From NCBI GenBank assembly GCA_947595235.1, contig CANQEP010000008.1, forward strand, positions 1 to 33,276: a stretch of 33,276 nt of DNA. Reading direction: 5' to 3'. The stretch comes from an uncultured Clostridia bacterium (GTDB taxonomy: Bacteria; Bacillota; Clostridia; Christensenellales; UBA1242). How positions within the stretch are numbered: the stretch's first letter is position 1; every line of letters begins with the position of its first letter. The notes under the pieces were generated by a model. It did no database searches and was not told where the DNA came from. It worked only from the letters and a program-made list of their open reading frames with translations. Made by a program: the position numbers and the translations under genes. Of this stretch, positions 1 to 33,276 are shown in pieces.

Positions 1-29
1 CATCCCTTTATTTTTGGGCATTATAGCGA

Positions 30-53
30 TTTTTCAAGAGCCGTCTTGAAAAA
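30..53 (-). repeat. Perfect hairpin downstream of tRNA-Thr
   Basis: A perfect 10-bp inverted repeat (TTTTTCAAGA / TCTTGAAAAA, 4-nt loop) lies about 20 nt past the 3' end of tRNA-Thr. It may end or stabilise the tRNA transcript. It has no clean T-run after it on the minus strand, so it is not a textbook terminator. A TATAAT sequence follows it on the minus strand, but I see no matching -35 box. Confidence 0.5.
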
Positions 54-74
54 AGACAATTTACTTACTCTACT

Positions 75-149
75 TGGAGCTGGTGGGCGGATTCGAACCG
101 CCGACCCATTGATTACGAATCAATTGCTCTACCCCTGAGCCACACCAGC
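75..149 (-). tRNA. tRNA-Thr (anticodon CGT), CCA encoded
   Basis: Read on the minus strand, this has a perfect 7-bp acceptor stem (GCTGGTG / CACCAGC), a D-arm, and the anticodon stem-loop ATTGA-TTCGTAA-TCAAT. The loop places CGT at positions 34-36. The T-arm carries GGTTCGAAT. The discriminator base is T and the CCA is encoded in the DNA. It decodes ACG threonine codons. It stands alone, with its own promoter just upstream. Confidence 0.96.
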
Positions 150-158
150 ATAGTTCTT

Positions 159-187
159 ATTATAAAGGTTTTTGTCTTGATTGTAAA
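159..187 (-). promoter_or_regulatory. Sigma-A promoter of tRNA-Thr
   Basis: On the minus strand, TTTACA is followed by a 17-nt spacer and a perfect TATAAT. The -10 box ends 9 nt before the mature tRNA 5' end, which places the start site a few bases upstream of the tRNA. Confidence 0.75.
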
Positions 188-202
188 TGATATGATTGAA
201 AT

Positions 203-643
203 TTAGAACTTTAGTTCCCAAATGTTTTCATATTCATGGCCTTGCTCAATCCACAAAACATGGTCCTTTGGCACTCTTGCTGCCTCAATAAACCTTGCGC
301 CCAACTTTTCACACACCCTTCTGCTCGCGTGATTGTTTGGGTCATTGGTTATAAGTATCTTTCTCATGCCGTTTTTTATAAACACTTCTTCGATAAGTTC
401 AACCGCCTCACCTGCATAACCATTGCCACGATAAGGTTCAATTATGCTGTAGCCAACATTACCAATTAGGTACATAACATCGTTCATGCCAAGTTTTGCC
501 GATATCTCGCCAATCTTCTCGCCCGACTTCAAAACGATATTGTAGTAAAGCGCATCAACATAATGCTTTTCGGGAATCGCCTTTTGCGCCTCATAAAGCA
601 CCAAATCTATTCTTTTGCCCTCAACCTTTCTTACGACTTTCAT
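203..643 (-). CDS. GNAT family N-acetyltransferase (RimJ/RimL-like)
   Basis: This 146-residue protein fits one GNAT domain, which transfers an acetyl group from acetyl-CoA to an amine. The acetyl-CoA loop is visible as YRGNGYAGEAV (about residues 71-81), matching the R/Q-x-x-G-x-G/A signature. The C-terminal segment NNHASRRVCEKLGARF is typical of the RimJ/RimL branch. The substrate cannot be told from sequence: protein N-termini, antibiotics and small amines are all possible. The gene sits alone between two tRNA genes. Upstream, an AAGGA lies about 15 nt from the ATG, too far to be a good ribosome site. A GATAAT box also lies about 15 nt from the ATG, so the mRNA leader may be very short. Confidence 0.85.
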   Translation of the reverse strand: MKVVRKVEGKRIDLVLYEAQKAIPEKHYVDALYYNIVLKSGEKIGEISAKLGMNDVMYLIGNVGYSIIEPYRGNGYAGEAVELIEEVFIKNGMRKILITNDPNNHASRRVCEKLGARFIEAARVPKDHVLWIEQGHEYENIWELKF

Positions 644-703
644 ATGTGTTTTTAATTATCCTTTTTGATGCTATTGATTTTGCAATTGCATTTGTGTTCT
701 AAT

Positions 704-750
704 AGTTGACAAAGTCAGAGCCCACTTTTCACGCCGCTTTGGAGCGGGTG
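704..750 (-). repeat. Direct repeat copy 1: duplicated tRNA-Gly 3' end plus flank
   Basis: This 47-bp segment matches positions 881-927 at 41 of 47 bases by hand alignment, with no gaps. It carries the tRNA-Gly acceptor 3' strand (CACCCGC) and TCCA, then about 36 bp of downstream flank ending in TTTGTCAACT on the minus strand. No complete second tRNA is attached. This geometry resembles an attachment-site duplication left by a tRNA-targeting integrative element. Confidence 0.75.
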
Positions 751-828
751 GCTAAAACTTTGCGTTTTGTCTCTCCCATTATCGGGAATGTAAAGCGGGG
801 TCAAAAGGGGTTTATAACGAGGAAACAA

Positions 829-878
829 GGAAGTTCAAGGCTGGAGTTTATTTGCATAAATGACTGTCTTGAACTTCC
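829..878. repeat. Inverted repeat downstream of tRNA-Gly
   Basis: An 11-bp perfect inverted repeat (GGAAGTTCAAG at 829-839, CTTGAACTTCC at 868-878) encloses a 28-nt loop that holds a smaller dyad (TTTAT...ATAAA). It lies between the two copies of the tRNA-Gly direct repeat, on the downstream side of the tRNA gene. It could end the tRNA transcript or be a small element remnant. The T content after the stem is modest. Confidence 0.6.
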
Positions 879-880
879 GC

Positions 881-927
881 AGTTGACAAAGTTAGAAGCC
901 TCTTTTCACCACGCTTTGGAGCGGGTG
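881..927 (-). repeat. Direct repeat copy 2: tRNA-Gly 3' end and flank
   Basis: This is the partner of the repeat at 704-750. It includes the true 3' end of the tRNA-Gly gene (acceptor strand plus TCCA) and the adjacent flank. The two copies start 177 bp apart and enclose about 130 bp with no credible gene. Confidence 0.75.
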
Positions 928-990
928 ATGGGAGTCGAACCCACCTCACAGGCTTGGGAAGCCCGCGTACTACCGATGTACTACACCCGC
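917..990 (-). tRNA. tRNA-Gly (anticodon CCC), CCA encoded
   Basis: On the minus strand, the acceptor stem GCGGGTG / CACCCGC pairs perfectly. The anticodon stem-loop CGGGC-TTCCCAA-GCCTG gives anticodon CCC, and the T-arm has GGTTCGACTCC. The discriminator is T and CCA is encoded. It reads GGG glycine codons. Its 3' end is duplicated 177 bp downstream. Confidence 0.96.
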
Positions 991-1001
991 AAACATATAT
1001 G

Positions 1002-1030
1002 AGTGTAACATTTTTTGAAAATAATTGCAA
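1002..1030 (-). promoter_or_regulatory. Promoter of tRNA-Gly
   Basis: On the minus strand, TTGCAA is followed by 17 nt and TACACT, with a TG dinucleotide one base before the -10 box (extended -10). The -10 ends 11 nt before the tRNA. The 15 nt around the -35 (ATGCTTGCAATTATT) also occur at the rimP-nusA promoter. Confidence 0.65.
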
Positions 1031-1115
1031 GCATAAATCACATTTGTTTTTTAATGTTGGCAAACTATTTTTTATAAGTCCCCTATCACGTTATAAATTT
1101 TAACTATAAAAGCAG

Positions 1116-1145
1116 AAAAATAGACCGCCAAAAACGGTCTATTTT
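1116..1145 (-). terminator. Rho-independent terminator of the PH-protein operon
   Basis: AAAATAGACCG / CGGTCTATTTT forms an 11-bp stem with a 7-nt loop, and is T-rich on both sides. It lies about 30 nt beyond the stop codon of the PH-domain gene. Its symmetry would let it work in either direction. Confidence 0.85.
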
Positions 1146-1174
1146 GTTGATTTTTGCGATTTTTATAGCATTTT

Positions 1175-1816
1175 TTACTCTTTTACTTCGGTTTTTTGCA
1201 CTTTTTCGATATGTGCTTTCAAAACTTTGTAAACAGCATATGGCTCTTTTATGTGGGCGAAGTTGTATGACGAACTCTTGCTAAGTATTGGACTTGAATT
1301 GCTACCAAATTTCAGCGAGCCAGTTTTTTTGCAGAGTATTTTATCGAGCAGACTAACATACACATCAGTTGCGCCAATGCTCTTTATGTCCAAACTTTTG
1401 TAGTCAACACCAAAGATGCCAGTTCTTATGATGATTCGCTTTTCGGTCACAGCATAGATTGTGTGTCTGTACCAAAGTTCGGTGAAGACAAGCAAAAGCG
1501 CCGACAAAACAACAACGATTCCAATGCAAGTTCCAAGCGCAATCCATGTTTCAGAGACGCTCACGGGCTCTTCTGACGGAATCAAAAATGCCACAAAACA
1601 CAAACAAAGAAATAGCACCATTGGAAGTATTGCCGTCATGATGTTTGAAAAATAGGTCTTTGCCTTGTTTGGCTTGTAACTTTCAACAATCTTTTCGTCG
1701 CTGTCCAAAATGTCGTCAAAAGTGCGAGCAACCTCGTCGTTTAACGCCTCCTTCTTGTCAGTCTTTTTTGTTTTTGTCTCTTCGCTTACAACGCCCTTTT
1801 CTTCTTCTTTGCTCAT
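1175..1816 (-). CDS. Membrane protein with C-terminal bacterial PH domain
   Basis: This 213-residue protein starts with a charged, Lys/Glu-rich cytoplasmic segment (about residues 1-50). Two membrane spans follow (about 57-78 and 90-112). The C-terminal domain has the features of the YdbS/bPH2 family: RHTIYAVTEKRIIIRTGIFG, then DLKSIG-like and LLDKILCKKTGSLKFGS segments. The family has no well-defined general function. The start overlaps the plsC stop as ATGA, so the two are probably translated together. It is the last gene of the DUF2953-to-PH operon, and a strong terminator follows. A link to membrane lipid is inferred only from its neighbour plsC. Confidence 0.8.
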   Translation of the reverse strand: MSKEEEKGVVSEETKTKKTDKKEALNDEVARTFDDILDSDEKIVESYKPNKAKTYFSNIMTAILPMVLFLCLCFVAFLIPSEEPVSVSETWIALGTCIGIVVVLSALLLVFTELWYRHTIYAVTEKRIIIRTGIFGVDYKSLDIKSIGATDVYVSLLDKILCKKTGSLKFGSNSSPILSKSSSYNFAHIKEPYAVYKVLKAHIEKVQKTEVKE

Positions 1817-2457
1817 TTCTTTTCCTCCTTTTTCTTCTTATTTTTCTTTTGGATAAGCATATTTGTTACCTTTTCTCTGAGCCTTTCTAACTCTTCGGCA
1901 AGGCGAGTTGTGTTCATCTCGACCTCTTCTTTTGTCAGCCTTTTTGGATTTTCGCCAACAATTTTTAAAGGTTCACCAATGATAAGATAATTCTTTTTAA
2001 AGGCTCTAGCCTTATTATAGATAACCATTGGCAAGATGAATGTTTCGCCCTTTGACGCAAATGTTACCGCACCACTTTTGATGTCTTGAATTGCCCTCTC
2101 TTCAAGGTTTTTGTTGCGAGTGCCCTCGGGAAAAATCCCTAGAACTTTGTTTTTTTTCAAGACGCCAAGCGAGTATTTGAATGCAGAAATGTCGGGATTG
2201 TTCCTATCAATAGGATATGCACCAAGACGTTTCAAAAACCAGCCCAAGAATTTGTTGTCAAATAGTTCCTTTTTTGCTAAAAATTTTATCTTTTTTCCAA
2301 GGTAGATGTCAAGCAAAATGGGGTCCCAGTTGCTAGAATGCGTGCAAGTTAAAACATAGCCCACTTTTTTTGGCAAGTTCCTTTTGCCAATCACTTTCAT
2401 GGGAAAAATTATGTGAAGTGGCAACCAAAATATTATGAAGAATATAACAAATAGCAT
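1813..2457 (-). CDS. plsC: 1-acyl-sn-glycerol-3-phosphate acyltransferase
   Basis: PlsC adds the second acyl chain to lysophosphatidic acid, giving phosphatidic acid, at the inner face of the membrane. The 214-residue protein has the hallmark acyltransferase motifs HSSNWD (HX4D, about residues 36-41) and FPEGTRNK (about residues 109-116). An N-terminal hydrophobic stretch (about 1-20) anchors it. The start is supported by AGGGGG five bases upstream. The C-terminus is a Lys/Glu tail. It lies 10 nt after the flavoprotein gene and overlaps the PH-protein gene. The exact acyl specificity cannot be read. Confidence 0.92.
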   Translation of the reverse strand: MLFVIFFIIFWLPLHIIFPMKVIGKRNLPKKVGYVLTCTHSSNWDPILLDIYLGKKIKFLAKKELFDNKFLGWFLKRLGAYPIDRNNPDISAFKYSLGVLKKNKVLGIFPEGTRNKNLEERAIQDIKSGAVTFASKGETFILPMVIYNKARAFKKNYLIIGEPLKIVGENPKRLTKEEVEMNTTRLAEELERLREKVTNMLIQKKNKKKKEEKK

Positions 2458-2467
2458 TCTTTACCCC

Positions 2468-3691
2468 CTAGAAATCACTGGCACAAGACGACGCGGTGGA
2501 AAATGCGAGTTGCAAGTTAAAGCCCCCGGTGTGCGCATCAACATCAATAACCTCGCCAATAAAATATAGTTTTGAAACAAGTTTGCTCTCCATGGACTTT
2601 GGCTTTAGGTCTTTAACGTTGACGCCACCACTTGTAACAACCGCTCTGTCAATGTCATCAAGACTTTTCATGTCAAGTGGAAAATTTTTCAAAAGACTAA
2701 CAAGGTTTTGCCTTTCTTCTTGACTGAGTTGGCTGACCTTTTTTGTTTTGTTTATTTTTAGCCTATGGGCAAAAACGTCGATAAGACTTTGAGGTAAAAG
2801 CAGTCCAAGAAGCGAAGAAAATTGCTTTGCTTTTAGTGATACTATGTCTCGGTTCACTCTTTGAAAAAGTGCAAAATTGTCCAGCGCGGGCTTAAAATCT
2901 ATGCTCAAAACGAGGTTTTGAGGCAAAATTCTGTTAATATGGCTTGACATTGTTAGCACAAGTGGACCCGAAACGCCACTCCCCGTGAACAGCATTTCAC
3001 CCACCTCTGTTTCGTATGCAATTTTGTCTTTTACCCTTGCAACAAGTTTGACATTTTTAAGTGACAACCCCGACAATTTTTCAAGGTCTTTGTCATTAAG
3101 AAGTATTGCGCAGAGTGCGGGCACGGGCTCAACAATTCTATGGCCAGTCTCTTCGGCAAACTTGTAGCCGTCCCCAGTGCTCCCCGTGAGGTGATAACTC
3201 TTCCCGCCAGTTGCAACAACGACCGCATCGGCGTTGAGTTTTTTATTGCCACCAAGAAGCACGCCAGAAGCGTGACCGTCGCTGACTATAACACTTTCAA
3301 CATTGGTGTTAAGCATAATATTTACGCCAAGAGTGTGCAAGCGCCTTTCCATTGCCCTTGTTATGTCGCTTGCCTTGTCACTTTCGGGGAATACTCTGTT
3401 GCCCCTTTCAATTTTTAGTGGAACGCCAAGTTCTTTGAAGTAGCCCATGGTGTCATTTGAGTTAAACCTCACAAGGCTGGACATTATGAACTTTTGGTTG
3501 GTGACAACATTTTTCAAAAATTCGCCACCTGTCACGGCGTTGGTGAGGTTGCACCTCCCCTTGCCAGTTATATACAACTTTTTTCCAAGTTTTTCATTTT
3601 TTTCTATGAGCGTCACGTCGTGCCCCTTGCTCGCGATTAGTATTGAGGCAAAGCACCCCGACGCGCCGCCGCCGATAACAATAACCTTCAT
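2468..3691 (-). CDS. HI0933-family FAD-dependent flavoprotein (BaiN-like)
   Basis: This 407-residue protein belongs to the HI0933/YhiN/BaiN flavoprotein family. The N-terminus holds the Rossmann dinucleotide fold IGGGASGCFAS (about residues 6-16), then LGKKLYITGKGRCNLTN, a strongly conserved family block. Further conserved blocks are TGGKSYHLTGSTGDGY in the middle and GEVIDVDAHTGGFNLQLAF at the C-terminus, which closes the FAD site. The family binds FAD; its substrate is mostly unknown, although a BaiN member is linked to bile-acid dehydroxylation. The start is backed by a GGGGG Shine-Dalgarno. It lies 10 nt from both rluB and plsC. The bile-acid role should not be carried over without evidence. 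Confidence 0.9.
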   Translation of the reverse strand: MKVIVIGGGASGCFASILIASKGHDVTLIEKNEKLGKKLYITGKGRCNLTNAVTGGEFLKNVVTNQKFIMSSLVRFNSNDTMGYFKELGVPLKIERGNRVFPESDKASDITRAMERRLHTLGVNIMLNTNVESVIVSDGHASGVLLGGNKKLNADAVVVATGGKSYHLTGSTGDGYKFAEETGHRIVEPVPALCAILLNDKDLEKLSGLSLKNVKLVARVKDKIAYETEVGEMLFTGSGVSGPLVLTMSSHINRILPQNLVLSIDFKPALDNFALFQRVNRDIVSLKAKQFSSLLGLLLPQSLIDVFAHRLKINKTKKVSQLSQEERQNLVSLLKNFPLDMKSLDDIDRAVVTSGGVNVKDLKPKSMESKLVSKLYFIGEVIDVDAHTGGFNLQLAFSTASSCASDF

Positions 3692-3701
3692 CTTTCCCCC
3701 T

Positions 3702-4415
3702 TTATAGCGATTTTAGATAAAGTATCTCGCTTTTGTCAAGAGGCCTAACCTTGCCACGAGCAAGTCCGCCAAGCCTGAGATCGCCAATCTGCGTGCGCTT
3801 GAGAAAAACCACAGTCAATCCGACCGCGTCGAACATCTTTCTTACTTGTCTGTTTTTGCCCTCGCTTATAACAACTTCAAGCCGAGTCTCTTTCTCTTGT
3901 TTTTCTAGGATTTTGACTTTACATTTTTTAAGCCTTACGCCGTCAACAACAACGCCCGCGCGCATGACTGCAAGTTGACTTTCTTTAACATCGCCCTCAA
4001 CCTTAACAACATAGGTCTTCGCGACCTCGTGTGAAGGGTGCGTGAGATTAAAGGCAAGGTCGCCGTCGTTCGTGAAAAGTAGAAGTCCCTCGCTGTCATA
4101 GTCAAGGCGACCAACGGGCTTCAAGGTCTTGTACTCCTCTGGAAGAAGGTCAACAACGGTCTTTCTTCCGTGGTCGTCGCTCATACTAGTTATGTAGCCC
4201 TTTGGCTTGTGCATCATTATGTATCCATGCTCTTTCACGGGCTCGACCAACTTGCCGTCAACCGTGACTTTGTCGGTTTCACCAACTAAAAAGCCAAGGT
4301 TAGAAACAATAGAGCCATTGCATCTAACCTTGCCCGACAAAACAAGTTCTTCGCATTTTCTTCTTGAGCCAAGACCCGCAGAAGAAAGATATTTGTTAAT
4401 TCGTATTTTTTCCAC
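3702..4415 (-). CDS. rluB: rRNA pseudouridine synthase, RsuA/RluB family
   Basis: The enzyme converts a uridine of ribosomal RNA to pseudouridine; B. subtilis and E. coli RluB modify 23S rRNA. The 237-residue protein opens with an S4 RNA-binding domain (MEKIRINKYLSSAGLGSRRK). The catalytic domain follows, with the active-site Asp in GRLDYDSEGLLLFTNDGDL (D105). The start is GTG immediately after the dacB stop (ATG-TAA-GTG), so translational coupling is likely. In B. subtilis rluB follows dacB-spmA-spmB. Here it follows dacB directly, so spmA and spmB are absent from this position. RsuA versus RluB specificity is taken from the gene order. Confidence 0.92.
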   Translation of the reverse strand: MEKIRINKYLSSAGLGSRRKCEELVLSGKVRCNGSIVSNLGFLVGETDKVTVDGKLVEPVKEHGYIMMHKPKGYITSMSDDHGRKTVVDLLPEEYKTLKPVGRLDYDSEGLLLFTNDGDLAFNLTHPSHEVAKTYVVKVEGDVKESQLAVMRAGVVVDGVRLKKCKVKILEKQEKETRLEVVISEGKNRQVRKMFDAVGLTVVFLKRTQIGDLRLGGLARGKVRPLDKSEILYLKSL

Positions 4416-5573
4416 TTACATCTTCTCTATAATTTTGGTGAATTTAGAGCCAAAATCGTTTGCCTCTACACCATTTATAGTAAAGATTTTGTGCGAAAAA
4501 ATCAACTGTTTTTCAAGACTAATTTCAATAGTGGCAAGGTTTGTCCCCATTTTTATGGGCGCAGAGAGTTTGCCACATGGAATAGTCTTGACCTCTATCT
4601 TATTTAGTTCACTTCTTTTGAGAGGATATGAAAAGTCGCAGTCCATAAAAACGTCAATTTTGTCTAGGCTTGCATTTTCCACTTGCACCTCGCACAACTT
4701 GTCGCCACTTTTTGCAAGAGGATACAACTTGTACTCGTCAAAAGCCATTTTCAAAAGTTTTTCGCAGTCCTCAAACATTGGCACGCAATTTAGAAGCACG
4801 CAAACAACTTGCATTCCGTCTTTTGTTGCGCTCCCAACAAAACATCTACCCGCGCTACGAGTGTAGCCCGTCTTTACCCCGTCGGCGAATTCGAAATTTG
4901 AAAGCATCTTGTTCTTGTTTATTAGTTTTCTTGAAAAGTTTGAGCGAAGTTCGTTCGCAACTTGATACTCCTTTGTTGAAACAATCTCACTGAAAATTGG
5001 ATTTTTTAAAGCATACGCAGTTATGAGTGCGAGTTCCTTGGCGGTCGTGTAGTGGTCGCTTGCGGGTAGGCCGTGCGGATTTTTAAGTTTGGTGTTTACT
5101 AGCCCTTTTTCTTTAAGAAAGGCATTGACATCTGCAACAAATTTCTCTTCGCTCCCACTCGTTGCAATGGCAAGCGCTACAGCACAATCGTTACCACTTC
5201 TCAGCATAAGTCCATACAAAAGTTCGCGTATTGTGAGATGCTCACCATCTTTAAGACCTATGCTTGTTCCCTCAATTCCTGATGCCTCTTTTGGGATACA
5301 AAAAACTTTGTCAAGGTCGCTCGTGTGCTCAATGACATATATTGCAGTTATGATTTTTGTTGTGCTTGCCATGGGAAGTTTCTCGTCTTGGTTTTTGTAA
5401 TATAAAAGTCTTCCGCTGGACTTTTCAATGACTGCCATTGCCTTTGCACTGGTCAAATTTTCTTCTTTGCTCGCTACAAAAGCGCACGTGCCGAGCGGTT
5501 CAAAAAACGCAAATAATATGCATAAAATAGTGAAAAATGGCATCAAAACTACAAATTTGGCGTATTTTTTCAT
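4416..5573 (-). CDS. dacB: D-alanyl-D-alanine carboxypeptidase, sporulation DacB-like
   Basis: This low-molecular-weight penicillin-binding protein removes the terminal D-Ala of peptidoglycan stem peptides and so limits cross-linking. It has 385 residues. An N-terminal signal peptide (about 1-34) is followed by the S11 serine peptidase domain with all three motifs: STTK (S70-K73), SGN (126-128) and KTG (234-236). The C-terminal PBP5-type beta domain (about residue 290 on) ends without an obvious amphipathic anchor. The start overlaps the ytfJ stop (ATGA). The order ytfJ-dacB-rluB and the sporulation neighbours point to the spore-cortex DacB role. A second family member (dacF) lies at 9179. 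Confidence 0.9.
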   Translation of the reverse strand: MKKYAKFVVLMPFFTILCILFAFFEPLGTCAFVASKEENLTSAKAMAVIEKSSGRLLYYKNQDEKLPMASTTKIITAIYVIEHTSDLDKVFCIPKEASGIEGTSIGLKDGEHLTIRELLYGLMLRSGNDCAVALAIATSGSEEKFVADVNAFLKEKGLVNTKLKNPHGLPASDHYTTAKELALITAYALKNPIFSEIVSTKEYQVANELRSNFSRKLINKNKMLSNFEFADGVKTGYTRSAGRCFVGSATKDGMQVVCVLLNCVPMFEDCEKLLKMAFDEYKLYPLAKSGDKLCEVQVENASLDKIDVFMDCDFSYPLKRSELNKIEVKTIPCGKLSAPIKMGTNLATIEISLEKQLIFSHKIFTINGVEANDFGSKFTKIIEKM

Positions 5574-5953
5574 TTTTCCTTGTCCTTTTTTAACATTTCT
5601 GCGAGGTTATCAATGACCTCGGGAATGGTCTCAAGAATTTTCTCAACGGGGCTCTTGTCGTCAATATGAATGAGTTTTACGTCGCCCTCTTTGACTTTCA
5701 AAAGTCCAACGGGTTGAAGTGTTACCCCCGCACCGCTACCCCCGGCAAAGGGATAGCGATTGCTCTCTTTGAATTGTTTGACAGTTCCATACTCGCCACC
5801 ACCCGCAACAAAGCCAAGCGACACCTTTGTTAATGGGAATATCAGCGTTCCGTCTTTGCTCTCAAATGGCACGCCAATTACCGTGTTGCTTTCGGCGACC
5901 GACTTGATTTTTTCTATTGCCGTTGTCATTATCTCATTTATTTGATTATCCAT
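5570..5953 (-). CDS. ytfJ: GerW family sporulation protein YtfJ
   Basis: YtfJ/GerW is a small forespore protein required in Bacillus for normal spore germination; its biochemistry is unknown. The 127-residue product has the family's KIKSVAESNTVIGVPF opening, then the glycine-rich block FVAGGGEYG and a second block FAGGSGAGVTLQPVGLL. AAGGAG stands seven bases before the ATG. It overlaps DUF2953 by 8 nt and dacB by 4 nt, so it is firmly inside the operon. Full family length, no anomaly seen. Confidence 0.92.
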   Translation of the reverse strand: MDNQINEIMTTAIEKIKSVAESNTVIGVPFESKDGTLIFPLTKVSLGFVAGGGEYGTVKQFKESNRYPFAGGSGAGVTLQPVGLLKVKEGDVKLIHIDDKSPVEKILETIPEVIDNLAEMLKKDKEK

Positions 5954-6509
5954 TTATCTTCTCCTTTACCTTGGATTTTATAAAGCAAAAATATGCACAC
6001 GCGAGCGACAAAATTATGTGAAGCAATGTAAATCTGAGCACTATTGAGCCACTAAGTTCCAGCCTATACTCGGTGTATGACGGGTTTATTCTTGTGAAGA
6101 CTTTCATTCCGTGATACCTATTCATGAGCGCCCCAACGCCCGTCATGGTTAGCGCACCAATGTAGCCACAAATTAGGCTGACAAGGTATGCGTTGCTCTC
6201 GTGCCCCGCGTCCAAAAAAAGTTCAAACTTTCGCACGCTTATCATTGACGCAAGGCAAGTGAAGTATTTTTTTCGCACCTCTTTGTTCTTCTTTTTTTTC
6301 TTCTTTTTTACTGCATTTTTGACCTCAAACTTACCATTTTTTGTTATGGTGAAGCGACCGCAAAACAACTTTATTGCCGTGAACTTTATTGCAAGAAAGC
6401 CAACGTCCTTCAAAAAGTTGATGTGGGTTGCCACTTTGATTTTAAAGGGATATGTCAGTATCAAAATCAGAAAAAGTATAGACGCAAAAATAATAAGAGC
6501 CAACTTCAT
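5946..6509 (-). CDS. DUF2953 family membrane protein
   Basis: This 187-residue protein is recognised mainly by its N-terminal pattern and position. A first membrane span (about residues 1-20) is followed by a beta-rich stretch with FTAIKLFCGRF, a very basic linker with seven consecutive Lys (about residues 69-75), and further hydrophobic segments near residues 110-125 and 160-178. DUF2953 genes commonly sit between scpB and ytfJ in Clostridia, exactly as here. The function is unknown; a sporulation link is inferred from context. It follows the scpB terminator, so it probably begins a new transcript. I see no good Shine-Dalgarno sequence. Confidence 0.75.
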   Translation of the reverse strand: MKLALIIFASILFLILILTYPFKIKVATHINFLKDVGFLAIKFTAIKLFCGRFTITKNGKFEVKNAVKKKKKKKNKEVRKKYFTCLASMISVRKFELFLDAGHESNAYLVSLICGYIGALTMTGVGALMNRYHGMKVFTRINPSYTEYRLELSGSIVLRFTLLHIILSLACAYFCFIKSKVKEKING

Positions 6510-6550
6510 ACTTTTAGAGTGCTCTTAAAACCAAAAAAAATACAGAAAAT

Positions 6551-6575
6551 AAAAAATCTCTCAAATTGAGAGATT
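6551..6575 (-). terminator. Rho-independent terminator after scpB
   Basis: On the minus strand, AATCTCTCAA-T-TTGAGAGATT is followed by TTTTTTATTTT. It lies directly after the scpB stop codon. This is a clear terminator that separates the M50-scpA-scpB unit from the DUF2953-ytfJ operon. Confidence 0.9.
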
Positions 6576-6576
6576 G

Positions 6577-7548
6577 TTAAACTATATCCCAGTCGTCATC
6601 GCCATCGTCATCATCATCCCAGTCGTCATCATCGTCGTCGAAGTCATCATCGTTGTCTTCTTCTTCGTCGTCTTCGTCGTCGTCGAAGTCATCATCGTTG
6701 TCTTCTTCTTCGTCGTCTTCTTCGTCGTCGAAGTCATCGTCGTTGTCTTCATCTTCTTCGTCGTCTTCGCTAACATTTTCGTCGTTTTGCTCAGCATTGT
6801 TTTCGAAGTCGTTTGATTGGTTTTCTTTTTCGTTCTCGGGCTCGGTCTCACCCTCTAGCATTTCGAAGTCGTTTTTCTCGCCAATAAGTTCGCCGTCAAG
6901 GTCAAGGCTTTTAGGGGTATCGCCATTTGCCATGGCAACATCTTCGCTGAGCCCAAGTTTTTTCTCCATTTCTTCGTCGGTCTCTTGGATTTCGAAGTGG
7001 TTATAGAGCCTGTTGTCGTCGCTATGAATGACTTTGACCCTTTCAAGAAGTTCATTATAGTCGGGAAGTTCGTCAAGCGATGTGATGTTGAACCTTTTCA
7101 AAAACTCATCGGTTGTTCCAAACAAAACGGGCTTCCCAACCGTGTCTTTTCTTCCGACAATTTCAATGAGGTTATGCTCAAGCAAGATGTTGATTGCATA
7201 GTCCGAACTAACGCCACGGATTTCTTCAATTTCTAGCCTTGTTACGGGCTGTTTGTAGGCAATTATTGATGCCGTTTCAAGGGTTGCACGGCTAAGATTT
7301 CTTTGCCTTATTGGGTTAAGAACCTTGCTGACCTCTTCGCCATAGGCTCCGTTGGAGGCGAATTGAAGTTTGTTGTTGAACTCCAAAAGGACAATCCCCG
7401 ACCCCTCTTTATATTTGTTTTTGAGTTTTTTCACAGCATTTTTAATGTCTTGCTTTGTGGCGTCAATCTTGCTTGTTATGTCGCTAATGTCAACGGCATC
7501 GCCACTCACAAACAATATGCTTTCAAGTATGTTTTCAAGATTGTCCAT
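6577..7548 (-). CDS. scpB: Segregation and condensation protein B with a long acidic tail
   Basis: ScpB is the winged-helix partner of ScpA and SMC in the chromosome condensin. The first ~190 of 323 residues match the family, with NLENILESILFVSGDAVDI at the start and the conserved RQRNLSRATLETASIIAYKQPVTR and EIRGVSSDYAI blocks. Residues from about 215 on are extra: an Asp/Glu tail that includes a 15-residue tandem repeat (EDDEEEDNDDDFDD) and ends DDDWDIV. Most ScpB proteins stop near 190-200 residues. The start overlaps scpA by 14 nt, with AGAGGA upstream. A terminator follows at once. The core assignment is firm; the role of the tail is not known. Confidence 0.93.
   Translation of the reverse strand: MDNLENILESILFVSGDAVDISDITSKIDATKQDIKNAVKKLKNKYKEGSGIVLLEFNNKLQFASNGAYGEEVSKVLNPIRQRNLSRATLETASIIAYKQPVTRLEIEEIRGVSSDYAINILLEHNLIEIVGRKDTVGKPVLFGTTDEFLKRFNITSLDELPDYNELLERVKVIHSDDNRLYNHFEIQETDEEMEKKLGLSEDVAMANGDTPKSLDLDGELIGEKNDFEMLEGETEPENEKENQSNDFENNAEQNDENVSEDDEEDEDNDDDFDDEEDDEEEDNDDDFDDDEDDEEEDNDDDFDDDDDDWDDDDDGDDDWDIV
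6640..6770 (-). repeat. 45-bp tandem repeat encoding the ScpB acidic tail
   Basis: Three in-frame copies begin at 6640, 6685 and 6730 (GAAGTCATC...). The first two are almost identical; the third has several changes and is shorter. Each encodes about 15 residues of mixed Asp, Glu, Asn and Phe. Because the period is a multiple of three, copy-number changes would keep the frame. Confidence 0.85.
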
Positions 7549-8404
7549 TTGTTTCCTCTTTCTTTATAATCTCTATGTCACCGTAGATGTTTTCTTGAAC
7601 GGCGGTTATAAGTTGCTCCTTCAAAAGTTCAAGCAGTGCCAAAAATGTGTTTATGATTTCGCTACGAGAATAGTCCTCTTCAAAAAGTTCACTGAACTTA
7701 AACTTTGACTTTATGAGCAGACTGTCCTTTATTTGCGCCATTTTTTCGGCGACGGTGAAGCGGTCTTTCTCTATCTTTCTTTCGGTTATGGTCTCGGCGC
7801 GCACGCTGACCTTGTGCATGAGCGAAGAAAATGCGTCGATGAGCGCGTCAAGGCTGAGTTTGTCGGGCAGAACGTATCTATAGTCGCCCGCAGTTGGGTC
7901 GGGAGCCTTATAAAACTTGTTGACATCTTCAATGTCTTTGAGTTTCTCGCTCGCCTCTTTAAAGAGTTTGTACTCCTCAAGTTGCCTATAAAGTTTCTCC
8001 TCGGGGTCCTCTTCTTCGGTGTCGTCAATGACCTCGGGCTTTGGCAGAAGTTTGTTTGACTTGATTTCAAGCAAGGTCGCAGCCATAAGCGTGAAGTCCG
8101 CCGCCTTTTCCATGTCGATGCTGTCAATCTCTTTCATCATCTCAAGATATTGCTCAGTTATTTGAGAGATGAATATATCTCGAATATCAATTTTTGCCAC
8201 CTTTATGAGGTGATAAAGCAGGTCCAGTGGGCCATCAAATTGAGCAAGGTGGAACTTTAGCGTGCTGTCAATGTCTTCGGGCTCTTCCATTCCCTCAATC
8301 ATGATTGGGTCATCTTCGCTAAATTCTGCCTCGCTTTGAGCCACGACGCTCTCGCCCTCGGGTGCGCTATTAACTTTTATATCTTCTTCATTTGAAAAGT
8401 CCAT
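7535..8404 (-). CDS. scpA: Segregation and condensation protein A (kleisin)
   Basis: ScpA is the kleisin that bridges the SMC heads and binds ScpB, organising the chromosome for segregation. The 289-residue protein has the signature FDGPLDLLYHLIKVAKIDI (about residues 54-72), the SQITEQYLEMM helix, the central LEIKSNKLLP block, and a C-terminal winged-helix region (VTFLALLELLKEQLI-like). It starts with about 50 extra acidic residues; an internal Met at about residue 35 is a possible alternative start. It lies 1 nt after the M50 protease gene and overlaps scpB. Confidence 0.93.
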   Translation of the reverse strand: MDFSNEEDIKVNSAPEGESVVAQSEAEFSEDDPIMIEGMEEPEDIDSTLKFHLAQFDGPLDLLYHLIKVAKIDIRDIFISQITEQYLEMMKEIDSIDMEKAADFTLMAATLLEIKSNKLLPKPEVIDDTEEEDPEEKLYRQLEEYKLFKEASEKLKDIEDVNKFYKAPDPTAGDYRYVLPDKLSLDALIDAFSSLMHKVSVRAETITERKIEKDRFTVAEKMAQIKDSLLIKSKFKFSELFEEDYSRSEIINTFLALLELLKEQLITAVQENIYGDIEIIKKEETNGQS

Positions 8405-8405
8405 T

Positions 8406-9092
8406 CTACACCACCAGTTTTATGAGTTTGTCAAAGCCCTGCAAAATGAGGTCGGCAAGTCCATTCCCAAAAAAGTCAATATAAAGCGAAAACAATCCAG
8501 TCACCATTAGCACAATCATTATCCAAAGGCTGTTCCTTTTCATAAAGCGAATGTAAGAATTTTCTGTTTTTGAAAGAGACTCAACAACGCGAAAGCCGTC
8601 AAGAGGATAAATTGGAAGAAGGTTGAAAAAGAAGAACATGAAGTTGAGGCTTATCATGAACTGGAAGAAATAATAGTAAAGGTCACTAATAAAGCCGTAA
8701 CTTACAAATAGTGCGGGCCAAACATTGTATAAAAGTGCGTACAAGAAACAACATACAATGGCAATGACAAGGTTAGTCAAAACTCCCGCAAGTGAGACCC
8801 TAAGTTCGCTCTTCACTCCGCGCTTAAAGTTGCGACTGTCAACTGGCACGGGCTTTGCAAAGCCAATGGAGAACACAAGCAAGAAGACAAGCCCCGCGAT
8901 GTCGATGTGCGCAAATGGTGCTAGCGTGTATCGGTGAAGCGCCTTTGCAGTGCCGTCACCCTCTTTTAGGGCTGCGTGCGCGTGAGCAAACTCGTGGCAA
9001 GGCAAAGATATTAGCAGTGCCGACACAAACGAAATTAGCAGTGCCAAAGCCAAAAGTGGCTGGTCAAGATATTCAAAAAATGTTATAAGCAT
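8406..9092 (-). CDS. Site-2-protease family (M50) membrane zinc protease
   Basis: This polytopic membrane metalloprotease is of the YwhC/YydH-like M50 type. It has 228 residues from the chosen ATG. The zinc motif is CHEFAH in the first part, and the third ligand lies in NLLPIYPLDGFRV. About five membrane spans are visible. The track start (TTG at 9143) is rejected because a good promoter overlaps that extension; the ATG at 9092 fits a leaderless mRNA. Its substrate is unknown. M50 genes of this type often precede scpA in Firmicutes, and here the gap to scpA is 1 nt. It is distinct from RseP at the right end. Confidence 0.85.
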   Translation of the reverse strand: MLITFFEYLDQPLLALALLISFVSALLISLPCHEFAHAHAALKEGDGTAKALHRYTLAPFAHIDIAGLVFLLVFSIGFAKPVPVDSRNFKRGVKSELRVSLAGVLTNLVIAIVCCFLYALLYNVWPALFVSYGFISDLYYYFFQFMISLNFMFFFFNLLPIYPLDGFRVVESLSKTENSYIRFMKRNSLWIMIVLMVTGLFSLYIDFFGNGLADLILQGFDKLIKLVV

Positions 9093-9099
9093 ACTAATA

Positions 9100-9128
9100 A
9101 TTTTATATAAGTTTATAATAAAAGTCAA
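9100..9128 (-). promoter_or_regulatory. Promoter of the M50-scpA-scpB operon (leaderless)
   Basis: On the minus strand, TTGACT, a 17-nt spacer and TAAAAT are present. Only 7 nt separate the -10 box from the ATG at 9092, so transcription should start at or within a base of the initiation codon. No Shine-Dalgarno sequence is present. Confidence 0.7.
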
Positions 9129-9130
9129 AC

Positions 9131-9170
9131 AAAAGGGGGACAAACATCATGCTTTATTTATCCCCTTTTT
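9131..9170 (-). terminator. Terminator after dacF
   Basis: AAAAGGGGGA (9131-9140) pairs with TCCCCTTTTT (9161-9170), including one G-U pair, around a 20-nt loop. On the minus strand it is followed by TTTG. It lies 8 nt past the dacF stop and just upstream of the next promoter. Confidence 0.75.
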
Positions 9171-9178
9171 GTGGTTTC

Positions 9179-10336
9179 TTATATTTTTTTGAAAATCTTT
9201 ACTAAGATATCTTTCAGTTTGATCTTTTGCACATCTTCCCTCACCACAAGTGGCATCTCGTCGGTCACGATATTTTTGTCATCAAGGACAAACAACTTAC
9301 CAATTACCTCGCCACTTTTTAATGGGGCTTTGAGTTTTTCAAATCGGTATTCAAGACTATATTTAATGTCCTCACCTTTTCTTATGAACTTTACAAGGTC
9401 ATGCTCGGGATAAAACTTCACCACCTTTTGCTTTGAAGAAACAACTTCTCTTTCGCCAAGGGGTTGGTCCTTGCTCAAAACCACCTTGTTTTCATAGTTT
9501 GAAAAGCCGTAGTTGAACATATCTGCCATTTCATTGAACCTTGTCTTGCTGTCTTTTTCTCCAATAACAACACCGATGAGCCTCATCACCCCTCGGGTTG
9601 CCGACGCGCTGAGGCAGTAGCCCGCATCGCTAGTAAACCCTGTCTTTCCGCTGTCGCAACCCTCATAGGTTCTTATTAGTCTGTTGGTGTTAACAATGTC
9701 GGTCTTTCTCCCCGACGGATGGACAAGTTCGGTCATCCAAATGGTGCTGTATTTTTTATAGATTTTGTTATCGCAGATTTTTTCATAGATTTTTGCGATA
9801 TCGTGCGCTGAAGAATAGTGGTCGATGGCTGGCAAGCCCGTGCAGTTCATAAAAGACGTGTCTTTTAGACCCATTTCCTTAACTTTGGTGTTCATTCTTT
9901 TAACGAACTCGTCTTCTGTTCCCGCGACCTTTTCGGCAAGTGCGACCGTACTGTCGTTCGCCGAGCAAACAATAACGCTCATGATAAGGTCGCCCGCCTT
10001 GTAGTCACTGCCCTCGTCCAAAAAGGCAGACGAGCCCTCGGTCTTTGCAGAATGGTGGCTGACGCGAATGAGCGTGCTCTCGTCAAACTCTCCTCTGTCC
10101 ATGGCGTCAAAAATTAACATTAGCGACGCAAGTTTTGTCATGCTGGCAATCGGCAAGTGCTTATCCATGTTTTTTTCAAAAACAATACTTCCACTTCTTT
10201 TGTCATAAAGCAGTGCAGACTTTGCCCCCTCGGCAAGATTCACCTTTTCAGAAGCAAAAACCACTGCATTTGGCATAACACTTGGCATGAAAATTGCAAG
10301 CAAGATAAACGATAAAAGTAAATACAATTTTTTCAT
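9179..10336 (-). CDS. dacF: D-alanyl-D-alanine carboxypeptidase, DacF-like
   Basis: This second S11-family carboxypeptidase has 385 residues from the chosen ATG. It has a clear signal peptide (about residues 1-29, ending near VFASE). The catalytic motifs are SMTK (S65-K68), SAN (125-127) and KTG (231-233). The C-terminal domain ends in VREDVQKIKLKDILVKIFKKI, a likely amphipathic membrane anchor. The track start 14 residues upstream (TTG) is rejected because AGAGGG lies six bases before the ATG at 10336. It follows spoIIM by 65 nt. In B. subtilis dacF lies near spoIIM and the spoIIA operon, so the DacF name rests partly on order. Confidence 0.88.
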   Translation of the reverse strand: MKKLYLLLSFILLAIFMPSVMPNAVVFASEKVNLAEGAKSALLYDKRSGSIVFEKNMDKHLPIASMTKLASLMLIFDAMDRGEFDESTLIRVSHHSAKTEGSSAFLDEGSDYKAGDLIMSVIVCSANDSTVALAEKVAGTEDEFVKRMNTKVKEMGLKDTSFMNCTGLPAIDHYSSAHDIAKIYEKICDNKIYKKYSTIWMTELVHPSGRKTDIVNTNRLIRTYEGCDSGKTGFTSDAGYCLSASATRGVMRLIGVVIGEKDSKTRFNEMADMFNYGFSNYENKVVLSKDQPLGEREVVSSKQKVVKFYPEHDLVKFIRKGEDIKYSLEYRFEKLKAPLKSGEVIGKLFVLDDKNIVTDEMPLVVREDVQKIKLKDILVKIFKKI

Positions 10337-10401
10337 TTTTTCCCTCTTTTTTATTGAATTTACTCTTATTTTCTCCAATTCTTGACAAAATATGCGTTTT
10401 T

Positions 10402-11025
10402 TTAGAAGTTAACAACAACAAAACTTTTTATAAAAATCGGCAAAATGAAACTATTTATAATAGCCGTGCCCAAAAGCCCCATAGCAAAGATGAAGAACTT
10501 GAAAACAAAAGAAGTTTCTTTGAAACTGTCGCCAAATTTGAGTTTGTAGTTTTGCCAAACCTTTGCCCGTTCATAGCCCACTCCAACTCCATAGACCATG
10601 AGCGCGATATTTATAATATTTATTGGAACAACAAACAAAATGACATTGAGCACCCCGCTTAGGCCATACATGGTGATAATCGCCGCACTTGTCAAGACCA
10701 CCAGCGCCATTTGATAAGACAAAAATAAGTAGGACAAAACAAGAGTGTATTTTGTTATTGTCAAAACAAAAATTATTATAAGCGTCAAAATAACATTCAC
10801 AAGTCGGCTATAAAAAATTGAAGTGTATGGCGCAGTCCCCGTGATGTATGAAAACATATTTTTGTCTGGGGCAGACAACAGCGCGGTGTACTTATATCCC
10901 GTCAAACTGATGTATAGCCCAAGAGCCAAGCCAACACAAACAAAAACGAGCGCAAAAAAATAATAGAGAGTATTCTCTCTAAAATGCTCTTTCATCTCTT
11001 GCAGTCTATATCCCTTTATTGCCAT
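10402..11025 (-). CDS. spoIIM: Stage II sporulation protein M-like membrane protein
   Basis: SpoIIM, with SpoIID and SpoIIP, drives septal peptidoglycan dissolution and engulfment of the forespore; it is a multi-pass membrane protein. This 207-residue product has about five hydrophobic spans (near residues 22-42, 78-98, 102-130, 131-150 and 172-200). It opens with YRLQEMKEHFRENTLYYFFALVF, similar to the cytoplasmic lead of SpoIIM. Recognition rests on hydropathy, length and the spo0A-spoIIM-dacF context more than on a sharp motif. It starts 26 nt after the spo0A stop; a TATAAT just before the ATG has no good -35. A general SpoIIM/DUF95 membrane protein is the alternative. Confidence 0.72.
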   Translation of the reverse strand: MAIKGYRLQEMKEHFRENTLYYFFALVFVCVGLALGLYISLTGYKYTALLSAPDKNMFSYITGTAPYTSIFYSRLVNVILTLIIIFVLTITKYTLVLSYLFLSYQMALVVLTSAAIITMYGLSGVLNVILFVVPINIINIALMVYGVGVGYERAKVWQNYKLKFGDSFKETSFVFKFFIFAMGLLGTAIINSFILPIFIKSFVVVNF

Positions 11026-11051
11026 ACTCTATTATATGTTAAAAGTGGCAA

Positions 11052-11810
11052 TTATTTGACCAATACTTCCTCCTCGTCGCAGAGGTCTTTGTCGGTTATG
11101 AGTCTTGTTACTATTGTTGATATCGCCATGTTGTTTGTCAAATCCCGTGGAAGTTGCGCCCTAAGTTTCATGTTTTCTGCCGTTTGGGGCATGACGTTAA
11201 CTTTGCTCGACGCCCTGAAAAGTGCCGTACGCATACTCTTTTCAATCGCACTTGCACTTTTTCCATACTCAAGCGCAATCTCTTTGTAAAGGTTCATGGT
11301 GGAATATTCATAAGGAAAAATCATATACGCCTTTAATATTGCCTCAGAAAAATATTTGAACCCCGCATGCCTCATAGAGAATTTGTATTCATTCAAAACG
11401 TCGCAAATCTTTGACTTTATGAGCGACAAGTTGTGGCTGGGCTTTGCACTGATTTTGCGCTTTATTTCAAGAAGTTTCATGCCAAGCCTAAGGTCAAAAT
11501 TGATTTTTTCTTCTGAACTTAGATAAAAATATTTGTCGTCTTGCCGAGCCTCACTGCCAACAACCAAAATGTTTTGACAAAAATTGCTGTGAATGATATC
11601 CAGCGCGACGGCAAGCCTTTCCTTGTCTTGACCGCTCTCGTCAACAATCAAGATGTCCACCTTGTTTTGACAATGATATATCAAAAGATTGTTGCAGTTA
11701 TCATTAAAATAGGTCATTTCAAACCCAAATTCGTTGTACTCATCGGCGGTCAAAAGGTCTTTAAGATTGCCCTCAATATCATATATTAAAGTTTTTAAAC
11801 ACAAATTCAA
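11052..11810 (-). CDS. spo0A: Divergent Spo0A-like response regulator
   Basis: Spo0A is the master transcription factor of sporulation entry. This 252-residue protein lies at the spo0A position, directly after spoIVB. The C-terminal half resembles the Spo0A DNA-binding domain: VLNEYKFSMRHAGFKYFSEAI, then a helix-turn-helix with SASAIEKSMRTALFRA (about 185-200), comparable to ASRVERAIRHAIE. The N-terminal receiver half is weakly conserved. It keeps D11, D57 (in ILIVDE) and K102, but lacks the first Asp of the usual pair and the proline-glycine loop after the phospho-site. The start is TTG, with GGGGAG seven bases upstream. It has its own promoter. Whether it is still phosphorylated is open. 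Confidence 0.8.
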   Translation of the reverse strand: MNLCLKTLIYDIEGNLKDLLTADEYNEFGFEMTYFNDNCNNLLIYHCQNKVDILIVDESGQDKERLAVALDIIHSNFCQNILVVGSEARQDDKYFYLSSEEKINFDLRLGMKLLEIKRKISAKPSHNLSLIKSKICDVLNEYKFSMRHAGFKYFSEAILKAYMIFPYEYSTMNLYKEIALEYGKSASAIEKSMRTALFRASSKVNVMPQTAENMKLRAQLPRDLTNNMAISTIVTRLITDKDLCDEEEVLVK

Positions 11811-11843
11811 AATTATGCTCCCCGTGGCATGACAATTAACTAG

Positions 11844-11872
11844 ATTTTAGCACAACAAAAAAATTTTTACAA
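11844..11872 (-). promoter_or_regulatory. Promoter of spo0A-spoIIM-dacF
   Basis: On the minus strand, TTGTAA, a 17-nt spacer and TAAAAT are present, with TG one base upstream of the -10 (extended -10). The predicted start site gives a leader of about 30 nt that contains the GGGGAG ribosome site. Four phased TTTGAA repeats lie just upstream. Confidence 0.7.
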
Positions 11873-11878
11873 ACGATT

Positions 11879-11915
11879 TTCAAAAGTTTTTCAAATTTAT
11901 TCAAAATTCTTCAAA
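11879..11915 (-). promoter_or_regulatory. Four TTTGAA repeats in helical phase upstream of spo0A
   Basis: On the minus strand TTTGAA occurs four times, at 11910-11915, 11900-11905, 11890-11895 and 11879-11884. The spacing is 10, 10 and 11 bp, so all copies face the same side of the helix. The array ends 6 bp before the -35 box. It could bind a regulator as tandem half-sites, possibly Spo0A itself, or act as a curved UP-like element. Confidence 0.55.
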
Positions 11916-11920
11916 TTGTC

Positions 11921-13072
11921 TTAGTTGTCAATCATCCAATCAATATACACCCCGAAGCCCTTTGTTGGGTCGCTTACAAAAACGTGGGTTATTGCGCCAA
12001 CAAGTTTGCCATTTTGAATGATTGGGCTACCGCTCATACCTTGAACAATACCGCCCGTCTTTTCGATAAGGCGCTCGTCAACCACTCTTATGACCATGCT
12101 CTTGTTGTTTGAGGTGGTTTGGTTAACAAGTTTGATTATCTCTATGTCAAACTCCTCGGGCTTTGCGCCGTCAACCGTTGTCAAGATAGTTGCCTTGCCT
12201 GTCCTAACGCTGTCACGACTGGCAACTTCCATTTTCCTTTCAATTTGATTTCTTTCTATATACTCTTGTTTCACCTTTCCAAAAACGCCAAAGTCTGTGT
12301 TTTTGTCGATACTTCCCGCCTCTTCGCCATTTCTTAAGAAAAGCCCTCTAAGTTCGCCCGCGGTTCCTCTTGTGCCCTTGTTAACTCCAACAATGCTACA
12401 CTTATAAATGCCCCCACCCGCAACTGGCAAAACAACGTCTGTGTCTATGTCAGTCACGGGGTGTCCAAGTGCGCCAAAGCGCAAATTGTCCTCTCGAATA
12501 TATGTGAGTGTGCCAACGCCCGCCGCATTGTCTCTTATCCAAATCCCCAGCCTATACGAAGATGTGGACGCCTCCAGCGACGGGGTGACTATTTCAAAAA
12601 ACTTCTCTTCATTTCGCCTAACACCCACCTTTACGGGCTCGCCATTACTCTCGCTCAATATCTTTTCCATGTCCATGGCAGAGGTAATATTCTTCCCGTT
12701 AACGCTAAAAATGATGTCGCCCACCTTGATGTTTTTGCCTTCGCACGGCCTTGTGTCGCCAAACGCAGTCTGGACAGAGCCAACCGCGATGACGATAACG
12801 CCCTCGCACTCAAGCGTGAACCCAAGAGGATATCCCCCAACATAAACGCTTTGACCCGCCGTCGTGACCTCGTTTTTTGCTTTTTCCTTAGCCCCAAAAA
12901 AACTCTTTATAATGTCCCAAAGGCTGGGGCGCGCGCAGACCTCATACTTTGATGTCGACGAGCAAGCAAGTGCAGTCCACTCACTTTCGCTCTTTTGGGC
13001 TCCACCAAACACGCTGAAAAATGTCAAAAGTGCAACAATAACGCAAATTAGCCTATTAAAGCAAATTTTCAT
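11921..13072 (-). CDS. spoIVB: SpoIVB, sporulation serine peptidase (S55)
   Basis: SpoIVB is made in the forespore and secreted into the intermembrane space, where it cleaves SpoIVFA and triggers sigma-K activation. From the chosen ATG it has 383 residues. It has an N-terminal membrane anchor (about 5-24), a PDZ domain (about 80-165, with GDIIFSVNGKNI) and the S55 peptidase domain. The inferred triad is H204 (in GALGHPVTD), D332 and S347 (in GMSGSP); the spacing agrees with B. subtilis SpoIVB as I know it. The track's TTG start would place a terminator-like hairpin inside the coding region, so the ATG at 13072 is preferred. It lies between recN and spo0A, the usual order. Confidence 0.93.
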   Translation of the reverse strand: MKICFNRLICVIVALLTFFSVFGGAQKSESEWTALACSSTSKYEVCARPSLWDIIKSFFGAKEKAKNEVTTAGQSVYVGGYPLGFTLECEGVIVIAVGSVQTAFGDTRPCEGKNIKVGDIIFSVNGKNITSAMDMEKILSESNGEPVKVGVRRNEEKFFEIVTPSLEASTSSYRLGIWIRDNAAGVGTLTYIREDNLRFGALGHPVTDIDTDVVLPVAGGGIYKCSIVGVNKGTRGTAGELRGLFLRNGEEAGSIDKNTDFGVFGKVKQEYIERNQIERKMEVASRDSVRTGKATILTTVDGAKPEEFDIEIIKLVNQTTSNNKSMVIRVVDERLIEKTGGIVQGMSGSPIIQNGKLVGAITHVFVSDPTKGFGVYIDWMIDN

Positions 13073-13078
13073 TCTAGA

Positions 13079-13109
13079 AAAAACCACTCTAATCATAAGA
13101 GTAGTTTTT
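13079..13109 (-). terminator. Terminator-like hairpin between recN and spoIVB
   Basis: AAAAACTACTCT and AGAGTGGTTTTT form a 12-bp stem with one wobble around a 7-nt loop, and end in a T-run on the minus strand. It lies 40 nt past the recN stop and only 6 nt before the preferred spoIVB ATG. It may end recN transcripts and also affect spoIVB expression. Confidence 0.65.
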
Positions 13110-13149
13110 GCACTGGCGAAATATATATGTATCAATTTTGAAAAAAAAC

Positions 13150-14832
13150 TTAAAATTTTGACGCGCTCTCTAACAACTCTTTTGCGTGCGACAGAGAGTG
13201 CTCGGTAAGACTGCCACTTATGAGCCTTGCAATCTCTTCCACCCTCTTTTCGCCCTTGACTTTTGCAACAGAAGTGGTGGTGGTATTATTGTTCTCTACC
13301 TTTTCGATAACAAAATGATTGTCTGCAAAACTTGCTATTTGAGGAAGATGCGTCACGCAAATGACCTGAGAAACCTTGCTGACCGCCTTCAACTTTTGCG
13401 CAAGGGTGAGCGCCATAACACCGCTAACGCCCGTGTCAATCTCGTCAAAGACAAGCGTCTGGATGCCCTCGATTTTTGCGGTGATGTTCTTGACGGCAAG
13501 CATAAATCTGCTCATCTCACCTCCGCTGGCAACGGCTTTTAGTGGTTTTAGTTCACCGCCAAGGTTTGCCGAAAACATGAACTCTATTCTGTCAAGCCCC
13601 GCGCTCGTTCTTTGCTCTATATCAATAGGCTCAAACGACACAACAAATGACGCACTCTTCATGCCAAGGTCCTTGAGCTCCTCTTTTATCTGCCTTTCAA
13701 ACTCCTTCGCGCACAACTTTCTTGCTTCGGTCAAAAGTTTTGCATCTTGCAACAATTCATCCTTATATTTTTCTCGCAGAACCTTTAATTGTTCAATGCG
13801 CTCACTCGCGTTAACCAGCCTTTCATACTCGTTTCCAACGCGCGTTCTGTACTCGTTTATCTCTTCAATGCTTGACCCGTACTTTTTCTTAAACGATGAA
13901 AGAAGGTCAAGCCTATTTTCGTTGATTTTTGCCTTTTCCTCATCAATAAACAACTTGCCAAGAAGGTCATCAAGGGTGGAAGAAATGTCGTCAATCTCTA
14001 GCCTTGACGCCTCTAGCCTTTCAACCAGCGGATTGAGGTCTTCGCAGTACTGAGCCACTCCACTCAAAAGTATGCCAGCCTTCTTTATTGTCTCGACTGC
14101 GCCTTGATACTCGTAGCCGTCGCCACTAGTGAGTTTCATGGCGCCATTTATTGCTTCCAAAATCTTTTCTTGATGCAGAACTTGATTTCTAAACGCCTTG
14201 AGTTCCTCCTCTTCACCCTCGTAGAATGAGGCTTCGTCAATTTCGTCAATTTGGTACTTATACAAATCGACAAGGCGGTTTCTCTCAAGGTCGTCGCCAT
14301 TAAATGAGTCAAGTTCAGTGATAACATCGTCGTACTTTTTCAGTGCCGACAAGTATGCGTCTTTGCACTTGACAATTTCTTTGCCGCCGAACGTGTCAAG
14401 GATTTTTATGTGGCTTTGCACTTTCAAAAGGTTTTGGTGCTCAAACTGACCGTGAAGGTCAAGAAGTGGCGAAGATAACTTCTTTAACATGCCCAAAGTG
14501 AAGATATTTCCGTTCACGCGAATCTCATTTCTCCCGTCAAGTGAGAGTCTTCGGCTTATGATAATTTCGTCGTCCTCTTCGCCCACAAGTTCTTTCAAAG
14601 TTTCTTTAACAAGAGGGCTAACGGATGAAAAAACCGCCTCAACGCTCGCCGTTTTTTCGCCATAAGAAATGAGCGACTTGTCTGCCTTTTCACCAAGCAA
14701 GAGGGACAGCGCATCAACAACAAGTGACTTGCCCGCGCCCGTCTCACCCGTGAGGACATTTAGCCCCTTAGAAAATTCTATGACTTGGCTCTTTATAAGA
14801 GCGATGTTGTTTATGCTAAGTTTGTCAAGCAT
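13150..14832 (-). CDS. recN: DNA repair protein RecN
   Basis: RecN is an SMC-like ATPase that acts at double-strand breaks. The 560-residue protein has Walker A GETGAGKS (residues 29-36) at the N-terminus and a long coiled-coil middle region (about 150-370). The C-terminal ATPase half has the ABC-type signature block ASGGEMSRFMLA and Walker B TLVFDEIDTGVSG, followed by the D-loop and CVTHLPQIA. Length and domain order are normal. It begins 9 nt after xseB. The order xseA-xseB-recN-spoIVB-spo0A is conserved in Firmicutes. Here ispA, dxs, tlyA and argR, often found between xseB and recN, are absent. Confidence 0.96.
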   Translation of the reverse strand: MLDKLSINNIALIKSQVIEFSKGLNVLTGETGAGKSLVVDALSLLLGEKADKSLISYGEKTASVEAVFSSVSPLVKETLKELVGEEDDEIIISRRLSLDGRNEIRVNGNIFTLGMLKKLSSPLLDLHGQFEHQNLLKVQSHIKILDTFGGKEIVKCKDAYLSALKKYDDVITELDSFNGDDLERNRLVDLYKYQIDEIDEASFYEGEEEELKAFRNQVLHQEKILEAINGAMKLTSGDGYEYQGAVETIKKAGILLSGVAQYCEDLNPLVERLEASRLEIDDISSTLDDLLGKLFIDEEKAKINENRLDLLSSFKKKYGSSIEEINEYRTRVGNEYERLVNASERIEQLKVLREKYKDELLQDAKLLTEARKLCAKEFERQIKEELKDLGMKSASFVVSFEPIDIEQRTSAGLDRIEFMFSANLGGELKPLKAVASGGEMSRFMLAVKNITAKIEGIQTLVFDEIDTGVSGVMALTLAQKLKAVSKVSQVICVTHLPQIASFADNHFVIEKVENNNTTTTSVAKVKGEKRVEEIARLISGSLTEHSLSHAKELLESASKF

Positions 14833-14841
14833 GGTTTCTCC

Positions 14842-15060
14842 TTAGTTTTCGATATCGTCAAAAGGCTTGATTGTTATTTCGTCAAGTTGCTTTTTTATTA
14901 TTTCAACTTTGCCTTCGGTCTGCTTTAATTTTTCAAAACAAACCTTAGAAAGTTCAACGCTCTTTTCAAAGAGTTTGAGCGCCTCGTCAAGACTGATGTC
15001 GCCCCCCTCTAACGCGCTTAAAATGTTTTCTAGTTCTTTAACAGCCTCTTCGTAGTTCAT
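14842..15060 (-). CDS. xseB: Exodeoxyribonuclease VII small subunit
   Basis: XseB is the small subunit that coats the helical arm of XseA in exonuclease VII, which degrades single-stranded DNA to short oligonucleotides. The 72-residue protein is fully typical: YEEAVKELENILSALEGGDISLDEALKLFEKSVEL. It overlaps the end of xseA by 4 nt and is followed 9 nt later by recN. Confidence 0.95.
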   Translation of the reverse strand: MNYEEAVKELENILSALEGGDISLDEALKLFEKSVELSKVCFEKLKQTEGKVEIIKKQLDEITIKPFDDIEN

Positions 15061-16247
15061 AATTTTTTCTCCTTCAAACTTTTAACTTGGCTAATTATGA
15101 CGCCGTCTTCAAGCAAAGTCTCAATCTCGTCGCCCACCTTCAACTTTTTGATTTTCACGCTCTCGCCATTTTTCAAAACTTTTGCATACCCTTGCTTTAA
15201 AATAGTCAGCGGATTGGACTTTTCAATCTTTGCAACCAGAACGTCAAGTTTTGACTTTTCTTTGCCAACACGCGTGTCAACTCTGCTTATGATGTTTTGA
15301 GTGAGCAACTTAACTTTTGCCGACGCGTCTTTCAAAAGTAGGTTAACGTTGCCAATTATGGAATTTATGGCAGTTCCAATGGCATTTTTCTTTTCATCAA
15401 TTAAGTCAACCGCCAGCGATGATATCTTGTCTTTAACGGCAGTCACATATTCGAGTTCTTGGTAGTAGTCAAAGACCGCAAGTTCAGCCGCGACCGACGG
15501 AGTTGGTGCTCTAAGGTCGCTTGCAAAGTCCAGAATTGAAAAGTCGGTTTCGTGCCCAATCGCAGATATTATCGGCAGTTCACTCTTAAAAGCCGCCATT
15601 GCCACTTCTTCTGTGTTAAAGGGCGACAAGTCCTCAAACGAGCCTCCGCCCCTTGCAACAATTATGACATCAACATTTTTTGCCTTGTTAAAGTACTCAA
15701 TTCCGCCGACAATTTCTTTCTCTGCGCCCGCGCCTTGCACTCTTGACGGATAGACCAAGATGTTTGTGTAGGGGTTTTTTTTGCGAGTGACGTGGTAGAT
15801 ATCTCTAATGACCGCGCCCGTCTCACTTGTAACAATGCCAATGGTGTTTGCATGGGTTGGAATTTTCTTTTTTCTGCTCTCGTCAAAGATGCCTTGACTT
15901 TCAAGCCTTGCCTTAAGTTCAAGGAACTTTTTGTAGAGTTCGCCCATGCCATACATCTCGACCTTGCTGACAACGAACGACAATTTGCCAAGTTTAACGT
16001 GGTAGTTTAGTCGACCTGTAACAACAACTTTGTCGCCATTTTTTGCAAAAGGTGCAAAGCACGAAAACTTGACACACGAAAGTTGAGCCCCCTCTTCTTT
16101 AAGGTCGAAGTACGCAATGGAGTTGGAAATTTTGAAGTTTGTCACCTCTCCATAAACGCTTATGCCGTAAAGGAACTCCTCGTTATCAAAAATTTGCTTG
16201 ATATAGTTATTAAGTTGGGTTATTGAAAGTGTTAAATTTTGCATCAT
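15057..16247 (-). CDS. xseA: Exodeoxyribonuclease VII large subunit
   Basis: XseA is the catalytic subunit of exonuclease VII. The 396-residue protein begins with the N-terminal OB-fold (TLSITQLNNYIKQIFDNE through about residue 100). The catalytic domain follows, with VTSETGAVIRDI, IIVARGGGSFEDLSPFNTE and the conserved SAIGHETDFSILDFASDLRAPTPS block (about residues 230-253). Part of the coiled-coil arm follows, then a basic C-terminal strand domain (KQGYAKVLKNGE). It overlaps nusB by 4 nt and xseB by 4 nt. It is slightly shorter than many homologues, probably in the coiled-coil arm. Confidence 0.95.
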   Translation of the reverse strand: MMQNLTLSITQLNNYIKQIFDNEEFLYGISVYGEVTNFKISNSIAYFDLKEEGAQLSCVKFSCFAPFAKNGDKVVVTGRLNYHVKLGKLSFVVSKVEMYGMGELYKKFLELKARLESQGIFDESRKKKIPTHANTIGIVTSETGAVIRDIYHVTRKKNPYTNILVYPSRVQGAGAEKEIVGGIEYFNKAKNVDVIIVARGGGSFEDLSPFNTEEVAMAAFKSELPIISAIGHETDFSILDFASDLRAPTPSVAAELAVFDYYQELEYVTAVKDKISSLAVDLIDEKKNAIGTAINSIIGNVNLLLKDASAKVKLLTQNIISRVDTRVGKEKSKLDVLVAKIEKSNPLTILKQGYAKVLKNGESVKIKKLKVGDEIETLLEDGVIISQVKSLKEKKL

Positions 16248-16633
16248 GCACCAACAAAGTTGCTAAGTATGCCGTTTATGAACTTAGAACTTTTCTCGGT
16301 TGAGTATTGTTTTGCGATGTTCAGCGCCTCGTTAACGCTAACCTTTGGAGGAACAACGCCGTTTTTTATCTCATAAACAGAGACAAGCAAAATGGCAAGG
16401 TCAATCTTATAGATTCTTTCGACCTTGAAGTCTTCGCTGTACTTTTTTATCTCGTCAATCAGCGACTGATAGTTTTGCATAACGCCGTTATACACCTCGC
16501 TGATGTATCCCATTTCGTTCTTATTTTTCTCGTCGCTTATCATCTCTTCAAACAAAGTGTCGTCTTTTTCTTTGGTGAAAAGATACTCATAAACAAGTTT
16601 AAATGCGCACTCTCTCGCAAAACTTCTGCTCAT
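16244..16633 (-). CDS. nusB: Transcription antitermination factor NusB
   Basis: NusB binds boxA RNA together with ribosomal protein S10 and supports antitermination of rRNA operons. The 129-residue all-helical protein has the family's opening SRSFARECAFKLVYEYLF and the C-terminal PPKVSVNEALNIAKQYSTEKSSKFINGILSNF. AAGGAG lies upstream of the ATG. It lies between the unrecognised repeat protein and xseA, in the usual asp23-nusB-xseA order apart from that insertion. Confidence 0.95.
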   Translation of the reverse strand: MSRSFARECAFKLVYEYLFTKEKDDTLFEEMISDEKNKNEMGYISEVYNGVMQNYQSLIDEIKKYSEDFKVERIYKIDLAILLVSVYEIKNGVVPPKVSVNEALNIAKQYSTEKSSKFINGILSNFVGA

Positions 16634-16645
16634 TAAAATTTCTCC

Positions 16646-17755
16646 TTATTCACTGAGGCCAGGTTGCTCGCCGTCGCTACTCATTTCGTCCCCGCCATAA
16701 CCTAGACTTATTGTTGTTCCAGTTGCCTTTTCGGGTTTCGCCTGAGCGACAATTCTCACAGACCAAGGGTTTATTGGAATACTACTTGCCGGAGGCGTTG
16801 CCCCACCCGTTGCAGGTGCGGGTGAAGTGGCAGGCGCAGGTGAAGTGGCGGGTGCGGGAGACGTAGCGGGTGAAGATGACGTTGCGGGCGCAGATGAAGT
16901 GGCAGGTGCGCGATTGGATGCTGATGCTGGCTTTTGTGCTCCCGCATTTTGATGACTAACCGCTGCAGCAACAAACGCCGTTGCAACAACTGCCCCCTTC
17001 AACCTTTCAAGCACAGGAGTTGAAACCCCTTTCCCACTTTTGCCTTGTTTGAAGACAACTGGCTTCTTATCATCTTTCTTGGCGGGTTTGCCATTGTCCG
17101 ACTTTTTGGCTTGAGGTTTTGGAGTTTCAAGCATTTTCTTAAGGGCGGTCTCTTGCGACTTGTCTCCCTTCTCGCGAACCTCGTCAAGTTTACGTCTTAT
17201 TGCCTCTTTTATTGCCTTTTCCTCTTGCTCACGCTCAGAAAGGTGCCTTGTTAAGGTTCGACTTGTGAGGTCCACCTTCGCCAAACGCGAAACTCTGTTT
17301 TTGATGACAAACACATAAGGAATTTCCTTCCCGTTTTTGTCAAACATTGGAACAATGTCAAGTTGCTCATAGACAGTGGGCAGTCTTTGACCGTTCTCGT
17401 CAAACTCGGGCTCAATGCCAAGAAGTTCATATATGTCTTTCACTGACCCGTCTTCGTTATATTGAACGGGTATGCCAAGAATGGTGTAAAGGTCGGTCTT
17501 GCTTCCACCGACGAAGGAAGTGTCGCTCGGTTTTGCACTCTCTTTTATTGATTTTGAAAGTGAGCCTTTTTTCTTTCTTAGTGCCAACACCAAGAAAACT
17601 GTAACCAGCCCCACACCAACAAGCATAGTGCCCAAACCCACTGCGAATGCAAGCGCAGAGAACGCGTCAAACACAAAGCAGATTATATCAATTGCAATAA
17701 GGAAACTAAAAACCAAATATAAACTTGCAAATAACAGCTTCTTTTGTTTACTCAT
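16646..17755 (-). CDS. Unrecognised two-TM protein with short repeats and a Pro/Ala tail
   Basis: I do not recognise this 369-residue protein. Two N-terminal membrane spans (about 8-28 and 35-58) are followed by a Lys-rich boundary. Three consecutive 19-20-residue repeats then occupy about residues 89-147: LYTILGIPVQYNEDG, IYELLGIEPEFDENG and VYEQLDIVPMFDKNG. Next comes a highly charged helical stretch (about 155-215) and a Lys-rich linker. The low-complexity SPAPAT tail (about 275-320) precedes a final segment with SLGYGGDE. It starts 10 nt after asp23 and ends 12 nt before nusB, with AAGGAG upstream, so it is a genuine operon gene. In related genomes a two-TM Asp23 anchor (AmaP) often pairs with Asp23. 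This could be a distant or unrelated counterpart, but that is inference from topology and position. Confidence 0.75.
   Translation of the reverse strand: MSKQKKLLFASLYLVFSFLIAIDIICFVFDAFSALAFAVGLGTMLVGVGLVTVFLVLALRKKKGSLSKSIKESAKPSDTSFVGGSKTDLYTILGIPVQYNEDGSVKDIYELLGIEPEFDENGQRLPTVYEQLDIVPMFDKNGKEIPYVFVIKNRVSRLAKVDLTSRTLTRHLSEREQEEKAIKEAIRRKLDEVREKGDKSQETALKKMLETPKPQAKKSDNGKPAKKDDKKPVVFKQGKSGKGVSTPVLERLKGAVVATAFVAAAVSHQNAGAQKPASASNRAPATSSAPATSSSPATSPAPATSPAPATSPAPATGGATPPASSIPINPWSVRIVAQAKPEKATGTTISLGYGGDEMSSDGEQPGLSE
16812..16910 (-). repeat. 18-bp repeats encoding the Pro/Ala/Thr/Ser tail
   Basis: Five or more copies of an 18-nt unit (like GCAGGTGCGGGTGAAGTG on the plus strand) run in tandem and encode (S/T)(S/P)(A/S)PAT on the minus strand. 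The copies differ at third positions and at a few codons. The locally high GC contrasts with the rest of the window. The frame is preserved across copies. Confidence 0.75.
17315..17491 (-). repeat. Three tandem YxxLGIxPxFDENG protein repeats
   Basis: Within the unknown protein three units of about 19-20 residues follow one another. They share Y-x-x-L-G/D-I-x-P, an aromatic or hydrophobic residue, D/N-E/K-D/N-G, and a short linker. The DNA copies have diverged far more than the protein pattern, which suggests selection on the protein. Confidence 0.7.
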
Positions 17756-17765
17756 ACTTCTCTCC

Positions 17766-18152
17766 TTACAAGACAGAGACTTCTTCTACGTTTGAAAAAA
17801 CAACCCCCGTAACATTAACATTTATTGCAGCAACCTTAAAGTCTGTCATTGATTCTATACTACTTTTGATGTTCTCTTGAACTCTGAACGCAATGTCCTT
17901 GACTGAGTAGCCAAAAAGAACATTGATATAAACATCAACATAAACATCATCGTCTTCACCGAACTCAATCAAAACGCCATGGCGGTAGTTCTTGTTAAGC
18001 ATCCTTTTGATGAGTTTTAGTCCCGTGATATCAAGAGAGGCAACCCCATTGATTTCTTGAGCGGCAAGTTTAACGATGGACAAAACAACATTTCTTTTGT
18101 ATGAAACACTTCCCTCTTCGGTATCAATAAACTTTTGTTTGCGACTAGCCAT
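17766..18152 (-). CDS. Asp23/Gls24 family protein (YqhY-like)
   Basis: This is a 128-residue Asp23/Gls24 family protein (formerly DUF322). It has the family's GSVSYKRNVVLSIVKLAAQEINGVASL opening and the beta-rich VYVDVYINVLFGYSVKDIAFRVQENIKSSI core, ending VNVTGVVF. In B. subtilis the equivalent gene, yqhY, lies between accC and nusB and is linked to fatty-acid synthesis control. In staphylococci Asp23 is held at the membrane by AmaP. The start at 18152 is set by AGGAGG four bases upstream; the track's TTG start overlaps that site. It is the first gene of asp23-unknown-nusB-xseA-xseB-recN. accB and accC are missing here. Confidence 0.9.
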   Translation of the reverse strand: MASRKQKFIDTEEGSVSYKRNVVLSIVKLAAQEINGVASLDITGLKLIKRMLNKNYRHGVLIEFGEDDDVYVDVYINVLFGYSVKDIAFRVQENIKSSIESMTDFKVAAINVNVTGVVFSNVEEVSVL

Positions 18153-18189
18153 ATATCCTCCTAACAAAACTTTCCCAATATTTATATAT

Positions 18190-18224
18190 ATTATAACATA
18201 ATAAATTCATAGTGCGCAAGTCAA
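18190..18224 (-). promoter_or_regulatory. Promoter of the asp23-nusB-recN operon
   Basis: On the minus strand, a perfect TATAAT (18190-18195) carries the extended -10 dinucleotide TG one base upstream. Possible -35 boxes are TTGCGC at 18 nt, or TTGACT (18219-18224) at 23 nt; the latter spacing is too long. An extended -10 promoter with a weak -35 is the simplest reading. Confidence 0.65.
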
Positions 18225-18280
18225 TATCAAAACTTCTTAATAGTTTCTTACAGCAAATTTTTTGTTATAAAAAACAACAA

Positions 18281-18310
18281 AAAACCGCCCAAATATCAAA
18301 ATTGAACGGC
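18281..18310 (-). terminator. Terminator of the spoIIIA operon
   Basis: On the minus strand, GCCGTTC and GGGCGG pair (with G-U pairs) around a 13-nt loop and are followed by TTTTTTG. It lies about 33 nt past the spoIIIAH stop and upstream of the asp23 promoter. The remaining bases between spoIIIAH and asp23 are AT-rich, with no gene visible. Confidence 0.75.
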
Positions 18311-18343
18311 TTTTTACGCTTTTTTGATGCGATTTTGCGTTTT

Positions 18344-18811
18344 TTATGAGACTGGACTAATTCTAACTTGCGTTGCCAAAACTCCCGTTTCTCTCACCAA
18401 AATTGAAAGTATGGCAGCAACCTCGTCAGAGGTGAGTCCATTCGAGGTCTTAACAAAGACGTTGAGTTTGTCTCCATTTGTCCTCACAATAACATCCTCA
18501 TATCCACGCGCAGCAATCAATGTTTCAAGGTTAGACTCCTCTGCAATTTGAGCAGAAATGGCATCGCGCTTTTGAATTGCATCTGCCCTTTCCTCTGCAT
18601 TGGTTGATGTGTTTATAACATCCTCATAGATTTGAAGTTGATAATTTCTTGCCGCAACAATGTCAGCCCTAACTGATGTGAAGAAGTTTGCCGATGAGGT
18701 TGCCGGCTCACTCACACTATTTTTTCTGTTCAAAACAACGTTGAGGTATCCCGTAACAACCAACAATAGCACCATGGACACCAAAATAAATATCTTTTTC
18801 TTTTTACTCAT
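18344..18811 (-). CDS. spoIIIAH: Stage III sporulation protein AH
   Basis: SpoIIIAH sits in the mother-cell membrane and binds forespore SpoIIQ to form the intercellular channel. From the chosen ATG the protein has 155 residues. It has a short basic N-terminus, one membrane span (about 8-25) and an extracellular domain of the YscJ/FliF type (about 65-150) ending VLATQVRISPVS. The start at 18811 is supported by AAGGAGG eight bases upstream; the track's extension of 11 residues runs through that site. It is shorter than B. subtilis SpoIIIAH (about 218 residues), mainly in the region between the membrane span and the ring domain. Confidence 0.9.
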   Translation of the reverse strand: MSKKKKIFILVSMVLLLVVTGYLNVVLNRKNSVSEPATSSANFFTSVRADIVAARNYQLQIYEDVINTSTNAEERADAIQKRDAISAQIAEESNLETLIAARGYEDVIVRTNGDKLNVFVKTSNGLTSDEVAAILSILVRETGVLATQVRISPVS

Positions 18812-18843
18812 AAGTTTTCCCTCCTTAAAAAACAAAATTTTCA

Positions 18844-19401
18844 TTATCGCCCCTCCAAGACTTCCACTTTTGAAATATCAACAGAGAGTATGGTTGCAGC
18901 AATGTTTGTTAGCGTAACCTTCATTTTTGTGTCTTTTGCTCCCGTCGCAACGATAAGAACCCCAACAATTTTCGGCAATATTTCAAGTTCGACAACTGGA
19001 GAAGTTATGGTTCCATTTCTAGCCTCATAGACCGTGGTCTTTTTGCTTGTCACACTATTTCCCGCATCGCCACTTTCTTCTTGCACCTCTTCAAGATACT
19101 TAAAGGTTGGACTGCTCTCTACCATAACAAACACATTTACTCTGCCAATATCTTTGACGTTTACTAGTACTCTCTCAAGTCTATTCTCAAGCGCATCGCA
19201 ATATTCCAAAGACTTGAAAGAAGATGAAAGGTCATCAAAAGATGTTTGGTTTTTCTCACTCTCTTTCTTTGGAAGAAAAGAACTTAAAAAGATAACCGCA
19301 ACAATAACTGCCAGAACAATAACGATGGCCGACTTAACTTTTTTCTTTCCCCCTTCAGAGCCAAAAATCTTTTTAAAGAGTGATTGCTTGCCCTCCTCCA
19401 T
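18844..19401 (-). CDS. spoIIIAG: Stage III sporulation protein AG
   Basis: SpoIIIAG forms a large ring in the intermembrane space that is part of the SpoIIIA-SpoIIQ feeding-tube channel. The 185-residue product has one membrane span (about residues 23-42) and a ring-building domain with LENRLERVLVNVKDIGRVNVFVMV and VVELEILPKIVGVLIVATGA. The start is placed at the second ATG (19401), because AAGGAG abuts the first ATG but lies six bases before the second. It follows a 121-nt gap after spoIIIAF, the longest inside the operon. Confidence 0.93.
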   Translation of the reverse strand: MEEGKQSLFKKIFGSEGGKKKVKSAIVIVLAVIVAVIFLSSFLPKKESEKNQTSFDDLSSSFKSLEYCDALENRLERVLVNVKDIGRVNVFVMVESSPTFKYLEEVQEESGDAGNSVTSKKTTVYEARNGTITSPVVELEILPKIVGVLIVATGAKDTKMKVTLTNIAATILSVDISKVEVLEGR

Positions 19402-19528
19402 TGTCATCTCCTTGATAAATAATATTCAAATGGGTTCTCTTCAAATGACAGTTTGATTTGTATAATTTTCGCCAAATTGGTCGAAATGTGGCACTTTTTT
19501 CATATAAACATGGTGTATTTTGCGTTTT

Positions 19529-19723
19529 TTATAATGATGAGAAAATGCTTTCAACTCCCCCTTCAAACAAAAAGTCGCAAAGAGGTGAAACAATGCTGAA
19601 GAAAAGATAGAGTCCAATTATCGAAAGAGTAAAGGCTCTCATTCTCCCCTCGGGGAGCATTATTGACGCAATAATCTGCAAGACCGCACAACACACAACA
19701 TTTACGATAAATCCCGAAAACAT
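19529..19723 (-). CDS. spoIIIAF: Stage III sporulation protein AF, unusually short
   Basis: The 64-residue product matches only the N-terminal membrane part of SpoIIIAF: a first span (about 4-21), the conserved LPEGRMRAF turn, and a second span (about 30-50), ending GGVESIFSSL. Family members are normally near 200 residues and carry a soluble C-terminal domain after the two spans. The stop is TAA, and the next 121 nt up to spoIIIAG encode nothing in any frame that looks like the missing part. The start at 19723 is chosen because GAGGG precedes the ATG; an upstream GTG overlapping the spoIIIAE stop is possible. The assignment rests on position and the membrane pattern. Confidence 0.8.
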   Translation of the reverse strand: MFSGFIVNVVCCAVLQIIASIMLPEGRMRAFTLSIIGLYLFFSIVSPLCDFLFEGGVESIFSSL

Positions 19724-19731
19724 ACTTTCCC

Positions 19732-20931
19732 TCACAGCACATTACTTAGCGTTATTGTCACAAGTATCATAGTAAGAAAATACATGAGCGCAACACCAAT
19801 AATTATTGCAACAAGCAATTTGAAACTTTTTGCAATGTCATAAAGAAGGGTTGAACTTCTCTTGTCCATGGTCGGTTCAATGACTCCCGCAAGCAACTTT
19901 AATGAAAGTTCCAAAAGTCCAATGCTTAGAAGCGGCATGATAATTGTTGCAAAGAGCAAAATTATTCCCGCAAAGCCAACTGCGTTCTTAACAATCAAAC
20001 CGCCCGCCTTGATAAGTTCAAAGCCGTCTGAGATATAGCCCCCTAAAAATGGTATATAGTTCTTTATGGCAAACTTGGTTGCCTTTATGCTCACCTTGTC
20101 GCTACTGCCCGCGGTTATGCCTTGAATGGTCAAAAAGCTCAAAAAAATCGCAAAAGTTGTTCCAATAACCCACTTGAAGAGTGATGCAATAAAATCTCGC
20201 AACTTGTCTAGCCTTGTGTTTTTTGAAAGGTTACCAATAAAAGAAAGAATGAGACTGAAAGAAAATAATGGAAGCAAAACATATATGAAGATATTTGAAA
20301 CAGCATTTGACAAAAATGCGAGCATTGGCGAATACGCCTTGACCGAGACCACCCCACCCATGAGCCCCATAAGAGTTATGAGAATGGGAAAAATGCTGTT
20401 CATTTGCTTTTGAAGTGACAAAAGACTATTTTTCGTTGAACTGACTAGCCCTGCCGAAAGGCTTGCAACAATGATGACAACAATTGCAAAACAGACAAAG
20501 CATATCATCTCACCCACGCCACTTATCTTGCTCGACCTGATGTTATTAAACATTGAGCAAAGCAAAACAATAACAAGTATTGAAAGAAGGGGCGCAAGCA
20601 ACTTCTTTATTGAGTCTTTTAAGGAAGATACAACGATGTTGAGAATATCCGCAATGCTTATGGTTTCGTCACCCGCAATGACGCTTAAAACAAACTCCTT
20701 GAATCCAAGCCCGCCAAAGAGTTTGAAATCAAACTCATCTGCCACCTCTTCAAGATAAGAAAAATCAATGTCGTCAACAATATCGCTTGTCTTTTCTTCA
20801 AGTTCCTTTTCTATGTCTTCTTGAGGTTCATCTGCATAGCAATAATTTGTCGACAAATTCGATAAATTCGTCATAAAAAATAAAAACGCAAAAAACAACA
20901 AAAAATACGGAATAATTTTCTTTTTAAGCAC
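19732..20931 (-). CDS. spoIIIAE: Stage III sporulation protein AE
   Basis: SpoIIIAE is the large polytopic membrane component of the mother-cell SpoIIIA complex. From the GTG chosen here it has 399 residues. It has a signal peptide (about 1-34, cleaved near YCYADE), an acidic extracytoplasmic segment, and then about eight membrane spans with the conserved MNSIFPILITLMGLMGG and AGGLIVKNAVGFAGIIL blocks. The track start at 20991 lies inside spoIIIAD in another frame. The GTG at 20931 shares one base with the spoIIIAD stop and leads straight into a proper signal peptide. A perfect dyad covers this junction. Confidence 0.92.
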   Translation of the reverse strand: MLKKKIIPYFLLFFAFLFFMTNLSNLSTNYCYADEPQEDIEKELEEKTSDIVDDIDFSYLEEVADEFDFKLFGGLGFKEFVLSVIAGDETISIADILNIVVSSLKDSIKKLLAPLLSILVIVLLCSMFNNIRSSKISGVGEMICFVCFAIVVIIVASLSAGLVSSTKNSLLSLQKQMNSIFPILITLMGLMGGVVSVKAYSPMLAFLSNAVSNIFIYVLLPLFSFSLILSFIGNLSKNTRLDKLRDFIASLFKWVIGTTFAIFLSFLTIQGITAGSSDKVSIKATKFAIKNYIPFLGGYISDGFELIKAGGLIVKNAVGFAGIILLFATIIMPLLSIGLLELSLKLLAGVIEPTMDKRSSTLLYDIAKSFKLLVAIIIGVALMYFLTMILVTITLSNVL

Positions 20932-20942
20932 TAAATTAGTGC
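20928..20942. repeat. Perfect dyad at the spoIIIAD-spoIIIAE junction
   Basis: GCACTAA-A-TTAGTGC is a perfect 7-bp inverted repeat around one base. It contains the spoIIIAD stop and the GTG start of spoIIIAE. In RNA it could fold only as a weak hairpin with a slightly opened loop. It may simply be a coding coincidence. Confidence 0.5.
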
Positions 20943-21311
20943 GATTATTGTTTCCACAAGACTTTTTACTATGGGCACAGCCAACAAACATATTGCTACT
21001 TTACCTCCCACAATAATTTTATCTGCAATATTTTTATTTCCGCTATCTTCTGCCAAATCTGCCGTAAATTCTGTTATGTATCCAACGCCAATAACCTTTA
21101 TAATTGGTGTGACGATGTCTATCTTTACACTTGACAAACTATTTATGTATGTGAAACTCTCTATTATTTCTTCGACTTGATTTGTTATTAGCATAAATAT
21201 CAAAAGACCGCCACAAATGTTTGCCAAAACCGCAAATTCGGGCTTATATTGCTTCAAAACTATGTTGATTATGACAGTTACAACTCCTACACCGAGTATT
21301 TTTAAAAGCAT
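20931..21311 (-). CDS. spoIIIAD: Stage III sporulation protein AD
   Basis: SpoIIIAD is a small SpoIIIAC/AD-family membrane protein of the mother-cell channel complex. The 126-residue product opens with LLKILGVGVVTVIINIVLKQYKPEFAVL, has three to four membrane spans and the conserved IKVIGVGYITEFTADLAEDSGN block, and ends in a hydrophobic helix. The start at 21311 has AGGGGA in front of it; the track's extension reads back into spoIIIAC. The 5' end lies 10 nt after the spoIIIAC stop. Confidence 0.94.
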   Translation of the reverse strand: MLLKILGVGVVTVIINIVLKQYKPEFAVLANICGGLLIFMLITNQVEEIIESFTYINSLSSVKIDIVTPIIKVIGVGYITEFTADLAEDSGNKNIADKIIVGGKVAICLLAVPIVKSLVETIIALI

Positions 21312-21321
21312 ATTACTTCCC

Positions 21322-21519
21322 CTAGTACAAATCAAATAAGGTTTTTAGGCTGTCAAAAAGGCCACTAACCATATTCAAAACCATAATAAGAGAAATGACA
21401 AGTCCAGCAAGCGTGGCAAGTGTTGCAATCTCGGACTTACCTTGATGTTGAAGAATTTGACTTATAACTGCAGTCAAAATTCCAATAGCGGCAATCTTGA
21501 ATATGATATCAATGCTCAT
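21322..21519 (-). CDS. spoIIIAC: Stage III sporulation protein AC
   Basis: SpoIIIAC is a 65-residue membrane protein of the SpoIIIA complex with two spans. It shares the SpoIIIAC/AD family pattern: DIIFKIAAIGILTAVISQILQHQGKSEIATLATLAGLVISL. It lies 9 nt after spoIIIAB and 10 nt before spoIIIAD. Length is normal. Confidence 0.94.
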   Translation of the reverse strand: MSIDIIFKIAAIGILTAVISQILQHQGKSEIATLATLAGLVISLIMVLNMVSGLFDSLKTLFDLY

Positions 21520-21528
21520 CTTTGTCTC

Positions 21529-22023
21529 CTATATGATAATTATGCTCAGTACTAGCCCCACCGCGATGCTGAGTTTGTAGTATAGCCCCTCGTTTTTCTT
21601 TCGATAATCTTCTGCACGGCTAGAAAAGTTCTTTATTTCACTTGAAGCCCCCTCAATGTTGCCAAGTTCGACCTCGCTGTTGCCCGCGCCTAGCCCCAAA
21701 AAGAAACGAATTAACAATGTTTTTTCTTCTTTTGAAAGAAAAGACAGTTCTTTTGCGTTTTCTATTTCATTTACATTTCCGCTTGCGTATTTATCAAAAA
21801 TTAGAGAAAATCGCTTTTTTTCGTTTATGTCGCTAATGCTTGAAAGAAAGTCATTAAAAACGTTTTTGATAACATCTTGCTTGAAAATTATATTCCCCTT
21901 CAGTTTTTCAGTAAGAAGCAACATATCTTTGAAGAAGGCATCCCGCAAAATCATCTTTTTGCACAAATACTTTCCCACAAAGGCAGAAGAAACAACCATA
22001 CAGACGCAAATTATGTATATCAT
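21529..22023 (-). CDS. spoIIIAB: Stage III sporulation protein AB
   Basis: SpoIIIAB resembles GspF-type membrane proteins of type II secretion and type IV pili, and works with the SpoIIIAA ATPase. The 164-residue product has one N-terminal span, then the helical cytoplasmic domain with FLGLGAGNSEVELGNIE (the conserved LG..D..QI-type block) and a C-terminal span ending LVLSIIII. The ATG at 22023 is preferred over the track start. AGGAGG lies about 14 nt upstream of it, farther than usual, so the exact start is less sure. Confidence 0.9.
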   Translation of the reverse strand: MIYIICVCMVVSSAFVGKYLCKKMILRDAFFKDMLLLTEKLKGNIIFKQDVIKNVFNDFLSSISDINEKKRFSLIFDKYASGNVNEIENAKELSFLSKEEKTLLIRFFLGLGAGNSEVELGNIEGASSEIKNFSSRAEDYRKKNEGLYYKLSIAVGLVLSIIII

Positions 22024-22061
22024 AAAAAACGCAAAATCCTCCTCTTGAATGTGTAAAAATA

Positions 22062-22964
22062 CTAAAAATATATGCAATTTAGGTTTTCGTCTAGTATTTG
22101 TTCAATTGTTCCCACACCTTTATTGCTAGACAAAACGATGTATCTTTCAAATATCTTTTTCGTCATAAGTTCCTTAAAATCGTATTTTTCAAAAAGGTCA
22201 AGGTGGTTGTTTGCATGAACGGATGCAATGACTTTCACTCCCGACCTCATTGCTGTTTTACACGCCAAGATATCATCTTCGCTCATAAGTTCATCGGTTA
22301 TAATGATGTCAGGTCGAAGCGCACGAATGCCATTTGTGAATGCGTATTTCTTTGTTCCCCCAGAAACGATGTCTGTGTTCTCTCCAACGTCAAGCATGGC
22401 AACTCCATCACAACATGATGCAAGTTCAAACCTTTCATCAACCAAGAGGCAGTTATAAATTCTGTCAAGTTTTGAGATGTTTCTTGCAATATCTCTCAGC
22501 AGCGTTGTTTTTCCCGCACCTGGTGGCGAAATGATGAGCGTGCTCTTCACTCCATTGTCACTTGCAATAAATTTGAAGACCTCTTTTGAACAGCCAACCA
22601 CCTCATGCGGTATTCTTATGTGGATGGAGGAAATGTTCTTTATTGTTGTTGGCATAAAGTTGTCACTTGAAACACTTTCACCCGCGATGCCAATCCTTAT
22701 ACCCCCCTTCGCGGTTATATAACCTTGCTTTATTTGACTGTTATAGGCGTAGAGCGAGTTTTCTGTCGCAGACCTTAGAACAAGTTCAAGTTCCTTTGTT
22801 GTTACGTAGACTTTTTCTCCGCTCGGATAAGTTAGGTGCATATTTTTTCCTTTGTACATGACAAGCGCGGGGCAATTCCTTCTTAGGCGGATTTCTTCAA
22901 GGTGAGCAATGTCCAGTCTTTCAACAAGGCTATAAATATTCTCGGGCAAAAGCCACTTTAACAT
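22062..22964 (-). CDS. spoIIIAA: Stage III sporulation protein AA (ATPase)
   Basis: SpoIIIAA is the cytoplasmic ATPase of the SpoIIIA complex, related to secretion ATPases such as GspE, and needed for late forespore gene expression. The 300-residue protein has an N-terminal domain with HLEEIRLRRNCPALV and QGYITAKGGIRIGIAG. Walker A is PPGAGKTT (about residues 147-154) and Walker B is DIIITDE (about 220-226); the C-terminal His-containing VKVIASVHANN block follows. AGGAGG precedes the ATG. It is the first gene of the spoIIIA operon, which lies immediately after efp, the same order as in B. subtilis. No convincing sigma-E promoter was found in the 66-nt gap. Confidence 0.95.
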   Translation of the reverse strand: MLKWLLPENIYSLVERLDIAHLEEIRLRRNCPALVMYKGKNMHLTYPSGEKVYVTTKELELVLRSATENSLYAYNSQIKQGYITAKGGIRIGIAGESVSSDNFMPTTIKNISSIHIRIPHEVVGCSKEVFKFIASDNGVKSTLIISPPGAGKTTLLRDIARNISKLDRIYNCLLVDERFELASCCDGVAMLDVGENTDIVSGGTKKYAFTNGIRALRPDIIITDELMSEDDILACKTAMRSGVKVIASVHANNHLDLFEKYDFKELMTKKIFERYIVLSSNKGVGTIEQILDENLNCIYF

Positions 22965-23030
22965 AGAATCCTCCTATTTATTAAAAGATACTACCCATGC
23001 GTTTGTTATATGTTTTTGCGCACAAAAAAA

Positions 23031-23051
23031 ATATGTCAAAAATTGACATAT
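23031..23051 (-). terminator. Terminator after efp
   Basis: ATATGTCAA / TTGACATAT forms a 9-bp stem with a 3-nt loop, followed on the minus strand by TTTTTTTT. It lies 23 nt past the efp stop and isolates efp from the spoIIIA operon. Confidence 0.85.
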
Positions 23052-23073
23052 CTTTTTCATTTTTATATAGGAA

Positions 23074-23631
23074 TTAGCACCTTGACATATATGTTCCGGT
23101 GCGGGTATCAATTCGTATTTTGTCGCCGTTGTTGACAAATAGTGGAACTTGAATAACGTAGCCGGTTTCAAGTGTTGCAGGCTTGAAACTTGCCTTTGAG
23201 GTGTCGCCTTGGATTGCAGGTTCGCATTCAACAATGTTAAGTTCAACAAATGTTGGTGGCTCAACGCTGAACGCTTGCCCCTTATAGAATTGAATAACAC
23301 AATTCATGTTCTCGGTCATGAAGTTAAGAGCGTCCTCAACTTGGTCTTTGTTGAGCGGAACTTGCTCATAGGTCTCGTTGTCCATGAAATAGTAAAGGCC
23401 GCTGTCATTGTAAAGGTACATCATTTCTTTTCTTTCGATGTGCGCCTTTTCAAACTTTTCAACTGGGTTGAAAGTCTTTTCAATAACTTGACCAGTCACA
23501 ATATTTTTAAGTTTTGTTCTTACAAAGGCAGCCCCTTTGCCCGGCTTTACATGAAGGAAATCAACAACGATATAAATCTTTCCCTCAATCTCAATAGTAA
23601 CTCCTTTTCTTAGTTCACCAGCAGTAATCAT
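23074..23631 (-). CDS. efp: Translation elongation factor P
   Basis: EF-P binds between the ribosomal P and E sites and helps the ribosome through polyproline stretches. The 185-residue protein has the three beta-barrel domains: the KOW-like N-terminus with [10 protein letters not shown], the modified-loop motif [10 protein letters not shown] and the C-terminal [15 protein letters not shown]32 is at the position that is modified in B. subtilis EF-P. The start is set by GGAGG five bases upstream; the track's 19-residue extension reads through the promoter. It is followed by spoIIIAA as in B. subtilis. The unknown neighbour with a Pro/Ala tail may be one of its clients. Confidence 0.96.
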
Positions 23632-23659
23632 AAAATCCTCCAATCGTTTTATCTTTTTG

Positions 23660-23688
23660 ATTATATCACAGCATTTTTGTTTAATCAA
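23660..23688 (-). promoter_or_regulatory. Promoter of efp
   Basis: On the minus strand, TTGATT, a 17-nt spacer and a perfect TATAAT are present. The -35 box overlaps the last codons of the upstream endonuclease IV-like gene. The expected leader is about 20 nt and carries GGAGG. Confidence 0.8.
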
Positions 23689-24532
23689 TCAATTTAGAAA
23701 AAATCTTTTGCATAGATTGTGCATCTTTTGTCTGATTGCCCCTACTTTCACAGATAACATTGCCCTCTATGCCAAGTTTCTTTAGAACTTTCGCAAGTGG
23801 CTCAAAGTCTGGACCATAGCCCTCTTCGTCGCTGTCAAAGTCAAGATGCTTGAGTTCGCCCTTTTCTCCATACATGACTTTTGAAAAGTGGATATGCACT
23901 TTTTTGTACCTTTCGCCCATGTACTTTTTAAGGGTCATAAACACATTTTCGAAGTCCTCTTCGGTCTTTAACGAGCCCAGCCCGTACGCATTGATGTGTC
24001 CAAAGTCAAGAGTTGGAATGTATCTTTCGTCAAGAGCGCAAATCTTCGCGATTTCCTCAACCGTTCCAATTTGGCCATGCTTTCCCATGGTCTCGGGGCA
24101 AACGTACATATCGTTCATGCCAAACTCGTCAAGCAAAATTCTAAGTTCGCTCATCCTTTTCATAACAAGGTCAAACGCCACTTCTCGCGTGTTTTTTGTG
24201 AGACTGCCAGGATGAATGACCAATTTTTTCGCGCCAAGCAACTTCATTTTTTGCAAACTACTTATGATATACATCTTTGACTTTTCAGCCATCATGTCAT
24301 CAGGGTTTGCCAAATTTATGTAGTAGGGTCCGTGCACGCTGACCTCAATGTTCTTATCGTCAAACAACTTTTTGAGTTTTTCTGCCTTCTCGTCTGAAAG
24401 ATGAATGCCCTTGTTGAAAGCATACTCATACGCGTCAAGCCCATGCGAAGTTATCCACGAGGGCATCTCTTCGGTGTGCTTATGCTCCTTTAAAAATTCT
24501 TCACAAAAGCCCGAAGGCCCAAACCTCATCAT
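23681..24532 (-). CDS. Endonuclease IV-like TIM-barrel metalloenzyme
   Basis: This 283-residue protein belongs to the AP-endonuclease-2 (xylose-isomerase-like) TIM-barrel group, which includes DNA repair endonuclease IV. The expected metal ligands are visible: H67 in [11 protein letters not shown]107 in VIHPGS, E147 in [10 protein letters not shown]176 and H179 in LDFGHINA, H213/H215 in VHIHFSK, and E262 in ICESRG. The ETMGK and [10 protein letters not shown] blocks resemble Nfo. LDFGH replaces the usual Nfo D-T-C-H, so a related sugar or small-molecule enzyme remains possible. It overlaps truB by 4 nt and ends the nusA operon. This is not a common place for nfo. Confidence 0.75.
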
Positions 24533-25389
24533 AAATTCTCTCCTTCAAACAAATATATCTTTATTTTAAGTTCACCATTTTCGCAAGACAAAACACCAAA
24601 CTCACTTTCGTTATAAAACGCCAAATAGTCGCCACTTTTTATATTTCTTTTAATGGTCTTGCCCTCTTGCAAGGTCTTTGCATCGCTCTTTGAAAGGTCA
24701 ATCCTTTCAATCCCCAAAACATCTTGAACCCTTATAAGACACTTTTCATTATCCTCTTCAATCTCGTTTAAAGTGAAAGAATTTTCTAATGTGAATGGTC
24801 CGCTTCTTTGCCTTATTATTGCGACTGTGGTTGCCACTGTGTTCAGTTTTTCTGCCAAATCGCGAACAATACTTCGCACATATGTTCCCGCGCTGCAATG
24901 GATTTTTAGCGCAAAAACGCCATTTTGATGCCATTTTTCAACATTTATTGAGTAAATTTGCACTTTTTTTGGAGCGAGTGAAAATTCTTTCCCCTCTTTT
25001 GCAAGAGCGTATGCCCTTTTTCCGTTCACCATTTTTGCAGAGAAATTTGGCGGGATTTGGCTGGTCTCTTTTTCAAGTTCACTTGCAACTCTTTTTAAGT
25101 TTTCAAGCGAAACAGAGACCAAGTCTCTTTTCATGACCTTGCCCTCGCTGTCTAGGGTGTCGGTCAAAACTCCAACTTTCATGAGAGCAAAGTACACTTT
25201 GTCTTTGTTCAAAAAGTAGTCAAAAAATCTTGTGGCCTTGCCAACTGCAACTGGCAAAACCCCGCTGGCAAGTGGGTCAAGCGTCCCAAGGTGTCCAACG
25301 CGCTTTTCGTTTAATATGTGTTTCAACTTGCTGACAACATACCCTGACGAAACGCCAGTCGGTTTCAAAACATTAAAAAATCCAATCAC
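24529..25389 (-). CDS. truB: tRNA pseudouridine-55 synthase
   Basis: TruB makes the pseudouridine at position 55 in the T-loop of nearly all tRNAs. The 286-residue protein has the catalytic motif GHLGTLDPLASGVLPVAVG, with the nucleophile D38, the KPTGVSS opening, GKRAYALAKEG and CSAGTYVRSIVRDL. The C-terminus carries a PUA-like extension (about 230-286). It overlaps nrnA and the endonuclease IV-like gene by 4 nt each. In many Firmicutes ribF follows truB; it does not here. Confidence 0.95.
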   Translation of the reverse strand: MIGFFNVLKPTGVSSGYVVSKLKHILNEKRVGHLGTLDPLASGVLPVAVGKATRFFDYFLNKDKVYFALMKVGVLTDTLDSEGKVMKRDLVSVSLENLKRVASELEKETSQIPPNFSAKMVNGKRAYALAKEGKEFSLAPKKVQIYSINVEKWHQNGVFALKIHCSAGTYVRSIVRDLAEKLNTVATTVAIIRQRSGPFTLENSFTLNEIEEDNEKCLIRVQDVLGIERIDLSKSDAKTLQEGKTIKRNIKSGDYLAFYNESEFGVLSCENGELKIKIYLFEGENL

Positions 25390-26369
25390 AATCTTTTAAG
25401 TTCCTTTTCCATTTCGGCAAGAAGTTTCTTTTTTGCGTTTTCGCCACTGTCATAGATTTTGCAACCCGACGCTTTTAAGTGTCCACCACCGCCAAACGCC
25501 ATGGCGATGTTCCTTGCGCTGTAGTCCCCTTTGCTTCTTATTGACACTCTGAACGCCCCCCTTTCGTTGGGGTCTTCACTTAAAAGTGCGTCAATCAAAA
25601 CGCTTTGTATGTCTGTTCCAATGTCAACAAGCCCCTCGGTGTCGGTGAAACTTGCGCCCGCACTAACTATGTCGTCTGCAGTAAGAACGCATATGGCGAG
25701 TTTACCATCAGAGTGAAGTTCAAGGTTATTGAAAACAAACTTTTTGAGGTTGAATGCAGAAAGTGTCATGCTTTTAAAGATTGGAACCATGATTTCGTCC
25801 ATTGGCATTTTTGTTTTTTCAAAGAGGTCGCTACATATTCTCATTGTCTTTGCCGAGGTGTTTGACTGCTTTAGCGCGCCCGTATCTGTATAAATTCCCG
25901 ACAAAAGAAGTCTGCACGAAACACTGTCAAGTTCCACATTCATAACATTGAACAACTCATACAAAAGTTCGCAAGTTGACGAAGCCTTTTCGTTGAGGTA
26001 GTGAAGTTTTGTGTAGACGGGCGTGCCGACATGGTGGTCAATGCTGATGGTGGTTTTTGTTCCTTTCTTGTACTTATAAAAGTATTTGCCAATTCTCTTC
26101 TCGTCACCGCTGTCTAGTATGATGGCGACATCATATGTTTTCAAACTTTCGTTGTTAATTTTTTCGTAGCCGTCAAGAATGGTGATGTTGCTTGGAAATC
26201 CCGAATGAGAAAAGACATGGGCGGTCTTGCCCATTTTCTCCAAAACTCTCTTTAAAACAAGGCTTGAGCAAAGTGCGTCAAAGTCGGTGTTGATATGCGA
26301 ATAAATAGAAAAAGTATTAAAATTTTTCAATGCCTCTGCAATGGCATTCAAATTTTCTTTGTTATCCAT
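25386..26369 (-). CDS. nrnA: DHH/DHHA1 phosphoesterase (NrnA-like)
   Basis: NrnA-type enzymes degrade nanoRNAs and pAp, and some act on cyclic dinucleotide products. The 327-residue protein has the DHH motifs IYSHINTDFDALCSSL, VAIILDSGD and SIDHHVGT, and the C-terminal DHHA1 motif GGGGHLKASGC. The first motif reads NTDFDA instead of the more usual PDGDA, but both metal-binding Asp residues are kept. The start is moved to the second ATG (26369), because GGGGATAAA precedes it at normal spacing. It lies between rbfA and truB, the standard location. Confidence 0.9.
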   Translation of the reverse strand: MDNKENLNAIAEALKNFNTFSIYSHINTDFDALCSSLVLKRVLEKMGKTAHVFSHSGFPSNITILDGYEKINNESLKTYDVAIILDSGDEKRIGKYFYKYKKGTKTTISIDHHVGTPVYTKLHYLNEKASSTCELLYELFNVMNVELDSVSCRLLLSGIYTDTGALKQSNTSAKTMRICSDLFEKTKMPMDEIMVPIFKSMTLSAFNLKKFVFNNLELHSDGKLAICVLTADDIVSAGASFTDTEGLVDIGTDIQSVLIDALLSEDPNERGAFRVSIRSKGDYSARNIAMAFGGGGHLKASGCKIYDSGENAKKKLLAEMEKELKRL

Positions 26370-26724
26370 TTTTATCCCCATTTGACACTTTGTCTATAAG
26401 TTTGAGAAGTTTTTGCCCTCTCTCATAGGAGTTGTCAACTTCGAACTCAAGTTCGGGCATGGTCTTTAACCTCACCATGTGCATGAGTTCATGACGAATG
26501 AAGTTCTTTGCATGATTTAGTGTTGCAACGACCAATTCCTCGGTGTCGCTGGCAGAGAGCACGCTTATTCCAACTTTTGCAACGCTCAAGTCGGGAGCGG
26601 TTTCAACAAAAGTGACCGAGATAATTAGTCCGTCAAGGTCGGGATTGTTAAGCCTGTTAGAAATTATCTCGGCAATGGCCTTTTGAAGTTCGCTGTTGAT
26701 TCTGCTCATTCTTATGTTTGCCAT
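26362..26724 (-). CDS. rbfA: 30S ribosome-binding factor A
   Basis: RbfA binds the small subunit and helps mature the 16S rRNA 5' end, notably in the cold. The 120-residue KH-like protein has the family blocks RMSRINSELQKAIAEII, LDGLIISVTFVETAPDLSVAKVGISV and LKTMPELEFEVDNSYERG. It starts 8 nt after infB, and its end overlaps nrnA by 8 nt. Confidence 0.95.
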   Translation of the reverse strand: MANIRMSRINSELQKAIAEIISNRLNNPDLDGLIISVTFVETAPDLSVAKVGISVLSASDTEELVVATLNHAKNFIRHELMHMVRLKTMPELEFEVDNSYERGQKLLKLIDKVSNGDKNG

Positions 26725-26732
26725 ATATTCTC

Positions 26733-29150
26733 CTATATCCTTTCAAGCGAGTATGTTTCGATGATGTCTCCAACCATGATATCGCTGAAGCCTTGAAGCG
26801 TTGCGCCAAACTCAAAGCCCGCGCTAACGTCTTTCACTTCGGCTTTTTCACGCTGGAGTGTTGCAATAGTTCCTTCATAGATTTGTTTGTCTTTTCTTAG
26901 AAGTCTAACCTTGCTACCCCTTGTTATCTTGCCGTCAAGCACATACGAACCCGCAATAACTCCCACCTTGCTGGCCTTGAAGAGCATTCTTACTTCTGCG
27001 TGGCCGGTGACAACTTCTTTGTACTTTGGAGTTAGCATCTTTGTTATCTCTTCGTTAACGAAGTCAATCGCCTCATAGATGACTTTGAAGAATTTGATGT
27101 TGACATTTTTCTTCTCTGCCATGGTCTTTGCCTTTGCGTCTGGCTTGACGTTGAAAGCAATTATAACGGCGTTTGATGCCTCGGCAAGCATGATGTCGTT
27201 CTCGTTAACCGCACCAACACCGCCGTGGATACATCTGACCTTGACTTCTTCGTTTTGGATATCGCCAAGCGACTGCCTTAGCGCCTCAATAGAGCCTTGC
27301 ACGTCGCCCTTGATGATGACGTTGTAGTCTTTGAAGTTGCTGTCGGCAATCTTGCTAAGAAGGTTGTCAAGCGAAACATCTTCTGCCTTTATCATGCTTG
27401 TTCTCTGCTTTGCGTTTCTTTCGGTGAGAATTTGCTTTGAGAACTTTTCGTCAACAACATAGAGTTGGTCTCCCGCATTTGGAACGCTTGTGAGACCAAG
27501 AATTGCAACAGGGGTTGACGGAGTTGCCTTCTTGACGTGTTGACCATTCTCGTTAATCATGGCCCTGACCTTACCCGTTGCAGTTCCGGCAACAACAACG
27601 TCTCCAATATTGAGAGTTCCATTTTGGACAAGCACGGTCGCAACAGTTCCCATGCCCTTGTCTAGCCTTGCCTCGATGATGCTACCCGATGCCTTTCTGT
27701 TTGGATTTGCTCTGAGGTTTTGATACTCGGCAACGAACAATACCATTTCAAGAAGTTTGTCGACATTTGTGCCCTTCTTTGCAGAAATTGGCACCATAAT
27801 GGTCTCGCCACCCCACTCTTCGGGCATCACGCCCTCGGCTGCAAGTTCCTCTTTTACTTTGTCAATGTTTGCCGTTGGAACATCAATCTTGTTTATTGCA
27901 ACAATCATTGGCACATTTGCCTCTTTTATGAACTTGATGCTCTCTTTTGTTTGTGGCATAACGCCGTCGTCGGCAGCAACAACCAAGATTGCAACGTCAG
28001 TTAGGTTCGCACCTCGCTTTCTCATCTCGTTGAATGCGGCGTGACCCGGAGTGTCAATAAAGGTTACATACTCGCCGTTGACCTTGATTTGGTATGCGCC
28101 AATGTGCTGGGTGATTCCCCCCGCCTCGCTAGAAATGACATTGGTCTTTCTTATGTAGTCAAGAAGTGAGGTCTTTCCGTGGTCAACGTGACCCATAACA
28201 GTTACAACAGGAGGACGCTTAACAAGTGTTTCTTCGCTGTCGCTGTCTGTGCTGTGGATGTCGGCAAGTTTCTCTTCAAAGGTCTTTTCCACCTTCTTTT
28301 CAAGGGTTACCCCAAGTTCGCTCGCGATGAGTTCGGCGCTGTCGAAGTCAATGTTTGAGTTGATGTTGACCATCATTCCAAGAAGAAGGAATTTGCTCAT
28401 AATCTCGCTGACTGGTCTGCCGATTTTTTCGGCAAGCAACTTGACAGTGAGGTTGTCGGTGGTTATGACTGCATGGTCAACTTTTGGCATGACAATCTTT
28501 GTTCCTTCTTTTGACTTTTTCGACCCGCGCTTTCTTGAGCCCATGCGTCCGCCATCGTCATAGAGGGTGTCGTCCTCGACATAGCCTCTCATGACAAGCG
28601 CTCTCTTGTTCATTGCCTTCTTGTCTTCGCCCGCCTTTTCGAAGGTCTTTTTCTTTGGCGCATGACTTAAAGTGTTAGGCTTAACAAGAGTGCTGGCGTC
28701 CATCTTTTCGGGAGTGAATGTCCTTTGCTGAAAAGGTCTTCCACCTTGAGGATTTGGCCTTGGTCCACTTGGCCTTGTGCCGTTTTGGTTCTGGCTAAAT
28801 GGTCTTGGAGGGCGACCACTTGCGCCTTGGAACCCAGTTTGCCTTTGCACGCCAGATTGCATCTGCCTTTGCCTTGGCTCGAAGTTGCGCGTTACAGAAG
28901 AAGATGGCTGAGGCCTTGTTTCTGTTTTTTCTTCTTTCACTTCTAATTTTGACTCAACTTTTATGGCTGGCTCTTTTGCTGGCGCAGACTGTCTGTTTCT
29001 TTCCAAGGTGTTTGAAAGGCTACTAAGTTTTTGTCTTGCGCGCTTGAGAGAATTGGCAAGATTGTTCAATCCGCCACTTCTCAAAAGTTCGCTGAGTTTT
29101 TGAATGTTGTTAAGTTGCATTTTGCTTTGTGTGTTTTCTGTGTTAGTCAA
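26733..29150 (-). CDS. infB: Translation initiation factor IF-2
   Basis: IF-2 is the GTPase that brings initiator tRNA to the 30S subunit and promotes subunit joining. The 805-residue protein has a long N-terminal region (about 1-225) rich in Gln, Arg, Pro and Gly (SGRPPRPFSQNQNGTRP and similar). IF2_N domain residues are at about 228-285. The G domain has GHVDHGKT (320-327), DTPGH and NKID, followed by the beta-barrel domains II-IV. The start is TTG; AGGAGG lies eight bases before it, which supports this codon. It begins 11 nt after ylxQ. The low-complexity N-terminus is longer than the core requires but common in IF-2. Confidence 0.96.
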   Translation of the reverse strand: MTNTENTQSKMQLNNIQKLSELLRSGGLNNLANSLKRARQKLSSLSNTLERNRQSAPAKEPAIKVESKLEVKEEKTETRPQPSSSVTRNFEPRQRQMQSGVQRQTGFQGASGRPPRPFSQNQNGTRPSGPRPNPQGGRPFQQRTFTPEKMDASTLVKPNTLSHAPKKKTFEKAGEDKKAMNKRALVMRGYVEDDTLYDDGGRMGSRKRGSKKSKEGTKIVMPKVDHAVITTDNLTVKLLAEKIGRPVSEIMSKFLLLGMMVNINSNIDFDSAELIASELGVTLEKKVEKTFEEKLADIHSTDSDSEETLVKRPPVVTVMGHVDHGKTSLLDYIRKTNVISSEAGGITQHIGAYQIKVNGEYVTFIDTPGHAAFNEMRKRGANLTDVAILVVAADDGVMPQTKESIKFIKEANVPMIVAINKIDVPTANIDKVKEELAAEGVMPEEWGGETIMVPISAKKGTNVDKLLEMVLFVAEYQNLRANPNRKASGSIIEARLDKGMGTVATVLVQNGTLNIGDVVVAGTATGKVRAMINENGQHVKKATPSTPVAILGLTSVPNAGDQLYVVDEKFSKQILTERNAKQRTSMIKAEDVSLDNLLSKIADSNFKDYNVIIKGDVQGSIEALRQSLGDIQNEEVKVRCIHGGVGAVNENDIMLAEASNAVIIAFNVKPDAKAKTMAEKKNVNIKFFKVIYEAIDFVNEEITKMLTPKYKEVVTGHAEVRMLFKASKVGVIAGSYVLDGKITRGSKVRLLRKDKQIYEGTIATLQREKAEVKDVSAGFEFGATLQGFSDIMVGDIIETYSLERI

Positions 29151-29161
29151 GTTTGTCCCTC

Positions 29162-29458
29162 CTAAATTTCCATTTGACTAATTATTGCTTTTGATAGTTC
29201 TTCACTTTTTGAGCCTATGGCAAGAACTTTGTCGTTTTTTGTCAGTTCAAAGAAGTCAGTGCTTTCAATTTCATAGACTTTGCAGTTGTTTTTCTCGCCC
29301 AGCCTTTGACATCTCTCTTTTGAAGAGGCTGACAAGGCGCTTGAGTACATTATAAGATAAAGTTTCTTTTTCTCGAAGTTGTCGATGCCATAAACAACTT
29401 GCCTTGCGCGCTCCAAAAAGCCGTAGTATGATTTGACTTTGTTATTTATTTTGAGCAA
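29162..29458 (-). CDS. ylxQ: L7Ae-family ribosomal-type protein YlxQ
   Basis: YlxQ is a small L7Ae/L30e-like RNA-binding protein, encoded between ylxR and infB in Firmicutes. The chosen start is a TTG at 29458, with AGGAG seven bases upstream, giving 98 residues. The track's 13 extra residues lie within ylxR. Visible family features are the ARQVVYGIDN and KLYLIMYSSALSASSKERCQ segments. The role is not settled; kink-turn RNA binding is suspected from the fold. Confidence 0.85.
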   Translation of the reverse strand: MLKINNKVKSYYGFLERARQVVYGIDNFEKKKLYLIMYSSALSASSKERCQRLGEKNNCKVYEIESTDFFELTKNDKVLAIGSKSEELSKAIISQMEI

Positions 29459-29699
29459 GTTTAATCTCCTCATAAATGGAGTCATCGACCTCGCCAAGAG
29501 TTCGAGAAATGAGTTTTGACTTTATGGCCTTTGCAAGGCATTCACTCTTTTTGCAAAGATACACGCTTCTTCCATTTATTCTTTTGTCTTTCTCAACGCT
29601 TATTTTGCCGCTGGGCTCTCTCACAATCTTAACAAGTTCGCCCTTTTCTTTCCTTTCGCGACAAATAGCGCACATTCTTATTGGTGATTTTTTTTCCAT
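29442..29699 (-). CDS. ylxR: RNA-binding protein YlxR (DUF448)
   Basis: YlxR is an 85-residue nucleic-acid-binding protein encoded after nusA. The family pattern is plain: PIRMCAICRERKEKGELVKIVR, then NGRSVYLCKKSECLAKAIK. The three Cys that are typical of the fold are present. The gene starts at the last base of the nusA stop region and overlaps ylxQ by 17 nt from the corrected start. Reported roles include control of RNase P RNA or of transcription, depending on the species. Confidence 0.92.
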   Translation of the reverse strand: MEKKSPIRMCAICRERKEKGELVKIVREPSGKISVEKDKRINGRSVYLCKKSECLAKAIKSKLISRTLGEVDDSIYEEIKLAQNK

Positions 29700-30826
29700 T
29701 AGTCGTCAAGGTCTCCAAAGATGCCTTCGATATCGTCAAGCGAGATGACTTCTTCTTGCTTTGACTCTTCTTTTTGCTCGTCTTCTTTTGCTTTTGACTC
29801 GCTCTTGACGTCTATTTTCCAGCCCGTGAGCCTTGCCGCAAGTCTGACATTTTGACCGCTTTTGCCGATTGCAAGGCTGAGTTTGTCATCGGGAACAATG
29901 ACCTTTGCTTGCTTTAGTGACTCGTCAATTTCAACCGAGATGACCGGTGCGGGCGAAAGACTCCTTGCGATGTACTCAAATGGGTCATCGCTATAGATGA
30001 TAAGGTCAACCTTTTCGCCACCAAGTTCAGAAACAACGGCGTTGACCCTTGTCCCCTTGTTACCAACGCACGCGCCAAGTGGGTCAATCTGAGGATCGTC
30101 GCTGTAGATTGCCATCTTTGTTCGGTATCCCGCCTCTCTAACAATATTCTTGATGATAACATGGTTAGAAGCAATTTCGGGAACCTCGTTCTCAAAAAGT
30201 TTTCTTACAAATCCAGGGTTTGACCTTGAAACAATGGCTTGAACACCGCGAGCGGTCTCGCGAAGTTTCTTGATGTAGACTCTCAGACGGTCATTGATTT
30301 GATAGTGCTCACTTGCGATTTGGTCAGATGGCATCAAAACGCCCTCGATTTGAGTTCCAGTGAGTTCAAGATAGTATGTGTCGCTCTCTTGACGGCGAAT
30401 AAATCCAGTAACAAGGGTGTCGACCTTTTCTTCAAGTTCACCATAGGCGATGCTGCGCTCAGCCTCGCGAAGTTTTTGAGTTACAACTTGCTTTGCTGTT
30501 CCAGCGGCAATGCGCCCAAAGTCTTTTGGAGTGACCTCTTCACTAACTTGGTCACCAACCTTGTATGACTTTTTGATTTTTTGAGCATCTTCCAACGAAA
30601 TTTGAGTTGTTTCGTCTTCTACCTCGTCAACAACGGTCTTGTAGGCGTAGACTTTGATGGTGCTCTTTTCGGGATTGAGTTTAACCTCAACTGCCTTTGA
30701 CTCGCCAAAATTCTTTTTGTAGGCGGCAACAAGTGCAGACTCAAGAGTTTCGATGAAAAATTCTTTTTTGATACCTTTTTGTTTTTCTAGTTCATCAAGC
30801 GCTAGAAAGAAATCTTTGTTAATCAC
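29699..30826 (-). CDS. nusA: Transcription termination/antitermination factor NusA
   Basis: NusA binds RNA polymerase and nascent RNA, and modulates pausing, termination and antitermination. The 375-residue protein has the N-terminal RNAP-binding domain (1-125), an S1 domain (about 130-200, with VDTLVTGFIRR), KH1 (DPLGACVGNKGTRVNAVVSEL) and KH2 (DKLSLAIGKSGQNVRLAARLTGWKI). It ends with an acidic tail. The start is GTG with AAGGAG upstream. Length is normal for Firmicutes, which lack the E. coli acidic repeats. It is the likely cis-regulator of its own operon leader. Confidence 0.96.
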   Translation of the reverse strand: MINKDFFLALDELEKQKGIKKEFFIETLESALVAAYKKNFGESKAVEVKLNPEKSTIKVYAYKTVVDEVEDETTQISLEDAQKIKKSYKVGDQVSEEVTPKDFGRIAAGTAKQVVTQKLREAERSIAYGELEEKVDTLVTGFIRRQESDTYYLELTGTQIEGVLMPSDQIASEHYQINDRLRVYIKKLRETARGVQAIVSRSNPGFVRKLFENEVPEIASNHVIIKNIVREAGYRTKMAIYSDDPQIDPLGACVGNKGTRVNAVVSELGGEKVDLIIYSDDPFEYIARSLSPAPVISVEIDESLKQAKVIVPDDKLSLAIGKSGQNVRLAARLTGWKIDVKSESKAKEDEQKEESKQEEVISLDDIEGIFGDLDD

Positions 30827-30837
30827 TTTTTTTCTCC

Positions 30838-31305
30838 TTAAAATTCTATATATTTTGTGGCTTTTGAGATGAGGCTTCTTTCAATTTCAATCTCTTTGCC
30901 ACCCTTTTCTTTGATAACTATTGCCTCGGCTGTGAAACTTAAAAGAACGCCAACAAACTTCTTCTTTAGCCCAATCTTCTTAAATAAGTTGACTTCTAGC
31001 ACCTCGCCAATATTCCTTTGAAAGTCCTTGTCGGTTTTAAGTTCGCGGTCAAGCCCCGGTGAAGAGACGTTGAGTGTGTAACTCTGCCCGTTTGTGGGGT
31101 CAAGTTCGTCAAGTGGCTCGTCAATGGCGTTGTGAACAGCCTCGCAATCGTCAATGGTCACGCCCCCCTTTTTGTCGATGTAGATTGTTAAGTTCATGCC
31201 CGTGTTTTTCTTTTCGTAGGCAACATCAACAATCTCTATGCCAAGACCAAGGTCAGCAATAATTGGCGTTATAAATTCTTCAACTCTTTCTTTTATGTTT
31301 GCCAC
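30838..31305 (-). CDS. rimP: Ribosome maturation factor RimP
   Basis: RimP supports maturation of the 30S subunit. The 155-residue protein has the alpha/beta N-terminal domain with LGLGIEIVDVAYEKKNTGMNLTIYIDKKGGVTIDDCE, the central YTLNVSSPGLDRELKTDKDF (the strongest family signature) and the SH3-like C-terminal domain. The start is GTG with AGGAGG five bases upstream. It is first in the rimP-nusA-infB operon, behind a leader with a terminator-like hairpin. Confidence 0.95.
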   Translation of the reverse strand: MANIKERVEEFITPIIADLGLGIEIVDVAYEKKNTGMNLTIYIDKKGGVTIDDCEAVHNAIDEPLDELDPTNGQSYTLNVSSPGLDRELKTDKDFQRNIGEVLEVNLFKKIGLKKKFVGVLLSFTAEAIVIKEKGGKEIEIERSLISKATKYIEF

Positions 31306-31333
31306 AGCACCCTCCTTTTGTTATCTTACAAAA

Positions 31334-31361
31334 TTTAAGAGTGGCTCACGCCACTCTCAAA
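31334..31361 (-). terminator. Hairpin with GTGA loop in the rimP-nusA leader (attenuator-like)
   Basis: TTTGAGAGTGGC and GCCACTCTTAAA form a 12-bp stem with one G-U pair and a GTGA (GNRA-type) loop, followed by TTTTG on the minus strand. It lies within the leader, about 15 nt downstream of the predicted start site and 29 nt upstream of the rimP start. It is therefore inside the operon's 5' leader, not only behind the polC-like gene. Confidence 0.75.
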
Positions 31362-31382
31362 GATTTGCTTCAACTTGCTTTT

Positions 31383-31411
31383 ATTATAAATGATTGTTCC
31401 AATAATTGCAA
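31383..31411 (-). promoter_or_regulatory. Promoter of the rimP-nusA-infB operon
   Basis: On the minus strand, TTGCAA, a 17-nt spacer and a perfect TATAAT are present. It lies just downstream of the polC-like stop codon. The flanking ATGCTTGCAATTATT is shared with the tRNA-Gly promoter. Confidence 0.8.
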
Positions 31412-31432
31412 GCATTTATTCTTTTTTTCTTT

Positions 31433-33007
31433 CTAAATTATGAAGTTTTCGGTGTCTTCTCCCAGTTTTAACATCACTTCTGCCGTTGCCAAGGTGTCAA
31501 AGACCGCCCTATGGGCATGGTCAAGGCTTACCCCAAGTTTTTCGGCAACAGAAATGAGTTTGTAGTTCTTCACTCCCTTCACTTGCTTTTGCGCAAGTTT
31601 ATAGATGTCGATGACGGGGTTGTCAAAGTTGTAGCCACAAAGTTTGCCAAAGTGAGTTAGAAATATCATGTCAAAGCCAATGATGTTGTAGCCCGACAAA
31701 TAACTATTCCTCGTGAACTTGTAAAAGTCCGGGATAACATCTTGATAAGTCGGCTTGTCTTTGACGTCGTCGTCAACAATGCCGTGGGTCTTTGTGGAGT
31801 CTTCGGGAATGTGCATCTCGGGGTTAATGAGGCATGAAAAACTCTCAATAATCTTTCCGTCACGCACTTTGACCGCACCAATTTCAATAATTTTGTCCGC
31901 CCCGTCAAGCCTCAGCCCCGTTGTTTCAAAGTCAAAAACAACAATGTCTTTGCCAACAAAAAATGAATTGATTTTGTTTTCGGTGCTGGTGAACAAGTCG
32001 ACTTGAGAATAATATTCAAGGGGCTCGGGAAAAACAACCTTGTAGTTTGCTGGCTCGCTCTTATAAACAATCTCCTCTTCGAACTTTTCGGGAAGAGTGC
32101 AGAGGCTGATTGCCTTCACTTTCATGTCCAAATTGTGCTTAAAATTGTTTTCGTTGAGCGTCCCCAAAAGGATGACCGACTCGCCATCTTGCAGTTTTTG
32201 CATATTCTCATACGTCTTTTTGTTTGCAAAGTACACGCAGTTCATTTTGCCCGAAAAATCTTCCACTGTGAACTTGAAATACTTTCTCTCTTTTGGCGCC
32301 TCTTCGGTCGCATCGCCCTCTTCTTTGTTTTTCTTTTTTGGCTCGAACGACGCTTCTTTGAAGTATAAAATCTTTCCGCAAATGACCACCTCTTGACCCG
32401 AGGTCGTGCAGTCTTTTATGTAGGTCGCGTTGGTCTCGGTCAACTCTCCAACAAGGGGCTGAACATTGCTGACCGAGATAACTCTCACGGGGTTTGAGGC
32501 CTCGAACACCAACTCCTCTTCGGGCTCAAATGCCTCAATCTTTTCCACCTCTTCTTCGCGCTTTTCTATTGAAAGAGAGATGTCAACATAGAAGTTTTCT
32601 TTCAGTTTTTCGCAAAGACTTCCGCGAATATCTCGACTTTTCGCATACTCGTACTCTTGCTCATAAAAGCCAAGGCAAACGCTCTTTTCTTTGCCCTCGC
32701 AATCGCAACTTTTTATGAAAAACTTAATTGAAGGGTAATTGGTTTTTAGAAATCTTTTTACAAATTCTGTGACCGCCTCGTTGGTGACAAAGTTCTTTAT
32801 GAACTTGACGTCATAAGAAAAGCCACTTGGCAAAAGCGAACACAGTTCTTTTGAAATTTTCTCTCTTTCGCTCGTGCCAAGAATGACGCCGTCTTTGTAA
32901 AAGAGTTCAACAGAACATTCGCCACTATTTTTGTCCAAAATGGCTTTTTTTAGTTTCAAATCATACTTGTTTTCTGTTAGACTATTTAACTTCTCAATAA
33001 TATCCAT
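31433..33007 (-). CDS. PolC-derived OB-plus-exonuclease protein lacking PHP and polymerase domains
   Basis: PolC is the replicative polymerase of Firmicutes and normally has about 1,400 residues. This gene is at the polC position (rseP before, rimP after) but encodes only 524 residues. The N-terminal domain (about 1-160) and an OB-fold (about 203-303) are followed at once by a complete DEDDh 3'-5' exonuclease: DFETTG (D359, E361), GYNIIGFD (D446) and HAHRAVFD (H499, D504). The PHP and polymerase domains are missing on both sides of the exonuclease. The reading frame ends cleanly with a stop; an operon promoter follows. It may act as a separate proofreading or accessory subunit, with the polymerase encoded elsewhere. 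Confidence 0.85.
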   Translation of the reverse strand: MDIIEKLNSLTENKYDLKLKKAILDKNSGECSVELFYKDGVILGTSEREKISKELCSLLPSGFSYDVKFIKNFVTNEAVTEFVKRFLKTNYPSIKFFIKSCDCEGKEKSVCLGFYEQEYEYAKSRDIRGSLCEKLKENFYVDISLSIEKREEEVEKIEAFEPEEELVFEASNPVRVISVSNVQPLVGELTETNATYIKDCTTSGQEVVICGKILYFKEASFEPKKKNKEEGDATEEAPKERKYFKFTVEDFSGKMNCVYFANKKTYENMQKLQDGESVILLGTLNENNFKHNLDMKVKAISLCTLPEKFEEEIVYKSEPANYKVVFPEPLEYYSQVDLFTSTENKINSFFVGKDIVVFDFETTGLRLDGADKIIEIGAVKVRDGKIIESFSCLINPEMHIPEDSTKTHGIVDDDVKDKPTYQDVIPDFYKFTRNSYLSGYNIIGFDMIFLTHFGKLCGYNFDNPVIDIYKLAQKQVKGVKNYKLISVAEKLGVSLDHAHRAVFDTLATAEVMLKLGEDTENFII

Positions 33008-33022
33008 ATTTATCTTTTGACT

Positions 33023-33276
33023 TTAAAGTATGAAGAAATGGTACACGTCAAGGAATATGACAAGTCCCAAAAGCACGAACAACCCAACGGTGTGGATGAT
33101 GTTTTCTATCTTTCGAGGGACTGGCTTTCTGAATATCCACTCAATGAGGACAAACACCGCCCTTGCGCCGTCCAGTGCCGGAATTGGCAAGATGTTGAAT
33201 ATGGCAAGATTCATGCTAAGAAGTGGCAAAAGCGACAAGAACGTGTTGAGCCCCATCTTTGAGTAGTCTGCAATTT
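33023..33276 (-). CDS. rseP: RIP metalloprotease RseP, C-terminal part (runs off the window)
   Basis: The frame is open to the window's right edge, so this is the 3' part of a longer gene. It carries the M50 motif NILPIPALDGAR, which holds the third zinc ligand, then two hydrophobic segments ending HFFIL. RseP is a site-2 protease that cleaves anti-sigma factors within the membrane. The rseP-polC-rimP order is that of B. subtilis except that proS is missing. The true start lies outside the window. Confidence 0.9.
   Translation of the reverse strand, partial: IADYSKMGLNTFLSLLPLLSMNLAIFNILPIPALDGARAVFVLIEWIFRKPVPRKIENIIHTVGLFVLLGLVIFLDVYHFFIL

Follow-up and report, generated by a model that had tools for sequence, protein, structure and literature searches.

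The gene considered here, which we call X as a working name for a diverged Spo0A paralog, is a 252-aa ORF with a TTG start at 11810..11052 on the minus strand of the window, i.e. the whole 33,276-nt stretch of DNA that was analysed; the preliminary description had correctly reported an ORF in this interval, and we correct its orientation to the minus strand. Directly upstream of X lies spoIVB (11921..13135, minus strand), a synteny observed across 17 genomes of the family, with recN (13150..14832, minus strand) beyond it, while a gene for a dacF-like D-Ala-D-Ala carboxypeptidase (9179..10378, minus strand) is the syntenic neighbor downstream. The order recN-spoIVB-X-dacF is that of the classical spo0A slot and is kept within the genus, bearing out the earlier placement of X at the spo0A position. 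The minus strand of the window additionally codes for a small membrane protein adjoining X downstream (10402-11025) and a 369-aa protein with Pro/Ala/Ser-rich repeats (16646-17755), both without a Pfam match, and for a ScpB-like protein (6577-7548) whose long tail, rich in Asp and Glu, spans nearly 100 residues.

The C-terminal half of X contains a Spo0A-type DNA-binding (effector) domain (residues 128-238; 11097..11429, minus strand), as had been suggested from its appearance: the Pfam model Spo0A_C matches residues 135-207 with 34.9 bits (cut-off 25), and a Foldseek search with the X model recovers 1fc3, the DNA-binding domain of Spo0A, at a TMt of 0.79 and 2.9 A. The recognition helix, delimited from the AlphaFold2 model at residues 186-205 (11196..11255, minus strand), was mapped via the 1lq1 alignment to the numbering of B. 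subtilis Spo0A. On this mapping X lacks the full complement of R211, E213, R214, R217 and H218: R211 is replaced by A188, R214 by K191 and H218 by T195, while E213 and R217 are kept as E190 and R194. The R211 position is occupied by Ala in all seven genus members, in agreement with the earlier report that an arginine contacting the 0A box had given way to alanine. Across a wider set, receiver-bearing slot copies (n=23) have R211 in 22, A215 in 22 and H218 in 23 cases; diverged slot copies (n=21) have lost R211 in 20 of 21 and retain it in one, A215 in one and H218 in two, and have kept E213 in 21/21, R217 in 19/21 and R or K at position 214 in 20/21. Spo0A is known to contact G2, C4 and G5 of TGTCGAA specifically (PMC3485338); which of these is contacted by R211 was not found in the literature searched. 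An R211H change has been recorded, alongside a change in DegU, in a P. polymyxa strain that has lost the ability to sporulate (PMC9195935).

The N-terminal half (residues 1-123; 11442..11810, minus strand) presents a different picture. A Pfam search found no Response_reg match in X, and a profile built from canonical receivers found no receiver in the slot copies of the 17 family genomes with a slot Spo0A_C gene, so that the weakened receiver of the preliminary description was a correct but understated observation. D11 and D57 are indeed present in X as had been noted, but the phospho-Asp column reads D/E/N/N/D/E/D across the seven genus members; D57 is thus incidental, since the phospho-site varies even among members of the genus. 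The acidic pair, including D11, and the Lys are likewise not conserved in the genus alignment, and X is left without a receiver combining acidic pair, phospho-Asp and Lys. The AlphaFold2 model, built with six genus relatives (pLDDT 85.9, pTM 0.68), shows a receiver-like order of strands and helices from which the whole of alpha4 is missing, followed by the Spo0A helix bundle. Among the Foldseek matches of the model are 5wq0, a receiver of Spo0A (TMt 0.67), further receivers and KaiA. A set of residues, N49, R65, C78, N104, D106 and P124, is invariant in the slot copies of the genus. Based on the model we propose that this half is a pseudo-receiver, i.e. a receiver-like fold without phospho-chemistry, and the alignment columns suggest that it is maintained, yet not for phosphate.

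A search of the genome (1.04 Mb, 79% complete) for a canonical spo0A elsewhere uncovered a second gene on contig C1, with a Spo0A_C match at C1:4139-4447 (139.6 bits); its protein matches Response_reg with 69.2 bits and Spo0A_C with 137.2 bits. Against the Spo0A equivalog model TIGR02875, whose cut-off is 200 bits, this off-locus copy scores 260.4 bits and X 18.8 bits. A canonical copy of this kind is what the preliminary description had itself named as grounds for rejecting its reading. Because an intact Spo0A lies on another contig, X is a diverged paralog and not the Spo0A of the genome, contrary to how it was first described, and the idea that X is the sole Spo0A is ruled out. The suggestion that the phosphorelay input may have changed also does not hold up well for sporulation: as the canonical Spo0A lies elsewhere, the phospho-input of sporulation is probably unchanged and stays with the off-locus copy.

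We then considered the distribution of both copies among relatives, which include uncultured Clostridia metagenome assemblies from rabbit (isolate names with ‘Lapin’), goat rumen and sheep colon. Spo0A_C was found in 57 of 60 relatives, most with two or more copies, and in 114 of 118 genomes of the family; where a slot Spo0A_C gene was found, in 17 family genomes, the off-locus copies are of the canonical type. Elsewhere in the order, outside this family, the slot copy still has a receiver in G036, G052, G056 and G057, is weak in G058 and is effector-only (109-118 aa) in G037 and G043, and in other orders the canonical copy commonly sits in the slot. Some family members code for several effector-only Spo0A_C proteins, and such genes of about 100-150 aa occur outside the slot in G213 (L263 and L264; six Spo0A_C matches in this genome) and at L209, L234 and L060. 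In a tree of receiver-bearing copies, the off-locus copies of the order form one group (SH-aLRT 100) with off-locus copies of three genomes from other orders, which have a normal copy in the slot as well; a tree restricted to the effector domain places the diverged slot copies outside the off-locus group. From these two trees the duplication looks older than the order, with the slot copy apparently having diverged within it. The branches leading to the diverged slot copies are long, and it is chiefly synteny that places their origin in the slot lineage. Two intact receiver-bearing Spo0A proteins, one in the slot and one of the off-locus clade, are found in G061, G093 and G117 of other orders (L140, L141 and L142); this duplication is older, and the second Spo0A of Clostridium thermocellum may also belong to it.

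Upstream of X we observed an array at 11865..11895 (minus strand), composed of GTTTGTAAAA (11865-11874) and two copies of TTTGAAAA (11877-11884 and 11888-11895), which we propose to be derived 0A boxes. The array is degenerate, with one exact box and the two TTTGAAAA elements placed 11-12 bp apart; by eye, GTTTGTAAAA extends over a plausible -35, and a plausible extended -10, TGCTAAAAT, follows on the downstream side of the array (11844..11852, minus strand). There are no 0A boxes near X, the sole TGTCGAA (28340) and the sole TTCGACA (18988) of the window being distant. Across the family, TTGTAAAA occurs in 14 of 17 intergenic regions upstream of slot copies, against 1.9 expected from shuffles, in which the commonest 8-mer of any shuffle reached at most 14 intergenic regions and 8.9 on average. 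The density of TTTGTAAAA in these regions is 7.0/kb versus 0.15/kb in 331 other intergenic regions of the family loci, and 0.20/kb in those with less than 22% GC. TGTCGAA is found upstream of none of the 17 family slot copies versus 16 of 26 canonical copies from within the family, and the new box (TTGTAAAA or TTTGTACAA) upstream of 15/17 versus 5/26. Furthermore, same-strand spacings around diverged copies peak at 10, 20 and 30 bp (9, 10 and 5 pairs; 0.11, 0.14 and 0.03 expected from shuffles), peaks that are absent upstream of the canonical copies of the family; the TGTCGAA boxes of the family are themselves also spaced 10 and 20 bp. When 118 family genomes were scanned, the perfect tandem TTGTAMAANNTTGTAMAA was found at 26 sites (11 for the backwards pattern), seven of them 27-76 bp upstream of receiverless Spo0A_C genes, including four in genomes outside the motif-discovery set.

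The new box covaries with residue 211. A held-out set from genomes outside the earlier analysis comprised 30 canonical and 30 lower-scoring copies, the latter a mixed group, many with R/K211 and without the new box, as they were drawn from among the better-scoring matches listed. The lower-scoring copies have the new box in 16/30 cases versus 6/30 for canonical copies (p=0.015) and TGTCGAA in 7/30 versus 21/30 (p=6e-4). When these held-out copies are divided by residue, the new box accompanies 12 of 13 without R/K211 versus 3 of 16 with it (p=1.2e-4); the discovery set alone gives p=0.07, all copies together 36/42 versus 5/21 (p=2e-6), and one vote per genus and class p=5e-4, figures to be read with the relatedness of the rows in mind and with 211 being, of three residues tried, the one named in the preliminary description. 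Exceptions exist in both directions, with the box present in five of the 21 R/K211 copies and missing from six of the 42 others, and residues 215 and 218 gave weaker associations that were inconsistent between discovery and held-out sets. Together, the new boxes and this covariation lend support to the initial suspicion that the DNA target had changed.

With respect to further targets, the intergenic region between spoIIR and the gene directly 3' of it, which codes for a protein of about 385-400 aa with a Rho-N-like start and no clear Pfam family (L198, L199, L200 and L253 in the genus), was set aside, because its recurring site coincides with a TTTACA-N17-TATAAT promoter. A lead for a second target is the gene for an mTERF-like protein of about 520-550 aa (PF02536, up to 82 bits), which has TTGTAAAA-type arrays upstream in G001, G002, G003, G005 and G006; such boxes were not seen upstream of it in X's genome. 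This protein is present in all seven genus genomes (L218-L224; the copy in G004 is cut by a contig end) and was not detected in any of the 29 further relatives searched, mTERF being best known from the organelles of eukaryotes.

In light of these observations, the reading we favor overall, and hold with reasonable though not full confidence, is that X is a phosphorylation-independent Spo0A derivative that reads a derived box in phased arrays and whose activity is set by its concentration through autoregulation. Under this proposal, X would be what remains in the ancestral spo0A slot, the canonical Spo0A role having come to rest with the off-locus paralog. X would have lost its phospho-input, keeping the receiver fold without the active site, and in some other families of the order the entire receiver is gone. 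With the Spo0A DNA-binding fold and the E213/R217 core kept, the changes at residue 211 and its neighbors would let X read TTTTGTAAAA, a derived 0A box in which the CG of TTTGTCGAAAA has become AA, in arrays that are phased with the DNA helix and located at its own -35 region and further upstream; how active X is would then depend on its concentration and not on phosphorylation. We infer that X itself binds boxes of the TTTTGTAAAA type, first of all at its own promoter. Autoregulation is probable; any sign ascribed to it and any regulon ascribed to X would be putative, and X may have a role in sporulation.

One alternative is that X has retained recognition of normal 0A boxes and, independently of phosphorylation, modulates the canonical Spo0A or acts on it as a dominant-negative partner, with some other factor occupying the boxes upstream of X. 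The retention of E213, R217 and a mostly basic residue 214 would be compatible with this, as would the capacity of isolated Spo0A DNA-binding domains to bind their targets without phosphorylation (PMC3485338); however, R211, A215 and H218 have changed together, the 0A box is missing from all 17 family slot copies, and the new box tracks residue 211, such that we regard this alternative as unlikely. Another factor could own the boxes instead of X, and a second alternative takes this form: the TTGTAAAA arrays would be UP elements, with which the RNA polymerase alpha subunit makes contact, or binding sites for an unrelated regulator under whose control the slot genes happen to be. They are A+T-rich, helix-phased and located over or just upstream of a -35-like region, and the recurring spoIIR/Rho-N-like site is itself promoter-associated, but an enrichment of about 35-fold over equally A+T-rich intergenic regions of the same loci is unexpected for a general promoter element, and the boxes also accompany diverged copies that lie at other loci and covary with residue 211, making this explanation less probable still. 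That X is a decaying duplicate without function is highly improbable, for despite the fast divergence of slot copies (32-46% identity within the genus), their frames are open throughout the seven genus members, the third codon position is the most variable one in each half of X in every pair compared, new invariant residues have appeared and the promoter boxes are conserved, which also disfavors a pseudogene.

Returning to X as a phosphorylation-independent derivative with its own box, a broader version, which we advance only tentatively and consider somewhat doubtful, holds that throughout this family of uncultured gut Clostridia the ancestral spo0A gene has turned into such a self-regulating factor, with an operator change from TGTCGAA to TGTAAAA coupled to residue 211 and a pseudo-receiver whose new invariant residues sense a non-phosphate signal; if true, the family would amount to a set of mutational steps, made by nature, in a single regulator and the site it binds. 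Spo0A, which serves both as a marker for sporulation and as its master switch, is often annotated from gene position and sequence similarity, and in X's genome the gene in the spo0A slot is the wrong one for such a call. As X appears to control itself via a changed DNA sequence, it would be a natural example of a regulator and its site changing together. The duplicated, diverging copies offer dozens of natural protein-operator pairs, with or without R/K211 and with a 0A or derived box, which allow direct tests of the recognition rules of Spo0A-type domains and of the loss of phospho-control after duplication.

Canonical Spo0A (TIGR02875; Response_reg plus Spo0A_C) shares with X the slot, the two-part layout, the effector fold and the E213/R217 core; X differs from it in having no phospho-active site or profile-detectable receiver, in its changes at R211, A215 and H218, in its upstream boxes and in coexisting with an intact Spo0A. 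For duplicated, truncated or pseudo-receiver forms, the literature searched yields only a C. thermocellum pair and phage truncations, and we found in it, subscription papers aside, no slot Spo0A that has become a regulator with a pseudo-receiver and a rewritten box. C. thermocellum resembles X's genome in having two Spo0A homologs, Clo1313_0637 and Clo1313_1409, and deletion of Clo1313_1409 abolished sporulation there (PMC4890492), whereas here it is the off-locus homolog that has the canonical sequence. Gut phages carry truncated, receiverless Spo0A (PMC10294663), which like X combine a Spo0A effector domain with the lack of a working receiver; unlike these phage-encoded, effector-only proteins, X is chromosomal, occupies the spoIVB slot and has kept a pseudo-receiver. 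A phage origin for X was set aside, there being no match to it in phage records. The N-terminal domain of KaiA is a pseudo-receiver, and domains of this type, recovered among the Foldseek matches, are comparable to X in placing a receiver fold without phospho-chemistry ahead of another domain; in contrast to them, the version in X arose inside the Spo0A family, is missing alpha4 and is coupled to a Spo0A DNA-binding effector.

Follow-up and report, generated by a model that had tools for sequence, protein, structure and literature searches.

PolC counts as the replicase that defines the Bacillota, and in DnaQ (epsilon), the separate exonuclease of E. coli, the clamp motif is located after the exonuclease domain. 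In Bacillus subtilis, template, DnaE and PolC form a complex in which the PolC exonuclease proofreads DnaE in trans, and DNA synthesis by DnaE is stimulated by a polymerase-dead PolC (PMC5627055). PMC3919608 gives QL[S/D]LF as the consensus clamp motif, reports that Firmicutes DnaE1 retains a conserved putative epsilon-binding patch, and proposes the N-terminal region of PolC as a clamp loader contact. According to the title of a study cited in PMC12926913 (FEBS J 2011), this region is a domain pair related to tau domain V. DnaE1-only systems are described in both sources, and in the searched parts of PMC3919608 and PMC12926913 we found no mention of a DnaE1-only branch that carries a PolC relic. 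Our literature search, which covered open-licence papers, found neither a polymerase-less PolC nor this DnaE1-only branch of Clostridia described.

Here we describe a branch of gut Clostridia that uses DnaE1 alone and keeps the N-terminal half of PolC at the native polC locus; Candidatus Coproplasma belongs to this branch. Taken as a whole, we consider it probable that the PolC polymerase was lost once, that DnaE1 serves as the sole replicase, and that the remaining half of PolC acts as a clamp-tethered proofreader in trans.

A PolC derivative without PHP and polymerase

The window analysed here, 33,276 nucleotides long, is one entire contig (C8) of a draft genome (1.04 Mb, 79% complete). It carries an open reading frame with an ATG start (31433..33007, minus strand) encoding a protein of 524 aa. 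A partial rseP, cut by the contig end (33023..33276, minus), lies 15 nt upstream. On the other side, rimP, the downstream neighbour of polC (30838..31305, minus), starts 127 nt after the stop codon, and nusA (29699..30826, minus), the gene used for our neighbour-gene tree, is also present. Elsewhere in the window, sporulation genes were found at 18344-22964, 11921-13135 and 5570-5953, with spoIIIAA and spoIIIAE scoring below cut-off and spoIVB and gerW/ytfJ above it; this gene content suggests that an organism with a very small genome, about 1 Mb, forms endospores. Another gene (6577-7548, minus) encodes an ScpB whose long C-terminal tail, past the ScpB domain (match to residues 3-167 of 323), is strongly acidic and rich in Asp/Glu.

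The preliminary description had called the gene between rseP and rimP a PolC derivative lacking PHP and polymerase, and Pfam, hhalign and the neighbouring genes confirmed this; structure matches agree with a stand-alone PolC N-terminal/OB/exonuclease protein. Pfam detected RNase_T at residues 356-511 (E 2e-34) and OB at 240-299. The NCBIfam PolC model scored 142 bits against a cut-off of 873, its best stretch covering the exonuclease only. Pfam gave no match to a model of the N-terminal part of PolC, so homology of the N-terminus rests on profile-profile alignment and on the HMM of the stand-alone family, which matches PolCs collinearly in the same two blocks, among them those of Bacillus, Paenibacillus and Clostridium. 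In the hhalign comparison, residues 1-330 match the N-terminal/OB region of sister-family PolCs in collinear order (probability 99, E 1e-18), and the whole protein aligns to PolC residues 1-650 (E 3e-70).

AlphaFold2 modelling from a 24-sequence alignment (mean pLDDT 84) predicted two N-terminal repeats followed by an OB fold and, after a flexible linker, an exonuclease, with PolC 9qpc as the closest fold; by sequence, too, the nearest solved structures are PolC exonucleases. The N-terminal domain (residues 1-150; 32558..33007, minus) is KH-II-like and consists of two alpha-beta-beta-alpha-beta repeats (pLDDT 83-91), as seen by hhalign to PolC. The OB fold (residues 176-304; 32096..32482, minus) matches the OB of G. 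kaustophilus PolC (3f2b) and was found by Pfam in 20 of 24 orthologues. The DEDDh 3'-5' exonuclease (residues 354-517; 31457..31948, minus) is of the PolC type, with 38% identity to 2p1j. It is complete, as first described: D359, E361, D446, H499 and D504 do not vary among the 23 orthologues aligned.

The frame does end directly after the exonuclease, and with it the protein lacks the C-family polymerase core. The earlier statement that no PHP precedes the exonuclease holds and can be refined: in 37 full-length PolCs the first PHP half is a segment of 81-113 residues between OB and exonuclease, and here that segment has been replaced by a linker of about 45 residues (305-353; 31949..32095, minus), as revealed by alignment, AlphaFold2 and comparison of PolC segments. 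The PHP that the exonuclease interrupts in PolC is absent on either side, the second half having gone together with the polymerase. The protein is therefore more than a plain truncation after the exonuclease, since the PHP segment between OB and exonuclease is lost as well.

The linker motif and the fate of the exonuclease

We found that the linker carries QVDLF (Q335-F339; 31991..32005, minus), a predicted sliding-clamp binding motif that the preliminary description had not included. The pattern Q-x-x-[LM]-F is present in the linkers of 43 of 52 stand-alone proteins with an intact exonuclease, when 0.4 would be expected from shuffled linkers, and its position is constant at about 20 residues ahead of the exonuclease core. 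A looser clamp motif occurs in 50 of the 52 (4.8 expected), and Q335 is invariant in our orthologue alignment A1. Among 37 full-length PolCs, none has the motif in the corresponding segment, and 26 have it C-terminally (strict pattern, last 40 residues). The presence of the motif in the linker and its absence at that place from PolCs indicate a new gain that went with the loss of the C-terminal motif.

In most genomes of the window's family, the stand-alone protein is the only RNase_T/DnaQ-type exonuclease detected. The exonuclease is degenerate, with catalytic residues lost and the N-terminal/OB half kept, in f17 (L134, L136, L139), f29/g98 (L137, L138) and part of f20 (L140, L149), and these lineages are scattered over separate parts of the NusA tree. 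A separate DnaQ-like exonuclease of about 190 aa (L135, L142) is present in f17. In two genomes of the window's own family f1 (G012 and G009), the exonuclease domain is gone and the N-terminal/OB half remains, as proteins of 338 and 214 aa (L143:4077-5090, minus, and L144:2491-3132, plus). None of the seven degenerate cases has the strict clamp motif, compared with the 43 of 52 intact ones (Fisher p 3e-5, uncorrected for relatedness), and exonuclease and clamp motif thus seem to travel together. Two proteins, L049 (G040, f6) and L079, have an intact exonuclease core and no recognizable clamp box in the linker.

The DnaE of the window's genome (G000:C1, about 11948-15631; 1367 bits against a DnaE alpha cut-off of 1260) has an intact set of nine metal ligands in its PHP domain, HHDHEHCDH, and a clamp motif, QFSMF. 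All 25 DnaEs checked have intact PHP ligands, including those from genomes in which the exonuclease has been lost. The 24 of them that come from other genomes, stand-alone and PolC-bearing, likewise have an intact clamp motif, except for one fragment that does not cover it. A separate proofreader may therefore be redundant. In G012, the search detected no RNase_T-type exonuclease at all, so the PHP domain of DnaE1 is the only candidate proofreader left there. Proofreading by the stand-alone exonuclease is apparently dispensable in some lineages.

These findings could also fit a remnant that is bound to the clamp and serves as a nuclease in repair or 3'-end processing, acting on mismatches, Okazaki fragments or lesions, with the DnaE1 PHP alone doing the proofreading. 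Clamp boxes occur on repair proteins too, and both the intact PHP in every DnaE checked and the loss or degeneration of the exonuclease in several sublineages are in line with such a role, but we consider it unlikely: the remnant derives from a replicase, holds the place of polC, keeps the replisome-docking N-terminal region of PolC, and is usually the sole DnaQ-type exonuclease in family genomes.

Loss of the exonuclease in several sublineages that kept the N-terminal/OB half also means that this half must have another role. It might be a scaffold linking DnaE1, clamp loader and single-stranded DNA, the exonuclease being a passenger in part of the clade. Persistence of the half next to a degenerate or absent exonuclease would agree with this, as would the relationship of the PolC N-terminal region to tau domain V given in the title cited above. 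A scaffold as the main function is nevertheless improbable, because the large majority of the proteins keep both catalytic residues and clamp box, which argues that the exonuclease is under selection in most lineages. The trans-acting proofreader remains the reading we prefer.

Polymerase inventory and single origin of the branch

The preliminary description had offered two explanations, a split replicase with polymerase and PHP in another gene, or an intact polC elsewhere. At E<=1e-60, the PolC model matched 0 of 98 family genomes, nearly all of them at least 95% complete. Among 60 family genomes, almost all of them 97% complete or better, 58 have a single C-family polymerase domain, which belongs to a DnaE1; in the other two, none was found. 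The window's genome has one such polymerase, the DnaE described above, and the matches within family genomes comprise the PolC remnant and one DnaE only. Both explanations are excluded by this inventory; we found no point in their support, and the chance left to either is close to nil. As DnaE1 is the only C-family polymerase left, it must copy the chromosome and be the sole replicase of the stand-alone branch.

Of 60 relatives, 59 gave a match. In the window's family and roughly twelve further families belonging to the order, the matching frame is about 500-560 aa long, whereas twelve families have PolC above the model's cut-off. Among 160 genomes sampled from the order, the stand-alone form is common. 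In a class-wide sample of 293 genomes, no stand-alone form from outside the order was among the matches listed, which were full-length PolCs or short separate exonucleases, and 200 genomes of the phylum revealed no stand-alone spread outside the order at E<=1e-75. A GTDB scan added 27 stand-alone loci, including one in Candidatus Coproplasma stercoripullorum, a genus that we take to be placed in Christensenellales by GTDB.

The occurrence of orthologues about 520 aa long throughout the window's family and in many sister families of its order upholds the earlier view that the gene is no product of simple decay or misassembly. The window is a single contig of a draft metagenome-assembled genome, but a normal polC broken by an assembly or sequencing artefact has a negligible probability, since the same architecture and synteny recur in dozens of independent genomes, some with fewer than 10 contigs. 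The same recurrence rules out a pseudogene.

In a protein tree of the shared domains, a single branch with support 100 separated 52 stand-alone proteins from 45 PolCs. With Bacillus and Paenibacillus as the root, a NusA tree united 51 stand-alone loci in one clade (support 100), nested in the clade of the order (99) beside PolC-bearing families. The locus order dxr-rseP-(ispG)-X-rimP-nusA is common to the stand-alone and full-length types. One loss of the polymerase explains both the single branch of the protein tree and the nested NusA clade; the stand-alone proteins have a single origin. An ancestral precursor of PolC was ruled out, because stand-alone genomes nest within PolC-bearing Clostridia in the Bacilli-rooted tree.

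A proposed replisome and its relation to known systems

We propose that, in the common ancestor of one branch of the order, PolC lost its polymerase and both halves of PHP while the gene kept its native locus, and that the N-terminal domain, OB fold and exonuclease remained, joined by a new short linker with a clamp box. DnaE1, once the partner of PolC, would have taken over chromosome replication, and the remnant would most likely have become its trans-acting proofreading subunit. The QxxLF motif is predicted to tether the remnant to one cleft of the beta clamp, and the N-terminal domain may dock on DnaE1 and/or the clamp loader; clamp binding, association with DnaE1, proofreading and the exact docking are what we infer. 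The OB fold would then bind single-stranded 3' ends while the DEDDh site trims mispaired ones, backing up the PHP of DnaE1. Editing in trans would thus have been retained after the loss of the polymerase, with the clamp tether newly added. More tentatively, this could be a further kind of replisome, in which DnaE1 works with a PolC-derived subunit that bridges clamp, single-stranded DNA and DnaE1 or clamp loader and edits in trans, some sublineages keeping only the bridging N-terminal/OB half as a scaffold of an undescribed type.

The branch offers a natural experiment on the roles of the PolC N-terminal domains, on replicase turnover and on the conversion of a fused proofreader into a separate subunit held by the clamp. 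A further implication is that ibezapolstat and other inhibitors of PolC would find no polymerase to act on in these Bacillota. The stand-alone gene could be mistaken for a truncated polC.

With PolC-type DNA polymerase III of B. subtilis and Clostridia, the stand-alone protein shares the collinear N-terminal domain, OB fold and DEDDh exonuclease and the place next to rimP and nusA. It differs in lacking the PHP halves, the palm, fingers and thumb and the C-terminal clamp motif, in being about a third as long, and in its new clamp motif between OB and exonuclease. The likeness to DnaQ/epsilon of E. coli lies in a separate DEDDh exonuclease beside a DnaE1 polymerase and in a clamp-binding motif, here predicted. 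Unlike epsilon, however, the protein is much nearer the PolC exonuclease, has KH-like and OB domains ahead of the exonuclease, carries its clamp motif before rather than after that domain, and has no identified PHP-binding tail. Its best match is PolC and its whole N-terminal half is homologous to PolC, so it is no orthologue of bacterial DnaQ. Editing of DnaE products by a PolC exonuclease, as proposed here, has its counterpart in B. subtilis (PMC5627055), where PolC is the main polymerase, whereas here the editing half alone remains. Finally, with the DnaE1-only systems of PMC3919608 and PMC12926913, the branch shares a single DnaE1 whose PHP and clamp motif are intact and which is the sole C-family polymerase; in contrast to them, it arose within Clostridia that have both PolC and DnaE1, and it retains a relic of PolC.
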